Below are positions 1 through 64,000 of a stretch of DNA of 64,000 bases, piece after piece. The position numbers and the translations under genes are program-made. Location: the NCBI GenBank assembly GCA_009789175.1, contig CP046866.1, positions 992,001-1,056,000 on the forward strand, read 5' to 3'. The number at the start of each line of letters is the position of its first letter. Position 1 is the first letter of the stretch. The notes beneath the pieces were generated by a model. It searched no databases. It saw nothing but the letters and a program-made list of their open reading frames with translations, and was not told the DNA's origin. This DNA is from Salinibaculum litoreum. Lineage in GTDB: Archaea; Halobacteriota; Halobacteria; Halobacteriales; Haloarculaceae.

Positions 1-984
1 CCGGAGGTACTTGAGAAGATCTCGCTGCCACTTCTTATCGATACGAAACCAAGTGGTGAATCGGTGACGCCCGTAATGAGAGCTCACACCTCTGTACTGT
101 TCTGTCGGTCCGTACTCGGGTCTGAAGTACTTCTTCCAGATGTCGTTGATGTTCGTATGGTCCATCTTCTTCCCGCCAGACTTCGACAAGAACAACCAAG
201 GACGACCGTTATCTGGTCTGCAAAGCAAGTACTGGAGAAGCACTCGACGAAGTTCATCGTCAAGCGGGAGAACTCGGGGGCGCTCTGACTTGTTTCGATC
301 ACGATCGTGGGGGATGTAGACCGCGTTCGGACGCCCATTCAGAGTTGGGTGGTTTCCGAGATCAGAATAATGATCCTGAAGTTCCGAGTTGGTAATATGG
401 ATTTCACTGAGCTTGATATTCGATACTTCTGATGCTCGAAGCCCCAGCTTGAGTTGGATGAGGATCACTGCCCGATCCCGGATATGTTTCACTTCGGTCT
501 CGATGAACTCCCTCAGTTCAACAAGCGGGATCGGGTATTGGTCTTTGGGTGGTTCCCCACTAAGATCGATTTTGTTTTTCGCCGCTTTGAACGGATTGAA
601 GTCTTTAGGATGGGGAAATGCAGGTTCGACCTGGAAATATTCGTACGCCTGATCCAGAGATGATAGCTTCGCTGCGACGGTAGCACCGTTGTTATCTTGC
701 TCGTCTAAGTAGTACTCAGCGAAGGCAGTCACATGTGATGTTGATGGGACTGCTGGGTGGCGGTCGTACTCTCCCCAGATGAAGTTACACCACTGCGTAA
801 TTCGTCGTTCAATGGCAACTATGGTCTCGTCAACATAGCCTTTCGAATAGACAACGTCGTCTAGCCAGAGTTGAAACGGGTCTGAGTCTACTGTCTGGAA
901 CTGTTCATTGTACTTGGCAAGCGGATCAGTTGTGCGATTGAAAGCCTCTGCAATCTCTTCGTGCCTCTCTTTGCTGTCGCTCAT
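1..984 (-). CDS. Tyrosine recombinase (integrase), C-terminus cut by window edge
   Basis: Site-specific DNA recombinase of the phage-integrase family. The reading frame starts with ATG at 984 (MSDSKERHEE) and runs off the left end without a stop. The core-binding region is followed by the catalytic domain, with the first catalytic Arg in LGLRASEVSN and a box II-like SSHYGRHRFTT (H-x-x-R). The nucleophile Tyr lies outside the window. Its ATG overlaps the stop of the preceding gene by 4 nt (ATGA), so the two are translationally coupled. That gene carries only an N-terminal-like recombinase domain. The arrangement suggests a multi-gene recombinase module at the edge of an integrated or transposable element. 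The family call is firm; the target site is unknown. Confidence 0.85.
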   Translation of the reverse strand, partial: MSDSKERHEEIAEAFNRTTDPLAKYNEQFQTVDSDPFQLWLDDVVYSKGYVDETIVAIERRITQWCNFIWGEYDRHPAVPSTSHVTAFAEYYLDEQDNNGATVAAKLSSLDQAYEYFQVEPAFPHPKDFNPFKAAKNKIDLSGEPPKDQYPIPLVELREFIETEVKHIRDRAVILIQLKLGLRASEVSNIKLSEIHITNSELQDHYSDLGNHPTLNGRPNAVYIPHDRDRNKSERPRVLPLDDELRRVLLQYLLCRPDNGRPWLFLSKSGGKKMDHTNINDIWKKYFRPEYGPTEQYRGVSSHYGRHRFTTWFRIDKKWQRDLLKYLR

Positions 985-1523
985 TCGTTTCTCTCTGAGT
1001 ATTCTGGTTTGTAATCTGTCTGCCAGTACCACAACCGTCTGGTTATACCACCGCTGTGAGCCGCCATCAGAACAGGATTGTAGACGTGCGGGTAGTCTAC
1101 GTGGTGCACTAACCACTCAAAGAATGTTTTGAGGGGGGACAGGTGCTGGTAGTAGACTGTATTATCTGATCGCTCCGTGACTTTGATTGAGTATCCACCG
1201 TCCTTGATATGCTGAAGATACGACTCAATGTCATCTGGATACGGGAGAGCGTGGTGACGCCCTACTTCCTCTCCCATGTATTTTTTAAAACGATCACCAC
1301 AGGGATACCACGAATTCTCCTTTGTTGACTCCGCAAGATCGCCGTGCTTCTCTAGGTATGCGTTCCACGTATCTTCTTCTTGGAACTGAGATTTGAACGT
1401 GTTTAATCTGTAACGTGTCGGGACTTCTTCTATTGATTTATATACCCCAAGCCAATACTCGACATCTCGTCTACCGGGTGCCTCGTCAGATCGATCTGGA
1501 ACGCTTATGTCTGCACGTGGCAT
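981..1523 (-). CDS. Core-binding (SAM-like) domain protein partnering the recombinase
   Basis: A 180-residue protein. Its helical pattern (around residues 50-150, with TFFEWLVHHVDYPHVYNPV) resembles the N-terminal core-binding domain of tyrosine recombinases. No catalytic Arg, His-x-x-Arg or Tyr motifs follow. It is sandwiched between the recombinase gene (ATGA overlap) and a coiled-coil gene (TAATG overlap), so all three are probably one transcript. It may be an accessory DNA-binding subunit, or the detached N-terminus of a split recombinase. The function is inferred from fold resemblance and neighbourhood only. Confidence 0.6.
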   Translation of the reverse strand: MPRADISVPDRSDEAPGRRDVEYWLGVYKSIEEVPTRYRLNTFKSQFQEEDTWNAYLEKHGDLAESTKENSWYPCGDRFKKYMGEEVGRHHALPYPDDIESYLQHIKDGGYSIKVTERSDNTVYYQHLSPLKTFFEWLVHHVDYPHVYNPVLMAAHSGGITRRLWYWQTDYKPEYSERNE

Positions 1524-1963
1524 TACGATTTGCCACCCCGATTGGTTGGATAGTACCGGTCATCGTCGAAGAGAAGTTCTTCGCCTTCTAGATCGTCCAG
1601 ATGAGCGGTTACTCGCTCAGGAACAGTCCGCATTACATGTCTGATTATCTCATCATACGGAGCACCAGGATTTGCCTTAACAAATTCCTTAATGGTCTGT
1701 CTTTCCCCATTATAGACGGCATCTTCTAGATCCTGGATGCGCTCTCGGGAACGATCGAGCTCTTGTTTCAGTTCGTCTCGTTGCTGTCGAAGCTCACGGT
1801 TCGTTTCATCCGGATTGGTTGAGGCGTCAAACTTCTTCAAGCCTGCTTCAACCATCGCCTCGATAAATTCTGATGTAGACATCCCGAACTCGTTAGCTTT
1901 GGCTGACCACCGATCGTACTGCTGATGTGTCGGATATGTTGCAGCGTGTTTGCTCTCAGCCAT
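1523..1963 (-). CDS. Coiled-coil protein of the recombinase cassette
   Basis: A 146-residue protein. The N-terminus (YDRWSAKANEFGMSTSEFIEAM) looks like a ribbon-helix-helix or short helical DNA-binding segment. Residues about 50-85 are a heptad-rich coiled coil (NRELRQQRDELKQELDRSRE), and the C-terminus (PYDEIIRHVMRTVPERVTAHLDDLEGEELLF) resembles a winged helix. It overlaps the next gene by one base (TAATG). Small coiled-coil proteins accompany recombinase genes in several haloarchaeal mobile modules, so a regulatory or accessory recombination role is plausible. No specific family was recognised. Confidence 0.6.
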   Translation of the reverse strand: MAESKHAATYPTHQQYDRWSAKANEFGMSTSEFIEAMVEAGLKKFDASTNPDETNRELRQQRDELKQELDRSRERIQDLEDAVYNGERQTIKEFVKANPGAPYDEIIRHVMRTVPERVTAHLDDLEGEELLFDDDRYYPTNRGGKS

Positions 1964-1996
1964 AATTCCTTGGAGGGTTTGATTCGTTGTGAGAAG

Positions 1997-2257
1997 CTAT
2001 TCCGAATCGATGAGGAGGAAGCCATCTTGGACTCGGACAGTTGCTTGGTCAGTTGTCTCAGGATCTATCCCTTGCTTCTCCAGTTCTTCGGGTGTCAGAA
2101 AGATTGGGAGCCCTATCGTCCCCCACTCCTCTGTCCGGTTTATTTCAGCTTTGCGTACTACCTCGTCCACTGAGTGGGTGTTTTTCGGAACGATTGCATC
2201 GATGTGCCGTGTTGGTTGTGGATGCTGACTATTATCGTCCTCTGTTGCTCCATCCAT
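1997..2257 (-). CDS. Small AbrB-like hypothetical protein
   Basis: An 86-residue acidic protein starting at ATG 2257. A TTG two codons upstream is possible but less likely. The C-terminal half (GTIGLPIFLTPEELEKQGID, then TVRVQDGFLLID) has the rhythm of a SpoVT/AbrB swapped-hairpin domain, which usually binds operator DNA. It is the first gene of the minus-strand cassette leading to the recombinase, with a TATA box about 20 nt upstream. It may control the cassette. Family assignment is tentative. Confidence 0.5.
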   Translation of the reverse strand: MDGATEDDNSQHPQPTRHIDAIVPKNTHSVDEVVRKAEINRTEEWGTIGLPIFLTPEELEKQGIDPETTDQATVRVQDGFLLIDSE

Positions 2258-2277
2258 ACTCAAGAATATAATCTGGG

Positions 2278-2285
2278 TATATAAA
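2278..2285 (-). promoter_or_regulatory. TATA box of the recombinase cassette
   Basis: On the minus strand this reads TTTATATA, about 20 nt ahead of the ATG at 2257, as expected for a near-leaderless haloarchaeal transcript. Confidence 0.5.
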
Positions 2286-2316
2286 TAATCTTTGTAAATA
2301 TGGTTTTATACCCATT

Positions 2317-2335
2317 ACTACGAAAGAGTCGTAGT
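2317..2335. repeat. Inverted repeat in the 2258-2666 intergenic region
   Basis: ACTACGA and TCGTAGT (7-bp arms, 5-nt loop) lie in an AT-rich 400-bp gap between divergent genes. It could be an operator or a weak terminator. The rest of the gap shows only AT-rich promoter-like DNA and a repeated CCTCTAAA near 2512-2527; no gene was seen. Confidence 0.35.
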
Positions 2336-2666
2336 GAATTATGCTAAAATAGATGGGATTGATAAATTCGACTGGGCGCAGTCGCGGCATTTTGGACATT
2401 CCATTGTTTTCACTCAAAATGTAGACATTTGATGTCTGGAGTGTCGCCCGTAGAACAGATTTGGTGCTCTCATATGTAAGATATGGAATAAATTTTAAAA
2501 GCTTATTTCTTACCTCTAAAGCCTCTAAATCTCATATTCTTGGCTTTCGCTTTTCTGTCTGATTTCCCCTTAAGTACTGATTTGTGCAAGTATAAGAAAT
2601 CTAGATTTCCGAAACTGTAGTTTCCGAAATCGGGAGTTCTATTTGCGCGGGGAAGCTACTGGGAGT

Positions 2667-4049
2667 ATGGAGCAATTCGTTGATCGGGATACCGAGCTCG
2701 ATCAACTCACAGACTGCTATGAGTCCGGGACGGCAGACTTCGTTGTGATCTACGGTCGCCGTCGTCTCGGGAAGAGCGAGCTCGTCCGCCAGTCCATCGC
2801 GGATCGGGATGACGCCGTCTACTACCAAGCGGTTGAATCGACTGCACAGAACCAGCTCGAACAGTTCACCGACACAGCCACCGCAGAGTTCCCCATGTTG
2901 CGGAACGTCCGCCGTGACTGGGAGGTACTCCTTGAAGCGCTCGGCAATCAAGACGCTATCGTCGTCATCGACGAATTCCCATTCCTCATCGAAGAGGACG
3001 AATCCCTCCCTTCACGGCTCCAACGCGTCTGGGACATGGAACTGCAGGAGACAGGGATGACACTCATCCTCGTCGGCTCTTCGATTAGTGTCATGGAGAA
3101 CAAGGTGCTCTCCGGAAGCGCACCGCTGTACGGTCGGCGGACGGCAACAATCGATCTCCAGCCTCTCGATGTACCCGACGCACGCCAGTTCTTCTCAGAG
3201 TACGGTCCGGAGACAGCAATCACGACGTGGTCGATCTACGGTGGCACTCCCTACTACCTCCAGACGATCGATCCAGACCAGTCGCTCGGAACGAACGTCC
3301 AGCGGACAATCCTCTCAGAGCGCGGGCTCCTGTACTCCGAACCCGAGTTCCTACTCCGCACCGAACTCCGACAGCCGAACACGTACTTCAGCATCCTCCG
3401 CGCGCTCGCTCACGGGCGTCGTACTCCAAACGAGATCGCAGGTATGGCCGGCGTAGATTCGGGATCGCTCAGCACGTACCTCCAAAAACTCCGTCGGCTC
3501 CGCCTCGTCGAGCGCCACATCCCCGTGACTGAATCGCCGACAGCCTCGAAACGCGGTCGGTATCGCATCGCCGCGCCGCTGTTCCGGTTCTGGTTCCGAT
3601 TCGTATACGGCAATCAGGATCAGCTTCACATGCTCGGCGACGACGCGTACGCCGAACTCGTTGCACCCGACCTGGCAGATTACGTGAGTCCTTTGTTCGA
3701 ACGCCTCTGCCAGCAAGCGCTCCCGAAGCTCATTGACCGACAGTTCCGCGATGTCGGGCAGTGGTGGTTCAAAGAACACGAATTGGATGCCATCGGTCTC
3801 ACAAACGAGGGACTCGTCACCGGCGAGTGTAAGTTCACGTCACAACCCGTGAGTGAAGGTGTTCTCGCCGACCTCGAACGAACAACGGCTGAAGTACGGT
3901 GGTCAGAAGAGCCCGCAGATGGAGAGACGCTGTACGTCTTGTTCAGCCGCTCCGGTTACACCGACGATCTCGAACGCGTCGCCGACACGCGTGATGACGT
4001 GCTCCTCTTCGAACTGTCCGATCTGGTCACTACTGATACGAACGCGTAG
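2667..4049 (+). CDS. Archaeal AAA ATPase with C-terminal DUF234-like nuclease-fold domain
   Basis: A STAND/AAA-type archaeal ATPase of about 460 residues. Walker A is GRRRLGKSELV near residue 35 and Walker B is AIVVIDEFPFL near residue 100. A winged helix follows (NEIAGMAGVDSGSLSTYLQKL). The C-terminal DUF234-type domain carries ELDAIGL...GECKFTSQPV, a PD-(D/E)XK-like D...ExK pattern. Such proteins are common in archaeal mobile and defence regions, but their substrates are unknown. ATG 2667 is chosen because the protein then starts MEQFVDRDTELDQL, the usual N-terminus; the earlier TTG at 2643 adds a non-conserved tail. It stands alone and converges on the next gene. Confidence 0.85.
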   Translation: MEQFVDRDTELDQLTDCYESGTADFVVIYGRRRLGKSELVRQSIADRDDAVYYQAVESTAQNQLEQFTDTATAEFPMLRNVRRDWEVLLEALGNQDAIVVIDEFPFLIEEDESLPSRLQRVWDMELQETGMTLILVGSSISVMENKVLSGSAPLYGRRTATIDLQPLDVPDARQFFSEYGPETAITTWSIYGGTPYYLQTIDPDQSLGTNVQRTILSERGLLYSEPEFLLRTELRQPNTYFSILRALAHGRRTPNEIAGMAGVDSGSLSTYLQKLRRLRLVERHIPVTESPTASKRGRYRIAAPLFRFWFRFVYGNQDQLHMLGDDAYAELVAPDLADYVSPLFERLCQQALPKLIDRQFRDVGQWWFKEHELDAIGLTNEGLVTGECKFTSQPVSEGVLADLERTTAEVRWSEEPADGETLYVLFSRSGYTDDLERVADTRDDVLLFELSDLVTTDTNA

Positions 4050-4066
4050 AAGGGAGTGCCGGTCGC

Positions 4067-5392
4067 CTACAGGAACTCATCAACCGTGACGTCTCTCCAG
4101 TCAGGGAGGACGTTATTCAATTCCTCTCGGCGGAAGATTCCGTCTCTCGTTCCGAATACCGCCCGAATATCATCCAGATTCAAGTACGGTTCCCGGAGGC
4201 GGAGTACCATGAGATCTTTTAGTAAATCGGCGCTGAGGAATACGATACTCTCTACGGCGGTTGTCTCCCGAAGTTCACGCAGTGTACTGTGGTCTGGATT
4301 GGTGAACGTTGAGGACACGATAGCGAAATAGATGCGGCGAACGCCTTGATCGCGTAACTGCCGGGCGTGCGTCTCGATGTACTCCCGAATTGCTCGGTCG
4401 TCCGTGGCGATGGAATAGCCGTCACTGCGGACTTTCGCGTCGTAGATGATGGCGTAGTCGTTTCGAACGGCAGTAGCGATACCGTCAGGCTGGCGACCGG
4501 AGCCCTGCCCAAGTTCTTCGACGTCGAAGCCGAGGATTCGGAACGAGTGGTGGAGCTTCTCCTCAAAGACGACGGCTAAATCTCTGTCTTGCTCTTCATA
4601 TTCTGCTTCAACCGCACCATCCCGTTCTGCGACAGCACCCAGATCGGAGACGATAGTTGGGAGGAAGCTAGCGAGAACATCTTCTTGCTGAGAACTTCCC
4701 GTCGGATCTACGTCCTCCTCCTCATCGGCTTCCCACTCTGGGCGGAGTTCTTGATCCCAGTAGATCGCATTCGAGATATCTCGGTATTCCCAGTCGGTGT
4801 CGGTCGTTTCTGTGGCAAGGTCGATTAACGTGTCAAGTGCTTCGATGAATTCGACGTAGTCCTCACCGTATTCTCCATCCTGTACGAACCGGTCGTGATC
4901 CTCTAAGTAGTGTTCGCTCGTGACGTAGAAGACGGGATACTCGGTCGGCGCTTGAAGATGCCAGAAGTAACTGAGAAAGAACATCGCGGGCTTGTAACGA
5001 GGCTCTGCGTCGATGCTATTGTCGCGGTAGGTTTGCGCCAAATCGGCATGCGCATTGATTCGCTCCGCAGCTTCGTCCCTTGATTCGGGATTGGGGAGAA
5101 TCTCACGCAAGTGGGCAGCGAGTTCCTCCTGATCGGGAGTTGCGTTCCACATCTGGTTGAAATGCATCTGCCCGTTGAACCCATCAAACCCCCAGTACGG
5201 GTGTTGCTTGTTGAGGCCGTCGTTGCGCGGCTTGAACTCCTCAAGCGTGATCTCTCCATCGAGAAACTGATTCAACAATGGAAGGAGACGTTCGTCCCGC
5301 ACCTGGTCGCGCTTCTCGTTCCGCTCACGGTAACGCGATTGCGCTCGATCACTCTCCAAGAATGATTCGAACAGATCTGTAGGTGCAGTCAT
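4067..5392 (-). CDS. Nuclease with FokI-like cleavage domain
   Basis: A protein of about 441 residues. The last 140 residues match the FokI cleavage domain layout: GSGRQPDG, then YAIIYDAKVRSDGYSIA (metal-binding D-x-K, as in FokI DTK...GGYNL), then AIREYIETH, VRRIYFAIVSSTF and a C-terminal LNLDDIRAVF resembling LTLEEVRRKF. The first 300 residues are helical, include HFNQMWNATPDQEELAAHLREIL, and show no known DNA-recognition domain. The N-terminus may recognise DNA or a modification while the C-terminus cuts. No methyltransferase is adjacent. ATG 5392 is used; another in-frame start 12 nt upstream is possible. Confidence 0.75.
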   Translation of the reverse strand: MTAPTDLFESFLESDRAQSRYRERNEKRDQVRDERLLPLLNQFLDGEITLEEFKPRNDGLNKQHPYWGFDGFNGQMHFNQMWNATPDQEELAAHLREILPNPESRDEAAERINAHADLAQTYRDNSIDAEPRYKPAMFFLSYFWHLQAPTEYPVFYVTSEHYLEDHDRFVQDGEYGEDYVEFIEALDTLIDLATETTDTDWEYRDISNAIYWDQELRPEWEADEEEDVDPTGSSQQEDVLASFLPTIVSDLGAVAERDGAVEAEYEEQDRDLAVVFEEKLHHSFRILGFDVEELGQGSGRQPDGIATAVRNDYAIIYDAKVRSDGYSIATDDRAIREYIETHARQLRDQGVRRIYFAIVSSTFTNPDHSTLRELRETTAVESIVFLSADLLKDLMVLRLREPYLNLDDIRAVFGTRDGIFRREELNNVLPDWRDVTVDEFL

Positions 5393-5519
5393 TACTTCTC
5401 CCATCTGTCGGTGGCGTCAAAAATATACATGGCATGAACTAGTGGACGTTACAAGCTCAGATGAGAACTGAACAGTCACGCAAAGAAGGGGTTATAGATA
5501 TTCGACGACTAGCTGATTG

Positions 5520-6707
5520 TCACCGGGATTTCCTCTGCACTACCTCAACATCAGCGCAGGTCGGGATGTGCTCAGTATAGCTTGAAATTGAGGATCCACA
5601 CCACTCACAAGTCTGTTCCCGCTGAAGTGCCGCCTCCTTATCAATCGTCTGTCGGCAGTGGAGACAGTGATCCATCTCTCGTGGTGTTTGTTGATGACAC
5701 CGCGGACATTCAACTGGAGCCGTGGCATCTGGTTCATCTTCCTCATCAATTTCTAAGCCGTGGACACGAGCGACTTCTCGACCCGTATCGTCTGCAAACA
5801 CGGACACGTATCGGGAAGCGACGTCGCTTCCGCGAGTCCAGCCATGATGATCTTCGATGTGGGCTTGATTCAGGCCGCGAGAAGCCAAGTGAGACGCACT
5901 GGATTTGCGGAGGTTCGTAAATGTGACCGGTTTATCCACTCCTGCTCGGTCAGCAGCATCCTTCACGGCCGTTCGAAGTGCATTATAACTCGGTGCCTCT
6001 GGCTTGGTCAATTTGCTCCAGAGAGGTGACTTAGGATCATCGCTCGGATGGGCAGCGAGCCATCGTTGAAGAAATGGGACACTCGGAATAAGAGGAACTG
6101 TCCGCTGCCCCATCTTTCCCTGTACCGTGATCTGATACCCATGCTCGTAGTCCGTAACATCACCGACCGTGAGGGCGCGAAGTTCACCGGAGCGGGAACC
6201 TGAATCCCACCCAACCGCGATGAGTGCTGCATCACGGGGGTTTCGGGTCGCTTTGATCAATGGGAGCACGTCCTCCTTCCACTGAAGCATATTACTGGGT
6301 TCAGGCGCTGGGTCGTACGTACTCGGTGTGTTCGACGGAATCCACCCCATCGACTCGGGTGGATCATCTCCGTTCTGGTCAGTGACGCGCCGTCCGAACT
6401 GCTTCAGCGCGACGCGGTAATCACGGTTGGTCTCTGCATTGTCGTATGTACGGTGAATCCACCGGACAATCTCTTTCGCTGCATCCTCACTTTCGAGCGC
6501 GTCTACCGGACTACCAGCATGCTCCACCATCCTCACATTATGTCGGAGAAGCTTGATATGTCGTTGATCTCCGACTTGGCTGGGAATGAGGAAAAGTTCG
6601 TTACTGAACTCCAGCAGTGCATCACGATTTGCTTCGTCCAGCTTTCGGTCGTCGTTTCGGATTTTCTCTCGAAGCGTCTCAATTTGACTGTCGGCGTTCT
6701 TTGTCAT
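5520..6707 (-). CDS. Tyrosine recombinase with C-terminal zinc ribbons
   Basis: A 395-residue phage-integrase family protein. A core-binding domain is followed by the catalytic domain with DSGSRSGELRAL (first Arg), GKMGQRTVPL (Lys strand), TFTNLRKSSASHL (an Asn replaces the usual His of H-x-x-R), HHGWTRGSDVASRYV (third His/Trp and the Tyr nucleophile). The last 60 residues carry CPRCHQ...CLHC and CEWCGSS, zinc ribbons seen in haloarchaeal XerC/D-like proteins. It shares its architecture with the recombinase at 16755 but is diverged. Start ATG at 6707. Confidence 0.88.
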   Translation of the reverse strand: MTKNADSQIETLREKIRNDDRKLDEANRDALLEFSNELFLIPSQVGDQRHIKLLRHNVRMVEHAGSPVDALESEDAAKEIVRWIHRTYDNAETNRDYRVALKQFGRRVTDQNGDDPPESMGWIPSNTPSTYDPAPEPSNMLQWKEDVLPLIKATRNPRDAALIAVGWDSGSRSGELRALTVGDVTDYEHGYQITVQGKMGQRTVPLIPSVPFLQRWLAAHPSDDPKSPLWSKLTKPEAPSYNALRTAVKDAADRAGVDKPVTFTNLRKSSASHLASRGLNQAHIEDHHGWTRGSDVASRYVSVFADDTGREVARVHGLEIDEEDEPDATAPVECPRCHQQTPREMDHCLHCRQTIDKEAALQREQTCEWCGSSISSYTEHIPTCADVEVVQRKSR

Positions 6708-6889
6708 TAGCGCACCAGCCAGGCTTTAGATTGCAGGACGGGCGAATTTTTTGCCAACTTGAATCCAATAGTCTGCCCAGAGGACAATCACTGATGTCAT
6801 CCGGATATGATGCTATCAGACGGACTGCTAACAACAGAAGCTAATAGAGCATTCTGCGACGCTCACTGAGTACATTGGTCATACTCCAT

Positions 6890-7780
6890 TTATCGATTCT
6901 TCTCCAGAGTTTGTTTGAGGGCGGAATTCGCGGCACTCCGCATCTGCCACAGCCGTGGAATTGCCAGATCGTCTCGGTCGAGTATCCCTTCGGCATCCCC
7001 CTTATCTGGGTGTTTCACTCGGTTGACCATCTCGAGCCACGCCTCGGCATCCTCCACGTTCATTCCGGTACACTCGGCTATCACCTGATCCTTTTCGTAG
7101 CGTCCGGGAGAGAGGGTGTTCTCGCAGACGTAGTAGAAGTTCGCCGCAGCAGTCCAGAGATCCGACGACAGTGCGTCGTCATACATATGTAGCGCAACAC
7201 GGATATCGGCCTCTGTATCTGATTCGATCCGTTTTGAGCGGTACTCCCGGACGTCTCGATACACGGGAACAACGTCCCCGACAATCTCAACTTCCTCTGG
7301 AATCTCGTTCATTCCGAGTAGCGCTGTCGCAAAGTTGCCTATGGAGAGGTGAGACTGGAACTCCAGTGCACCCCTCTTTGATGTGTATGCTCCCGAGACC
7401 ACTTGACCGGGACTTTGAGAGAAGAACACTGGGTCATCGGTACACAAATTAAGCGCAATCAACAAATCGAAGATGTCTGCGTGATCTCTGAGAGGCGGCT
7501 CTAGCGTTTCTAAGAAGTTCTCGATAACAATCCACCAGTGACGACTCGGGTGGTCTACAGATTCCTCCACACGGATCTCACGGTCACTAGTGACCACTTC
7601 CTGACCGTGATACGCTTGCTTGTTGACCCAGAGATCGAACGACTCGGTCTGTCGAAATTCCAAGTGATCCCCATCGTAGTGCACCGTTTGAACTTCGTCC
7701 GCTTTTTGGTCAACCTGCGACTGATTACCTGTCCGGATCTGACTCAATGGTCTAAGATAAGATGGAACGTACGTGGTCAT
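6890..7780 (-). CDS. Hypothetical protein
   Basis: A soluble acidic protein of 296 residues, not recognised. The C-terminal third (ADIRVALHMYDDALSSDLWTAAANFYYVCENTL) is helical and recalls HEPN-like or nucleotide-sensor helical bundles, but no R-x4-6-H motif is present. It is divergent from parA (166 bp between starts), so the two may share a regulatory region. Confidence 0.6.
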   Translation of the reverse strand: MTTYVPSYLRPLSQIRTGNQSQVDQKADEVQTVHYDGDHLEFRQTESFDLWVNKQAYHGQEVVTSDREIRVEESVDHPSRHWWIVIENFLETLEPPLRDHADIFDLLIALNLCTDDPVFFSQSPGQVVSGAYTSKRGALEFQSHLSIGNFATALLGMNEIPEEVEIVGDVVPVYRDVREYRSKRIESDTEADIRVALHMYDDALSSDLWTAAANFYYVCENTLSPGRYEKDQVIAECTGMNVEDAEAWLEMVNRVKHPDKGDAEGILDRDDLAIPRLWQMRSAANSALKQTLEKNR

Positions 7781-7866
7781 CCCATCGAACTACCTAGTCG
7801 AGAAACAATAGCGTTCGCGTCAGCATCAGGATCCAATATATGATGGCGTTATTCACCCTATGAAAG

Positions 7867-7911
7867 ATCTAATGCTCTAGTATAACTGGTTAGTCTAACT
7901 ACTTGGTCTAA
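7867..7911. promoter_or_regulatory. Putative parA operator or partition site
   Basis: A perfect 11-nt palindrome GTTAGTCTAAC (7889-7899), with further TCTAA half-sites near 7867 and 7906, lies 50-80 nt ahead of parA. ParA systems often bind such repeats for autoregulation or plasmid partition. The role is inferred from position. Confidence 0.4.
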
Positions 7912-7946
7912 TTATCTTTTTACGTAAGCATAACTTGTGTGTATAC

Positions 7947-8780
7947 ATGCTCACGTACACGACGTACTCTGAGGCTGGGGGCGTCGGGAAAAGCACTCTC
8001 GCCGCGAATCTCGCAGACGCTCACGCCCAGCAAGGACGCGACGTTCTAGTCATTGACTTAGACCCTCAACAGGGTTCCTTGACATACCTACTGGGAATCT
8101 CTGCCCCTCGTGACAACGGGGAAGCTGACAACATCGCTCGGCATCTCATTGACCGACCAAAGGGAAATTTCGATGACCTCGTTCACGAGACTCCTTACGG
8201 TTTCGACATCGTCCCTTCCCACAACATGCTCGAAAGCCTGCCGAAGCTGTTGTCAAAGGCAGAAGAAATGGCTGAGGATCTAGGTGAATCATTCACTCCG
8301 AATGACCGCCTCCGAGAAGTCTTGGTTGGGGCGAAAGTCCCAGAGAACTACGATACAATTATCGTCGATCCACCTGCGACAGCTGGTCCGCACTTGTATA
8401 ACGCTGTAGCTGCAACCCGATCGCTCGTCCTCCCCGTTGAGCCCACTGGAAAGGGCATCCAGTCCGTTGAAGGGATTCAGGATATGGTCGTAAATCTTGA
8501 AGACGCATTGGAGATTGATGTCGGTGTGCTTGCGATCGTCCCAAACGGAATAGGAAAAACAGCGGATCGAGACCAATACTTAGAACAGATTCGAGAACTG
8601 GGACACAGCGCTCCAGTCGCGTTACGCGACAGGTCATCGTTATTCGATGGTTGCTGGGATCAGCGCTGTACAGCCTATCACTACGTAGGTTATCACCGGA
8701 ACCGACGGCGAGATTACGAGGTCGAAACACTGGACAAGTTACGTGACCTTGCAGCGCATATCGCGGAGGTGGGCGAATGA
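7947..8780 (+). CDS. parA: ParA-family partition ATPase
   Basis: A ParA/Soj-type deviant-Walker ATPase of about 277 residues. It would move plasmid copies apart at cell division together with a DNA-binding partner. The deviant Walker A is EAGGVGKSTLAANLADAH near residue 10, Walker A' is VLVIDLDPQQGSL and Walker B is YDTIIVDPPA. ATG 7947 is preferred; a TTG four codons earlier is in frame. Its stop overlaps the ATG of the next small gene by 4 nt, as expected for a parA/partner pair. Confidence 0.9.
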   Translation: MLTYTTYSEAGGVGKSTLAANLADAHAQQGRDVLVIDLDPQQGSLTYLLGISAPRDNGEADNIARHLIDRPKGNFDDLVHETPYGFDIVPSHNMLESLPKLLSKAEEMAEDLGESFTPNDRLREVLVGAKVPENYDTIIVDPPATAGPHLYNAVAATRSLVLPVEPTGKGIQSVEGIQDMVVNLEDALEIDVGVLAIVPNGIGKTADRDQYLEQIRELGHSAPVALRDRSSLFDGCWDQRCTAYHYVGYHRNRRRDYEVETLDKLRDLAAHIAEVGE

Positions 8781-9214
8781 CAGACGGCATGAAATCAGGC
8801 TCTGGGAGCGATCCGTTCGCCAATGAGTCCGACGACAGTACATCAGAGGATACAGACAATGCCAATCAAGAGGAAGAATCGATCGGCAGAACACAGCCGG
8901 ATGCAGAAGAGCAAAAAACCACGTCTGAGACTCGGTCATCTACCTCTTCAGCCGCATCTGATCGGGAAGAACTGCCGTATATTTTCGCCAGGAGTAATGT
9001 CAAGGCTGATCGAACGATGGTGCAGTATTTTCTACGTGAGGAAACGGAACAAGTTGAATCCGATGTGGAACGTAGACTTGAACAGGAACTTGGGACCGAC
9101 GTGTTGCTGACCGATATCCGTGAGGCACTCGTTCGTGTTGGAGCACACCACTTAGACGAAGTCGCTGACGAACTTCGAGATTGGGGATACCGCTACGAAG
9201 AAGACTCAAACTAA
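8777..9214 (+). CDS. Small acidic ParA-partner protein
   Basis: A 145-residue protein. Its first 70 residues are low-complexity, acidic and Ser/Thr-rich. The folded C-terminal part (VKADRTMVQYFLREETEQVE, then LTDIREALVRVGAHHLDEVADELRDWGY) is helical. It is coupled to parA by an ATGA overlap and so is likely the partition adaptor or ParB-like partner. No ParB/Spo0J motif is visible, so the role is inferred from position. Confidence 0.65.
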   Translation: MTDGMKSGSGSDPFANESDDSTSEDTDNANQEEESIGRTQPDAEEQKTTSETRSSTSSAASDREELPYIFARSNVKADRTMVQYFLREETEQVESDVERRLEQELGTDVLLTDIREALVRVGAHHLDEVADELRDWGYRYEEDSN

Positions 9215-9654
9215 AACTCCCTCAATATCGGCACCATCCGCTAATTCTGAAAACCACATCTCAGATATCAATTATGCTGGTGTCGGGTGGTTCCAAATAA
9301 GGCATTGCAGCTTTCAATTACGGAACTATATCCCATTTGTATCTGTCTGGGATTTTCTACTCAGCAGCTATTGGGCTTACAGCTCCGTTGTAATTCAAAA
9401 TTTGAGATCGCGTTGTAAGAATCAATTAGCCCGCAACACCATCCTATCCTTCGATTACAAGGGACCCATCGTACAGTTCAATACATACAGATACTGACAC
9501 AGCTTGTTTTGGAGGAAGTCTTCCAGAGTGAAAATGTGCTCCGGAACGGGTTCTAGCGGTGAAAAACACGGGAATAGCGCGTTCAAAATAGACCAGTATA
9601 ACTAGTGTACTGTCCCCCATTCAGGGGCGGGTAGCGGTAGGTCTGGAATCCAAA
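9215..9654. other. Intergenic stretch without recognisable features
   Basis: 440 bp between the convergent parA operon and the 9655 gene. No gene, RNA or repeat could be supported here. Confidence 0.5.
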
Positions 9655-10893
9655 TTACCAATTTATCGATGTTATTTCGGAGTGAGTGAGTTCCGGGCCA
9701 TCTTGGCCGAAGAGTTGTTGTTTGAGTTTCCACGTCGTCGTCCAGTCAGCGACCACCCAGTCGTACTGGGGATCTTGATATGCGGTTTCGATCTGATCGC
9801 GCCCATTCTCGATACTGTAGTCAGACTGAAATGGTCCGTTTGGTAGCTCTCCAAGTCCTTCTCTATGCCAGTGGTTGAATACTGAATACGCGGTTGAACG
9901 GGAATCAAAGACTGCAATCGGCTTGGTTCCGTTCTGAGCGAGAATCTCCATTTTCTGGTACGTATTCCGGTGAAGCTGCCAGTTGTTATGGCCTGTGAGT
10001 ATTTCATATGCGTGCCTCTGTCCGTCATTGTCTGTCCCGACAGCGTCGAGCGTATACGTCCCCCAGTCAATATACGAGCCATATCGCCATCCGCGAAGCG
10101 CGTTGCGAAGGCAGACGAGTCCGACAGTAAGGCGGTGTGTGAGGCCTTCCATAGGATCGCCATGAAGTCGTGGGAGGTCGTCGTGGTTTTTGAATAGTTT
10201 TCGTGCTTTATGAGTGAGGTCGTACCAGACTTGTTTGCGGAACACGGTTGTCGGCTTCAGAAACCCGGTCGTCGCCTCGAACCAGTCAGCATCACCGAAG
10301 GCGAGTAGCGTTTCTCGTCCGAGGTTCGTGTTGTAGTAGAGTCGCCTCAACGTGTTCTCATCGAGACCTGTTGTAAGATGAGTAATGCTAGGGGCTTGGT
10401 CTGCGAGGAGGTGGACACCACAGACCGTTTCGCCGTTCCAGAGCTTTGCGATTCGCGTCAGCAGTTTTTTCCGGTTACCGTTGAGAGCGACAGTCTGATC
10501 AATTCCACCTCGTACGCGCTTCTTCGCTTGCCGCTTCCATTCTTCGGGGGGTATACCCCGTGGCCGCGGAGGATTTAGCGGATCGTATAAGAAGCGATTC
10601 TGGAACTGGTTCTTCGTGTACCATCGTAGCGTCGGCCGTTCAAACGTATTTATTGTCAGTATGTGTTTGAGATCCGGATCTGGTTTTGTAATGTCGAAGC
10701 CAATCGAATCTGCGTCGTATTCCTCGTTATCTCGCGGAATCCGATGCCCGTTGGGACGTTCTTCATCAGGTCGTACTGGGAACACCTCGAAAGCGCATGG
10801 ATGTTCGGGATGCGGAGTACCGGCTCTCCCATAGAGAGGTGCACCGTATGGCCACTTGTCATTGGTAGCTGAATCAAATGGACTCAATCGCAT
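9655..10893 (-). CDS. wHTH protein with possible PD-(D/E)XK-like C-terminus
   Basis: A 412-residue protein next to partition and replication genes. The middle (LDENTLRRLYYNTNLGRETL...FRKQVWYDLTHKARKLF) looks like a winged helix. The C-terminal part has YTLDAVGTDNDGQRHAYEILTGHNN followed by YQKMEILAQNGTKPIAVFDS, which resembles the D...E-x-x strands of PD-(D/E)XK or replication-relaxation proteins of plasmids; the expected Lys is not obvious. It may belong to plasmid replication or transfer. Function unproven. Confidence 0.6.
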   Translation of the reverse strand: MRLSPFDSATNDKWPYGAPLYGRAGTPHPEHPCAFEVFPVRPDEERPNGHRIPRDNEEYDADSIGFDITKPDPDLKHILTINTFERPTLRWYTKNQFQNRFLYDPLNPPRPRGIPPEEWKRQAKKRVRGGIDQTVALNGNRKKLLTRIAKLWNGETVCGVHLLADQAPSITHLTTGLDENTLRRLYYNTNLGRETLLAFGDADWFEATTGFLKPTTVFRKQVWYDLTHKARKLFKNHDDLPRLHGDPMEGLTHRLTVGLVCLRNALRGWRYGSYIDWGTYTLDAVGTDNDGQRHAYEILTGHNNWQLHRNTYQKMEILAQNGTKPIAVFDSRSTAYSVFNHWHREGLGELPNGPFQSDYSIENGRDQIETAYQDPQYDWVVADWTTTWKLKQQLFGQDGPELTHSEITSINW

Positions 10894-11205
10894 TATTCAA
10901 TGTTACATCCTCCACAGGCAATTGGTTTGTGCTGAATAGACATTAGAACCCCTCTAAAGCATATTCACAGCAGTTTACGCCGATTCACAGCACGACCATA
11001 TCGCTACGAAAATGCGATCAGGTCCCATAATATCACGTCTGTGAAACTGTGCCGTGTTCGGGAGAATACCGGCACCCCAGATCATTCAACTGTTGCTGAA
11101 GTTGCGAGATCCATTCACACTCTCTGGTCGGCTCGATTGGCTTTGGGAACAAACACTATCGCACCCAGTTTGTACGTACAGAGACCTGGTCTGGAACACC
11201 GCTCA

Positions 11206-11227
11206 CTCACCCCGGATTTCGCACGTT
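11206..11227 (+). repeat. ORB-like element, copy A
   Basis: CTCACCCC, two bases, then ATTTCGCACGTT. It matches copy C at the origin in 20 of 22 positions and copy B in 20 of 22. The complementary strand has a G-run (GGGGTGAG) beside a core, the general look of archaeal origin recognition boxes. Confidence 0.55.
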
Positions 11228-11367
11228 AGACTGTTTTTCCGAAGGGAGTCTAATCTAAATGAGTCGTGAACTACCCAAACGACAGCTCTCTCTGGTCGAA
11301 TACGGTTGATAGCCAAATGACAAGTATTTTAGGTGTATTTGTTAAAAAATGATGCTATTAGAACACA

Positions 11368-11389
11368 CTCACCCCTGATTTCGTACGTT
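11368..11389 (+). repeat. ORB-like element, copy B
   Basis: CTCACCCC, two bases, then ATTTCGTACGTT, followed by CCACTGATTT. It has the same orientation as copy A, 162 bp away. Confidence 0.55.
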
Positions 11390-11685
11390 CCACTGATTTC
11401 CCACCGGGTGGTCTGAGAGTGGGTTCCCTATTTCACTAATGAGAGCGTATCACAGAAACACAATCAGGAGGCTTCTTTCGACAATAGACGATTAAATCGT
11501 CCGGTCAGTAAGTATGCATAGTCAGAATTCTTGTTTGGGCAAATGAGCGTATTCGCAGGGGGCCCACAAGCAAATGCTGAGTTGTGCCACGAAGGAAGCC
11601 AGAACAGGTTTAGATCGAATCAAAAACTCTCTTATACGCAGCTAATGAGCGGTCTTAAATGAAAGTAGAATAAAGGAAGGTTTCG

Positions 11686-12594
11686 ATGGGAGGTACACGT
11701 GAGGCGTTCCTTAAGGTCTCCTGGGTGAACGTTCTCTTGAACGCCCTCAAAATCGTTGTCGAGGGTTCAATTGGTCTCCTCACTGGGAGCCTCGCACTCA
11801 CCGCCGATGCAGCGCACTCCGTTGCTGACCTTCTCGCAAGTGGGGTTGTCTTATTTTTGGGACGGTCGGTTCACGAAGATGCCGACGACTCACATCCACA
11901 CGGCCACGACCGATTCGAACCGCTCTCCGCACTCGTCGTCGGTGCGGTTCTCGTTCTCCTCGGACTGAAACTACTCTACGATTCCGGCCATTCGATCTTC
12001 ACCGGCGTCACTACCGGGTACAGTGTTTGGCTGGTCATCGGCCTCCTGTTCGCACTTGGTGATATGTACGTCTGTTACTGGTACACCCAACACGTAAACC
12101 AGCGACTCCAATTGCCAAGTCTCCGCGCGCTTGCTGCGGACAGCCTCAACGACCTCTACACAACTGGTGCGGCCCTTGTGGGGGTACTTGCGATGGCGGT
12201 CGGCTATCCGATTTTCGACCCGATTGCCGGCGGAATCGTGAGCCTGCTTGTTATCCACCAGGGAATCGAGATTTCGCGGGAGAACGTCCAATATCTCGCG
12301 GATAGCGCGCCCCCGGAGTCGGAGCAAGCGGAAATCAAAGAGCAAGTGCGTGAGCATCCCGCGGTCCACGGCATTCACGATTTCGTCGCCTACTACTCCG
12401 GGCACGTCATTGAGGTAGAGTTTCACGCCGAAGTGGATCAGGACATGACAGTGGTCGAGGCCCACGACATCGAATCAGAACTCCGCAAGCGCGTCCGCGA
12501 CATCGACCCGGTTTCAGACGTTCACATCCATCTCGATCCGGCTGGCCTCGGTGAATGGGAAGACGCCGATGATGCTACTCCTACCGGGAGCTGA
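11686..12594 (+). CDS. Cation diffusion facilitator (CDF) metal transporter
   Basis: A 302-residue membrane protein of the CDF family, which exports divalent cations such as Zn, Fe or Mn in exchange for protons. Membrane segments begin near residue 10; the metal site motif HSVAD (H-x3-D) is in TM2 near residue 45, and a His/Asp loop (DDSHPHGHDRFEPL) follows. Further segments are LSALVVGAVLVLLGLKLL, VWLVIGLLFALGDMYVCY and a second D-x3-D-like region (LAADSLNDLYTTG). The cytosolic C-terminal domain (HPAVHGIHDFVAYYSGHVIEVEFH) is the usual dimerising ferredoxin-like fold. It sits between the ORB-like motifs and the origin, apparently as cargo. Confidence 0.9.
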   Translation: MGGTREAFLKVSWVNVLLNALKIVVEGSIGLLTGSLALTADAAHSVADLLASGVVLFLGRSVHEDADDSHPHGHDRFEPLSALVVGAVLVLLGLKLLYDSGHSIFTGVTTGYSVWLVIGLLFALGDMYVCYWYTQHVNQRLQLPSLRALAADSLNDLYTTGAALVGVLAMAVGYPIFDPIAGGIVSLLVIHQGIEISRENVQYLADSAPPESEQAEIKEQVREHPAVHGIHDFVAYYSGHVIEVEFHAEVDQDMTVVEAHDIESELRKRVRDIDPVSDVHIHLDPAGLGEWEDADDATPTGS

Positions 12595-12721
12595 CACAGC
12601 ACAAGTATAGTGACCGGGCGACTCAGGAAATGGGTGGCGAGATACACAGACTGCTGTGCTGACTAAACCCTCTGTATCGATCACCCACGGATTACCCGTA
12701 CGGGGTCGAGAACGATCCTAT

Positions 12722-12734
12722 ATCACACTGTGAT
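12722..12734. repeat. 13-nt palindrome downstream of the CDF gene
   Basis: ATCACA-C-TGTGAT is a perfect inverted repeat in non-coding DNA. It may be an operator or an origin-associated site; nothing else supports a role. Confidence 0.3.
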
Positions 12735-13058
12735 GTAGTTTCTAAACCCAGTGCTGGGAGGGTGGAAACGTCATCAAACAACCTTGACACGGCTGCCGTG
12801 AGAAGCACTCTCTTGTGGAAAAGAAGCACAAACAAGGGAGAAGTCTCTCGTGATAACCAAGTCAGCAGCGGGGATGAAAGATATTGGAACGATTGAGAAT
12901 TGTCGAGATCGTGTTTCCCGCGCATCACCTCCAATATTTAAATAGAGTGAGTTCTCAAAACCACACTACACAAATACCGGTAATAGCGTCTCTAGGGCAA
13001 GTACCCACATACATATATTACCTATACCATAAGATATATAATATAATAAAGGGCCCTA

Positions 13059-13113
13059 TGAGACGGTTACAGAAACCAGGTCCTCCATAACTCCACAGGA
13101 GCAAACCGTCTCA
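13059..13113. repeat. Origin inverted repeat I
   Basis: TGAGACGGTT (13059-13068) and AACCGTCTCA (13104-13113) are perfect 10-nt arms. Between them lies a small palindrome-like CTCCACAGGAG. A likely initiator-binding or structural element of the origin. Confidence 0.6.
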
Positions 13114-13187
13114 GAGTCAGACAGTCGATACAGTCCCTCTACATCATTTATCTTAAACGGAGTTCTGGATCTTCTTTCGATTCTTCA

Positions 13188-13236
13188 CCTCACCCCCTCC
13201 CCCAATAACCAGAAACGTGCGAAATAGGGGGTGAGG
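13188..13236. repeat. Origin inverted repeat II containing ORB-like copy C
   Basis: CCTCACCCCCT (13188-13198) pairs perfectly with AGGGGGTGAGG (13226-13236). The right arm is part of ORB-like copy C (13214-13235, minus strand: CTCACCCC, CT, ATTTCGCACGTT), the same 22-nt motif found at 11206 and 11368. Confidence 0.6.
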
Positions 13237-13362
13237 GTCCCCCACCTACAGCACGTGGACCAGTGAAGATCATCACCACGCCAAGGCTTACCCCTTTATA
13301 CGTCCCGTTCATACACTCGTATACCCACCCTTGCCAGCTATCCATCGACAATACGATCTCAC

Positions 13363-14457
13363 ATGACACTCTTCAAGACCAGACAACCATTCCGTGACGG
13401 ATACGAGCCCGAGACGATCATTGCGCGTGATGAGACCATCTCCAAACTGACTAGTGTTTTCCAGGAGTTCGTAGACGGTTTCTGCGTGCCCCATCTGTTT
13501 GTTCGTGGAGACCAAGGAACGGGTAAGCGAACGGTTATCCACCACGTCCTCACTCTCGCTGAACAGGCAGTTGAGACAGAGATTGAAGCCGTAACGATCG
13601 ACTGCGGCGAGCACGAGTCCCTCTACCAGATCTATCTCGAACTTGCCTACCGGCTTTGTGAGGATGACTATCCGAGAGGGACGCATCAGATGGATTTAGA
13701 GGAGGCGATTTTCCAAGAGATGTCGGATCCTGGTGTTACGTGGTATATTCTATTGGAGAACCTCGAAGCACTTGGGAACGACAACCTGCCGTTCCACGAG
13801 TTGCAGGACGGTCTCTCAGAGTACGGAACGGATCACACTGAGTGTGGTATCATCGGGATCTCCAACTCGACTGGCCTTCATGACCACCTCTCAGGTGACG
13901 TCCTCCACAAACCAGACATGTTTACCGTAAAGACGAATCCATACAAGGCCACCGAACTACGAGAAATCCTACAGCAGCATGCAGAAGTAGCGTTCATCGA
14001 CGACGGGTTCTCTGAACCGGCAATCCAACTCTGCGCGGCAATCATCGGACAACAAACGGGGAGCGCAGCCGACGCCCTGCAATTGCTTGAACTCGCCGGC
14101 TATGTGGCCTCTCAAGCTGACGCAGACCAAGTGACAGAAACTCACGTTCAGACCGCGAGAGAAGCCCTTGATTCACTACGCCTGTACACCACCTTCACTG
14201 AGGAGCTTAATCCAAGGGAACAACTCTTGTGTACGATCATCGCTGCGCATAACGAAGTAGACGAGAAACTGGTTTCAACGGAATCACTCGTAGACGAATA
14301 TAAAGAACATCATGTATCGTTCGACCTTGCGACCATTGGGAAGCGACGGATTGAAGATTCCATCGTGAATCTCCGTGAGAAAGGACTTGTACACGCTCAG
14401 GACCGGAATACCGGCCGAAACGGAGGAATGTGGTTAGTATATGAGAGCGTGTCATAG
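13363..14457 (+). pseudogene. orc/cdc6: Orc1/Cdc6-type initiator, 3' end displaced by an IS
   Basis: AAA+ replication initiator of the Orc1/Cdc6 family, 364 residues as it now stands. Walker A is VRGDQGTGKRTVIHHVL near residue 50. Walker B is weak (TWYILLENLEAL, lacking the normal DDxD/E). Sensor-region GIIGISNSTG and a C-terminal winged helix follow (LSTESLVDEYKEH region, then IGKRRIEDSIVNLREKGLV). The current end (YESVS) is encoded by the IS terminal repeat. Joining the flanks across one target-duplication copy restores the frame: TAT GAA ACT continues into 15514-15715 for about 67 more residues. The wHTH is retained, so the shortened product may still work. It lies directly beside the origin-like region. 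Confidence 0.85.
14439..14444. repeat. Target site duplication, left copy
   Basis: ATATGA immediately before the IS, matched by ATATGA at 15508-15513 after it. Confidence 0.75.
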
Positions 14458-15507
14458 AATCCATCTCATAGCTTCTCGCAGCCCGGATCGTTTCCGCGTT
14501 CGTAGTTGGTGATTGCAACGACGAGTCGCAGGCAGAGCGCAACGAACACTTCTGTTCGTGCGTGGACGCGGCCTCGGGCGCGGACGTGCCCGAGGCCGCA
14601 GTCCTTGACCGCGTCGTTGGTTCGTTCGACGCCTGTTCGGTCGTTGTACGTCTTGTCCAAGATGGATTGTTTCAGCTGAACGTCCTCGCTGTGTTCCTCG
14701 ATACGGTCTTCGACCCTGTACTCGATATCGAGTGGATCGTCGGTGTTTCGCGGGTTGTACGGAGCGATTGGCACGACCCCTGCGGCCAGCAGGTGGTCGT
14801 GCCAATCGAGGATATCGTACGCGCTGTCTCCAAGCATCCAGATCGGTGTGTCGACGGCGAGCGCGTCACGCGTGACGCGCATCGCCGTCTCTCGATCGGC
14901 TTGTTTACTCTGTGTGAACTCCGCTGCTATCGGGATCTTTGCGCCGGTTGAGACGATCGTACAGCCGAAGCCGTAGTAGTACTCCTCAGCTGTTGGATCG
15001 TAGTTCCACGAGGCAGCGTCGTTGTATTGGATCGCTTCGATGTGGGTCGAATCGATAGAGTACGTGGAGTCGAGCAGGCCGCCGTCCGCGGCCTGCTCGA
15101 CGAGCCTGTCGAAGACATCGTCGACGACGTGTTCGAGGTCGGTGAGAAAGCGGTCAACGGTGTCTCTGGATGGCGGTTTGTCGAGTCCACAGTAGTACCA
15201 GACGAGGCTGTACTGGAGTTCTCGTGTCACCGGGCGTGTGCCGTAGATGTTCTTGTAGTAGCAGTGGAGGAATCCTCGGAAGAGATCTGGTGGCTGGTGA
15301 ACTCGTGTTCGCCCCCGCTTCGAGGGGGCGAACACGTCGTACTCCAAGAGAAACTCGAACTCAAGGTGTTCGAACAGCGGCACTGTCTCGGTAGCCGCCG
15401 CATTCAAGAAGTCGTCTATCGATGCTACGTCTTGCAGGGCGTTGGTGCTGCTGGACACAGTTTCCAAACCCTGCGGCCTCCCTTGGGAGGCTTTCTATGA
15501 CACGCTC
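14445..15507 (-). mobile_element. IS5/IS4-superfamily insertion sequence, 1063 bp
   Basis: Bounded by terminal inverted repeats: the left end GAGCGTGTCATAGAA and the right end, read on the minus strand, are identical for 15 nt. It is flanked by ATATGA direct duplications. It carries one transposase gene on the minus strand. It inserted near the 3' end of the orc1/cdc6 gene. The element looks intact and recent because the ends and duplication are unmutated. Confidence 0.88.
14466..15467 (-). CDS. DDE transposase (IS5/IS4 superfamily)
   Basis: A 333-residue cut-and-paste transposase. The N-terminal helical part (DLFRGFLHCYYKNIYGTRPVTRELQ) is followed by the DDE catalytic domain: first Asp in YSIDSTHIEA, second in WMLGDSAYDILDW, Glu in DRTGVERTNDAVKD. 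Full length and free of stops, so probably active. The coding region fills most of the element. Confidence 0.88.
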   Translation of the reverse strand: METVSSSTNALQDVASIDDFLNAAATETVPLFEHLEFEFLLEYDVFAPSKRGRTRVHQPPDLFRGFLHCYYKNIYGTRPVTRELQYSLVWYYCGLDKPPSRDTVDRFLTDLEHVVDDVFDRLVEQAADGGLLDSTYSIDSTHIEAIQYNDAASWNYDPTAEEYYYGFGCTIVSTGAKIPIAAEFTQSKQADRETAMRVTRDALAVDTPIWMLGDSAYDILDWHDHLLAAGVVPIAPYNPRNTDDPLDIEYRVEDRIEEHSEDVQLKQSILDKTYNDRTGVERTNDAVKDCGLGHVRARGRVHARTEVFVALCLRLVVAITNYERGNDPGCEKL

Positions 15508-15715
15508 ATATGAAACTACAGTACCGCCACGCTTGCTTCTCCGCTCGGCGAACGCAACGTCAGGCCGATTCACCCGATTACTCCGCAAGTACGACGTGTC
15601 GCTTGACCGTCTCAAAAACCCGGACGAGGTAGATATTGAAGAATTCCTATCAAACGATTGGTCGTCGGAAGACATCGATTTTGACCTCCAGAAATTGGAT
15701 TTCTACCCGACGTAA
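15508..15715 (+). pseudogene. Detached C-terminal end of the Orc1/Cdc6 protein
   Basis: In frame with the truncated initiator once the IS and one duplication copy are removed. It encodes YETTVPPRLLLRSANATSGR... ending ...LDFYPT, about 67 residues with a helical, acidic tail. It has no start of its own except an ATG inside the IS end (MTRSYETT), so it is probably not expressed separately. Its 3' end overlaps the convergent next gene by 13 nt. Confidence 0.75.
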
Positions 15716-16203
15716 CCCCGCTCTCGAAGAAATTCGCACCGATTCTTGTGATTCCCGATAACCCCTTCGTAAGGGGATTCATCGGCATACCGGCGTAGGA
15801 TTTCAGGATCGTCGATGACGACGCCGTGGTAGGAGTCAAACGATGCTGTCGTCGGATCAACGAGATGCTCCCGATCAAGCAGACACCACGCGTGTTCGAC
15901 CGCACCGACATCGAGGTTACTCATCAATGCGAATCCTTCGACGTATTTGAGTCTGGAGTTGTGCTCCCACATCTTGAGTGCATTATCGAAACACGACTTT
16001 TCGGACGGGTTAGTCGCCCGAATCCCGTCCGCGATAAGATCCTGGTCGTTAGTCTCCACGTCATCTGAGTGGGTTATCGACCGACCAGCAATAGTCGTCT
16101 GTTCGAGGTCACTTTGCGAGACGCCTCGCCCATGATCTGCAACGTACGCGTGTAGTGGGGACTTCGTCTCCGATGCCTCCACGTATCTTGTAGCATCATT
16201 CAT
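15703..16203 (-). CDS. Hypothetical protein with HAW...DPT motif
   Basis: A 166-residue protein starting at ATG 16203, where an AT-rich box (CAATAAACG) sits about 25 nt upstream. A longer frame to 16560 exists but its extra part is Arg/Cys-rich and unlike coding sequence. The middle contains YVEGFALMSNLDVGAVEHAWCLL followed by HLVDPTTASFDSYHGVVID. This G-x-A / HAW / DPT pattern occurs in small phage and plasmid proteins of unknown function. It is convergent with the orc1/cdc6 remnant. Confidence 0.55.
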   Translation of the reverse strand: MNDATRYVEASETKSPLHAYVADHGRGVSQSDLEQTTIAGRSITHSDDVETNDQDLIADGIRATNPSEKSCFDNALKMWEHNSRLKYVEGFALMSNLDVGAVEHAWCLLDREHLVDPTTASFDSYHGVVIDDPEILRRYADESPYEGVIGNHKNRCEFLRERGYVG

Positions 16204-16754
16204 CTTCGCACCCCGACGGCTACAATCGCGTTTATTGGGTTGCCCTGTTCTCGTTTCTGAACTTGTTCTCTTTCGAACAGCATGCTGAACAGGCGAAACC
16301 TGCACGCAGGGATAAACCCTCGTGCTCTCAGCAATCAGGTTGAGAAGTCGCCCACATTCTGCGTCTCTCGCTGGATTTCGACTCACCCAGTCAACGCGAC
16401 ACTCCCAATACTTCGCCCCCACGATGCAACGAATTCTTCGTAATCCAGAGACGGTCTCATCCGCCACGCAAAATCGCCGGGTCGCAAGCCGCCGCGCGCA
16501 CTCGCAGCAACTATCAACGCGTCCAACGCCGCGGATGAGCTGCAGCTCAGGGGCACTCATCGAACCTCACCGAAACGCAGGGAGGGCCGAAAACGACAGG
16601 CCGATTGAGAACAGTCGGGAACGACTCACAGTACGACCACATCGCCGAGGCCGTGCTAACGGCTGAACATCTCGATGTGACACACAGTAATCGACAATAT
16701 AAGCTGACGCGCTTATCGCGCGGATTATCTCCATAGAGACCGTGTCTGAGTGGC
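16204..16754. other. 550-bp gap between divergent genes
   Basis: No gene could be supported. Long frames here are rich in Arg, Cys and Ser. The 3' part (about 16695-16730, ATATAAGCTG and the near-palindrome CGCGCTTATCGCGCG) may be the promoter and operator of the recombinase at 16755. Confidence 0.4.
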
Positions 16755-17732
16755 ATGCCGACAATGGATTACGAAGCGGCAGCAGCCCGAGTTCTGGACT
16801 ACGTCGAGTCGGCCTCGCATATCCACCCGGAGAATAAGCGTCTCATTCAAGCGTATCACCGGGATATGGTTCTCGCGGACATCAGTTCCGCGCAACAACA
16901 GAAAGTACTCTCCCATTTCAAAATCATCACCGACCACGTCGGTCAGACTCCGTTTACGGAACTCGACAAAGACGATATCGTGGATCTCGTCGCGTGGTTG
17001 TACACTCGCGGAACGAGCGCCTCGACAGTCGTTGATTACAAGCAGGCCATCAAGCAGTTTTGGAAGTGGATGAACGATGGCGAGGACCCCGCGGAAACCA
17101 AGTGGATCCGTCGCGGGCCGGTAGAACAGAAACGAATCCTCCCACAAAGTCTTCTCACACCACGCGATGTCCAAGCACTAATCGATGCGTGTCGCAACGA
17201 ACGTGACCGCGCATTCATCGCGGTACTGTGGGAAACCGGAGCCAGGATCGGCGAACTCATCGACCTCCAAGTGAGTCACATCGAGAACACGACGCTGGGA
17301 AAGCAAGTCGTCGTTGCAGGGAAGACCGGTTCACGCCGACTACTCCTGCTTGAATCCGAACCGTACCTCGACTCGTGGCTGACAGCCCATCCCAACAGGC
17401 GACCAGATGCTCCGTTATGGTGCAAAATCGATGAAACGCAAGGTTCCCCAGATGAAACGATTAGTTACCAGTACATCCGCTTACGAATCCTTGACCAAGC
17501 CCGAGAGCGAGTCGGGATTGAGAAGCCAGTCAACCCCCACCATTTCAGACACAGTCGCGCAACCTACCTGGCGAACTACCTCACAGAAGCACAGATGTGT
17601 GTCTGGTTTGGATGGGTCCCCGGGTCGCGCGTCCCCGGTCGCTACGTCCACCTCTCAGGCCGTGATATCGATCACGCGTATCAATCGATGCTTGATGAGC
17701 CAGGCTACAACCGTCTCGCTGGAACGAGTTGA
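16755..17732 (+). CDS. Tyrosine recombinase (XerC/D-like)
   Basis: A 325-residue phage-integrase family protein with a full set of catalytic residues: Arg in WETGARIGELIDL, Lys in VAGKTGSRRLLL, HHFRHSRATYLA (H-x-x-R), Trp in WFGWVPGSR and the Tyr nucleophile in GRYVHLSG. The N-terminal core-binding domain spans about residues 25-115. It lacks the zinc ribbons of the relative at 5520. Likely used for plasmid dimer resolution or for integrating this island. ATG 16755 or 16764 could be the start. Confidence 0.9.
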   Translation: MPTMDYEAAAARVLDYVESASHIHPENKRLIQAYHRDMVLADISSAQQQKVLSHFKIITDHVGQTPFTELDKDDIVDLVAWLYTRGTSASTVVDYKQAIKQFWKWMNDGEDPAETKWIRRGPVEQKRILPQSLLTPRDVQALIDACRNERDRAFIAVLWETGARIGELIDLQVSHIENTTLGKQVVVAGKTGSRRLLLLESEPYLDSWLTAHPNRRPDAPLWCKIDETQGSPDETISYQYIRLRILDQARERVGIEKPVNPHHFRHSRATYLANYLTEAQMCVWFGWVPGSRVPGRYVHLSGRDIDHAYQSMLDEPGYNRLAGTS

Positions 17733-17815
17733 GAAACGGTTCCCGAATCAGATTTCCCTGAAGGCGACTTGGGTTCGGGAAACTGATTACTGGCATCCCG
17801 GTGAATGGCGTATCA

Positions 17816-18196
17816 ATGCCCCAGATATTCGACTTCTACTGTACGAATTCGGACTGTGACTTCGAGATGCCGTCCGGCTGGGGGTACTATATGTACGCGA
17901 TTGCAGATGATGGCGAACGCGTCCACTGCCCTCATCCCGGGGAGATGGGGCGAGCGAGAGAAGTGATCGGCGAGGACGCAACCCAGGAAGAGATTGACCG
18001 TCGCACCGGGTTCAACACGTACTGCTTCTGCATCCACTGTGAAATCCAAGTGGATCTAGACTTAGATAGAGATGAGAAAGCGTGTCCAGAGTGCCGGTCG
18101 AACGCAGTCAAGACCATCGATGAGCTCGTCAACGAACGATGCCCAGTCTGCGAAGAGGGTACATTCATCGCTGAAGACACGGGCGCGATTGCCTAG
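17816..18196 (+). CDS. Zinc-ribbon hypothetical protein
   Basis: A 126-residue protein starting MPQIFDFYC. Paired cysteines recur: CTNSDC, CFCIHC, CPEC and CPVC, plus HCPHPGEM, suggesting two or three zinc ribbons. No catalytic motif was recognised. An in-frame GTG 15 nt upstream is the alternative start. It follows the recombinase by about 80 bp and may be co-transcribed with it. Confidence 0.6.
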   Translation: MPQIFDFYCTNSDCDFEMPSGWGYYMYAIADDGERVHCPHPGEMGRAREVIGEDATQEEIDRRTGFNTYCFCIHCEIQVDLDLDRDEKACPECRSNAVKTIDELVNERCPVCEEGTFIAEDTGAIA

Positions 18197-18272
18197 CCTC
18201 ACCGCTGATGGTATAAATGAGACGTAGTTTTCTATATGAAGTTTAAGTATCTGGCCGCCCGAACGGTTTTGT

Positions 18273-18965
18273 ATGAAAAGTAAGTCGAATACTGGCGGCG
18301 GAAGCGGGACGACGATATCGCTTGATATCCCTGCCCAGGACGCGGATATCTTCAAAAGTCGAGCCGTCCACGACACCCTCTCATTTTTAACTCGATATCA
18401 TACCGACGAATTCTCCATCACCGAACTGACTGACGCCGTAGACTACTCCCAGCCAACCATCACCAAGGCCGTCAATATCTTAGCCACCAACGATCTCGTT
18501 ACCGACCGGCGCGACGGGAACACGCGGTTGGTACAAATCAACCCCGAGCGGTTATCCCGACCAGACGATTCGTTCCTGCACATCCCGCAGGCCGAGTTTC
18601 ACACACCAGTCCGCAAAGCCGTGGATGAGTTAGCTGAACAACTCGACACTGTCATCGGGATCGTCCTGTATGGAAGTGTCGCGCGCGGCGACGCTGACCG
18701 TCGGAGTGACATCGACCTCTGGGTCCTTGTTGAAGATGATCGGATGGCGAATCAGCGAACCGCGAACCGCATACGGCAAGACCTCGAAGACCAGGAATTC
18801 GACACCGGCCGATACGCATACGAAATCGACGTTGAATCACTTCCAGCTGTCCCGAACTACATCGACGAGCTCCGCGACGTACTCGGCGATGGGCTCGTTG
18901 TCTACGACTCAGAGAAATTCGAGACCGTTCGGCAAATGGTCTTCCACGGTGATCTCGATGAGTAG
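18273..18965 (+). CDS. wHTH-nucleotidyltransferase (MNT) antitoxin
   Basis: A 230-residue two-domain protein. An N-terminal MarR/ArsR-like winged helix (SITELTDAVDYSQPTITKAVNIL) is followed by a minimal nucleotidyltransferase domain with GIVLYGSVARGDADRRSDIDLWVLV (G-S-x-G-like helix and D-x-D metal site). In MNT/HEPN modules this enzyme AMPylates the HEPN toxin to silence it; the wHTH suggests autoregulation. It overlaps the next gene by 8 nt. A TATA-like TTTAAGTA lies about 25 nt upstream. Confidence 0.85.
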   Translation: MKSKSNTGGGSGTTISLDIPAQDADIFKSRAVHDTLSFLTRYHTDEFSITELTDAVDYSQPTITKAVNILATNDLVTDRRDGNTRLVQINPERLSRPDDSFLHIPQAEFHTPVRKAVDELAEQLDTVIGIVLYGSVARGDADRRSDIDLWVLVEDDRMANQRTANRIRQDLEDQEFDTGRYAYEIDVESLPAVPNYIDELRDVLGDGLVVYDSEKFETVRQMVFHGDLDE

Positions 18966-19473
18966 AGACTCCGACCCGCAAGCCATCGTGGACGCACTCG
19001 CCGCAGCCATCGACGCATTCAACGAAGAAGGCTACGGCGTTCCGACACGCGAAGACGCGATCAATTCCGACGCCGACTGGAAAACCCAACTGACGAAAGC
19101 ATGCCGGCTGCTGGCGGCGGTCGATACACTTTCCGATCAGGGCTTCTACACCGCGACAATCGAATTATGCTTCGGCGCGACCGAACGCTCAGTCGAAGCC
19201 TACGCCTTAGCCGAAGGCGGTGACGATCTCGACGACTTCCACGACCACACCACCTGCTACGACCGCGCAACCGCCCTCGGCCTCCTCTCAGATACGACGA
19301 CACGTGAACTCCGGGACCTGTACGACACCAACCGCACAGACAGTTACTACGGTGGCCGGCGACCCACAGAACGACAAGCGGAAACGATGTGGCAACTCGC
19401 TCGAAGCGTCCACGAGTACGTCACAGACCAGATCCGAGAAGGCGACGTGTGCGTCTGCAACTCTCCGAACTGA
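18958..19473 (+). CDS. HEPN-domain toxin partner
   Basis: A 171-residue helical protein starting MSRDSDPQ, overlapping the MNT gene by 8 nt. ATIELCFGATERSVEAYALAE followed by LGLLSDTTTRELRDLYDTNRTDSYYGG fits the HEPN four-helix fold of MNT-paired toxins. The expected R-x4-6-H is not present; RTDSYYG gives Arg-x-x-x-Tyr-Tyr instead, so RNase activity is uncertain. The pair is a likely type VII toxin-antitoxin system. Confidence 0.75.
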   Translation: MSRDSDPQAIVDALAAAIDAFNEEGYGVPTREDAINSDADWKTQLTKACRLLAAVDTLSDQGFYTATIELCFGATERSVEAYALAEGGDDLDDFHDHTTCYDRATALGLLSDTTTRELRDLYDTNRTDSYYGGRRPTERQAETMWQLARSVHEYVTDQIREGDVCVCNSPN

Positions 19474-19540
19474 GGAGAGTCCGCTAACTACGAGTTGCAC
19501 GCAGGCATTTATTGACTGACAGACGTAATGGCACGGTATC

Positions 19541-20584
19541 ATGCAACACGCGTTTCGGGTCGGACAACACTACCGTGACACTGGGAGTTACCGCAACTCG
19601 GACGACCAGTTCCTGCGGTGGATCCGCGGCCCGCTCGACAGCGGTATCAAAAACACCGGCGGGATCCGCGATCTCGGTGCGGATCGGTCTGAAACGCCTG
19701 CAGCGCTCGTGCTCGTCTCGAACGACAGCGGCATCTCCCAACACGACGACCCGTGGGAGGACACACTCGCCGTCAACGCCGGCTACATCAGCTACTGGGG
19801 CGACGCAAAGACCTCGAACCCCTACGACGAATCCACGCAGAACCAGAAAATCAAAGCCGCCTTCGACAACGCCGCGGCCAGTCGGCGTGAAGACGTCCCG
19901 CCAGTCCTCGTCTTCCGCAAACCCGAATCAGGCGTTGTCGAGTTCTGTGGGCTCTGCGTTCCCGACCATTTCGAAGTCCACGCGTACCGTGCTTCGGACG
20001 GGACGCAGGTCCCGAACTACCAGTTCCACTTCTCGATCCTCAACACCAACTCTATACCCGTCACGTGGCTGCACGAACGCGCTCTGCAGAATGATGACAG
20101 CGCAGCACCGGACGTCTGGCAGCACTGGGTCCAGACCGGAGAGATTTCCCAGTGGCCGACCGGTGAACCTCTCAATTCGAGCGGCCGGATTCGCCGCTAC
20201 GAAACGTCCGAAATCACCGTGAGTGACGCCTTCCGTGCGGACACACTCGACCGTTACGACCACGCGTGCACCGTGACCGGCATTCGAGAAGATGAGCTGC
20301 TAGATCTCGCGCACATCCTCCCACGAAGTCAACACCCCGATCTCGCAGAACACCCAGAGAACGTCCTCGTGTTGAACTCGCTGCACCACCGCGCATTCGA
20401 CGCCGCACTGTTCACCATCGACAGTGACTATCGCATCCAAGCAAGCCCCTCATTCGACCCAGCCCATCCGTTCCTCCGCGAAACCATTCTCAACCGTGAC
20501 GGCGAACAACTCGCATTCCCACCTGACGCGCAAATACAACCGTCGTTCTTGGAGGAACTCAACACTGGCCTCTCGTGGCTATAG
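19541..20584 (+). CDS. HNH endonuclease, restriction-type
   Basis: A 347-residue protein. The C-terminal HNH domain is clear: DLAHILPRSQHPDL (first His), HPENVLVLNSLHHRAF (Asn and His). The N-terminal 200 residues (PAALVLVSNDSGISQHDDPW, then YISYWGDAKTSNPYDES) resemble the recognition domain placed before HNH in modification-dependent (type IV-like) enzymes. The last 115 residues align closely with the HNH domain of the protein at 52602. No methyltransferase is adjacent. Confidence 0.8.
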   Translation: MQHAFRVGQHYRDTGSYRNSDDQFLRWIRGPLDSGIKNTGGIRDLGADRSETPAALVLVSNDSGISQHDDPWEDTLAVNAGYISYWGDAKTSNPYDESTQNQKIKAAFDNAAASRREDVPPVLVFRKPESGVVEFCGLCVPDHFEVHAYRASDGTQVPNYQFHFSILNTNSIPVTWLHERALQNDDSAAPDVWQHWVQTGEISQWPTGEPLNSSGRIRRYETSEITVSDAFRADTLDRYDHACTVTGIREDELLDLAHILPRSQHPDLAEHPENVLVLNSLHHRAFDAALFTIDSDYRIQASPSFDPAHPFLRETILNRDGEQLAFPPDAQIQPSFLEELNTGLSWL

Positions 20585-20619
20585 CGCCGCACATCTCGAT
20601 GCTGCAACGACCGCGGAAA

Positions 20620-21453
20620 TCATGAGAACTCATTTGGGAGAATCGATTCGGGGCCAACGTTCAGACGGAGCTGGTACTTGCTATCACGGGTACCCGTTGC
20701 TTCTCGCGTCGGATCGAGGAGCGGGTACCCAGTCGTGAAGTTCTCGACGAGCTCATCGTACCCCGGAAGATCGATACTCAACTGGTCGGCGAGATACACG
20801 AGTCGTTTCGTTGCGGCACCGTTCCCCACTCGCCGCAGATACTCGACGACTCGGTCCCACGAACAGCGCGTTTCGACAACGTTCTGCATTGCCTTCGCCA
20901 GTTCGCTGATACCCCCACAGAACTCCGGATGGTCGGCGCAATCGACCAGGGTCTTTTCGATGCTCGACATGTTCACCTGGTTCGACCCGATCGAAGTCGG
21001 TTGATAGCCGAAGAACTTCTGCTCAGTGACCGTCACCGGTCGATACGCCACTCCGTGGATTTCACGCTCCCGAGTGCGCTCTGTCGTCACGAGATACACC
21101 GTGCGGGACATCTGCTCCGTCAGTCCGTGGTGATTCAGCGCGCTCCAGTACCCGATGTACATCGGCTCCACAAGTGCTGACGCGATCACGAACTCGTGTT
21201 CTGTATACACGGCGTTCTCACCCGCAGAGAGCGGCAGAATCAGATATTTCCCGTGCGCGATCCGCTCAAGCCACCCTTTCTCCTTAAGCGCATACGCCAT
21301 GTCCTTCGCCGACTTCCGCGGGATGTCAAGCACATCTGCGATGTCACTAATACTGATGACCTTCCGGTTCTCGCTTGCGAGCCGTGACAGTACCTGCGAC
21401 TCGCGCGTTGACAGACTCTTCCGTTGAGTCTCTTTACCGTTTGTTGACCCCAT
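20620..21453 (-). CDS. AbiEi-type antitoxin/transcription regulator, without AbiEii
   Basis: A 277-residue protein. An N-terminal winged helix (LSRLASENRKVISISDIADVL...KDMAYALKEKGWLERIAHGKYLIL) is followed by the AbiEi C-terminal domain (FVIASALVEPMYIGYWSALNHHGL, then SIEKTLVDCADHPEFCGGI). AbiEi proteins repress their own type IV toxin-antitoxin operon. Here no AbiEii nucleotidyltransferase gene is adjacent: the next gene downstream is convergent. It may be an orphan regulator. Two 30-nt direct repeats lie at its promoter. Confidence 0.8.
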   Translation of the reverse strand: MGSTNGKETQRKSLSTRESQVLSRLASENRKVISISDIADVLDIPRKSAKDMAYALKEKGWLERIAHGKYLILPLSAGENAVYTEHEFVIASALVEPMYIGYWSALNHHGLTEQMSRTVYLVTTERTREREIHGVAYRPVTVTEQKFFGYQPTSIGSNQVNMSSIEKTLVDCADHPEFCGGISELAKAMQNVVETRCSWDRVVEYLRRVGNGAATKRLVYLADQLSIDLPGYDELVENFTTGYPLLDPTREATGTRDSKYQLRLNVGPESILPNEFS

Positions 21454-21481
21454 AGCCGCTCAGCGTACATAGAGTCTAAAT
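21452..21481 (-). promoter_or_regulatory. Operator-like direct repeat 1 at the abiEi promoter
   Basis: A 30-nt unit (ATAGCCGCTCAGCGTACATA, then GAGTCTAAAT) matching the second copy in 27 of 30 positions. On the minus strand it includes a TATA-like ATTTAGA about 27 nt before the ATG, so bound repressor would block transcription. Confidence 0.6.
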
Positions 21482-21535
21482 CCTCTCTCGGAATAAAGGT
21501 AGTTGTTGAAGGTTATTTTGGCGAAAATCGACTCT

Positions 21536-21565
21536 ATAACCGCTCAGAGTACATAGACTCTAAAT
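21536..21565 (-). promoter_or_regulatory. Operator-like direct repeat 2
   Basis: Second 30-nt copy, 84 bp from the first and in the same orientation. It differs from the first at three positions. It lies between the abiEi promoter and the 3' end of the ADP-ribosylglycohydrolase gene. Confidence 0.6.
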
Positions 21566-21612
21566 GTGCCTTCGACACCAACACAAACAAGATGTTTTTT
21601 CCCTCACCCGTC

Positions 21613-22518
21613 TCAGACCGACACAAGTTGCTCCGCGAGTAATTCGAGTTCCTCAGTTTCATCGATAGCAGCAAGCCACCGGTCCGGAAGCTGGGACGCT
21701 CCGAACCGCGCGCCAGCGACCGCACCCGCAATCGCCCCAATCGTATCAGTATCACCGCCACGATTGACCGCCGTCACAATCGCCTCCTCGGCGCTGTCCG
21801 CGATGAGGGCATCGTGGAGTGCTGTTTGTAGCGAGTGCACGACGTACCCTGACGTCTCCAGCGTGGAAGGTAAGTCGCCACGAGTGAGCGGTTCGAGCGC
21901 CGTCACAAGCTCGCCAGGCGCGTTCGCACCGACGTAATCGAGCGCATCCTGCAACGGCACGTCCGCGTCGGCGAGAAGGCCAGCCACTGTGAGATTCAGA
22001 ACCGCGCAGCCTTCAGCACACCGCGGGTCAGCGTGCGTGATCTGCGAGGACTGCCGGCTCACTTCGGCGAGTCGATCCCACTCCGTTGCGTACGGGATGG
22101 CGAGCGGTGGGCACCGCATGACACTCCCATTTCCCGCGTTCTGCCCTTCCGGACTGTTCTCCCACACGTGCTGGCCCGCCTCGTCCCACGCGTCGCCGCG
22201 TTTGAGCCTGGTGAGCGACCGCCTCGTCATGCCTCCAATGTCGAACGGGCCACTATCGTACCACGTGACGAACCGCTCAGCGACATCCGCCGGATCGAAC
22301 GTTTGGTGTTCAACGAGACTCCGAGCGATGCACAGCGCCTGTTCAGTGTCGTCTGTGATCGTCCCAACAGGTTGGTTCCACGTTCCGTGCCCGACCATCT
22401 CGTCAAGCCGTCCGTACTCAGCGGAGATCTCTGACGCGGACGCAAACTCGACTGGCCGGCCAAGCGCATCCCCACACGCTAATCCAAACAAGACACCATG
22501 CGCCCGATCTACATCCAT
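21613..22518 (-). CDS. ADP-ribosylglycohydrolase (DraG family)
   Basis: A 301-residue enzyme that removes ADP-ribose from proteins or nucleic acids. Visible family motifs are HGVLFGLACGDALGRPVE at the start, ITDDTEQALCIARSL (metal-binding T-D-D-T), NAGNGSVMRCPPLAIPY, and GGDTDTIGAIAGAVAGARFG near the end (second metal site). ADP-ribosylation cycles occur in toxin-antitoxin and phage-conflict systems, but no ADP-ribosyltransferase was seen nearby. Confidence 0.9.
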   Translation of the reverse strand: MDVDRAHGVLFGLACGDALGRPVEFASASEISAEYGRLDEMVGHGTWNQPVGTITDDTEQALCIARSLVEHQTFDPADVAERFVTWYDSGPFDIGGMTRRSLTRLKRGDAWDEAGQHVWENSPEGQNAGNGSVMRCPPLAIPYATEWDRLAEVSRQSSQITHADPRCAEGCAVLNLTVAGLLADADVPLQDALDYVGANAPGELVTALEPLTRGDLPSTLETSGYVVHSLQTALHDALIADSAEEAIVTAVNRGGDTDTIGAIAGAVAGARFGASQLPDRWLAAIDETEELELLAEQLVSV

Positions 22519-22560
22519 ACGTCACCAACGACTACCGCTGCGAAAAATGTAGGGTAGCAG

Positions 22561-22830
22561 TCACTCGCCAGGTTTCGTCCCAGTCCGGAGGTTCTCTCGG
22601 TACTCAGCCCACGCCTGGTACATTTCGATCCGTTCCTCTTCGGTCATCGTGTCGTGCTCGTCCGGATCGAAGAACGGGAGTTCGTCCTTTTCAGGCATCT
22701 CCATGAGCCGCCCGAGCGGGTACAGTTGCTGATAGTAATTCTCCAACACCCAGTCTTCGCCGTGCTCATCGACGGCTTTCTGGATGTACGGGGCAGCCTC
22801 CGGATACTCGTCGGCGAGTGTCTCAGTCAT
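22561..22830 (-). CDS. Small acidic hypothetical protein
   Basis: An 89-residue protein (MTETLADEYPEAAPYIQKAV), helical and acidic, not recognised. It lies 42 bp upstream of the DraG-family gene on the same strand and may share its transcript. Confidence 0.5.
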   Translation of the reverse strand: MTETLADEYPEAAPYIQKAVDEHGEDWVLENYYQQLYPLGRLMEMPEKDELPFFDPDEHDTMTEEERIEMYQAWAEYRENLRTGTKPGE

Positions 22831-22879
22831 CGTTGTGGCGGCTTCATGTTCGCTATTAATTGCTCAGCGCGACTGGTAG

Positions 22880-23260
22880 TCACGCATCCCAGTATTCGGC
22901 GAGTGAGTGGTTTGGGCTATTGGCAGTCCACTTGCTGATCTGAATCAGCTCGAACGTCTCGATTGGCGCAGTAAGCGCGTCCCCGAGTTGCGACCGCACC
23001 CCAGCGGAGAGTTCAGCAACGGGAATCGCAGTGAGGGCGTGCCTGGTGAGGAAGTAACTACTTGCCATGCTCGTCGGCGCAACGACGATGACATCCTCAC
23101 TGTCAACGTCGTCGAGAGCGAGCTCGGCATCCCGGTGCTGGAGTACCGTCGCAGCAAGGTCTTCAACGGGGAACAGGACACTGGCATCGCCGTGATCGAT
23201 GCTCGCCGACGCCGACGTGAAATGCCCTTTGTGCATCATCACATCAAAATATATTCCCAT
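22880..23260 (-). CDS. Hypothetical protein
   Basis: A 126-residue protein. IVVAPTSMASSYFLTRHALTAIP suggests an alternating alpha/beta core, but no family is recognised. It is on the same strand as its neighbours, 49 bp ahead of the 22561 gene. Confidence 0.5.
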   Translation of the reverse strand: MGIYFDVMMHKGHFTSASASIDHGDASVLFPVEDLAATVLQHRDAELALDDVDSEDVIVVAPTSMASSYFLTRHALTAIPVAELSAGVRSQLGDALTAPIETFELIQISKWTANSPNHSLAEYWDA

Positions 23261-23332
23261 AATGCATTAATGTTGTGTCAGAATGAGATACCACAGACCA
23301 GATATGCGTGCGGCCATCGCCTCACCAGGACG

Positions 23333-24100
23333 CTACACCGTGTTAGCAATACCGGTGAAGTAGGAGTGTGCGAGGTCTAATTGATCCCGGTCAACTTCGT
23401 CGGCTTCCGCACGGAAGTGAAAGAGTGCGTTCCGGGTATCCCCGATATCCTCAAGCAATTCTTCGACCATCGGCCGCTCCTCAGCCAAGCGGGGTGGCAT
23501 CTGGTCAAGGTTCTTCGTCATAAACAGTCGATACTCATCGAACGAGAAATCCTCCAAGCGTTCTGGCGGGTCATACCGGTCGTCGTGCTCGGCGCGCTCA
23601 GCAAACGCGTTCTCAAAACACTGCTCGACGTCAGCAACTGACTCCCGAAATATATGCCGAAGACTCTCCTCGATCTCGCCAATCTTGAGGAACGGATCAA
23701 CTTGCACTTCGAGGAAATACAAGATGTCATACCGAGTCAATATTCCCCGCAAGTCATCCGAATCGCCAATAAGGACGTAATCATCCTCGGCAAACGTCTC
23801 GAACAACTCGAATATATCATGATCCGGATCTACAAACCTCGGCGACGTATTTAACGCAATTTTCACTGATGTCTCCTCGACACTCGCATCCTCCATCGAC
23901 TTCACGTATCGCGCCACCGACTTGTACGTCACAACCCCCTCAATCCCGGACTCACTCTCCACCGGCAACTGGTCGAAATCATTCGCCAACATAATCTCCA
24001 GCGCCCTTTGAATCGAATCATCAATACCGACCGTCACCGGCTCATCCGGCGACGCTGCCGTACTATGGGAAAGGACATCGTCCGCGGTGAAGAACTCCAT
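23333..24100 (-). CDS. CBS-domain protein with C-terminal HEPN-like domain
   Basis: A 255-residue protein starting MEFFTADDVLSH. Residues about 15-130 hold a CBS pair (VGIDDSIQRALEIMLANDFDQLPVE...GVVTYKSVARYV, and VDPDHDIFELFETFAEDDYVLIGDSDDLRGILTRYDIL). CBS pairs bind adenosine nucleotides. The C-terminal 90 residues are helical and end in DIGDTRNALFHFRAE, an R-x4-H motif typical of HEPN RNases. This suggests a nucleotide-gated RNase effector. The longer frame to 24196 adds a Trp-rich, unconvincing tail. Confidence 0.75.
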   Translation of the reverse strand: MEFFTADDVLSHSTAASPDEPVTVGIDDSIQRALEIMLANDFDQLPVESESGIEGVVTYKSVARYVKSMEDASVEETSVKIALNTSPRFVDPDHDIFELFETFAEDDYVLIGDSDDLRGILTRYDILYFLEVQVDPFLKIGEIEESLRHIFRESVADVEQCFENAFAERAEHDDRYDPPERLEDFSFDEYRLFMTKNLDQMPPRLAEERPMVEELLEDIGDTRNALFHFRAEADEVDRDQLDLAHSYFTGIANTV

Positions 24101-24311
24101 ACCCACGTAAACACCAGACAGGATTATTACTATTGGGTGTAATCCGAACCAATCCCCGTATTCGAATTCCTGGTCCCCGAGCTCGCGCCACCACAAACGA
24201 ATACTATCACTCCACAGAGCCCGGCCAACGCGCCAATACTACCTGATAGCATCGGGAACCCCCAGTAGGGTCGTACTCTTATCCTTGAGCCGTTCGATTC
24301 TGCGACAACCC

Positions 24312-24818
24312 ATGGTCAAGGTCGTGAAAGAGAAGCGGTTGAGTGAGATTCGGTCTCAGAAGACTTCTCGACGGTTCCCCGATAACGAGTACCAGAAGAT
24401 AATCTCAAGTCTAGAACAGGTCCCGGAGAACACTCATAATGAGGATTTTGACGGTCTGGTTGCTGAGTCGTTATCAGAGTATGAGTACGAATGGGATGCC
24501 AAATCCGGCCGCAACCCTAAGACCATGCTCTGGCATCCCGAGTTCAACCACAGTGTAGACCTGTACCATCCAGAGAAACGGATTGCGGTCGAGGTCGAGA
24601 AGGCTCAGCGCAAGCGGATTAGCGATGATATCCTCAAGTTCATTAGAGGTGGGAAGACCCAAGACGGTGGCCGGGATGTAATCGAGTTTGGTTGCTTGAT
24701 TGTTCCTGCTGAACACCCTGAGTACGGCAACCTGTTTCAGCACTCGATTACTACACTGGAGTTCATGCGGAGTGTTCTGCACGTCGAGGATATCGCTGTA
24801 ATCGGGTATCGATCCTGA
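24312..24818 (+). CDS. PD-(D/E)XK nuclease-like protein
   Basis: A 168-residue protein. The core SVDLYHPEKRIAVEVEKAQRKR gives the D...E-x-E-K catalytic pattern of PD-(D/E)XK nucleases, followed by a helix and FGCLIVPAEHPEYG. ATG 24312 is chosen over an upstream TTG. The next gene begins directly after its stop, so both probably form one transcript. The role may be defence; the partner is a membrane protein. Confidence 0.65.
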   Translation: MVKVVKEKRLSEIRSQKTSRRFPDNEYQKIISSLEQVPENTHNEDFDGLVAESLSEYEYEWDAKSGRNPKTMLWHPEFNHSVDLYHPEKRIAVEVEKAQRKRISDDILKFIRGGKTQDGGRDVIEFGCLIVPAEHPEYGNLFQHSITTLEFMRSVLHVEDIAVIGYRS

Positions 24819-25550
24819 GTGGGAAATAGTATATCGGATCCACAATACCTCTTGAGTGTGAGAAAATTGAACGGGTTATTCGAGTACAAGGGGTGGCCCG
24901 TAATCGGAGCGGTACTACTCTTTCTCGCATCGGTCGTAGTCTACCACCATACCAATCTGTACACTGCACAGGAGGCCGTGGCATTCGGGACGCTCTTCTT
25001 AGCGCTCATCACTGCGATAACGGCCTACTCCAGCCAACAACAGACGAAGTACATGCGGGAGGAGGTCAAGTTCATGAGGCGTCCTCAACTCTCAATCCAC
25101 CACGAATCGTTAGAAGATGGGGGTGGATGGCTTGTCTTTGAGAATACCGGACAAGTACCCATAGAGGCCACAATCCGAATTTCGCTTGCACCTACCTCAG
25201 ACACGGAGGCAAGTGATCTGATTCTCAATGATAACATCTCATACGATGAGTTGCCAGGTGAGATAAAAGTCTACGAAGGTGGCGTGGGGGACTGGCGAGG
25301 CACCACAGAATTCCTCGAACCTGGCCAGAAGCAAAAGTACGTTATCGGTATGTTTGGGCATGAAATGGCATCCCGAGAAGACGACTATGGACTAGAAGAT
25401 TTCCACTGGGTGCGCTTCGACGGGGAGTTGACCTCTACGTTATCAGAAGACGATACACGGGACTTCCAACGCCTTTTCCAGTATTCTATAGACGACTCAA
25501 ACGTTATTTTCTCGTCATATTCCTTTGAGGAAGCACGAAGCCGGGAATAA
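24819..25550 (+). CDS. Membrane protein partnering the nuclease-like gene
   Basis: A 243-residue protein with two membrane segments near the N-terminus (WPVIGAVLLFLASVVVYHH and AVAFGTLFLALITAITAYS), then a charged linker and a beta-rich soluble domain (PQLSIHHESLEDGGGWLVFENTGQVPIE). It starts with GTG immediately after the upstream stop. No family was identified. Membrane plus nuclease pairs occur in defence systems, but nothing here proves that. Confidence 0.55.
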   Translation: MGNSISDPQYLLSVRKLNGLFEYKGWPVIGAVLLFLASVVVYHHTNLYTAQEAVAFGTLFLALITAITAYSSQQQTKYMREEVKFMRRPQLSIHHESLEDGGGWLVFENTGQVPIEATIRISLAPTSDTEASDLILNDNISYDELPGEIKVYEGGVGDWRGTTEFLEPGQKQKYVIGMFGHEMASREDDYGLEDFHWVRFDGELTSTLSEDDTRDFQRLFQYSIDDSNVIFSSYSFEEARSRE

Positions 25551-25812
25551 GCGATTTATCCTAGATAACTCATGAAGCCGGAGATTGACGCTTCCGGTGT
25601 GGTTCCCGATTCGAAACCGTCGTAGTTGCCCGGATCCTGGTGGATACGCCGGTGGAACTCCCGACAGACCCGAACGACTCGTGCTGGCGAGTAGGATATA
25701 TGGTGGGTATCCATCAGCTCGATGTCCGTGGGTACTTACAATCAGATAGGCGTATCGCCAGTCACCTTTCCACACCCACTATTGGACGGGAAGTTCTTCA
25801 GGACTGGTTCGA

Positions 25813-26430
25813 TCAATCGTTCATCTTCTTGCGGAGCCGCTCTTTCCGTCCCTCAAACCCACCTTTCGTCCCATCCGTCGTCCCGATGTCGAGTGCTTGA
25901 TCGCACACAGCAAGCGCTTCCTCATACCGGTCTTGTCGCTCGTAAATGATAGCAAGGCGCTTGAATGACGGGATTCGCGGAACCTCACCGAACTCCGCCA
26001 CAAACTCCTCAGCAATCTCAATGTCTTTCTTACAGTACTCAATACACTTCTTAATCGCATCGTCGCGGTCGTCACGCTGCTTGTAGTACACGTCGATTAG
26101 CTCATTATACGCGAAGTGCGTGCTTGTTGCCGACCCATCATCTCGCTCTAACGCTTTGAGCAAGACTGTCTCTGCGAACGCGTAGTCATTCCCACTCGCT
26201 GCAGTTCCACCAACACCTTTCAAGTACTCCTGTGCCGACTGTGAGGTCTCCTGCACGCCCTGGTCAAGCAGATTGATATCCCCACCAGTCCCGAAGAACG
26301 TGCTGTACTCGCGGAGTTTCTGACGCTGCTCATCAGAGAGGTTCAGGTACCACTCTTCTAACCCAAGTCCAACAATCAAGTCCGGAACATCCGCCCCGGA
26401 CTGGAACAGATTCGTTATTTTGTCGAACAT
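25813..26430 (-). CDS. TPR-like protein
   Basis: A 205-residue helical protein. The C-terminal part has a tetratricopeptide-type repeat: SFKRLAIIYERQDRYEEALAVCDQAL, preceded by FAYNELIDVYYKQRDDRDDAI. Probably a protein-interaction scaffold. It is on the same strand as, and 67 bp downstream of, the 26497 gene. Confidence 0.6.
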   Translation of the reverse strand: MFDKITNLFQSGADVPDLIVGLGLEEWYLNLSDEQRQKLREYSTFFGTGGDINLLDQGVQETSQSAQEYLKGVGGTAASGNDYAFAETVLLKALERDDGSATSTHFAYNELIDVYYKQRDDRDDAIKKCIEYCKKDIEIAEEFVAEFGEVPRIPSFKRLAIIYERQDRYEEALAVCDQALDIGTTDGTKGGFEGRKERLRKKMND

Positions 26431-26496
26431 ACTAATCTAAGGATAACGGGTTGACCCGGTATGACGGCGAGTTCGCCTGGAGCACCAGCATCATAG

Positions 26497-27069
26497 TTAG
26501 TTGCCTACAGGGGGTTCACCGAACTGGTCTCCGAACTCAAGGAAGTGTTCCTGCAACGTCTGAAATCCGTCCTTGATTTCGGGGCCGTTCGTGACCGGGA
26601 TGTAGAAAATCCCCCAATCACTATTCCACACATCGTCGTCGAACTGAATCGCATCCCATCGTGACTCCTGACGCGTTGCGTGCTTCACGCGCTGGTAGTC
26701 TTCCGTCGGACAATCCTTGATCTTGTAGAGTACCACGCTCAGGGCTTGATCACTTGGCTCGTCATGCCCGTGGAGTTCCGGCTGCGCCCATTCAATAGCG
26801 AGATTCCACGTCAGTCGCTCCCCAGACGCATTCACACGACTCATGTCCGTGTCCATCCGCATATTCCCGAGCGGCGGTGAATTCCGCCGTAAATTCACGC
26901 TCTTTTGCGGTGTCGGGTCATCCACGAAAAGCGCCGGCGCTTGTTCAGCGGTCGCTTCTGCGACGTTCCGAATTTCCCGCACCATCTCCGACTCGAACTG
27001 ATCAACCAACGTCAACGCTTTCAGAAACCGGTCGTTCTCGATCCCGTTCGTAATGAATTCCTCATTCAT
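26497..27069 (-). CDS. Hypothetical protein linked to the PD-(D/E)XK gene
   Basis: A 190-residue protein starting MNEEFITNGIEND; its ATG overlaps the 3' end of the nuclease gene by 8 nt, so the two are coupled. C-terminal WDAIQFDDDVWNSDWGIFYIPVT is beta-rich. Not recognised. The coupling suggests it works with the nuclease at 27062. Confidence 0.55.
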   Translation of the reverse strand: MNEEFITNGIENDRFLKALTLVDQFESEMVREIRNVAEATAEQAPALFVDDPTPQKSVNLRRNSPPLGNMRMDTDMSRVNASGERLTWNLAIEWAQPELHGHDEPSDQALSVVLYKIKDCPTEDYQRVKHATRQESRWDAIQFDDDVWNSDWGIFYIPVTNGPEIKDGFQTLQEHFLEFGDQFGEPPVGN

Positions 27070-28183
27070 GCGTGTCTTCCTCCGTGAGCACCCGCCGTAA
27101 ATACTTGATCTGTGCTGTCGGGTCAACAGCAGTCAGTTGATGCAAATCCGTCCCAGCAATTCGGTCACCCGTACCTGCCTCAGCCGAACGCAGGTCGCTG
27201 ACGGGATGAAACCCCAGTAACCGTTGCTCGATCAACGTCACGAACAGGTACGCACTCGCCTGCCAATGACTGTCCGGTTCTTTGCCCTGCACAAGCAGCC
27301 GGCGAAGTACTCGACTCACATCCTGCCAGAACCGCACCGTCACCTCTGGGGAGTCTCCAGCCCGAATCACGGGTCGCTCATCAATCGGTTGTGCCAACTC
27401 GTCGTCGAATGTGTACTGGAGCTGTGAATGCTTGCTACGCTGGATGAGCAGCACGTGCGACCAGTCCCGGTCATCGTGCTGTTCAATCAACTCCGCCGTA
27501 TGCGGCGTCTTCCCGTAGTGTTCATCACCTGTTTTCACTTCGATCGACACCGCGATCCCCGCGTATTCGACGAGAATATCGATTCGACGATCAGACCGCT
27601 CGCCGTGAAAGACGACTTCTCGGCGGACACGTTCAGGCGCTTGATCCGGCGTTCCAAGTAACGCTGCCGGGAATGCTCCCGTGGACTGCCGCAGAAGGTG
27701 CGCGAGCCAATGTGACCAGTCCTCTTCGTCCACCGCTCGTCGTAACGGCCCGTCAAACGAACTTTGCGACCGCCAGTCAGCCGCGAGCGGATCCTCATCA
27801 AACGGACTCGCGCCATCCCCCCACGTGTCACTGACCGCTCCCAACAACCGCCGCAACTCAACTAACTCGGATTGATGATCTTCTACATAACTCGCCCAGA
27901 ACGAATCGATCTCCTCCCACGCCATTGCTTTCGACCCTCGATCAAGCTGTTGCGCGAACTGGTCCGTCTCAGGGAACTCATGATCGGCCTTGAACCCATC
28001 CCAGAGCTGATCGACACTGTCCCAGTGCTGCTGCTTCCAGGCTTCGTCAACGCGTCTCACCTGGTCGGCTGCGAGAACCATCTGCCTATCACCAGTAAAT
28101 GCGCCCCACCAGCAATCCATTTCCGACCAGTCATCACTAGATGCCGGCAGAGACATACACACCCCATCGTAGGTCTGCGACAT
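27062..28183 (-). CDS. PD-(D/E)XK nuclease superfamily protein
   Basis: A 373-residue protein. The catalytic core near residue 195 is SDRRIDILVEYAGIAVSIEVKTGDEHYGKT (D...E-x-K), followed by TAELIEQHDDRDWSHVLLIQ, as in the PDDEXK_4 group of stand-alone nucleases. The N-terminal 130 residues are helical and Trp-rich. ATG 28183 (MSQTYDGVC) is preferred over upstream starts that would run into the divergent gene. It forms a divergent set with the 28258 gene. Confidence 0.7.
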   Translation of the reverse strand: MSQTYDGVCMSLPASSDDWSEMDCWWGAFTGDRQMVLAADQVRRVDEAWKQQHWDSVDQLWDGFKADHEFPETDQFAQQLDRGSKAMAWEEIDSFWASYVEDHQSELVELRRLLGAVSDTWGDGASPFDEDPLAADWRSQSSFDGPLRRAVDEEDWSHWLAHLLRQSTGAFPAALLGTPDQAPERVRREVVFHGERSDRRIDILVEYAGIAVSIEVKTGDEHYGKTPHTAELIEQHDDRDWSHVLLIQRSKHSQLQYTFDDELAQPIDERPVIRAGDSPEVTVRFWQDVSRVLRRLLVQGKEPDSHWQASAYLFVTLIEQRLLGFHPVSDLRSAEAGTGDRIAGTDLHQLTAVDPTAQIKYLRRVLTEEDTHE

Positions 28184-28257
28184 AGAACTTACCCGGAGAA
28201 CCCTCTCGTCAATACTGCACCCAGGGTTTATTCCCCCAGTGGTGACCACCACTATTC

Positions 28258-29553
28258 GTGCCGAAGCTGAAACGTCGGAAAGACGGCGGGTACTTCATCC
28301 ACGCTGCCGGTGATAACAACCCGGTCAACACGTTCCAAGTCACAGACAGAGGTGCCGAAATCGTCAAAAGCAGCGGTAGAGCCCTCGACGAATTCTTCCC
28401 CGATCAACTCTTTTACCTCCTCCACGACCTTGACCACTTGTCCACCAAAGGAACGGAACCCACAGACCCCGCGATCGGTGACATAACCAATATCGACTGG
28501 GCCACTGACGAACTGTCGGTTGAAAGCCGCGTCCAAGTCGCGCTCCAACTCATCGAGACACACGGTGTCAGCCAACTATTCGACGGTGATGCAGCCAAAT
28601 GGGTACTCGGGCTTACCGGGAACGCCCCTGTCCTACTCGAACCACTCGTGGAAGCAATCGCAGCCGCTGCCGGGTACAGCTACGAGACGATCCACGAGTA
28701 CGACGAAATGTTCCACGACGGAGAGCATCTCCTCGACGTCGCCCTGTGTGCTTACCTGCAGTATCAGTGGCTCCGAGACACTGCAACATTCGATGGCGAA
28801 CCGCAGCACCGAAAACACCGAGTCGTACACGGATCCACCGGCACTCACATCTACATCGAAGTCCCGTCCGCGGAGCAAACCACCTACACAATCCCGAGTG
28901 ATATGCCAGAGTCAATCGACGAAGACCTCCGAGACGAACTTCGTGACGTGTGGGGGCTTGGTGTTGGCTCCGCCGGGTTCGCAGCACTCTCCTCATTCGA
29001 ATTCACCCACAGACACGACGTCGAAAACGGAGTCATCCTCCCTGCAAAGCGTCTCGCAGACTTCCCCGTCGATCTGCCGCCACGCTCAGAACTCACCGAA
29101 CAATACGAAGCGCTCCGCCTCCTGCAAAACCATGTCGAACACGTCCTCTCGTCACCAAACTCCGACGTAGAGTACGGTGACGGCTCAATATGCGACCAAT
29201 GGTACCAGCACATCCACAACCGCTTAACGAATGGCAGTGACGGCGAACAACCCCTAGGTGCTCAGCAAGGCTCTCGCGTAGACCACACTGCGCAGACCTA
29301 CAGGGACTGCTACGGCGACGGCGAGCAAATAACAGACTTCAAATTCATCACCCAGACCCAGCCAGATGAATCAGAGCAGCTTCGACTCTTCGGGTTCGGA
29401 ATCTTCGACCACGGTGAACAAGTCCACGTCCCGGTCGCACCAGAAACAGAAGCCCCGTTACCCATCTACCCACAATCAGAACACGAGCTAGCACACGCGG
29501 TTGCATTACTGGACGAATTCCCAGCCAAACCCAGCGCGGCCACACCGACCTGA
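28258..29553 (+). CDS. Hypothetical protein divergent from the nuclease pair
   Basis: A 431-residue acidic protein starting at GTG 28258 (MPKLKRRKDGGYFIHAAGD). The first 30 residues look like a small beta-rich module; the centre has HGSTGTHIYIEVPSAEQTTYTI. No family motif was identified. It is only 75 bp from the divergent nuclease start, so expression may be jointly controlled. Confidence 0.55.
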   Translation: MPKLKRRKDGGYFIHAAGDNNPVNTFQVTDRGAEIVKSSGRALDEFFPDQLFYLLHDLDHLSTKGTEPTDPAIGDITNIDWATDELSVESRVQVALQLIETHGVSQLFDGDAAKWVLGLTGNAPVLLEPLVEAIAAAAGYSYETIHEYDEMFHDGEHLLDVALCAYLQYQWLRDTATFDGEPQHRKHRVVHGSTGTHIYIEVPSAEQTTYTIPSDMPESIDEDLRDELRDVWGLGVGSAGFAALSSFEFTHRHDVENGVILPAKRLADFPVDLPPRSELTEQYEALRLLQNHVEHVLSSPNSDVEYGDGSICDQWYQHIHNRLTNGSDGEQPLGAQQGSRVDHTAQTYRDCYGDGEQITDFKFITQTQPDESEQLRLFGFGIFDHGEQVHVPVAPETEAPLPIYPQSEHELAHAVALLDEFPAKPSAATPT

Positions 29554-29666
29554 ACGATTTTGTTGAACTGCAGTATCAGACAAAAGTAGTCTGCTGTATT
29601 ATATAGCGTATACCGCTTATCTGGATTGGCTGCTCTCACTCATAATTTCTTAATCTGGCTGCGATA

Positions 29667-30824
29667 TTATATGTTCGGACGCCCAGGAGTCAAGTCAACG
29701 GCTAACAGCAGATCTACAAATTCAGGGCCTAACCCGGTTTCAAATTCCTCAAACACCGTCTCAATAGGAACATACACATCGCTTATCGGAGTGCCTCCGA
29801 TTTCCTCCGGGAGCGGTTGTTCCTGAGACTTCGGTCCAAAGAACCAGATGTCTGCCGCGTACCTATCAGAATCGTACGCTAGGAGGCGTTGCAATTTTTC
29901 TTTGACCTTATCAGTGTCCGTTTCAAAGGTAACTTGAGCGAGGATCTCGCGGGAGGCGTTCTCAACCCCGCCAAAAATATCTGCGTCAGATAAGGCACCA
30001 CCGGCAGATATCAGCTCGACGTAATTGTCGTTCTTTCGCCGGAGGTATTCACCACAGAGTGCCTCAAGTTGTCCTTCGGAAAGAGCCCAGACGCTTGATT
30101 TGTCTGTTTCAAGAATATCATATATATCATCAACTCGGTCAATATTAGCGTCTGACACTACGCTGTAATAGGCGGAATAGAGATGCTGATTTCCTTTGTT
30201 CCACCCCATAATCGTCCCGCGCTTGTTCGCTGCCCAGAGCCCAGGAAAGTCCTGATTCCAGACCCAACCAACGTCCATCTCGTTCAGCTGGAATCCTTTC
30301 AGAATTTTGTACCGGTCAGACTGTTCTTCCAGGGCACCTCCATTTTCCACAACAGCCCGGACATAATCCGAGGCTTCATCAGTTAATTCGTCCAGCCGTG
30401 GCTCGATTTGGCTCTGCGTAGCACCGATCCGAACGGAAAGTGTATCAACGATAGCGTCATCTGGGTCTACGTCAGTCCCAAACCGACAGACAAGAAGCAA
30501 CATTTCCTGGTTCTGTGCTTCGCTTCCGGTTCCCGCTGGCCCAACTGTACCGACGTATCGTCCACCAGACAAGCCGGGGTGCCCAGTATATGAAGCTGCT
30601 ATGATGCGGCCTTCACGATTGTACTTACACAAGCGGTTGATGGAGTTCTTGGGAGTGTTCTTTTCTTTGACCTCATCCCACTCTGCTGAATCAAAGCTAA
30701 CCGGATATTCTCCAAAGTGTATGGCTGCGATCTGATTCCGGTAGAGAGCGGTAATGATTGGATCCCAAGCCGCGTCTGACCAAGCGTGATTAATATACGC
30801 AGTGTCCGGGACTGTCTCGCTCAC
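29667..30824 (-). CDS. Mrr-like restriction endonuclease-fold protein
   Basis: A 385-residue protein starting at GTG 30824. The C-terminal third has the Mrr layout: SSVWALSEGQLEALCGEYLRR (helix), then DADIFGGVENASREILAQVTFETD, where Mrr proteins usually have D-I-x-G...QxK. Here the Lys is replaced by Thr (QVTF), so catalysis is doubtful. The N-terminal region (HAWSDAAWDPIITAL) is not recognised. An AT-rich promoter-like stretch at 30835-30870 separates it from the RAMP operon. Confidence 0.55.
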   Translation of the reverse strand: MSETVPDTAYINHAWSDAAWDPIITALYRNQIAAIHFGEYPVSFDSAEWDEVKEKNTPKNSINRLCKYNREGRIIAASYTGHPGLSGGRYVGTVGPAGTGSEAQNQEMLLLVCRFGTDVDPDDAIVDTLSVRIGATQSQIEPRLDELTDEASDYVRAVVENGGALEEQSDRYKILKGFQLNEMDVGWVWNQDFPGLWAANKRGTIMGWNKGNQHLYSAYYSVVSDANIDRVDDIYDILETDKSSVWALSEGQLEALCGEYLRRKNDNYVELISAGGALSDADIFGGVENASREILAQVTFETDTDKVKEKLQRLLAYDSDRYAADIWFFGPKSQEQPLPEEIGGTPISDVYVPIETVFEEFETGLGPEFVDLLLAVDLTPGRPNI

Positions 30825-30903
30825 AAGAGAGAGTAGAATGAAAATAATAAAACATTTTCTAAATTTGTCTCTGTTGGGCCTCTCAAGCTTCCTATCAAGA
30901 GGG

Positions 30904-31632
30904 CTAATCGTCAGGTTGCCCGACTGGCCCGAGCCGGGTTACCCGGCCGTTCTCGATTAATGCTTTGACCCCGTCTTTCGCTGGGAAGTCCCAGACAGTG
31001 TCTTCATCTGGTTGGCCTGGTGCCAGTGACTTGAAACGCCGGCCATCACGGGTCATAGCGATTACCCGGCGGTGGCTGCCTGCCAGGTCGAACAATCCGA
31101 GATCCCATCCGCAGGCCCGCCGAGCAATCCGCGCTTTCCCTTTTCGATACCCGAGAATCTCATCGGGCTGAAACTCAGCGAATTCTTCGACAGGGAACGC
31201 GTAGTTTTTAAACGTAATCGGGGTGCCCACATCTAACTCGCCCGCCAGTGGGTCATACTCGCCGAACTGGAACGGTCCCTCCAATTCCGGTTCGAGTGCC
31301 TCCCGAGCGTCACGCATCTGTTCACGATGCTCCCTCTGGAACACCCAGTGAACGACACACCCGAGCCGGAGCGCTTCTCGCGTCTTCGCCCGGTACGGCT
31401 GGTCACTTCCAGCGACGATTTCGATCCACCGATTTACCGGCCCGCCATGCACCAGACAATCCGGCACCCGATCAGCAACCTTCCTCTCAAATCGATACTC
31501 ACCTTCGAACCACGGCTCACGTTCATCTTTCCGCCGCCGATCTAACTCCACTTTCGCCCACAGATGCTTGACCGATTCCGATCCCGCTGTTCGAAAGCGA
31601 TCGACGTCACCCCAGATCTCGAAGCCACTCAT
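30904..31632 (-). CDS. CoiA-like PD-(D/E)XK nuclease of the RAMP operon
   Basis: A 242-residue protein, last gene of the minus-strand RAMP operon. The first half resembles the CoiA family nuclease core: VKHLWAKVELDRR, then FERKVADRVPDCLVHGG, then WIEIVAGSDQPYRAKTREALRLGCVVHWVF (D...E-I-V plus Lys). The rest (RVIAMTRDGRRFKSLAPG) is unrecognised. ATG 31632 is chosen over a TTG two codons upstream. The published array-less haloarchaeal RAMP systems carry variable nucleases in this place; this is one candidate effector. Confidence 0.6.
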   Translation of the reverse strand: MSGFEIWGDVDRFRTAGSESVKHLWAKVELDRRRKDEREPWFEGEYRFERKVADRVPDCLVHGGPVNRWIEIVAGSDQPYRAKTREALRLGCVVHWVFQREHREQMRDAREALEPELEGPFQFGEYDPLAGELDVGTPITFKNYAFPVEEFAEFQPDEILGYRKGKARIARRACGWDLGLFDLAGSHRRVIAMTRDGRRFKSLAPGQPDEDTVWDFPAKDGVKALIENGRVTRLGPVGQPDD

Positions 31633-31678
31633 ACGCAACTCACCTGCTGGTCCTGCTGCTGTCGGTTCGTGTGTCGTG

Positions 31679-32362
31679 TCATGTATCGTGAATCGTCGGT
31701 GTTAGTGATTTCAGCGAGTAATCCGATTTCGAGCAGTACCGCCGCGTCACTGCTCCCAGTTCCCCGGTCCGCAGCACGTCAACAACATTGTGCGTCACGA
31801 GGTCAGCGTACCGTGCGTCCGCGAACGCCGCGACCGCCTCAGTACTATCATCGAACGGGTCCTGGTCGTTGAGATTCCCGTCAACGAGCACCTCGTACGC
31901 CCCCGGTAACGTTGACCGGTCCTCACCGTCCACGGTCACGTTGAACCGCCGCGTCACCACCGGAAGCAGATCCGCGTACGGCATGTCACGGAACGGCCAC
32001 TCCACGCCCGTTGCCGCCAGTCGTGTCCGCAGAAACGGCAAGTCGAACCCGTCCTTCCACCGCTCGCCATTGAATGCGACCAGCAACACGTCATCACCGC
32101 TCAACCGGTCAGCAGCGAACGACCCGACCGCCCGCAGTAACGCCGCCTCCGACGCATGCACGGAGAGTTTCACATGCGTCCCACACCGCTCCGCAACAGT
32201 CGCCTCCAACTCACTGGCCGCGGCTTCACTGTTTGCCGTGTCCGCGTCCGCCTGGACAAACACCCGGCAGCCAAGCGGGACCTCAAACCCGACCACCGTC
32301 ACTTCATCCGTCGCCGCGAACCCGGTTGTCTCGATATCGAACGGTACTATCTCCAACGCCAT
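31679..32362 (-). CDS. DnaQ-like DEDD 3'-5' exonuclease of the RAMP operon
   Basis: A 227-residue RNase H-fold exonuclease. Motifs are FDIETTG at the start (Exo I, D-x-E), LLVAFNGERWKDGFDLPFLR (Exo II Asp) and DLVTHNVVDVLRT (Exo III Asp). It resembles the predicted PolB-type 3'-5' exonuclease group. It overlaps the Cas5-like gene by one base (TGATG), so it is translationally coupled and very likely a functional part of the system. Confidence 0.75.
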   Translation of the reverse strand: MALEIVPFDIETTGFAATDEVTVVGFEVPLGCRVFVQADADTANSEAAASELEATVAERCGTHVKLSVHASEAALLRAVGSFAADRLSGDDVLLVAFNGERWKDGFDLPFLRTRLAATGVEWPFRDMPYADLLPVVTRRFNVTVDGEDRSTLPGAYEVLVDGNLNDQDPFDDSTEAVAAFADARYADLVTHNVVDVLRTGELGAVTRRYCSKSDYSLKSLTPTIHDT

Positions 32363-33351
32363 CACCGATCACCTCCAGGTAGCTCTACTCGACTCTCACC
32401 AGCTGGCCGGACGCGAAACTCACCGAACCCGTACTTCGCGTGCGTCCCAACCCGTAACACGCCGTTTTGCGCCGTCGTCACCGGGTCACTCCCCGCGTAC
32501 CCGACCACCTGCCCGTGATCAACTGTCTCGACGCGATACGCGTCGCCACCGTCCACGAGCCGGGTTTCCCGTCGCCGCAACCCGTCATCACGCCGCCCAT
32601 CCGTCGCAACCGTCCCTGACACCGACCCAGCCTCGACCGTCAGCGACTCCGTACTCGCGTCCCACCACCACGGCACTGACTGGTCATCCGAACCGGGGCA
32701 TTCACTCGTCAGGACGTACGGCGACACGAGTTCAATGACGTACGCGTCCGACGCCGCGTTCCTGAGCCGTCCGTAATCGAGCGCATCGAGATCAATGACC
32801 TGCGAGTCCGCCAGCGACAGTTCACCGAACCCGTAGTTCCGCGCCCCGCCAACCCGGATCCCGTCAAGCACAGCTTCCGAGACCGGCAGGACATCGCCAG
32901 TGCCACGACCCGTGTGCAGGTAGCAGTGAATGAACCACTGCACTGACCGCTTCGCATTCCGCTGCTCCGCCGGTCGTCCGAAGAAACACGTCGGCGCGAA
33001 CGCCACCCGGTCACCGTGACGCTCCACGTCATGCGTGTTATGCGCATCTCGCGGCCGTGACTCCAACAACCATCGCTGGGCCGCGTCTCGGAACACGAAC
33101 AAATCGTCGTACGCCTCAACGTCAGGAAGCGACTGCCCGAGTTTTCCGGCGTACCCGTTCTGCGAATTCGCATCCGGGTACTCGCCGTATTCACCGGGAA
33201 CGAACACGCCGTGACTTACGTGCAACGCCCGACGCGCCCGGCCGTCAACACGCCGTGCAATCGCATTGTACAGCGCGTTCCCCGTCACGAAATACGGGTG
33301 CCCCAGGTACGAGCCGTCCATCTCGAACAACACTTGCTGAACGACAGTCAT
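32362..33351 (-). CDS. Cas5/Csm4-like RAMP protein (HRAMP)
   Basis: A 329-residue RAMP-superfamily protein starting MTVVQQVLFEMDG. Two glycine-rich loops typical of RAMPs are visible: GGARNYGFGELSL near residue 180 and GTHAKYGFGEFRVRP near the C-terminus, each following a ferredoxin-like beta-alpha pattern. Such proteins cap the guide RNA in class 1 CRISPR effector complexes. With the Cas7-like gene it identifies the locus as the array-less haloarchaeal HRAMP type. Its ATG overlaps the stop of the preceding open frame (ATGA). Confidence 0.78.
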   Translation of the reverse strand: MTVVQQVLFEMDGSYLGHPYFVTGNALYNAIARRVDGRARRALHVSHGVFVPGEYGEYPDANSQNGYAGKLGQSLPDVEAYDDLFVFRDAAQRWLLESRPRDAHNTHDVERHGDRVAFAPTCFFGRPAEQRNAKRSVQWFIHCYLHTGRGTGDVLPVSEAVLDGIRVGGARNYGFGELSLADSQVIDLDALDYGRLRNAASDAYVIELVSPYVLTSECPGSDDQSVPWWWDASTESLTVEAGSVSGTVATDGRRDDGLRRRETRLVDGGDAYRVETVDHGQVVGYAGSDPVTTAQNGVLRVGTHAKYGFGEFRVRPAGESRVELPGGDR

Positions 33352-33854
33352 GCACACACCCCTCCGTTTCCACTCCAAGTACTGCTCAACCGTGTGCCAC
33401 CACGCACACGCTGACAACCACACTCACGACACCACTGCGCTCCCACACACCCCGTTTCAAGTGTTCTCTGGCTAGGGACACACCCTGTTTCAAGTGTTCC
33501 CTGGCTAGGGACACACCCTGTTTCAAGTGTCCTCCGTACGCGCGGCCCAGCATCGGAACGGGCACGCACCCGTCGCAGCGGCCACGCAGCCTCACTCGCC
33601 CCGACGCAATTCACGGTCGAGCAACGACGTCGGGACGCCACCACGCAATTCACGGTCGAGCAACGACGTCGGGACGCCACCACGCATCCCGACGACCGTC
33701 GTCGCTCACCGCGCCCACGGTCACTCTCACTGCTACTCGCAGCGGCACGCCCACCACAGCCTGCCCCACGAGCAGCCACAGCCCGCCGTGAACGGTGCCC
33801 CACCACGAGCACCGCCTCTCTCCCACGACAACCACACCCCCAGCCCACCGGCAT
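33348..33854 (-). CDS. Open frame of uncertain status, Arg/Cys-rich with peptide repeats
   Basis: A 168-codon frame that fills the only large gap in the operon. Its ATG overlaps the upstream stop (TGATG) and its stop overlaps the Cas5-like start (ATGA), exactly like true neighbours. The product would be strongly basic and rich in Cys and Arg, quite unlike halophilic proteins, with a 13-residue repeat (CVVASRRRCSTVN, twice) and an 11-residue repeat (TLETGCVPSQG, about 2.5 copies). Both DNA repeats are multiples of three. It may be a real repeat protein, or a non-coding repeat-bearing segment that is open by chance. Confidence 0.3.
   Translation of the reverse strand: MPVGWGCGCRGREAVLVVGHRSRRAVAARGAGCGGRAAASSSESDRGRGERRRSSGCVVASRRRCSTVNCVVASRRRCSTVNCVGASEAAWPLRRVRARSDAGPRVRRTLETGCVPSQGTLETGCVPSQRTLETGCVGAQWCRECGCQRVRGGTRLSSTWSGNGGVCA
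33445..33530 (-). repeat. 33-nt tandem repeat resembling a spacerless CRISPR array
   Basis: Two full 33-nt units (33454-33486 and 33487-33519, differing at one base) with partial units on both sides. On the minus strand each unit reads GTGTGTCCCTAGCC, AGGGAACACTTGAAAC plus a 3-nt linker (AGG). CCCT-AGCC-AGGG can form a hairpin, extended by GTGT/ACAC with one bulge. The TTGAAAC end resembles the 3' end of many CRISPR repeats. There are no spacers. It lies inside the RAMP operon. Confidence 0.7.
33604..33686 (-). repeat. 39-nt perfect tandem repeat in the RAMP operon
   Basis: Two identical 39-nt units (33604-33642 and 33643-33681) and five bases of a third. Each contains CGACGTCG, a perfect palindrome, and CGCAATTCACGGTCGAGCAA. 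They are identical to each other, so the duplication is recent or under correction. Confidence 0.75.
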
Positions 33855-34696
33855 CACCTCCCACCCCCGACACCGTCACCGCTCGCATCACTTCCTGGGT
33901 CGAAGCGCCGACAATACTCCTCGACGAACTGGAGCGCCGCCGACCACGACCGGATCCGACGCAACTGCGCATCCAACACTCGCCAGCACCGCTCGCCATC
34001 CACATCGAACGGGTGTTCCGGCAGGCGCGCCCACACGTCCGCGAAGCACCGCGCTGGCCCGTCACCAAGCCGTGCCGCCGGGCGACCGTCCGGCTCGCCA
34101 GTCACGCACAGTCGCATTTCGGGAGTCGAAAGCACCGTCCGGTGCGGCGTCACCGGGCCATCTAGAGACTCGACCGCCAGGAACAACTCTTCGAACCCGA
34201 ACCCCGCGCGGTAATTATCGAGGAGCGCCGCCGCCAACAACGTGTGATACTTCAGCGACGTGTACGGGTAGAACACCGACTCGTTGAACAACGCCGCCAC
34301 GCCCGACTCCAACCACGCCGCATGCATCGCAACCGGCTCCTCGATCCGGAGTAACTCCCGCACCGCCGCCCCACGACCATCCGCACCGACCGACCCCGAC
34401 ATCACCACATCACCAGTCACCAGCGACACGCGACCCGGCGACGCATGCGCATCCAGCGTCTGCTCAGGCTCCCCGTCTGGGCGGCTCAGCAGCGCCGCAT
34501 CCCGATCCGCACCCAACGGCACCGTCTCATTCACCCGCACACCAGCAACCCGGTCACGAGCCGCCGAATGCGACCGGCCACGCAGCTTGTGAGTGTCATG
34601 CCGATACACCGCCATCATCGGAACCACATCCGTCTCAGCCTCGCTGTCACCCGACTCTCGGCCCGCGCCCGCAGTCGCCGCTGACGATTCAGTCAT
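33854..34696 (-). CDS. Uncharacterised conserved-type protein of the RAMP operon
   Basis: A 280-residue protein starting MTESSAATAGAG. After a Ser/Gly/Asp-rich N-terminus, the body includes AVYRHDTHKLRGRSHSAARD, VAMHAAWLESGVAALFNESV, FYPYTSLKYHTLLAAALLDNYRAGFGFEELF. The aromatic helical core is not recognisable. The published array-less haloarchaeal RAMP locus contains one uncharacterised conserved protein; this position fits it. It overlaps the small upstream gene by 8 nt. Confidence 0.65.
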   Translation of the reverse strand: MTESSAATAGAGRESGDSEAETDVVPMMAVYRHDTHKLRGRSHSAARDRVAGVRVNETVPLGADRDAALLSRPDGEPEQTLDAHASPGRVSLVTGDVVMSGSVGADGRGAAVRELLRIEEPVAMHAAWLESGVAALFNESVFYPYTSLKYHTLLAAALLDNYRAGFGFEELFLAVESLDGPVTPHRTVLSTPEMRLCVTGEPDGRPAARLGDGPARCFADVWARLPEHPFDVDGERCWRVLDAQLRRIRSWSAALQFVEEYCRRFDPGSDASGDGVGGGR

Positions 34697-34973
34697 CGCC
34701 ACCACACCCCTCGTGACCGTCAACATCCGCACCAACAGCCACATCGGGTTGGCTCTGGGCAGTCCGCACCCCCGACGCCACCGGGGCTAATTCATCCAAC
34801 TCATCCCGATCCGACTCCGCGTGGTCATCCTCCCTCTCCACTACTCGGTGCGTCCCGCCATCCTGCTCTTGAGCCGTCCGCAACGACGACGGCGATGTCA
34901 CCGGAGCCAGCTCATCAAGATCCTCATCCTCCACATCGTCACCAGGATCGTCAGCTTCGTCCGACCTCGTCAC
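34689..34973 (-). CDS. Small acidic protein with duplicated LDELAPV motif
   Basis: A 94-residue, highly acidic protein starting at GTG 34973, which overlaps the Cas7-like stop (GTGA). It contains two copies of a short motif: DLDELAPVTSPSSLRTAQEQ and ELDELAPVASGVRTAQSQ. Such repeated linear motifs suggest two binding sites for a partner, possibly the RAMP subunits. No family was recognised. Confidence 0.55.
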   Translation of the reverse strand: MTRSDEADDPGDDVEDEDLDELAPVTSPSSLRTAQEQDGGTHRVVEREDDHAESDRDELDELAPVASGVRTAQSQPDVAVGADVDGHEGCGGDD

Positions 34974-35941
34974 GCCGACTCACCTCCAGGCACCGGCACG
35001 TCACCATCACGCGCCGCCGTCCGCGCCTGCAACGCCCGCACAAACTCTGCACGGCACTGGTCACGCCACACCTCATCCTTCGTGTCCATCCCGCTCGTCG
35101 CATCCTGCGCGCGATTGTAGACACGGCGGAGCTCCGACTCAGTATACAGCGGGTTCACCACTTCAGCATCGACAATCCCGGCACCGAAATTCCGCGCACC
35201 GCCAAGCTGCATCGCATACTCATCACTATGCGCATCCAAGTAATCGATCGCCTCAACGAGCAAACCCACGTATTCGGGCTTCAGTTCGCGGAGCGTGAGT
35301 CGCCACGTCCCCACGAGATTCCCGACGACGTCTCGGGTCGCCTGCCGAAGCGGTTGCCCCTCATCCTCAGCATTCCGTGACCGAACCTGTGTGTTGAGTT
35401 GCCGGTAGTGAGCTTCGGCCTCGCCCTTCGTTACATCCACCTGCCTTCGGATGGGTGAGAAGCGAATCGGCCGGCGAATCACTCTGCCTGCCCGATCACC
35501 GAACCCACCGAACAGGTCGTGGATGACACAGCCCGCATCCGTGTCGCCATCGACACAGCTACCTTTTTCGTGATACCCACTTTCGAGATCACGGTCGTAC
35601 ACGTCTTCGAGCATGTAATCCGCGTTCGACTCGCCGGGATGGCAGGCCGTCGCGCCCGCCGTCTGCACCACCCGCTCACAGCCATGCCGCAGCCAGCCTG
35701 ACAACGTAAACGGTGAAATCTGCCCCGCAATCTGATTCTGCGGATCATCCGCCTCGTACCGATCCGCCGACGCATGGTGTCGATCCGTAACGATCCCATC
35801 GCCCGGTGCGAGCAAGTCGATGTCCAACCCGACGTACAGGTCCGGGAACGCCATCTCATCGACAGGACGCGGAAGGTCGAAACCGATGTCGAGGTGCGAC
35901 GCGTCGAACGCCTGCATGTCCTGCTCCCCATACATCGTCAC
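34970..35941 (-). CDS. Cas7/Csm3-like RAMP protein (HRAMP)
   Basis: A 323-residue RAMP-superfamily protein. The ferredoxin-like start is DLYVGLDIDLLAPGDGI, the thumb-like QIAGQISPFTLSGWLRHGCE matches the Cas7 'P-G-x-x-x-K-G-x-x-R' region, CVIHDLFGGFGDRAGRVI resembles the C-x-x-C/FG element, and LGGARNFGAGIVDAEV is the glycine-rich loop. Cas7 proteins form the guide-RNA backbone of class 1 effectors. GTG 35941 overlaps the preceding gene (GTGA); ATG 35935 is the alternative start. Confidence 0.8.
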   Translation of the reverse strand: MTMYGEQDMQAFDASHLDIGFDLPRPVDEMAFPDLYVGLDIDLLAPGDGIVTDRHHASADRYEADDPQNQIAGQISPFTLSGWLRHGCERVVQTAGATACHPGESNADYMLEDVYDRDLESGYHEKGSCVDGDTDAGCVIHDLFGGFGDRAGRVIRRPIRFSPIRRQVDVTKGEAEAHYRQLNTQVRSRNAEDEGQPLRQATRDVVGNLVGTWRLTLRELKPEYVGLLVEAIDYLDAHSDEYAMQLGGARNFGAGIVDAEVVNPLYTESELRRVYNRAQDATSGMDTKDEVWRDQCRAEFVRALQARTAARDGDVPVPGGESA

Positions 35942-36534
35942 CGAGCACCCCCAGGTCGGCCGCTATCAACAGCACGTGGGGCAGAGGTCTCAGTTGAGTC
36001 GCCAGTCTTCGCACCAACTTCCCCATCAGACGCACCATCGCAGCCCGAACCGTCAACCCGCACCACCGCACGCTGCCACGGCTTCCGCATCGATTCACAA
36101 TCCGAAGCAGCGAACACGTCACTACGCGCAATCGGACGGCGGAACCACGTTGTTCCCGGGAGCGGTTGTACCGAGGTCGTGTCCGCCGGACTCACCGCAC
36201 GCGGCTGCGGAGCCAGCAAGACAGGCCACCACGACTGCGTCGCAGGATCAGTACACGTCCCGATCCGGCCATCCAACACGAACTCGCGCACACCGAGCGT
36301 AAAGAACTCCGTCGGCTCGTGCCGACACTCAGTACACTTCACGTGCCCGAGCTCGAAAGCCGGTTGCTCAACCGGCCGAAAGGCAAACACAACGACCAGT
36401 GCGCCTTCCCGCAGTTCCTCACCGCAGACTTCACAAACCGCGGCCCCTTCCCCGAGCGCAATCAACTCTATTTGTTTTATATCTTCAATTAGCTGACCAT
36501 CGAACTCTTGCCCGGCGCGTTCTATGTTGTGCAT
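35938..36534 (-). CDS. Zinc-finger protein, first gene of the RAMP operon
   Basis: A 198-residue protein. The N-terminal half holds a treble-clef-like zinc site: CEVCGEELREGALVVVFAF and HVKCTECRHEPTEFF. The C-terminal half is low-complexity and Ser/Asp/Gly-rich. It overlaps the Cas7-like gene (GTGA) and is the promoter-proximal gene, so it may be a regulator or nucleic-acid-binding subunit. Confidence 0.6.
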   Translation of the reverse strand: MHNIERAGQEFDGQLIEDIKQIELIALGEGAAVCEVCGEELREGALVVVFAFRPVEQPAFELGHVKCTECRHEPTEFFTLGVREFVLDGRIGTCTDPATQSWWPVLLAPQPRAVSPADTTSVQPLPGTTWFRRPIARSDVFAASDCESMRKPWQRAVVRVDGSGCDGASDGEVGAKTGDSTETSAPRAVDSGRPGGAR

Positions 36535-36563
36535 GGGTTCTTACGTTTGAAGTGGGAACCCGG

Positions 36564-36585
36564 CCCGCGTGTTGGCCCACGCGGG
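36564..36585 (-). promoter_or_regulatory. Perfect hairpin upstream of the RAMP operon
   Basis: CCCGCGTG, a 6-nt loop, CACGCGGG: a perfect 8-bp stem located 30 nt before the first ATG of the RAMP operon and within the divergent promoter region shared with the BREX side. It may be an operator or a leader RNA structure. Confidence 0.45.
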
Positions 36586-36734
36586 TATCCTTACCGAAAT
36601 ACCCCAAGGGAACCGGGTGTTCAATCACTACTATAGCCCCCTTACTTATAGTCTTAACGGGTAGTAAAGGTGGATAGTAAATATAACTCTAATGTGGTGG
36701 GCATAAGGGGGATGCAAAAAGATATACGAACTAA

Positions 36735-36947
36735 ATGCCCCTCAAAATCGATGAGAACACTGAGAGAGTGATTGACGAATTCGTTGAGAAGGGAAATCTG
36801 ACCACCGGTTCGTTGGTAGACTTCACTGGACTGTCTCGCCCAACAGTAACCAAAAGACTGGATCGCTTACACGCTGCTGAATATATTGAGTATCTTCACG
36901 AGCCGACAGCTCTCTGGTGCTTAGTCGAAGATCCGAGAACGTCATGA
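36735..36947 (+). CDS. Small winged-helix regulator ahead of BREX
   Basis: A 70-residue stand-alone HTH protein (TTGSLVDFTGLSRPTVTKRLDRL is the helix-turn-helix). It sits 42 bp ahead of brxE and divergent from the RAMP operon, so it may control one or both. It is too small and lacks the WYL domain of BrxR regulators. Confidence 0.65.
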   Translation: MPLKIDENTERVIDEFVEKGNLTTGSLVDFTGLSRPTVTKRLDRLHAAEYIEYLHEPTALWCLVEDPRTS

Positions 36948-36960
36948 GACTCTTGAATAC

Positions 36961-36967
36961 TTATTAC
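36961..36967 (+). promoter_or_regulatory. Likely TATA box of the BREX operon
   Basis: TTATTAC centred about 26 nt before the brxE ATG, matching the spacing of archaeal TATA boxes on near-leaderless messages. Confidence 0.4.
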
Positions 36968-36989
36968 GTAACCAGCAGAACACACACCT

Positions 36990-37595
36990 ATGACTGAATC
37001 CGAGAATCTCTCCACGTGTTTCGAAAAATTGCGTGCTGAGGCACTCCCATCGCTAGGTATCGACGATCCTCTGTTGACGCGAATAATTTCGGCCCGGCTT
37101 CTGATTGAGCGAGTTGGGGAACGTGATGCGAATTACTGGTGGGATTCGCAGGTTCTCAGCGATTTTGGCCAAGGCACGTTAGATGAAACTGTGCCGCGGA
37201 CCGCTACGCGATCGCAGATTGAACTGGCTATGAAAGTCGGACGCAAAGTGGAAAACGAGGCGATCGACGAAGAAGCCGTCTCACTCTTTGATCTCGGTCC
37301 CTTTGTCGAATCTCAAATTCAGCGTGAGATCGATACAATCGAGAGTGGCGATGGGCTGGATATTCTAAAAGAGCAATCTGTTGAAATCACCGAGAGTGGT
37401 TGGACTTCGTCATTTGCGGAAGGTAAGCTGACCGTCGAACCCGGAATCGAAACCCCATACGAGATCGGTTCGATTTCTATCGATGATCTTCAAGAGGAGG
37501 AGGGACTCGAAGATGTCCTTTCGCAACTCGTTCACGGGTATGGTGAAGCAACGAAGCAAGAATTGAAAATCCCGTACTACAGTTTGGAAAAGTGA
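36990..37595 (+). CDS. brxE: BrxE-like BREX protein
   Basis: A 201-residue protein, first core gene of the BREX cluster. LLIERVGERDANYWWDSQVL followed by VPRTATRSQIELAMKVGRK matches the conserved 'R-x-G-E...W-W...PRT' region I recall for the BrxE family. Its biochemical role is unknown. BrxE is normally described in type 6 BREX, whereas this cluster ends in brxL. It lies 4 nt before brxA. Confidence 0.7.
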   Translation: MTESENLSTCFEKLRAEALPSLGIDDPLLTRIISARLLIERVGERDANYWWDSQVLSDFGQGTLDETVPRTATRSQIELAMKVGRKVENEAIDEEAVSLFDLGPFVESQIQREIDTIESGDGLDILKEQSVEITESGWTSSFAEGKLTVEPGIETPYEIGSISIDDLQEEEGLEDVLSQLVHGYGEATKQELKIPYYSLEK

Positions 37596-37599
37596 TTGA

Positions 37600-38376
37600 A
37601 TGATGACTGATGATTCAAAGCTAAGTGCATCGATCGGTCGTCATGGGGCATACATTTGGGAGACCAAACGTATACTTGAGAAATATGTCGAAGCTGAGAG
37701 CTATGACGCAGTAAAGGAGGCTGTATTAGAAGAAAATCTACTTCGGAAAGGAAGCGAAAGGTACAGAGAGGACATTCTCACTGAAATTGCGAGTCGATAC
37801 AATATAGACAAGAGTGGATACACAGAGACGCCGCTTGTCCGTGCGTTTAAACTCCCTCTCTCAGAATCAGTAACTGATTGGTTGATTTATTATGAATTTT
37901 CTCAGGACAAACTGGTTTACTATCTCACGACCGAATTCCTGTATTCCCAATTTCACAAGGGTGCTCTTTCTATAAAAAAGGAAGATGTGATTCAATTCCT
38001 TGAGGATTCGACGGAGGACTATTCCGTAGTCGAATCTTGGTCTGACAATACGAAACTAAGTGTGGCTGAGCACTACTTGGCTGCTATGAAGAATTTCGGA
38101 TTGATGGAAGGGAATACAACAAAAGAATTCCAGTACGTGTATCCCCCCAACGAACTTGTTCTCTACGTTCTCTACTCCCTGTTTGACCAATGTATAACTA
38201 CTTCTGACGAAGTTATTGAACACCCGGACTGGAAGCTCCTACTACTATCGCCAGAAGATGTTCGAGAAAGATTACAGGACGTGAGTCCGTCTCACGTACA
38301 GTATGAAAAACGTGGGAGTGTTGAGCGATTAGAACCGAAATACGATTCGCTGATGAGGTGTGTCGATGAGTTCTGA
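37600..38376 (+). CDS. brxA: BREX protein BrxA (DUF1819)
   Basis: A 258-residue protein of the DUF1819 family: a small helical DNA-binding protein found in nearly all BREX clusters. The region DAVKEAVLEENLLRKGSERYREDILTEIASRY is the typical N-terminal signature. The DNA is more AT-rich than brxC. It overlaps brxB by 11 nt. ATG 37600 or 37603 may be used. Confidence 0.78.
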   Translation: MMTDDSKLSASIGRHGAYIWETKRILEKYVEAESYDAVKEAVLEENLLRKGSERYREDILTEIASRYNIDKSGYTETPLVRAFKLPLSESVTDWLIYYEFSQDKLVYYLTTEFLYSQFHKGALSIKKEDVIQFLEDSTEDYSVVESWSDNTKLSVAEHYLAAMKNFGLMEGNTTKEFQYVYPPNELVLYVLYSLFDQCITTSDEVIEHPDWKLLLLSPEDVRERLQDVSPSHVQYEKRGSVERLEPKYDSLMRCVDEF

Positions 38377-38926
38377 TTACGATGACCGTATGAAAGAGTT
38401 GGAGTCATTAGTGATTGAAAAACGCCAGACGATAGACAACCTGAGTGGCGTCCCCTTCGTTGTCTTTCCTTATCCACCCGAAAAAGAACTCTCTGTTGAG
38501 GATGATATCGATTCCTTTGTTGAGAAGTTAGAATTCAACGAACTGTCTGTATCTCTCATTGATCTCCGTGACTTGGTTTTCACCATCCTACAAGAAGAGA
38601 ATTTGCTGGAATCGGTTATAGAGGTCGAAAAGAACAATCCAAAAGATCTTCGAGAGGGGCTGAATTCGGCTTTTTTCGAAGAATATGGCGAAAGCCGCGG
38701 AAAACTGATCGACGCTCTCGTTGAAGAGATCAACGGACACGACACAGCGGTAATATATCGCTGTGGAATCCTCTATCCGTTCTCAAGCCTATCGGTTATT
38801 TTGGGACAACTAGAGAATGTCATAGAAACGCCACTTATCGTATTCTATCCGGCGGTCAAAGAAGATAAGACGGTACGATTTCTTGACGAAACAGAAGGCC
38901 AGTACTATCGTGCAAAGGTGATCTAA
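38366..38926 (+). CDS. brxB: BREX protein BrxB (DUF1788)
   Basis: A 186-residue DUF1788 protein. GVPFVVFPYPPEKEL near the start and the signature ILYPFSSLSVILGQLENVIETPLIVFYP are clear family marks. BrxB is a conserved BREX core protein whose role is not established. ATG 38366 is inside the end of brxA; an in-frame GTG two codons earlier is also possible. brxC starts on the base after its stop. Confidence 0.85.
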   Translation: MSSDYDDRMKELESLVIEKRQTIDNLSGVPFVVFPYPPEKELSVEDDIDSFVEKLEFNELSVSLIDLRDLVFTILQEENLLESVIEVEKNNPKDLREGLNSAFFEEYGESRGKLIDALVEEINGHDTAVIYRCGILYPFSSLSVILGQLENVIETPLIVFYPAVKEDKTVRFLDETEGQYYRAKVI

Positions 38927-41101
38927 ATGTCTGGATATAACTCGACTGAAATTGGTACGATCTTTCGGCGACCTATTACCCGCGACATCAATAAAGTCGT
39001 CAAGGTAGAACAAGAGGACGAGCGGGTTGTTGCCCAAGAGCTCGAAGAATACATTCTGACTGCCGGACTAGAACGGAATTTCACTCGACTACTGGAAGCG
39101 ATTATCGACAGCGAACGCGGTTCCACCGACGAGGTCGGCATCTGGATTTCCGGTTTCTTTGGGTCGGGGAAGAGCCACTTCATGAAGATATTGGGCTACC
39201 TGCTGGAGGACCGGACATTGGGTGATGGGAGTTCGGCTGCAGATATCTTTTGCCGGCGAACAGAAGACGAGACGCTCAAAGGGGCTGTGCGATCTGTCGG
39301 GTCAAAGTTCTATTCGGAGGTGTTGATGTTCCAAATCGGGTCGAAAGAAAACAAGGCTCAGGCCGAATCTATCTCCGAAATAATCTACAGAGAATTCAAT
39401 AAAAAACACGGTTACGCCGGTACGCCGTGGGTGGCGGAGATCGAAAAGAATCTGGAACAGCAGGGGTTATACGACGAATTTAAATCGATCATCGAGCGTG
39501 AGACGGGAACTCCTTGGGAGCAGCGACGGACGCAATCGGTCTTTGTCCGGAACGACCTCGTGAATGCCTTGGTCGAGGTTAATCCTGGCTTCACCGAAGA
39601 AGACGCCCGTCAGGCGATCGAAGACGTTCAAGAAGATTTGGTAATCACCGCGGAGAAGTTGACCACCGAGATACTGGAATACGTCGAGAATAAGGAAACT
39701 GAGCAGGGTGACCCTCGATATTACGTCTTCCTCGACGAGATCAGCCAGTTCATCGGGGAAGACAGCGAGAAACTGCTGGAATTGCAGAGTATCGTCGAGG
39801 AATTCGGGCGACAAGGCGACGGGAAGCTCTGGCTCGGAGTGACCTCACAAGAGAAACTGGAAGAACTGGTTCCCGGTGTTCTCGCTCACAAGGAAGAAGA
39901 GTCGAAAGTCGGAGACCGATTCGACCACCGCGCTGACCTCACATCTGAAGAACTCGACGAGGTCATCCGGGAACGGATTCTACAGAAAAAGGAAGACGTC
40001 GTTCCAACACTCAGTGAGTTCTACTCGACACACAGCGGCCAGCTCAGCAAGGACTACAAGCTCGAATCGACCCGTAGTATCGGGAGTGTGAACGAGGAAG
40101 AGTTCATCGAGTGTTATCCTTTCCTTCCATATCAGCTCGAAATCCTGCCAAACATCTTTGCTGCACTACGAGGGCGGGGGTCGGATGACAAGCTCACGGG
40201 ACGTGAACGGACCTTAATCGACGTCACTCATAGTGTCTTCAACGAACCGCACAACCTGAAAGACGATACGATTGGATCACTGGTCACCCTCGACGTCATC
40301 TTCGACGAAATTGCCGAGGAAATCAGTGATGAAGACCGGACGACGATCGAAGAGGTATCACTCCCGAGTGGGAGAGACGAGTTGGCACGGCAGGTGCTGA
40401 AAGCGCTCTATCTCTTACAGCAACTTGACTGGATCCCGAACAACAAGGAGAACATCGCTACGGTGCTCTACCCACAGGTCGGCGATACGAGGACGATCGA
40501 TGACGATGTAGAGGAAGTCCTGAACGAACTGTTGGACGCATCCTATATCGGTCGAAGTGATGAGGGCTATCGATTCCTGTCGCAGACAGAACGTGGTATT
40601 GAGGACGAGATTGCCAGTATCGACGTTCGGGCAGGCGACATCCGGCGAAACTCGAAGAAGACTCTCCGGAACCTCTTCGAGAACGCGACTACGGTGGGCT
40701 ACAAGAACGACACGTTCGATGTGTCGATCGAGGCCGATGGGGAGACAGTCTCAGAAACAGGCGAAATCACTGTTGAAGCGTATTCACCGATTTATAGACT
40801 ATACGAGTCGGTGAACGAGAAAGCCCTGAAAACGCAGAGCTTCTCCGAAGACGCGACTATCTACTGGCTCGCACCAGAGAACGGCGAGGAGCTCCGTGAC
40901 GACATCGAGCGTCTCATTCAGGTACGACAGGTCGTCGAAGACAAGGAGCGAAAGCAGCTAAGTCCTGAGGAGAAAGAAGCCGTCCAGCAGAAGAAGAAAG
41001 ATCTCTCTCGGTTGGAAGACGACGTCCAGAAGGCGTTCAGAAATGCATTCCGAGACGGCGTTCTCATCTATAATCAGTCGATCACATCGACAGCCGCGTA
41101 A
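38927..41101 (+). pseudogene. brxC: BrxC/PglY ATPase, N-terminal fragment (interrupted by ISH3)
   Basis: Large BREX AAA ATPase. This piece keeps Walker A (GFFGSGKSHFMKILGYLL, near residue 75) and Walker B (YYVFLDEISQFI, near residue 270). The natural sequence continues to GVLIYN at 41074; the remaining QSITSTAA is IS-encoded. Removing the element and one duplication copy restores a continuous frame (TAT AAT GGC GAT GAG) into 42455-43921, giving a full protein of about 1204 residues, the usual BrxC length. The split protein may be inactive, since the C-terminal third is separated from the ATPase. Confidence 0.92.
41070..41074. repeat. Target site duplication, left copy
   Basis: ATAAT directly before the ISH3-type element; the second copy is at 42450-42454. 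Confidence 0.8.
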
Positions 41102-42449
41102 CCTCGTCTGATGGCGGTGAATCAGATTGAACTGGTCGTGGAGCGTCTTCGAAGCGCTAGTGAGCGGGATCTTCGGCATGGACCGTCGCTGTCGGCGGCG
41201 GATCGCCGCCGACGCGACAGTGTCGCCACTCACGACCGCTGTCCGGATCGGTGGACAGCTACCGGAAGAACCGGTCGTCGAGTGACTGGTTCGCTGGGAC
41301 TGCTCTACGCACACCAAGCGCTGTCCAAGCGGCCCGCAACACCATCTCACAAAACTCCGCGAACGGCCATCTCCAGAGGCGGCGCCCCCCGCGGCGGGGC
41401 GCCGCCACGTACCTCCAATGCAGATACCGCCAGCTGTTCTGCAGCAACAGACTCACGACAAACATCACTAGCCGCAGGCCAGCGTCTTGAGAACTGGTGA
41501 ACGCGAGGCTCTGCTTGGCTAATCGGTAGCTTGACTCGATGCCGAAACGCTTGCTGTAGTGCTCTCGAGCATCTCGTGGTGTGTCGATGAACGGCGCGTC
41601 AGCGGCGTAGCCGTGACGCGCCACTCCGTGTTCATCGTACCGCCCTTGCTGGTACACACAATCGATGAACACAGGGAACGTTACCTCGCCGGCGAGATCG
41701 TGCTCGATCTCGCGGCTCCAGCCCCTGTTGAGTTCGTTTTGAATCGTCTCGCCCCACTTGACAATCGGCATTGCATAGGCGTAGTTGTGGGCGTACAGCA
41801 GTCCGAGACAGGTGCTGTTGTAGAATCCACGATCAAGGTAGACGGCCTTGACGCTGAGGTCAAGGCCGTCGAGCAGTTCGAGAAACTCAGCGAGGACATC
41901 GCTGGTGGTGTCGCCAGCGACGAGCTGGCGCACCGCCAGCGTGTATCGTTTGTTGCGTACTCGTACGTACAGCGTCGCGTACGCATGAAACGTTGTGGTT
42001 CCTCGTTTCGCCTGCGAGAAGTACAGCGCCTCTGTCTCGTCTTCGTCGCCGTAGTAGGGATCGAGGTGGAGGTCTGCACAGACCTCCACCGGTCGATCTG
42101 GAAGTGTCGCAAGCGCATCTCGCTGCAGGAGCGTGTCCCCAACTGCCTCAACCGAGTCAAGCTCAAACTGCTCGGTGAGATGTCCCCGGACGGTATTGGC
42201 GTGTGGCGAGTCGCCGGTCGTTTCGCAGACGTGGTTGATTGAGGTCCCGCCGGCGCTGGCGCCGGCGAGGACCTCGTACAACGTCTCTGTCGTGACCTTG
42301 ACGTCATCACCGAGGTCTATCGCAAGCTCTTCGTCGAGGCTGTTGACGACAAAATTAAGCAGGTGCTCTTCCTCTATTTCGCTGTCTGCTTCGGGTTGTT
42401 GCACATCCTCCCAAAGCAGACACTTCCTCTAACCCGATGTGATCGACTG
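41075..42449 (-). mobile_element. ISH3-family insertion sequence, 1375 bp
   Basis: Terminal inverted repeats CAGTCGATCACATCG are identical for 15 nt at both ends and are flanked by ATAAT duplications. Length, 5-bp duplication and transposase type all fit the haloarchaeal ISH3 family. It inserted in brxC. The ends and duplication are perfect, which suggests a recent event. Confidence 0.9.
41259..42404 (-). CDS. ISH3-family DDE transposase
   Basis: A 381-residue transposase. N-terminal helical region (EEEHLLNFVVNSLDEELAID), then the DDE domain: first Asp in EVCADLHLDPYYGDED, second in KAVYLDRGFYNSTCL, Glu in FGIESSYRLAKQSL (Y-(2)R-(3)E/K-like signature). It appears full length with no stops, so it is probably functional. 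Confidence 0.92.
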   Translation of the reverse strand: MQQPEADSEIEEEHLLNFVVNSLDEELAIDLGDDVKVTTETLYEVLAGASAGGTSINHVCETTGDSPHANTVRGHLTEQFELDSVEAVGDTLLQRDALATLPDRPVEVCADLHLDPYYGDEDETEALYFSQAKRGTTTFHAYATLYVRVRNKRYTLAVRQLVAGDTTSDVLAEFLELLDGLDLSVKAVYLDRGFYNSTCLGLLYAHNYAYAMPIVKWGETIQNELNRGWSREIEHDLAGEVTFPVFIDCVYQQGRYDEHGVARHGYAADAPFIDTPRDAREHYSKRFGIESSYRLAKQSLAFTSSQDAGLRLVMFVVSLLLQNSWRYLHWRYVAAPRRGGRRLWRWPFAEFCEMVLRAAWTALGVRRAVPANQSLDDRFFR

Positions 42450-42454
42450 ATAAT

Positions 42455-43921
42455 GGCGATGAGATCGATCCAGAAGGATCGTCAAAGCGGCTAGAGACGA
42501 TTCTCGAATCAGTCACGGAGAACGCTATTCCGCGAGTGTATACGAAGTACGAACCAGAACTGGCCAAGATTTCCGATGATGACGTCGAACGTGCGTTCGG
42601 AAACCTGAACAGTAGTTCGCTTCCAAGTGTCTTCCGCGAACTCAGTCTTGTCGTTGATGGAGACATCAACCCCGAGGCAAGCCTCTGTCAGGAGATTGCG
42701 GACGAAATCGACGACCGACTCAGACGCGGCAAGGGTACGAGTGGAAAGGACCTTCGGGACGTATTCGAGGCTGCTCCGTACGGCTGGAACCGGAATGCAG
42801 TTCGGCTCGGTGTAGCGATGTTGTTCCGCAACAGTGCTGTCGTGGCCAACTACAAAGAGAAGTTGTACGCAAGCTACACCGATAGTCAAGCACAGTCACT
42901 ATTCACCGGCATTCGGAAGTTCAACAGTACGACCTTCGAGAAGCAAGAGGGGGTTGACCCGTCCGATAGAAAGGCGGCACGCGATCTCCTTGACAAACTC
43001 TTCGACAAGAAGGTCCAGGACACGGTTCCGGAAGTCGCCGATGGCATCGAGGAAGCCTGTGAGACGTGGCGGCAGCGAACCAGGGAACTGGAACAGAAAG
43101 GGCGGGATTGTTCCTTCCCGCTGACTGGCGATCTAACGGAATTAAAAACATATCTGGATTCCATCGCGGGCAAGCAGACTGATGCCCGTACGATCAAGGC
43201 GTTCTTGGAGCATCAGGAGGAACTCGAAAACCTCACACGGACGGCCAAGGATGTCTACGAGTTCGACGAGGCAGGGAACCTCGATGAGTTCTCTCGTTAC
43301 CAAAGATTCCTCAACAACGAGTGGAGTGAGTTACTGGAACTCGACGAGGACTCTCGGCACGTCGCAGTTTCCGACCAGGACAAGGAAGCCGCTGAGCAAC
43401 TCGAAGTGACGCTTGAGTCGGAGCAAGTGATAGAGAACTGGTCTGAGGCACAGACCGATTACGGAAAGATCGCACAGACGTACGCAAGCCAGTACGAGGC
43501 ACTGTTCGAGAAGCGGTACGAGGTGTACAGATCCGCGATCGAAGAGGTAGAGGAATATGCTGAGGGCTTAGACGAGAAAGAGATCGAGCGCGCGACAGAG
43601 GAGCTTCAGGAATTGCAGGGCTCCTCGTCGATCTCGATAGATATCTCCGAACACGAGCATCTCGGTAGGCAACCGACGATTGACCACTTGGAGAAATACA
43701 TCCGTACGGATGATTCGTACATAGACAGTGCGAAGGCCACGGTAGACAGGATCCGAGAAGAGAAGGACGAAACCCGTCGGGTCACCATCGACACCGGAAG
43801 TATTCTCTCGGGTACCGTCGTTCGTGAGGAATCCGACATCGAACCTGCACTGGAAGCACTCCGCGAGCGTATACAGGCGAAACTAGACGACGAGGACGAC
43901 GTCGAGATTAGATTCAAGTAA
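42455..43921 (+). pseudogene. brxC: BrxC/PglY ATPase, C-terminal fragment
   Basis: Continuation of brxC after the ISH3 element: GDEIDPEGSSKRLETILE, then YTKYEPELAKISDDDVERAFGNL and a long charged, coiled-coil-rich region (ELEEKE-type segments) up to the end ...DDEDDVEIRFK. No natural start exists at its beginning; an in-frame GTG or ATG near 42533 could allow some translation. It would lack the Walker motifs. Confidence 0.9.
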
Positions 43922-43959
43922 CCGCTGGAACATCCCTAATCAACTCTCCAATCATCACA

Positions 43960-46900
43960 ATGGCAGCTGAAACACGACATGCCGGCTTGACCGCCGACGA
44001 ACGATCCGATATTCGTAGTACTGTACTGGAGACCCGCGAACTGATCGAAGACGATCTCTACCGACAGCTCGAACGATACGGTGTCTATGAGGACGAGCGG
44101 GTTGACCTCAAACAACTCGGTCACCTGGATTCATACGACATAGAGACGCGCCGGAAAATCAACGCGGCAATTGACCGCGAAATGGAAGCCACTGAAGGGG
44201 ACTACCAACGGTCCTTGAAGAATTACGTCCGCGAGGCGACGAAGACGTATCTCAACCGGCTTGTCGCGCTAAAGGCGATCGAAGTCCGCAGTCTCGTGAC
44301 TGAGACGCTGATGGAGCGTCCCGAGTATGGGAACCGATCCGAGATGATCCGCACCGTGGACGAGGTCGCTGGTGAACTGACTGATCAGCAGGATGGGGGT
44401 CAGAGTGCAGCGCTGGAACTGGCATACACAGAACTCACTGAGGAAATTGGCGTTATTTTCGAGGAGAGCGAGCACACGGCAATCGACCTGGATTTCGCCG
44501 TTCGTGAAGACGTCATTGAACAACTGAATGAAATCGACGAGTCTGTTTGGAAGTCTGACGAGGCGATGGGATGGGTCTACCAGTACTTCGGAGAGCAAGA
44601 ACGGGAAGAGATAGACGACCGGATTGACGAAGAGAACTACAAGGTTCAGGATACGGACGTTGCGACGAAGACGCAACTGTTCACGCCTCGGTACATCGTC
44701 GAGTGGATGGTGGACAATTCGCTCGGGCGACTCTGGCTGGAGATGCACGGCGAGGATACAAATATCGATGATGAGGACAACTGTTTCTATCTCGCCCCGC
44801 TGGAAGAATCTCTGGTTGATCGGGATGCAAAAAACGTTCGAGATGTTAAAGTCCTCGACCCTGCCTGTGGGAGCGGACATATGCTGTTCTACGCTTTCGA
44901 TGTGCTGTACGAGATGTATTTGGACCAGAGCGACATTGCGGAGAAGTACATTCCACGGGAGATTCTGAAGCACAACCTCTACGGTATCGACATCGACCCC
45001 GGTGCGGCGCAACTGGCGGCGCTTTCGTTGTACGTGAAAGCGAAAAGTGAGGAACCGGACGTGGAGATCGAGCAAATCAACATCGTATCAGCGGACGCGG
45101 TGCTGGTGAACGGGGAGAAAAAAGATGAGGTACTGGCACAGACGGACACCGAGTTGGAGAGACGCGTGTTGGAACAGGTCTGGCAAAGTTTTGAGCATAT
45201 CCGGGAGTACGGGAGTCTAGTGCGAATTGAAGAACGTATTGAGGAGATAATCGATGAGGAACTTGAAGAGGTACGGGCGACCGGACAAACGCAGTTCACC
45301 GACGATGGGCTGGCAAAGCAGTCTTCAGTCGTCTCGTTCTCAGGCGAGGAAAAATCGTGGGAGCAGGTCAAAGAACGGTTACTCTCGCAGGTGAGTGAGT
45401 TAGCTGAGGAGGCTCTTGAGCGTAATGATCCGATAGAAGAGATGTTTGCGGGAGAGGTGGAGAAGAGCGTTCGACTGTTAGATTTGTTTGTGGGAGACTA
45501 TGATGTCGTGGTCTCGAACCCTCCGTATTTGGGTAGCGGGAAGATGGAAGACACGCTTAAACAGTATGTGAAGGACAACTACAAAGGAAGCCGGGATTTG
45601 TATACCGCGTTTATTGAGCGGTGTACGGAGTTGGCGAATAACGATGATTATGTTACAATGGTCACGCCGGAAAGTTTCATGTTCTTGTATAGCTATCGTG
45701 GCCTCCGAAAGGAACTGGTTTCGGATGTCCAAATAATCGAAGGGGCACACTTGTCTGGTCATAGTTTTCCACCGAAAGATCGTCCATTCACGATACCTTT
45801 TGTACTCAGAAATACAAATCCTGAGGACTTCACTTCATCTCGATTCTATCGGATGACCCACGAGCAGGAGGAGTATGATAATTACAAAGACAAGATAAGT
45901 GGATTGGTAGAAATCACTAATCATAATCGGCGTAATGATGATCATCCTGATGTATATGCAGTTGATCAAAACACGTTCCTTGATATAGGACGTACCCCGT
46001 TTGTATACTGGTTTGGTAGTGAAATCCTCGATCTGTTCAGAGATTATCCCAATTTAGGGGAGGCTGCAACAGTGAAACACGGTCTGCGGACAGGTGATGA
46101 TGACCGGTTTGTTCGAAAGTATTGGGAGCCACAACCAGATGTATTAGAGGAAGAATATGTACCATTCCAAAAAAGTGGAACTGATGCCCCCTACTATGAT
46201 ATTCCCACGGACTTTCTTTTGTGGGGTGATGATGGTAAAGAGGTCTCCGAATACGACGGAAGTGATGCTTCGAATAAGAACTTCTTCTTTAATGATGGAG
46301 TAACATATAGAAGTTATGGAAATTATTTTGTAGCTCGAAGGAAAGATACTGGAACCGTATTTAGCCATAAAGCCCATTTCGTATCTTCCAAAAATCACTC
46401 ACATGACGTTTTGACGGGTGTCCTCTCCTCTAGTCTTGTTAGGTTTATTATGAATGGTATCAATCCCGGTCTTGGGTTTGAAGTTGGTGACGGGAAGCGA
46501 ATTCCAATTAAGAAAAATATCTCAAATAAGACCGAAATAGAGGGATTAGTAACTACAGCCATTGACAAACGGAAGACGCTTTCGAGTCTTCAAGAAGAAA
46601 GTTATGATTATTCTGGAGACAACTTCTACCAATTTACAAATACTGGTTTGAAGAATCTGCTCCACCAGGAGTTGTTACTGGAAGCAGATATAGAATATAT
46701 ACATGGTTTGATCGACAGTCTAGTGTTCGATGAATATGGTATATCAGATGATACTCAAGAGAAGGTCTATACAAATTTGCCCAAAAACCTGGCTAGATTC
46801 CCTCAAATCACGAATGTGGATCAAATAAACCTAGATGAGAGGAACATCAAAAACCAATGTGAGACCCGTGAATTGTCACAAGAGGATTATGAGGCACTTG

Positions 46901-47679
46901 TAGATGAAATAAAGGAACACTCTGATGATGAGATCCGAGATATCGCTGAGAATGTAGAAATTTCCCCGTACTCAATTGCAGAAATCCGTCATCAAAAGGA
47001 TCTCTATACCAGAGATGAAAAACGGAAGGCAGCGGGTCGGCTCCTGTCTCACTACCTCGGTTGTATATTTGGCCGGTGGGATACTATAGAAGATCTAGAC
47101 AGTAACGGAGACGGGATACTTCTATTCGATCAATTATTTGATAATAATGTTACAGATTCTATCAGGGAATGTATTCAACTTAGTCCTAATGACACCTATG
47201 AGCAAGAATCTACCATTGAAAATATGTTAAACAAAGGCATCACTGATTGGCTGAAAAATAATTTCTTCCGCTATCATCATTGCAAAGAATATCGCCGTCG
47301 TGGCGAGAGAAATCCGCTATACTGGCACTTAGAAAGTGACGAAGGTGCGTTCAGTTGTTTCGTGTACTACCACACGATGGATTCTGACACCTTCCACAGA
47401 CTCCGTGGACTATATATCGACGAGAAGCTCGATACGCTACAAAACCGTCTCGAAACAATCGAAAGCGAACTTGACTCAACCGATGGTGATCGTGCCCGCG
47501 AACTCCGAACAGAAAAAGAGGAAATCGAAGCAGATATCGACGACATCACCAGGTTCCGTAATCGAGTAGACGCCCTGATTGAGGAGGGCTTCGAACCGGA
47601 CTTTGAAGCCGGCATTTGGGAGAACATTCAGAAGGTGGACGAACACAACCTGCTGGCTGTGCCTCTCGACAAGCTCTGA
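43960..47679 (+). CDS. pglX: BREX DNA adenine methyltransferase PglX (BrxX)
   Basis: A 1239-residue N6-adenine methyltransferase that marks host DNA and gives BREX its self/non-self signal. SAM-binding motif I is VLDPACGSGHMLFYAFDVLYEM near residue 305; the catalytic motif IV is VVSNPPYLGSGKM near residue 525. The TRD-like region after about 45800 is visibly AT-rich compared with both ends, then the C-terminal coiled-coil (RLETIESELDSTDGDRARELRTEKEEI) returns to the local composition. This mosaic suggests exchange of the target-recognition part. Intact, unlike brxC. Confidence 0.93.
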   Translation: MAAETRHAGLTADERSDIRSTVLETRELIEDDLYRQLERYGVYEDERVDLKQLGHLDSYDIETRRKINAAIDREMEATEGDYQRSLKNYVREATKTYLNRLVALKAIEVRSLVTETLMERPEYGNRSEMIRTVDEVAGELTDQQDGGQSAALELAYTELTEEIGVIFEESEHTAIDLDFAVREDVIEQLNEIDESVWKSDEAMGWVYQYFGEQEREEIDDRIDEENYKVQDTDVATKTQLFTPRYIVEWMVDNSLGRLWLEMHGEDTNIDDEDNCFYLAPLEESLVDRDAKNVRDVKVLDPACGSGHMLFYAFDVLYEMYLDQSDIAEKYIPREILKHNLYGIDIDPGAAQLAALSLYVKAKSEEPDVEIEQINIVSADAVLVNGEKKDEVLAQTDTELERRVLEQVWQSFEHIREYGSLVRIEERIEEIIDEELEEVRATGQTQFTDDGLAKQSSVVSFSGEEKSWEQVKERLLSQVSELAEEALERNDPIEEMFAGEVEKSVRLLDLFVGDYDVVVSNPPYLGSGKMEDTLKQYVKDNYKGSRDLYTAFIERCTELANNDDYVTMVTPESFMFLYSYRGLRKELVSDVQIIEGAHLSGHSFPPKDRPFTIPFVLRNTNPEDFTSSRFYRMTHEQEEYDNYKDKISGLVEITNHNRRNDDHPDVYAVDQNTFLDIGRTPFVYWFGSEILDLFRDYPNLGEAATVKHGLRTGDDDRFVRKYWEPQPDVLEEEYVPFQKSGTDAPYYDIPTDFLLWGDDGKEVSEYDGSDASNKNFFFNDGVTYRSYGNYFVARRKDTGTVFSHKAHFVSSKNHSHDVLTGVLSSSLVRFIMNGINPGLGFEVGDGKRIPIKKNISNKTEIEGLVTTAIDKRKTLSSLQEESYDYSGDNFYQFTNTGLKNLLHQELLLEADIEYIHGLIDSLVFDEYGISDDTQEKVYTNLPKNLARFPQITNVDQINLDERNIKNQCETRELSQEDYEALVDEIKEHSDDEIRDIAENVEISPYSIAEIRHQKDLYTRDEKRKAAGRLLSHYLGCIFGRWDTIEDLDSNGDGILLFDQLFDNNVTDSIRECIQLSPNDTYEQESTIENMLNKGITDWLKNNFFRYHHCKEYRRRGERNPLYWHLESDEGAFSCFVYYHTMDSDTFHRLRGLYIDEKLDTLQNRLETIESELDSTDGDRARELRTEKEEIEADIDDITRFRNRVDALIEEGFEPDFEAGIWENIQKVDEHNLLAVPLDKL

Positions 47680-47806
47680 AGGGAAGTATATCGGTCAACG
47701 ATCCCAATTGGGCGTAACGTCTTGGTATTATATCCCCGGAAACCCGATTCCAAAGCAATCAATGACATACTGGAAATCTAAAAACACATCTACGGAGGTC
47801 GGTTGA

Positions 47807-50230
47807 ATGTCTGAGATCTCAGAGCAAATCATCGATGAACTCCTCGAAGAGCGACTCCCGAGCCATCCGGTCCGCGTCTGGTACGATCCCCGGGAAAAGT
47901 ACCGGGGGATCATCGATGAAGTCTCCGAGGCTCTCGAAGCACAGAACGTCAACTTCGTACGCTACGACGGCAGTTACCTCGAACTGAAAGCTGAACTCTG
48001 GCAGCGCGACCCGGATATCGATGAGCAGTGGGTCTTCTACATCCCCGAATCCCAATCCGACGCCGATTGGTTCAAAGACATCCACAAACTCGGAAAGATG
48101 TACCGCCCGAAGGTTGATGTCTCGGACGACCCCGCAGCCTCTTACCTTGTCGAACGAACAGACCGAATCCCCGACGACTTCAGTGAGTGGGGAACTGATC
48201 CTGAACAACTCGAAAAGGCATTCTTCACAGTACTCTTCAGCCAGAATCACTACAGTCCGAGAGATTTCCTGGTCGAATTCTTTGAGCAACCGGGGAACTA
48301 CATCGACCTCATCAAGCGCTACGAGCAGGAGGACAACTGGCGATCTATCCTGTACGGCGAGTATGGTATCGAAGATGCGATGGATCCAATGGAGGTCGCC
48401 AAAGGAATCCTCTTCGCTGAGGTTGAGGCAGGGTCTCCGATAGATCGCTACTCCGAACTCGCCGCTACGGAAACGAACCGCGCGGCCGAATTCTGCGAGT
48501 TCTGGCAGCGCAATGCAACCAAGACATACCTCGAATACACGACGGACATCGAGGACAACTACGACCTCACGAAGGCCGTCGTCGATTCCGAGTCGCTCGA
48601 CTGGCACTCGGATGCGTTCTTAGGTATTGACGAGGGGCTTCTACACCTCTGTCTCGACCGATTCGACTCAGTACCAGAACTCGACTTCCCGAATGAGGTG
48701 CCAGCCGTCCGACGCGTCGTCCAGCGTCGTATGGACTGCTTCTGGTTCCAAGACGGTCGGGCAGACTACTGGTCCGTTCTCAACCACGGTCTCAGTGTCA
48801 TCGACAAGGCTTCTGATGCGATAGATTCGATTGAAGCTGAAGCATACTCCACTGAAGAACTGGCCGAAGAGTATACTGAGCAGTGGTGGGAAATCGACGC
48901 AGCCTACCGCAACTACATCCAGAGCGCGAGTTCTCTAATCCAAGCTATCGACGGTCTGGAAGACGCGAGAGTGGTCATCACCGGGTTTTACACGCGGTTT
49001 CTGAAAGCGATCAACAGAGACCTTGCAGACAAAATCCAATCTGAACCCGTTCTTAGCTCCCCTCAGACAGGGTTTTGGGACCGATACGTCGAACCCAGTT
49101 CGGGGACTGCGATCATTGTCTGTGACGCGCTTCGATACGAACTGGCTCGTGAACTCGTGGATAATCTGGACGAACTGGACGCTGAGGTCTCTCTCGATAA
49201 TGTCTCCGCCGCGCTTCCCTCGATTACCGAGGTCGGAATGGCTGCCCACCTGCCTGGTCAACTCGGTCTCGATATCTCCGGAAACGAACTCGAAGTCACG
49301 GTCGATGGTGAACCGATGGATATCAAAGACGACCGGGTCTCTGTACTCGAAACGGAGGGGTTCCAGGTGGAGAACCTCAGCGACGTTTCGACAGCACCGG
49401 CGACCGATTTCGAGTCGGCCGACCTTCCGCCTCTGGTTGTCTACTCCGGCTTCATCGACAAACTCGGCGAGAACTTGGACAACGACGAGCAGACGTTAGC
49501 GAAAGCAACTGACCACATTCAAGATGTCGAACGCGTCGTCAGAAAGCTCAAAACTGCTGGATATCAGCGATTCGTCATCACTGCCGACCACGGGTTCCTG
49601 TATACCGAGCGTCTACCTGATGAACTAAAGATCCAGCTCTCCGCGAACCCGGATGTTTTGAAGCGCCGATTTGCAGCGACCAAGGGGCTTCCAGTAGACG
49701 ATCAGAGTGTCATCACCTTCGAACCGGACGACCTCCGAGAATTAGACATAGACTCTAACGGCGTCTCGCTGTCCTTCCCCCGGAGCGTAGCGTGTTTCAC
49801 TGCCCCTGGCGGGAATATGCGGTACTTCCACGGTGGGATCTCCATGCAAGAACTCGTGGTGCCCTGCGTGACGATTGTAAGCGAGGCAGAAGGGGCTGCA
49901 GAGCAGCAGTTCGACGTCAATGTCTCGTTCCCAACGGCGGTAACGAACAATATCGTCACGGTCGATATCGAACCGGATGGTCAGATGGCTATCGCGGCAG
50001 ACAGAACGATTATCCTCAAAGCCACGGCTGACGATCGTGAAGTCTGCGAGCCGAAGGAGGTGACAGTCCAGCACGGAGCAACGAACGAACGACTCCGGTT
50101 GAAAACGGGACAGTTGGACGACGCGAGTAGTGTCGTCTTCGAAGCGATAGACGGGGAAACACGTGAGGTTCTTGAGCGTCAGCGAGCCAAACTTGATATG
50201 GTAATCCGGGACGATGGATTTGATATCTGA
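47807..50230 (+). CDS. pglZ: BREX phosphatase-like PglZ (BrxZ)
   Basis: An 807-residue protein of the PglZ family with an alkaline-phosphatase-superfamily core. IIVCDALRYELARELVDNL (metal/nucleophile region near residue 445), the switch SITEVGMAAHLPGQL and RFVITADHGFLYTERLP (metal-binding D-H-G) are all present. PglZ is a core BREX factor needed for phage resistance. It lies 126 bp after pglX and 2 nt before brxL. Confidence 0.93.
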   Translation: MSEISEQIIDELLEERLPSHPVRVWYDPREKYRGIIDEVSEALEAQNVNFVRYDGSYLELKAELWQRDPDIDEQWVFYIPESQSDADWFKDIHKLGKMYRPKVDVSDDPAASYLVERTDRIPDDFSEWGTDPEQLEKAFFTVLFSQNHYSPRDFLVEFFEQPGNYIDLIKRYEQEDNWRSILYGEYGIEDAMDPMEVAKGILFAEVEAGSPIDRYSELAATETNRAAEFCEFWQRNATKTYLEYTTDIEDNYDLTKAVVDSESLDWHSDAFLGIDEGLLHLCLDRFDSVPELDFPNEVPAVRRVVQRRMDCFWFQDGRADYWSVLNHGLSVIDKASDAIDSIEAEAYSTEELAEEYTEQWWEIDAAYRNYIQSASSLIQAIDGLEDARVVITGFYTRFLKAINRDLADKIQSEPVLSSPQTGFWDRYVEPSSGTAIIVCDALRYELARELVDNLDELDAEVSLDNVSAALPSITEVGMAAHLPGQLGLDISGNELEVTVDGEPMDIKDDRVSVLETEGFQVENLSDVSTAPATDFESADLPPLVVYSGFIDKLGENLDNDEQTLAKATDHIQDVERVVRKLKTAGYQRFVITADHGFLYTERLPDELKIQLSANPDVLKRRFAATKGLPVDDQSVITFEPDDLRELDIDSNGVSLSFPRSVACFTAPGGNMRYFHGGISMQELVVPCVTIVSEAEGAAEQQFDVNVSFPTAVTNNIVTVDIEPDGQMAIAADRTIILKATADDREVCEPKEVTVQHGATNERLRLKTGQLDDASSVVFEAIDGETREVLERQRAKLDMVIRDDGFDI

Positions 50231-50232
50231 CT

Positions 50233-52257
50233 ATGCCTAGTGAACTGGATCAAAAGGCGCTCTCTGAGTTTTCCGGACGCGTCGTCCGGAAAGACCTAGT
50301 CCACGACATCAAATCGGGGGCGAATGTCCCAACGTACGTCTTAGAGTACCTCCTCGGGCAGTACTGTGCGACTGATGACGAGGAAGCACTCAAAGAAGGG
50401 GTTGAAACGGTCAAAAATATCCTCTCGAAACACTATGTACGCCCCGACGAAGCAGAATTCGTCAAGTCGGAAATTAGACAGAGCGGGCGCTATCGGGTCA
50501 TCGACAAGGTCAACGTCACTCTTGACGAGAATGCAGACGCGTACGTCGCTTCGTTCGTGAATCTCGGTCTAAACGATGTCGAGGTCAATGAACACCTCGT
50601 CTCGAAACACGAAAAACTGTTAGGTGGAGGCATTTGGGCCATCATCGATCTGGAATATATTCCAGAGAACGCGGGCGGACCCGGGAGTCTCTTCGGCATT
50701 GATGAGTTCAAGCCGATCCAGATCTCTCGGATGGACATGGAGGAGCTCAAAGACGGGCGAAGTCGGTTCACGCGAGACGAGTGGCGTGATCTCATCCTCC
50801 AGAGCGTTGGATTCGATCCATCACACTTCTCTGACCGAGAGAAACTCCTGTTGCTCACGCGTTTGCTCCCGATGTGCGAATCGAATTACAACTACGTTGA
50901 GTTGGGCCCTCGTGGTACCGGAAAATCGTATGTTTATCGAGAAATGAGCCCACACTCCATTCTCGTTTCTGGAGGAAAAACGACGGTTGCGAAGCTGTTT
51001 CTCAATCTCAACACGGGACAAATTGGACTCGTCGGGCTGTGGGACGTCGTCGCGTTTGACGAGGTCGGAGGACTCCAGTTTCAGGATTCGGAGGCTGTAC
51101 AGATTCTCAAGGACTACATGGAGTCCGGGAGTTTCTCGCGTGGAACCGAGGAACTCTCCGCACAGGCGTCGATGGTCTACGTGGGCAACATCGACCTCGA
51201 CGTAGAGGGCGTATTGAAATCGTCACATCTGTTCGAACCGTTCCCTGAGGATATGCAGGATCTCGCGCTTATTGACCGGTTCCACTACTATCTCCCGGGA
51301 TGGGAAGTCCCGAAGATGCAGTCTGAGTACTTCGGCGACCAATACGGATTCATTGTCGATTACTTGGCCGAGTATCTCAGAGAGATGCGAAAGGAGACCT
51401 ACGGTGATGTGATCAACCAGTATTTCGCGTTTGGTGATCACCTCAATCAGCGGGACGAGAAAGCAGTCCGGAAGACCGTCTCAGGGCTGGTCAAACTCCT
51501 TCACCCCCACGGAGAATTCGAGAAAGAGCACCTGGTGGAATACCTCGAATTCGCAATGGAGGGTAGGCGTCGAGTCAAAGAACAGCTGAAACGCATGGGT
51601 GGGATGGAATACCGGGCAGTGAACTTCTCGTACACCGACTTAGCGACGAAGGAGGAAGTCTACGTTACTGTCCCTGAGGAGGCCGAAGACACGCTCATTC
51701 CGCAGGGCACTCAACGGTCGGGCACGGTATACACGATCGGTGAAGACGATGGGCGAAACGCGGTCTTCCGGATTGAAACACAAGCACTCCCTGGAAGTGG
51801 GAAGTCGAACATGTCGGGCGTTCCGGGGTCAGGTATGAAAGAGGACTTTGAGACGGCGTACGATTTCCTCAAAGCCAATATGCACGAACTCTCTCCCGAT
51901 GAGTCGCTTGACGATCATAATGTGAACGTCCAAGTGCTCAATCCGGGGAATGCGGATGAAGGTGAAGGAACCAGTGTCGCATTTCTCGTTGGCATCATTT
52001 CGGGTATACTCGACAGACCTCTCCGAAGCGGGTTGGTCGTACTTGGCGAGACGAGCCTGATGGGCGAGCTAGTCAAAGTGAATTCCCTAGTGGATAAACT
52101 CCAGCTTGCTTCTGATGCAGGAGCAAAACAAGTGCTACTTCCCACCGAGAACAAGGACGACCTTGGAAAAGTGCCAAACGAGCTTTTAGATGAGCTAGAG
52201 TTGTTATTCTACCGCGATCCGATTAACGCTGCTAGCAAGGCAATGAACATCGAGTAA
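50233..52257 (+). CDS. brxL: BREX Lon-like protease BrxL
   Basis: A 674-residue AAA ATPase with a Lon-like C-terminal domain; BrxL homologues assemble on DNA as ring-shaped complexes. Walker A is VELGPRGTGKSYVYREM near residue 225, Walker B is WDVVAFDEVGGLQF. The C-terminal Lon-like part has GTSVAFLVGIISGIL (Ser region), GLVVLGETSLMGELVKVNSL and LVDKLQLASDAGAKQVLLP (Lys). BrxL is the mark of type 1 and type 4 clusters. The start is 2 nt after the pglZ stop. Confidence 0.93.
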   Translation: MPSELDQKALSEFSGRVVRKDLVHDIKSGANVPTYVLEYLLGQYCATDDEEALKEGVETVKNILSKHYVRPDEAEFVKSEIRQSGRYRVIDKVNVTLDENADAYVASFVNLGLNDVEVNEHLVSKHEKLLGGGIWAIIDLEYIPENAGGPGSLFGIDEFKPIQISRMDMEELKDGRSRFTRDEWRDLILQSVGFDPSHFSDREKLLLLTRLLPMCESNYNYVELGPRGTGKSYVYREMSPHSILVSGGKTTVAKLFLNLNTGQIGLVGLWDVVAFDEVGGLQFQDSEAVQILKDYMESGSFSRGTEELSAQASMVYVGNIDLDVEGVLKSSHLFEPFPEDMQDLALIDRFHYYLPGWEVPKMQSEYFGDQYGFIVDYLAEYLREMRKETYGDVINQYFAFGDHLNQRDEKAVRKTVSGLVKLLHPHGEFEKEHLVEYLEFAMEGRRRVKEQLKRMGGMEYRAVNFSYTDLATKEEVYVTVPEEAEDTLIPQGTQRSGTVYTIGEDDGRNAVFRIETQALPGSGKSNMSGVPGSGMKEDFETAYDFLKANMHELSPDESLDDHNVNVQVLNPGNADEGEGTSVAFLVGIISGILDRPLRSGLVVLGETSLMGELVKVNSLVDKLQLASDAGAKQVLLPTENKDDLGKVPNELLDELELLFYRDPINAASKAMNIE

Positions 52258-52281
52258 CTACCGAAACAAGCTAATCTAAAG

Positions 52282-52524
52282 ATGGAACGATTCTCTGAAG
52301 GAGATCGCGTCCGAATCGATATTCCCGATGAGACAGATCTCGATCATCAGGAGTACCATGAGGAACACGGACAGGTCGTTGCAGTACTAAGTGATGATGT
52401 AGATTCGTTGACTGCTGACGAGCGGGATGCGCTACTGTATCGGGTCGCGTTTGACTCGGGTGGGACTGCTGATTTCCGGTGGCGTGACTTGCGGCCACCC
52501 CTCGACGATTCACCTAACGCATAA
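52282..52524 (+). CDS. Small SH3-like hypothetical protein
   Basis: An 80-residue acidic protein. FSEGDRVRIDIPDETDLDHQ, GQVVAVLSDD and YRVAFDSGGTADFRWRDLRPP form a short all-beta, KOW/SH3-like pattern. It follows brxL by 24 bp and may be co-transcribed. No known BREX gene of this type was recalled. Confidence 0.6.
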   Translation: MERFSEGDRVRIDIPDETDLDHQEYHEEHGQVVAVLSDDVDSLTADERDALLYRVAFDSGGTADFRWRDLRPPLDDSPNA

Positions 52525-52601
52525 TTGGCGGCAACTCTCTGTCTCCTTCACGGTAGTCGTCCGGGGAAAGGATCATCACTTGTCCCTGTCACCATTTCGT
52601 T

Positions 52602-53588
52602 ATGCCTCCGGATCGCCTCCGTAGTATTGTCCCAATGTTTGGAGGCGGGACACGCTATGTTGAGACGTTGGATGCGGTGCTTGAGTTCGTGTCTGATCAT
52701 CGGCCGACGACGGATGAACTGGTGGGGTGGCATCGCGGGTCGTTTTCGAATGTGTCGAGTCGGGACTCGATTATGCGGCGGGTCGCGTATCTGGAGCAGG
52801 CCGGGTTTGTACGACAGGAGAATGATCACTGGGTGCTTGGGGATGCTGGTCGGGAGTATGTGCAGCAGTACGACGTGGGGACGCTGCTACGAATTATGTG
52901 TGAGCGGAATGTTGGGCTTCGGAGTTTGCTGTACGCGTTGTCCGCTGGGTCGATGACGATTACGGAGATCAGTGCGCAGCAGTTGGATACGCACCCGGAG
53001 TTAGGGTGGAGTCGCGGGGAGACGGACATGGCGAAGCAGCGGGCGAATTGGCTGCGGAGTATGGGCTTCGTTGAGAAGCGCGGCGGCGAGTACGCGTTAA
53101 CTGATGACGGCTTACAGTTTGTTGAGAGTGCGGTGGAGGAGTGGGCGGATTCGGATTGGACGCCGGCGATGAGCGATGCTGGGATGCGTGCTGGGACGTA
53201 CGACGCGACTGTTCACGCCCGCTCAGTTGATCCGGAGTTCCGTGCGACGGTACTGTCCCGTCACGACCGGACGTGTCCGATTTCTGGCGTGGATCACCCT
53301 GGCCTGTTGGACGTAGCGCACGTCCTTTCGTGGAGTGACTATCCCGATCACCGGGCTGACCTCTCGAATGTGCTGGCGCTCAGTAAGACGCATCACGCGG
53401 CGTTTGATCGGGAGCTGTTCACTATTGATCAGGACTACCGGTTGCGCGTGAATCCGGACTTTGAAACACAGAGTGACGTGCTCCAAGAGACGATTCTTGA
53501 CCGTGCAGGGGAGCAAATCTCGATCCCGGAAAAGAGCTTGAAGCCGAAGTATGTCGCGCAGCACAACGCAGCGCTTGAGTGGGTGTGA
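52602..53588 (+). CDS. HNH endonuclease with tandem winged helices
   Basis: A 328-residue protein. Two winged-helix modules (TTDELVGWHRGSFSNVSSRD...EYV; TITEISAQQLDTHPELGWSRGE...LQFV) precede a C-terminal HNH domain: DVAHVLSWSDYPDHRADLSN (first His), SNVLALSKTHHAAFDREL (Asn and His). The last 110 residues align with those of the 19541 protein (LFTID-DYR, ETIL-R-GEQ). Probably a DNA-binding restriction-type nuclease. Confidence 0.8.
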   Translation: MPPDRLRSIVPMFGGGTRYVETLDAVLEFVSDHRPTTDELVGWHRGSFSNVSSRDSIMRRVAYLEQAGFVRQENDHWVLGDAGREYVQQYDVGTLLRIMCERNVGLRSLLYALSAGSMTITEISAQQLDTHPELGWSRGETDMAKQRANWLRSMGFVEKRGGEYALTDDGLQFVESAVEEWADSDWTPAMSDAGMRAGTYDATVHARSVDPEFRATVLSRHDRTCPISGVDHPGLLDVAHVLSWSDYPDHRADLSNVLALSKTHHAAFDRELFTIDQDYRLRVNPDFETQSDVLQETILDRAGEQISIPEKSLKPKYVAQHNAALEWV

Positions 53589-53668
53589 AAACAGGGTTTG
53601 AGAGACGTTCAGACTATGGACATCACCGAACGCGAAAGATAGTGTAGCCTCGACGAAAGAGGATTGAT

Positions 53669-54859
53669 TCAGTACCAGAAGTTTTCGCCACTGTTCTCGA
53701 ACGACGAAACATCGTCCAGGTCTTGGAGGCGTTGAACAGCTTCGTCGCGTCGGATGTCGTAGACCCCCATCACTTCTGGTGTAGCTACAGGGCCGTGCTC
53801 ATCAACAAAGCCCTGTAGTTCCTGCGGCTCCTGCTCGTCTATCCCTTGGAACGTGAATTGGGTCTTGAAGTCCGAGTACCGGACACGGCCATTCTTCGGA
53901 ACTGGATTTCCCTGGATTTCCATCAACGTGAACGGAAGCTCTCCACGCTCCCCGGCTTCTACCGCCACCTCGTCCAGATCCTTCTCGAACTGCTCTAAGT
54001 CCAGACCCAGATCTGAGGCCAGTTCGATCAGTGTGTCCCGGTCGTTGATATCGCGGCCAGCCGCAACACCGCGCCGCCACAACGTCCTGATGTACTCCGT
54101 ACCTCGGTACTGCTGGAGAGCTGCCTCGAACGCTCGGTTGACCAGTTCCGTGGACTCCGGCGGGTCCTCATCCCAGAACGAAGGATCGACTGGCATTTCC
54201 AGTTCCTCGCTGCACTCTACCCACTTTTGTTTCGCTTGCTCCGGGTCGATCTCTCGGACAGGAGCTGGTTTGTAGAAGAGTTCGATCTCTTCACCGTAGC
54301 ACTCCTCGACGTGTTTCATCACCGGTTGGACACCCCAGGACAGCGCGCTCAGGGCATCGACTTCCTGGACCACAACCATCGTCTCATCTTCCTCCTCATC
54401 TTCGTCTTCATCCTCTTCCTCGTCGGCATCCTCTTCTTCCGCGTCTTCCTCCGTCTCGGGTTCCTCGATGTCGTCTTCCAGCTCTATATCGGGCTCTTCG
54501 ACATCTGGCGATTCCGGCTGATTCTCTTCTTCTTCCTCTTCTTCACACTCTTCGTCGTCCGAGTCATCGCCATCTCCGGAATCCTCACCCTCGGGCGGCT
54601 CAGTAACCGCACCGCCGCCGGCACCTGAAGCAGCAGTACCGGCAGCACCAGCACCGCCTGCACCTGCAGTACCAGCGGCACCGGCAGCGCCAGCCGCAGC
54701 AGCGGCTTTACCACCGCCTGAATCCTCTCCAGAACCGTCACCTTCGTCATCACCAGTGTAATCGTCTACACCGGTTTGCGTATGGTCGTCTGTCGATTCG
54801 TCGTTCTGCGAATCATCATCGTCTGACGAATCGTAATCGCCGCCACTGTATGAACCCAT
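53669..54859 (-). CDS. DsbA-like thioredoxin-fold protein lacking the CxxC site
   Basis: A 396-residue protein. The first 170 residues are Asp/Glu-rich, broken by a Gly/Ala-rich stretch (about residues 50-90). The C-terminal half follows the DsbA/HCCA-isomerase layout: VVVQEVDALSALSWGVQPVMKHVEECYG, then DPSFWDEDPPESTELVNRAFEAAL, then RGVAAGRDINDRDTLIELASDLGLDLEQF. The usual C-x-x-C after beta 1 is replaced by Leu-Ser-Ala-Leu, so no disulfide chemistry is expected. Fifteen bp after the next gene on the same strand, so likely one operon. Confidence 0.7.
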   Translation of the reverse strand: MGSYSGGDYDSSDDDDSQNDESTDDHTQTGVDDYTGDDEGDGSGEDSGGGKAAAAAGAAGAAGTAGAGGAGAAGTAASGAGGGAVTEPPEGEDSGDGDDSDDEECEEEEEEENQPESPDVEEPDIELEDDIEEPETEEDAEEEDADEEEDEDEDEEEDETMVVVQEVDALSALSWGVQPVMKHVEECYGEEIELFYKPAPVREIDPEQAKQKWVECSEELEMPVDPSFWDEDPPESTELVNRAFEAALQQYRGTEYIRTLWRRGVAAGRDINDRDTLIELASDLGLDLEQFEKDLDEVAVEAGERGELPFTLMEIQGNPVPKNGRVRYSDFKTQFTFQGIDEQEPQELQGFVDEHGPVATPEVMGVYDIRRDEAVQRLQDLDDVSSFENSGENFWY

Positions 54860-54874
54860 GAATACGAACATCGT

Positions 54875-55828
54875 TCAGTTGTCCTCCTTCGTGCCGCCGA
54901 ACTCGTTTACAGGCCTCTGTTCTTGACCATCGTTGACCGTCAGTTTGGCCTCCCGTCCCTCCTGGAACGCCGGCCACAGACGTTGTGAAAGCCCGCTCTC
55001 AGTAGAGCATGCGTCCGTCCATTGTCGAAGTCCAGTTGCTCCACGCACTCGCGGAGCGAAATCCAACAGGTCGTCCTCCGCGAGCCGTCCAATCAGGAAA
55101 ACATTCTCCATATCGATGGCGGCAATGGAGTTCCTAATGTGGCTCCGGAGGACGTTGATTGCGTTACCAGCGTCACCTCCAGTGTACTGAACGGCGTAGA
55201 ACGCGAACTCATCGTAGTCGAACTCCTCGAACAACTCGCGGTACTCTAGGAAGTGTTCGTACGTCCAGCCCTTGTTCGTCGGGATCAACCGGACATCCAA
55301 GTTCTCCTCAATAACTAGTTCCTGCAGCGTTCTAACGTGGCCGGTGTAGGCTTCAAGAGCGTTTTCCTGAATCTCGTCCTCCATCCAGTTGTAGCTGTAG
55401 ACCACGTCAGGGACGTAGATCGCGGGTTGCGCTATCGCCAGCACGTCTAAAACATCCTGCAAGGTACGTGCATTCACAGCCTCATCATATTCCGTACCAA
55501 GGATCACTGGGATATGCCACGGCTCTAAAACCCGGCTCAGGTCACCGTCCCGCTCGATGACCTCCTCGGCGTCAGAGAAATTGACAACCACGTACTCGAT
55601 TTCCTGATTGCCGTCAAGCCACTCCTCGAACTCCTCGTCCGGAAGTTCGATGCGAGGATGAACTCCTCTAATCGGCTCGTAGATGCGGTGAGAATTAACC
55701 GCCTCGTGCAGTGTTTGCTGGCCTCTATCGAGTTCTTGGGATTCAGCGTGCGAACTCAAACTTTCTCTCCTCGTCTCCGGTTGTGCTTTCAGATGGGAGA
55801 CACGACCCACTACGACTTTCACCCCCAT
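54875..55828 (-). CDS. Barrel-like protein resembling a TGT-family TIM barrel
   Basis: A 317-residue protein. EYVVVNFSDAEEVIERDGD, WHIPVILGTEYDEAV, QPAIYVPDVVYSYNWMED, LDVRLIPTNKGWTYEHFLEY, YDEFAFYAVQYTGGDA and VFLIGRLAEDDLLDFAPRVRGATGLRQW alternate like the strands and helices of a TIM barrel, with the last part recalling tRNA-guanine transglycosylase relatives. No catalytic residues could be assigned. Upstream of, and probably co-transcribed with, the DsbA-like gene. Confidence 0.5.
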   Translation of the reverse strand: MGVKVVVGRVSHLKAQPETRRESLSSHAESQELDRGQQTLHEAVNSHRIYEPIRGVHPRIELPDEEFEEWLDGNQEIEYVVVNFSDAEEVIERDGDLSRVLEPWHIPVILGTEYDEAVNARTLQDVLDVLAIAQPAIYVPDVVYSYNWMEDEIQENALEAYTGHVRTLQELVIEENLDVRLIPTNKGWTYEHFLEYRELFEEFDYDEFAFYAVQYTGGDAGNAINVLRSHIRNSIAAIDMENVFLIGRLAEDDLLDFAPRVRGATGLRQWTDACSTESGLSQRLWPAFQEGREAKLTVNDGQEQRPVNEFGGTKEDN

Positions 55829-55989
55829 ATAACTATCGCCGGTCAAACGCCGTCTAGGCCGCCCTAGACCGCTAATACCGGCAGATCCGAAAGCGTCCTG
55901 CTATTAAAACAGATTCTCAATGGGCATCTAATACTCTGAAATTCGACTGGGTGACATTCAAGCGGTCCCGGTGTGAATGCGTTGCTACG

Positions 55990-57150
55990 ATGGAGGAATC
56001 GGCGGTGTTCGGGCACGTCATCGATGAACTCGAAACACGTGACTACCAGCCCCTCGTCCATGTCCCGGGTGCACACGAAGACACGTACGCGGATGTCCTG
56101 GATCGGTGCGAAACCCATCAGATTACGATTGGTGGACGGTATCCGGATGTGCTCGGGTTCACGCATGCTGATCGCGTGTTTGCCGTCGAGGTGAAGGGGT
56201 CGAGCGGCCTCCTCCGCGGGATCGGGCAGGCGCTTACGTACCAGCAGGGCGCGCACGTCTCGTACCTCGCGGCGGCTGCTGATACGGTCGGGCAACATAC
56301 TGATTTGCTCCGGTCGAAGGGCGTCGGTGTGATTGGCGCGACGGACGATGGCGTGACGCGGTGGTCGGGCCCGCCGACCTCGGAGTCCCACGAGCAGGTC
56401 GTTGATATCGAGGGGCAGTTATCGGTTCGACTGCGTCGCAGTGACATTGCTGGTGATATAGCGAGTCTCTCACTTGCCCAACCGCTGAATTATCTCGCGC
56501 CGGTCGTCGCGGTTGATCAGCATGGGCCGTTGGCTGGCGATGAGTTGGTGGATGTGATCGAAGCTGAGTACGGGTTCGGTGCGGGCACTCAGGCCCGGCG
56601 GAGTGCGCTGTCGCTCGGACTGTTGGAGGGTACTGGTCGATTCACGCTGACTGACCAGGGGGAACTCGCGGCGACGGTGCTTCGCGGGTCCGGGATTTCG
56701 ACACTCGCAGAACTCGATGCTGTCAAGAGTGATGTCGGCCGATCAACGGTCGTCGCGGAACACCAACCGCTCGCTATTCTGCTCCGGAACTGCTACGAGC
56801 GACACCCCGAATTCCGGCTGTTACTTGATGCGCTGCGGAAAGAAGGCCCGCGGATTCATTTTCCTGACTTGGTTCGCCGGTTGGTTCACGAGTACCCGAA
56901 CGTCTTCCTGAACACGTTCTGTACGCAGGCGGGGCGCACACGGGCGCGGGAACTGATCGAGGCCGGCCAGGTATCTCGAATCTACGAGGAGGAAGCCGTC
57001 TGGAAGGACATCATTCGCACCAACGTGTTATTCAATTTCGTGCAGCAGCTCAAGCATATCGGCGTGCTTGCCGCGGAGACGCGCAGTCACAGCGGGAAGA
57101 TCAGCGAGTACAACCCTGATGCGAAGCCGTGGATCCTTCGTAGTGAGTGA
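55990..57150 (+). CDS. PD-(D/E)XK nuclease with C-terminal winged-helix region
   Basis: A 386-residue protein starting MEESAVFGHV. The nuclease core is IGGRYPDVLGFTHADRVFAVEVKGSSGLLRGIGQALTYQQ (D...E-x-K), then helical and wHTH-like parts (AGDELVDVIEAEYGFGAGTQARRSALSLGLLEGTGRFTLTDQGELA). It may be a restriction-type effector. ATG 55990 is preferred to an upstream start. It is divergent from the 54875 gene. Confidence 0.7.
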   Translation: MEESAVFGHVIDELETRDYQPLVHVPGAHEDTYADVLDRCETHQITIGGRYPDVLGFTHADRVFAVEVKGSSGLLRGIGQALTYQQGAHVSYLAAAADTVGQHTDLLRSKGVGVIGATDDGVTRWSGPPTSESHEQVVDIEGQLSVRLRRSDIAGDIASLSLAQPLNYLAPVVAVDQHGPLAGDELVDVIEAEYGFGAGTQARRSALSLGLLEGTGRFTLTDQGELAATVLRGSGISTLAELDAVKSDVGRSTVVAEHQPLAILLRNCYERHPEFRLLLDALRKEGPRIHFPDLVRRLVHEYPNVFLNTFCTQAGRTRARELIEAGQVSRIYEEEAVWKDIIRTNVLFNFVQQLKHIGVLAAETRSHSGKISEYNPDAKPWILRSE

Positions 57151-57242
57151 CAGGTATACCTCGCTACTTGCCTCACATTGTCAAAATCCGTTTTGTAAAT
57201 TTGGAAATAACAGTGAAATAGTTTTGCACCCTCCGCCAACAT

Positions 57243-57437
57243 ATGGCCGACCTAGTGATCGGTGCAGGCGGGCTTGTATTGAGTGTTACCACCGTTACCG
57301 AAGCGGTCAGCCTCGGGCTTGTGATCGGTGTTGCGGGCATCACAGCGGTCGGAATGATCTATGCGTTCACGAAGTATTCGGAGGTGGACGTGACGATTGA
57401 CATCAACTCGGGAGATTTGATAACCACGCTGACTTGA
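57243..57437 (+). CDS. Small membrane protein
   Basis: A 64-residue protein with one or two hydrophobic segments (VIGAGGLVLSVTTVTEAVSLGLVIGVAGITAVGMIYAF) and a short acidic tail (VDVTIDINSGDLITTLT). Not recognised. The ATG is preceded by an AT-rich stretch. Confidence 0.45.
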   Translation: MADLVIGAGGLVLSVTTVTEAVSLGLVIGVAGITAVGMIYAFTKYSEVDVTIDINSGDLITTLT

Positions 57438-57504
57438 TTCCCAGTCAGTGGACTGGTGAAGCGTGCGAGCCACTATACTGTTAATGAAGTCTGTAGTCTC
57501 AGTC

Positions 57505-58161
57505 TCAATCTTTCCCCGTCCACCGGAGGTATAGTTTTCCCACATCAGTGAGATAGATGTTCTTAGACCGCCCTGCAGTCCGCTTCTCGACCAGCCCGCG
57601 TGTTTCCAATTGGTTGATGTGGTAACTGATCTTTTGCGCCGACTCACCCAGTTCTTCGCCTATCTCTCGCATAATCACGCCTCTCCTGCCTTGTTCATCC
57701 CACTTCCCGAGCGTTACCAGAACATCGCGTTGCAATCCCTCAATCTCAAAGGTGAGTGGTTGGGTAGGTGCAGGTAACTCCATCACTAAGTCATCGAGAT
57801 CCTCGTCATCATCCTGTGGTTCAAGCACGTAGTAAGGGGTGGCACCTATAAAAAACGCGGACGAAGTTGCACCACCGGCGACGAGGTTTGTGCCCCCAGT
57901 GATGTTGATGAAGAGATCATCATCAGGGTATTCCTTAGCAATGCCGACAATAGTGTCAACGACGCTTCGAAGGTCAAATGCGTCGATCAAATGGCTCTCT
58001 ACGTCATATCCAAATTCCGCTAACTCGCTTTCCAGCTCTACACCCTCGTCTTCAAATGCATCGCTAGTAAGGAGATAGACTTTGTCAACCGAAGCGTAAT
58101 CTCTCAATCCGCGTTTGACATGAATCGTTGCTCGACCGTGAGGGACTATGTGTACCTTCAT
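57505..58161 (-). CDS. CARF-domain winged-helix regulator
   Basis: A 218-residue protein of the HFX_2341/Csa3-like type. The N-terminal Rossmann-like CARF domain has the ligand motif DLFINITGGTNLVAGGATSSAFFIGATPYYV near residue 85; the C-terminal winged helix is GVIMREIGEELGESAQKISYHINQLETRGLVEKRT. CARF proteins bind cyclic oligoadenylates or related nucleotides. Its ATG overlaps the upstream gene (ATGA), so it is expressed with the fused restriction protein. It may regulate or monitor that system. Confidence 0.85.
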   Translation of the reverse strand: MKVHIVPHGRATIHVKRGLRDYASVDKVYLLTSDAFEDEGVELESELAEFGYDVESHLIDAFDLRSVVDTIVGIAKEYPDDDLFINITGGTNLVAGGATSSAFFIGATPYYVLEPQDDDEDLDDLVMELPAPTQPLTFEIEGLQRDVLVTLGKWDEQGRRGVIMREIGEELGESAQKISYHINQLETRGLVEKRTAGRSKNIYLTDVGKLYLRWTGKD

Positions 58162-58973
58162 AATCGTGTGACGCTAGAAACAGGGACATCATCGCTCCCG
58201 TACTGATATTGGGTCTCAGTTGGATCATCTGCATATTCTATTCGGACAAGGTCACCAAGAGATGGGAAAAATTCTACGCCACTTTCATCTATACTGAATT
58301 TCGCACTCGGCCCGGACTCCTCCTGTTGGTATGTCGTTATTTTCCCCCCTGTATCCCAAAGTGTGCTTATGAATCCAACGTCGCCCTCATCTGGAGTGAG
58401 ATTCACATCCGACATATCAGCCGCTAATTCTCCCTGTGAGAGAAGACTCTCCCAGATATCGAGGATATCCTCAATGACGCGCCACATTAGAACCAACATA
58501 CTCTGAAGTACTGGGTCAGCCTCGTTTGGTTCAGTTCCTTCCTCGTGTGCGAGTTCGATCCTGAACTCGTCGAAATTCTCGACTATAAACTCATACTGGA
58601 TTGTGGGTGGGTCTTCCAGTCGAGCTCCAGCATGGAGTTTGAACCATCGTAGGAGATTTAGGACGCTATCATGGTGGCGTCCATTATCGTCGTACTCAAG
58701 TTTCGAGTAGTATTCCTGCTCTTTTGCAATGTCTTTTAGTAGATCACGATAGGCGTCGTAGAGTCCTGAAGACGAATAGTTGTCTAAAAGAGAAAACTGA
58801 GATTGCCGTTGCATCGCAAATATGCGATCAAGCGCGTTTGCGTAGTGATTTTCCTCCTCTGGGTCTTCATCGGTTTCAATGTAGTCGCGGAGAATATCCG
58901 CAGCCCGATCTTCGACCAGGTCAAGTTGTTCGTCCAGAAGTACACTTGGTCCTCGGCGTTGATCCTCAATCAC
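58158..58973 (-). CDS. Hypothetical protein in the CARF/restriction operon
   Basis: A 271-residue acidic helical protein starting at GTG 58973 (overlap GTGA with the upstream gene). LQSMLVLMWRVIEDILDIWESLL is a long amphipathic helix. No motif identified. Position between the restriction protein and the CARF regulator suggests a role in that system. Confidence 0.6.
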   Translation of the reverse strand: MIEDQRRGPSVLLDEQLDLVEDRAADILRDYIETDEDPEEENHYANALDRIFAMQRQSQFSLLDNYSSSGLYDAYRDLLKDIAKEQEYYSKLEYDDNGRHHDSVLNLLRWFKLHAGARLEDPPTIQYEFIVENFDEFRIELAHEEGTEPNEADPVLQSMLVLMWRVIEDILDIWESLLSQGELAADMSDVNLTPDEGDVGFISTLWDTGGKITTYQQEESGPSAKFSIDESGVEFFPSLGDLVRIEYADDPTETQYQYGSDDVPVSSVTRL

Positions 58974-61009
58974 GTTCCATCACCACCTTGTTTATCGGCA
59001 GTGAGATCAGGAACCGGGATATCACGGAGTGCAGAAATAGTGATGTATGGCACAATGTTACCGCGCCGATTAGCCTCAACTGCTTTTTCAGCGAAGTTGG
59101 ACTGGAAGAAATCCAAGTACAGATCCGCTTTATCAGTCGAATCAAACCGCACTACTGCCCAGTCTGAGGAGGGTACGACAGTCGTTTCTGGACGATGCGC
59201 AACCAGCGGTTTTCCCTTGACTCTAACGAGAACATCGCTCTGTCCAGCCTTGACTCGGGCAGCATCAACAGGCACCGTAGGTGGATTTGGTTCATCATCT
59301 TCTAAATCGATAGGAGAGAGATACGTGACCATATCGACATTATTCTGGGTATCACCAACCGAAGGCTTTGATACCCCGCCAATGATCTCATCAGCAACGT
59401 CTTCTAAGGGGACAGCGCTACCGTACTCGTCGTAGATCTCGTCCGCTATCTCTGACTGCCCTAGAACTTGTTTCGGTAGTAAGGTGCGATCAACCTCTGG
59501 ATCAAACGTCATCCACTCATGGTTGCCAGATTCAATTCTGTCGATTGCTTCATTAAGTGCAGTTTCTACTTTGCCATCTGGTAATTCGTTGATTGTAGAT
59601 ATCTTTATATTTTGTTCACTACCTGGTGTTCTGTTGTTGCTGATTTTGACGAGGCCAGCCTTCGCCTGTGACCCAGAGTAGATACTCGCCTCAAATGTGA
59701 CGATTGATTCAATAGTGTAGTCGCTCAGAATATATTCTCTTAGTTCACGGGTTCGCTCTCCCGCTAAGACAGTTTCCGGGACAATTGCAACTAAAATCCC
59801 GCCTGGTTTGAGTAACTCTAATGAATTTGAGATAAACGCTTCTTCTATACGGACCGTTCGATCGTTATCAAGAGCAAATGGAGCGGATTCTGCAGAGAGC
59901 TTTTTACCGACCGGCGGGTCCAAGATTATCCGGTCATATGATCCTGGGCCAGGGAGCGTTGATGCGTTGTCTACATCAGTATCAGTTGACCGGTCTTGGA
60001 AATCAGATAGGGTGGCGGTTGAGTCGTCAGTAGACGTGTTTTCAACCAGATCGAAGAAGTCTCCGCAGGTGTACTGAACGTGTTGATCAGTTATCGCTGA
60101 GAGGAATAATCCCGAGTTCACCACACTCTGCATAATCTCTATTGCGTATCCGTCTCCACCCTCATCAACCGCTGCTCGGATGGTATTGCCCCAACCAGCC
60201 GCGGGATCAAGTACGCTCATCCCTTCTTCGACATCGGCCAACCTGACGATTGGCCGGACAACATTAGGCTTCGTCTTGTGTTGGGAGAGCTTGGAGGAGC
60301 CAGCAGGCTCAAGCTCGCAAAATGCGTCAGTAACTTCGGTAGGTAGATCTTCGATTTCGTATCCAGCGAACACAGATAGAGTTGCTTTAGCGGTCGCTTC
60401 ATACTCCGCATACTCTACCGGTTCAAATGCGCTATACCCTTCCCGGAGTTCTCGATTGATAGTAGAGAGACGCCGGTCGATGTTTTCTGCGCCCGGGAGC
60501 GAACCATCACTCTCAGACGTATCAATGACCAACTTCTGTAGAAGCGATTGATAAATTTCGTAGACATCTAATTCTTTACCTCGAATTTGTCCTACAGAAT
60601 TCAGTATCCGATCGATCAGGAAGCGGGCTTCTTCGGGTGTCCGGATAGGTCTTTGTGGTGGCTGATTGTGTGTCGGTGTCGGAAATCCACCCAAACTTCG
60701 CTCGGGGATTTTACTGTTGGGTTTCCACTGAAACACATATTCAACAGACGGTGTTACGAGCGCGCCGTAGTCACAATCAAGCTCTCTAAGATAGGTGTCC
60801 AGTTGCTCGAAAGCTTTGTTTCCACGACGATAAGAAAGAGAATTCTTGTACTCAACAACGAGGTATGGCTGATTCTGATCAGTGTCACGATACACAATAA
60901 GATCAGGGCGGACAGAGCCAGCAATCACAGGTTCAAGAACGATCTGTTGCTCATTGTATATCTCTGTCAATCGGTCGTACAAATTTCGCACTCCCTGGCT
61001 CTCTCTCAT
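58970..61009 (-). CDS. Fused restriction-methyltransferase-specificity protein
   Basis: A 679-residue single-chain R-M-S protein. Residues about 20-110 form a nuclease domain (VRPDLIVYRDTDQNQPYLVVEYKNS, D...E-x-K, as in HsdR N-terminal). The methyltransferase domain follows with SVLDPAAGWGNTIRAAV (motif I) and YDRIILDPPVGKKLSAE (motif IV, with Val where Tyr/Phe is normal). The end has a type I-like TRD: VADEIIGGVSKPSVGDTQN...YLSPIDL and IPVPDLTADKQ. A palindrome (61011-61023) lies just before the ATG. The Val suggests weak or no methylation, so it may be a restriction-only effector. Confidence 0.82.
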   Translation of the reverse strand: MRESQGVRNLYDRLTEIYNEQQIVLEPVIAGSVRPDLIVYRDTDQNQPYLVVEYKNSLSYRRGNKAFEQLDTYLRELDCDYGALVTPSVEYVFQWKPNSKIPERSLGGFPTPTHNQPPQRPIRTPEEARFLIDRILNSVGQIRGKELDVYEIYQSLLQKLVIDTSESDGSLPGAENIDRRLSTINRELREGYSAFEPVEYAEYEATAKATLSVFAGYEIEDLPTEVTDAFCELEPAGSSKLSQHKTKPNVVRPIVRLADVEEGMSVLDPAAGWGNTIRAAVDEGGDGYAIEIMQSVVNSGLFLSAITDQHVQYTCGDFFDLVENTSTDDSTATLSDFQDRSTDTDVDNASTLPGPGSYDRIILDPPVGKKLSAESAPFALDNDRTVRIEEAFISNSLELLKPGGILVAIVPETVLAGERTRELREYILSDYTIESIVTFEASIYSGSQAKAGLVKISNNRTPGSEQNIKISTINELPDGKVETALNEAIDRIESGNHEWMTFDPEVDRTLLPKQVLGQSEIADEIYDEYGSAVPLEDVADEIIGGVSKPSVGDTQNNVDMVTYLSPIDLEDDEPNPPTVPVDAARVKAGQSDVLVRVKGKPLVAHRPETTVVPSSDWAVVRFDSTDKADLYLDFFQSNFAEKAVEANRRGNIVPYITISALRDIPVPDLTADKQGGDGT

Positions 61010-61010
61010 T

Positions 61011-61023
61011 GGTTATGATAACC
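61011..61023. promoter_or_regulatory. Palindromic operator-like site ahead of the CARF/RMS operon
   Basis: GGTTAT-G-ATAACC is a perfect 13-nt inverted repeat, 1-14 nt from the ATG at 61009. A good candidate operator for the wHTH of the CARF regulator, given that both are in one operon. Confidence 0.5.
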
Positions 61024-61328
61024 GTCTGTAGGGGACTATTTAGAAGTTCGTGACGATAATCAAAATTCGGTTTTGAGAATCCTCGAGCCCACTACCAGGT
61101 CCGTATATTCGGGCCGGAAACCGTGGTCGGACCACCCCACAAACTAGGAGATCGAGACGTTACGAACGCTCCCTAAGGAGTTGACCGAGGATGATGAGGG
61201 TGATCTAACTGGGGAGCTCCTAATGGAGATGGTTTACGCGTTCTCAATGGCGTAGTGTACTGATCAGGTCACTAATTCAGCGACTGTGTCGGGATTCTTG
61301 AGTGTAGTGCGAGTGACCTGCCGCCAAT

Positions 61329-61490
61329 TCAGATATCGAACTTACGAACGATTCGCTCCGTTGGACGATCGTCTTTCACTCGCCAGAACCCCAGTGGCCA
61401 GAACGACGCTTCATAGCCGAGCAACCGATTGATCGTCTTCGTATCCACCTCGATTAGAGTCGTTGTTGAGCAGAAAATACCGATAGTACT
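61329..61490 (-). pseudogene. Possible gene remnant (C-terminal fragment)
   Basis: A 53-codon open stretch without an upstream start. The end reads TINRLLGYEASFWPLGFWRV...RIVRKFDI, a composition that looks like genuine protein. No intact gene follows or precedes. The rest of the 61010-61519 interval shows nothing recognisable. Confidence 0.3.
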
Positions 61491-61519
61491 CTATGCCCGG
61501 TCGGTGTCGGGGGTTCTAT

Positions 61520-62305
61520 ATGGTGAACGGAGCTACGGAGTCTCAACACGAGATTGTTCACGCACTTCAGTATCTCTATGCGGAAGATGTAGAAATCCCT
61601 CCTGAAGTGGCTGATAGTATTAATCTCCCGGGAGAGAAAGGTGAGATAACTGGGTCATCTATCGATGATATTGTTCCTGCTGCCGTGTTGATGCAACGAG
61701 AACATGGGCAGTATAACGCTCTCCAGTTTCTCTACTACAATTTCCGACGAATGGAGAAGGAAGGGGGAGATATCGACAGGTGGATGTTTCTTCTGTTAGT
61801 CGAGTACGGCGAGGTTGGGGATTTGTTCTTAGATGAACACCCTGATGCAGCCGTCTTACGTGGGTGTGCTTTCTTTGACCATTACTTTCGGGAGTTGACT
61901 GACTGGCACTCGTATTTGGATACTGATGAAGATGAGAGCGATCTTACCCTTGCCAGGCTAATCAATATGGCCACCTACGACGAAGAGCAAATCATATCTC
62001 CCACTGAGCGGAAACTCTTCCACTACGTACGACACGTTCGGAATGATATTGCTCATCATTCATGGCTGGCTAAAGAATACACGTACGACGCTGTGTTTAC
62101 TGCAGCAAGGGTTCAACTCTGTCTTATTGGGGAACTGGTACAGCGAGAAGCTGCTGCGGCAGGTCTTGAACTCCCCCAATCGCCTGAAGAGATTGATCCT
62201 GAAACTGAATATATCGAGACAATCGAAGAAGACTATGGGTGGGAATATCAAGAGAACCAGTACTACTGGGAAACCGATACGCCGGACGAAATGCCGCCGG
62301 TGTAG
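61520..62305 (+). CDS. HEPN-domain protein
   Basis: A 261-residue protein starting MVNGATESQHE. The C-terminal half has KLFHYVRHVRNDIAHHSWLAKE, the R-N-x-x-x-H form of the HEPN RNase motif, followed by further helices. The N-terminal half is helical. HEPN proteins often act as RNases in defence or toxin-antitoxin systems. It converges on the dGTPase-like gene, with 22 bp between their 3' ends. Confidence 0.75.
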   Translation: MVNGATESQHEIVHALQYLYAEDVEIPPEVADSINLPGEKGEITGSSIDDIVPAAVLMQREHGQYNALQFLYYNFRRMEKEGGDIDRWMFLLLVEYGEVGDLFLDEHPDAAVLRGCAFFDHYFRELTDWHSYLDTDEDESDLTLARLINMATYDEEQIISPTERKLFHYVRHVRNDIAHHSWLAKEYTYDAVFTAARVQLCLIGELVQREAAAAGLELPQSPEEIDPETEYIETIEEDYGWEYQENQYYWETDTPDEMPPV

Positions 62306-62327
62306 TTAACAATTCATTCGCAGAACT

Positions 62328-64000
62328 TCACCGGACGATTTCGTTCTGGAGGGAGCCTGGATTATCGCCAGTGAGGCGTTTGTGTAAGGCAACGACCTGT
62401 GGTTCAGTCATAGATGCAATGAAGTCTGCAACGGCGCGTGCCTTCCGTTCTTCTGGTGTCTCTAATCCCTCTAAATAGACGCTATCATCTTCTAACCAGT
62501 CTCGGTATGGTTTTGGAATCGCGGACCAACTGAGCTCATCTTTTCCTGCTTCGTCATACAGCGCGTCAAATAACTCGCGGATTACTTGTTGTTGGCCGCG
62601 CTGTTGGGCCATCAGGGACGGTTGTCGAATCACGTAGTATTTCGTGATCTGCTGGAGAATGCTTAGTTGTTCATCCAGCCTCTGTGAGATTCGGAGCTCA
62701 CATCCATCGTTGGTCTCCCGGAGCGTGGCGTATCGTTCATCGGGAGTTTCCTCTTCCAATTTCGACTGCGAAATGTCCTGTTGGTAGACGCGATTGAGAT
62801 ACTCTTCAACTAAGAATGATGTGAACGCTTCAATTTCATCTCGCTGGTCTGGTGTCCCTTCGAATGGTTCGAGGAGAGTTGCAGATTCCCCAGTGATGAC
62901 AACGGTCGTGACCAACGAAGTCACCACGCTGGTTGGAGTGGCAACCGATTCATCATATTCCAATGCGTCGTGGAGTTTTTGAAGTTCACGCCGTGGTGCG
63001 CTTTCGTACTCTCCGTCGTCAAGACCCTCCATATCTTGCTCATCTAATTCTCCGAGTGCTTCTCGAAGTAGTCGGTCGAGTGGGAGCCGGCCGTCCATAT
63101 AGAAGTCGGTCAAGTCGTGAATCGCATACGTAAGGTCGTCTGCATAGTCCATCAGACTCGCTGCAGCGGTGCGTCCGCTTTTTGAAATCGCACCTGATCG
63201 TGCCGCTTCTTGGATTTCTTCGTGGAGTCTGTGATCGTCTTTATAAAACCCAAATTTGTCGTCGGAACGTCCAGGGAGAGTTGCGGGTTCATCGGGCCAG
63301 TCCTCTGGGTCGGTGATTGATTCAGAGTCAGCGTTAAACCATTCACCACGACCGTATGGGTATTTTCCAACACCTAACAGAACACCGAGTGTGAGTGCCA
63401 ACCCAGTATTTGCTTCTCGGTGATTCGCAAGCCGTGTGAGGATTCTGAATGACTGGGCATTCCCTTCGAAGCGAATACCGGGGAGTCGATCATAGACTTC
63501 CTGCAGATACGCATCACTGATGTCGGCATCGTCAGGACTCACGCTGTCAGGCAGTTCACTATCCTCAGGAGGGTCAAGATCATTCTCACTCCGATACGGG
63601 TTTGTTTTTTCCTGGAGCAGGTCATCGAGAGTGGATTCAGCGAGATGACCAAAGGGAGGGTGACCTAAGTCGTGGGCTAGGCATGCTGCTTCAATTAAAT
63701 CCGGATCGATTTCCCGAGAGAGTGTTTCTGAATCGGGCTCTTGTCTAAGGATATATTCCGCGAATCTGCGTCCAACTTGGGCAACTTTGAGTGAGTGACT
63801 GAGACGATCGTGATAGAGATAGGATTCGCCAGCACGTGCGACCTGTGTTACGTCCTTCAGTCGCCGGAATTCTCGGGTGTATTTGACCCGGTCCAGATCC
63901 CGTTGAAACGAAAAGCGTCCGCTTAGATCCTCGGAGTCTTCTTCCGGTGTTTGTTTGACTGGTTTTAGTACTTGGACGCCCTCATCATCTTCCGATTCAG
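62328..64000 (-). CDS. dGTPase-like HD-domain dNTP triphosphohydrolase (5' end outside window)
   Basis: An HD-domain protein running past the right edge (at least 557 codons seen). The frame is open from 64000 leftward; MSPDDADIS at 63542 is internal, not the start. Metal-site motifs are YHDRLSHSLKVAQVGRR (H), EAACLAHDLGHPPFGHLAES (HD) and SLMDYADDLTYAIHDL (D). It resembles bacterial dGTPases, some of which defend against phages by depleting dGTP. The C-terminal part is helical. Confidence 0.85.
   Translation of the reverse strand, partial: ESEDDEGVQVLKPVKQTPEEDSEDLSGRFSFQRDLDRVKYTREFRRLKDVTQVARAGESYLYHDRLSHSLKVAQVGRRFAEYILRQEPDSETLSREIDPDLIEAACLAHDLGHPPFGHLAESTLDDLLQEKTNPYRSENDLDPPEDSELPDSVSPDDADISDAYLQEVYDRLPGIRFEGNAQSFRILTRLANHREANTGLALTLGVLLGVGKYPYGRGEWFNADSESITDPEDWPDEPATLPGRSDDKFGFYKDDHRLHEEIQEAARSGAISKSGRTAAASLMDYADDLTYAIHDLTDFYMDGRLPLDRLLREALGELDEQDMEGLDDGEYESAPRRELQKLHDALEYDESVATPTSVVTSLVTTVVITGESATLLEPFEGTPDQRDEIEAFTSFLVEEYLNRVYQQDISQSKLEEETPDERYATLRETNDGCELRISQRLDEQLSILQQITKYYVIRQPSLMAQQRGQQQVIRELFDALYDEAGKDELSWSAIPKPYRDWLEDDSVYLEGLETPEERKARAVADFIASMTEPQVVALHKRLTGDNPGSLQNEIVR

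Follow-up and report, generated by a model that had tools for sequence, protein, structure and literature searches.

A probable orc1/cdc6-adjacent replication origin of a haloarchaeon, split by a transporter gene and served by an Orc with degenerate ATPase motifs

Haloarchaeal origins adjacent to orc/cdc6 genes consist of an orc gene beside inverted origin recognition boxes (ORBs), G-strings and an AT-rich element, and the ORB sequence is specific to the Orc family (Wu et al. 2012, PMC3528665). In oriC1 of Haloarcula hispanica the elements follow each other in the order C-string, ORB, inner G-rich repeat, AT-rich DNA, inner C-rich repeat, ORB and G-string. This origin depends on both of its ORBs and on both G-strings, and its inner repeats have an enhancer role (PMC3936714). 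Two further loci of this species are relevant here. One is oriC2D, a stretch rich in ORBs (11 sites) that lies apart from oriC2, downstream of cdc6E, and exerts negative control on it, probably through titration of Cdc6E (PMC3936714). The origin oriC3-cdc6D is interrupted by a putative transposase, is inactive and has been called deficient (PMC4441112). Among the initiator proteins, Saccharolobus Orc1-1 remains able to drive oriC1 and to load MCM when mutated in Walker B (E147A; PMC9738581).

The window, i.e. the whole stretch of 64,000 nucleotides that was analysed, contains a locus with the same components. The orc gene is directly adjacent to an array of at least two inverted ORB-like sites that flank an AT-rich element, a G-string is found at the ORB end, and the ORB sequence is linked to the Orc family. 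Unlike in the origins of PMC3528665, the left arm lies beyond an unrelated gene and thus outside the adjacent intergenic region surveyed there. The features of the putative origin are the following.

11206-11227, plus strand: putative ORB copy A, left (distal) arm; exact motif, 20/20 specified bases identical in Halovenus (flanks ~84%)
11368-11389, plus strand: putative ORB copy B, left (distal) arm; exact motif, 19/20 specified bases kept in Halovenus (flanks 78%)
11518-12935, no strand: variable spacer, cargo without homology to its Halovenus counterpart; blastn alignment of the window with locus L040 stops at 11517 and resumes at 12936
11686-12594, plus strand: CDF (cation efflux) transporter gene, cargo (PF01545, PF16916)
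12991-13050, no strand: AT-rich element between the ORB arms, 73% AT, candidate duplex unwinding element
13188-13198, plus strand: inner arm of an 11-bp inverted repeat, CCTCACCCCCT, exact inverted copy of 13226-13236
13214-13235, minus strand: putative ORB copy C, right (proximal) arm; exact motif, 20/20 specified bases kept in Halovenus
13363-14457, plus strand: orc1/cdc6 initiator gene, last codons and stop derived from an insertion sequence (PF22703, PF13191, PF09079, TIGR02928)

Most likely (probability about 0.8), A, B and C serve the adjacent Orc1/Cdc6 as origin recognition boxes and belong to one origin, with A and B as its left arm and C as its right. This assignment of the arms follows from an inverted layout kept throughout a clade of related loci and from a strict association with their Orc. 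Only copy C is located in the intergenic regions flanking orc. Since A and B lie beyond the CDF gene, the locus is classed as a split variant and not as a regular haloarchaeal orc-adjacent origin.

The preliminary description of this DNA had reported three copies of a 22-nt ORB-like motif, and all three match CTCACCCCNNATTTCGYACGTT exactly. No fourth site is present in the 64-kb window at up to three mismatches, and dinucleotide shuffles contain a mean of 0.01 matches per window at this threshold. At up to three mismatches the three sites are also the total of the whole genome (3,732,358 bp in three contigs). Thus, the even genome-wide density that would have spoken against the motif is not observed. 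As described, the core (CGAAAT/AACG) is unlike the GGAAAC-type core of the better known haloarchaeal ORB (PMC3528665).

The 11-bp inverted repeat at copy C is likewise present. Its right arm, AGGGGGTGAGG at 13226-13236, is the G-string of copy C and faces outward. Copy C and the repeat place an inner C-rich arm, the core and an outer G-string in the order known from Haloarcula hispanica oriC1, whereas that origin is compact and has a different ORB sequence and an Orc of another family. A G run is found ~18 nt inside the site, after the core, across 26 sites of the clade, which makes the inner repeat a general feature, if a weaker one. Copy C is located at -149 relative to the orc start codon (the gene begins 128 bp downstream of the copy), and a TATA-like box of orc follows ~60 bp after the copy. 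Of the two 60-bp windows with the highest AT content in the region, only the element at 12991-13050 lies between the arms. The outlying copies are found ~1.8 kb away beyond the transporter gene, as stated earlier; B and C are separated by 1,824 bp, with the CDF gene as the single gene in between. The sign of the GC skew does not change at the origin, a result that is neutral as to firing. Scans for bacterial-type promoters and terminators gave nothing above shuffles; such models do not apply to archaea. No tRNA genes are present in the window, and no Rfam matches at 10-14.5 kb.

The locus had been assumed to lie on a plasmid. This premise is not supported, as the locus is part of contig C1 (3,315,991 bp; the window spans C1:992001-1056000), and the replicon is therefore either the main chromosome or a chromosomally integrated element. 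The genome belongs to the same family as Halovenus. The host genome encodes 11 Orc genes, one of them with a canonical inverted ORB pair. The oriC1-like Orc of the host provides an internal control: its inverted pair is compact (267 bp apart), and the G-strings point outward. Beside another Orc of this genome (L057, G000:C1:697000-709000), copies of its own ORB, ACACTCGAAACCCCGTGGGG, form a long tandem array with ~105-bp spacing. This array is located ~0.2-1.0 kb upstream of its orc and one more copy 2.3 kb upstream.

In Halovenus rubra R28 (L040) an Orc 88-89% identical to the window Orc is accompanied by the same three sites in the same layout, at 4597 (plus), 4757 (plus) and 5850 (minus). 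The spacing from A to B is kept (162 bp in the window, 160 bp in Halovenus), and one C is missing from the C-run of the Halovenus copy B. The spacer differs: an unrelated 141-aa MarR-like (HTH) gene is found in place of the CDF gene. The arms are 1,071 bp apart in Halovenus, and 411 bp remain once the cargo is subtracted. The corresponding value for the window is 406 bp (128 + 278).

The Orcs of the window and of Halovenus belong to a clade of eight members (support 100/100). The six others (G280, G331, G440, G532, G390 and G210) were found by whole-genome searches and are 33-52% identical to the window Orc (G532, 49%). All eight loci share the ORB CNCMCCCC-NN-ATTTCG-NN-CGTW, with the CCCC run kept in 25 of 26 sites. 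The layout is also common to all: plus-strand copies upstream, minus-strand copies adjoining orc, G-strings pointing outward and an AT-rich element inside (60-bp windows with 72-85% AT, 8/8 loci). The distance between the arms varies, with 385 bp in G532, 488 bp in G390, 900 bp in G210, 922 bp in both G440 and G331, and 1,662 bp in G280; the window has the widest gap. No convincing gene lies between the arms of G532 or G390, which surround the AT-rich element and have all ORBs in the intergenic regions flanking orc. In the Orc tree, unsplit G532 is sister to the groups of the window, Halovenus and G280, and G390 comes next. The compact form is therefore likely ancestral, as judged from the tree. 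The outer position of G210, which is widened too, rests on a long branch.

The preliminary description had suggested that the origin was once larger or was split by insertion of cargo. Splitting agrees with the compact relatives, with the unrelated genes in the same slot of the window and Halovenus, and with a third lineage in which insertion sequences (IS) occupy the spacer. In G280 one of these is a 731-bp non-autonomous IS with inverted repeats GRCTCTRTTGAAATCCTC (L049, reverse-complement positions -1142 to -412 from orc). It is flanked by an 8-bp target duplication TCTCTAGT, the left copy with one mismatch, and the site is empty in its sisters, including G440. A once larger origin is only half right, because the unsplit relatives have one ORB per arm.

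In the window and in Halovenus the cargo separates the left arm from the AT-rich element. G280, G440 and G331 differ in that their AT-rich element is close to the left arm, with the remnant of an IS240-like transposase between this element and the right arm. This difference in placement indicates independent insertions in the two groups. Depending on the lineage, the cargo is a CDF transporter gene (window), an HTH gene (Halovenus) or IS elements, and two relatives have no gene. These comparisons mark the spacer between the ORB arms as a recurrent insertion slot. In G440 an XPB-like helicase gene adjoins the origin; in G280 a TnpB-like transposase gene interrupts this helicase gene (L049 7411-8649, L050 5581-6993).

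Relatives of the CDF gene with 76-85% identical DNA are present on four haloarchaeal plasmids. No orc was found near the gene on the three of these plasmids that were inspected, as expected of a cargo gene. The CDF gene was also the only match of the origin region in a blastn search against plasmids. A tblastn search of the Orc against PLSDB found, among the matches listed, only Orcs of at most 31% identity, and the viral contigs searched contained no relative.

The specificity of the motif was assessed with the consensus CNCMCCCCNNATTTCGNNCGTW in 392 genomes of the order. At least two sites are present in all seven genomes with a clade Orc, always at the orc locus, and single sites in 2 of the 385 genomes without one (Fisher P ~1e-13); the consensus was derived from the same clade, so that only its absence elsewhere is independent evidence. 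The reversed pattern, used as a control, gave zero matches. The two lone matches (L128 and L127; G345 and G416, one genus) fall within open reading frames, more than 1.5 kb from any Orc, and are probably due to chance or coding. The earlier proposal of a motif specific to one initiator is supported: the motif stands beside all eight clade Orcs and other Orc subfamilies carry other ORBs. The more distant Orcs of G270 and G296, for instance, have the different ORB CACACCCC-NN-ATTGTAAGTGTT.

Forty other Orc loci were scanned for inverted C-rich pairs. Such pairs were found in 18, a scan that misses diverged pairs because it requires the CCCC run and at most three mismatches, and the inner gap is below 750 bp in 16 of the 18. 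Wide spacing is thus uncommon outside the clade, though not unique to it. One of the two wide exceptions (L085, G034:C1:806013-811313), with an Orc of a different family, has a 158-aa gene between its right-arm ORBs; its orc has matches of identical score on two contigs, C1 and C2.

The window Orc comprises an AAA+ core, a Cdc6 lid and a C-terminal winged helix (Pfam matches over cut-off). It resembles Saccharolobus Orc1-1 (PDB 2qby_A) in fold, as judged by a phmmer match over residues 3-354. The 3' end of its gene is damaged by an insertion.

14445-15507, no strand: IS element in the orc 3' end, with a DDE transposase gene (14466-15467, minus strand; PF01609) and 14-bp terminal inverted repeats GAGCGTGTCATAGA
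15509-15715, plus strand: severed orc C-terminal tail, open frame of 68 codons; its translation contains LLLRSANATSGRFTRLLRKYDVSLDRLKNPDEVDIEEFLSNDWSS and matches the Halovenus tail

The IS element (1,063 bp) is flanked by a 6-bp target duplication, ATATGA, at 14439-14444 and 15508-15513. The window Orc stops right after the wing of the winged helix and lacks the last ~66 residues, whereas the Halovenus orc is whole. Owing to the loss of these codons the local origin, and with it replication from this site in the strain, may be dormant.

This damage bears on the strongest of the alternatives, which we consider less likely: a nonfunctional split origin, switched off either by the cargo that landed between its arms or by the IS in orc. 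Other origins would then replicate the chromosome, and the sites would be fading relics. The inactive oriC3-cdc6D of Haloarcula hispanica (PMC4441112) provides a precedent of an origin interrupted by an insertion, and the other Orc genes of the genome, one next to its canonical inverted pair, may provide further origins. Unlike oriC3-cdc6D, the locus described here is split in two genera, each with its own cargo, and its sites have been conserved. Of the specified ORB positions, 59/60 are identical between the window and Halovenus, compared with a noncoding background of 83.7% (P ~0.001 by resampling of windows, only approximate because the resampled windows overlap), and each copy is better conserved than its flanks. 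The orc gene is under purifying selection (dN/dS 0.24, window vs Halovenus). Conserved sites together with this selection indicate that function persisted well after the two lineages parted. Furthermore, spacers are widened in 6 of the 8 clade loci, and an arm is lost in none. The IS damage itself is recent, since the frame of the severed tail has remained open and conserved.

That A and B form a separate cluster, which titrates Orc and restrains the origin in the manner of oriC2D (PMC3936714), is rather improbable. In both cases ORBs are parted from the main origin by a gene. The many sites of oriC2D are downstream of cdc6E and act negatively, whereas here two sites are found upstream. Moreover, the same plus-strand site is the only left arm in G532 and G390, at 385-488 bp from the right arm. 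These differences set the locus apart from the oriC2D type.

The active site of the Orc raises a different question. The window Orc has GTGKR in place of the GTGKT of Saccharolobus Orc1-1 (2qby_A), and LLEN in place of VLDE. In all eight clade members Walker A reads GKR and Walker B reads LEN, LEH or LNN with the DE gone, whereas GK[TS] and D[ED] are kept in 36/36 other distinct Orcs, including others of the same genome (two mis-extracted rows excluded). The clade is therefore predicted to have lost ATP hydrolysis. In addition to the full-length C-terminus, the window Orc thus lacks the intact Walker motifs of an active Orc1/Cdc6 initiator; with the Walker A Thr, the Walker B Asp-Glu and the last ~66 residues missing, it might not act as one.

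The clade could accordingly consist of DNA-binding regulators like Saccharolobus Orc1-2, a known non-initiator Orc (PMC9738581), with the ORBs as operators of orc and its neighbours. The position of copy C upstream of the TATA-like box would suit an operator. Inverted arms and the AT-rich element are kept in every member, whereas operators would not need them, and the gene beyond the left arm varies by lineage (a 412-aa protein or an XPB-like helicase). Scattered sites are absent from the genome. Moreover, Orc1-2 needs intact Walker motifs, whereas the Walker B mutant of Orc1-1 still drives oriC1 (PMC9738581), so initiation is compatible with a loss of hydrolysis. In Orc1-1 E147A this loss is laboratory-made; in the clade it would be natural and clade-wide, and it also affects the Walker A threonine. 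A regulator clade is therefore quite improbable.

The upstream neighbourhood has a history of its own. Identity between the window and Halovenus rubra is ~100% from 1551 to ~9900 and then ~75-98% across the ORBs and orc. The sharp drop at ~9900, to ~80-95% over the next 4 kb, implies that the parA block and the ORB-orc block differ in history. By this identity profile, the ORB-orc block shares one older history, and the parA block (1551-9900) was exchanged very recently between the genera. The gene for the 412-aa protein (9655-10893, minus strand) is conserved in Halovenus, and its product has no Pfam, NCBIfam or plasmid match. It is very improbable that the sites have nothing to do with Orc and act as the centromere of the ParA system (7935-8780; parA and a small partner gene 2-3 kb upstream) or as operators for the gene of the 412-aa protein, because across genera they track orc and not the neighbours and because the ~100% identical parA block is separated from the ORB-orc block by the identity drop.

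For the single split origin, the following course of events is proposed. The left arm would once have been located ~400 bp from the right arm, before the transporter gene landed between the left arm and the AT-rich element. Orc would bind both ORB arms with their outward G-strings and would melt the AT-rich element at ~12991-13050; loading of MCM by Orc would follow. The split origin could then still fire, with an initiator that would work without normal ATP hydrolysis.

Two observations go beyond routine annotation: the inter-ORB spacer is repeatedly used without loss of an arm, and an Orc clade has degenerate ATPase motifs. Surveys of haloarchaeal origins examined ORBs only in intergenic regions touching orc. 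Gene-split origins would therefore score as a single ORB and be called deficient, and this locus is a guide to recognizing them. More tentatively, a clade of initiators might have lost its catalytic ATPase residues and yet run origins, with the spacer as a landing site for cargo, a flexible arm spacing (0.4-1.8 kb) and an initiation that is not reset by ATP hydrolysis. The eight loci provide a natural experiment on the distance tolerated between ORB arms and on the need of an archaeal initiator for ATP hydrolysis.
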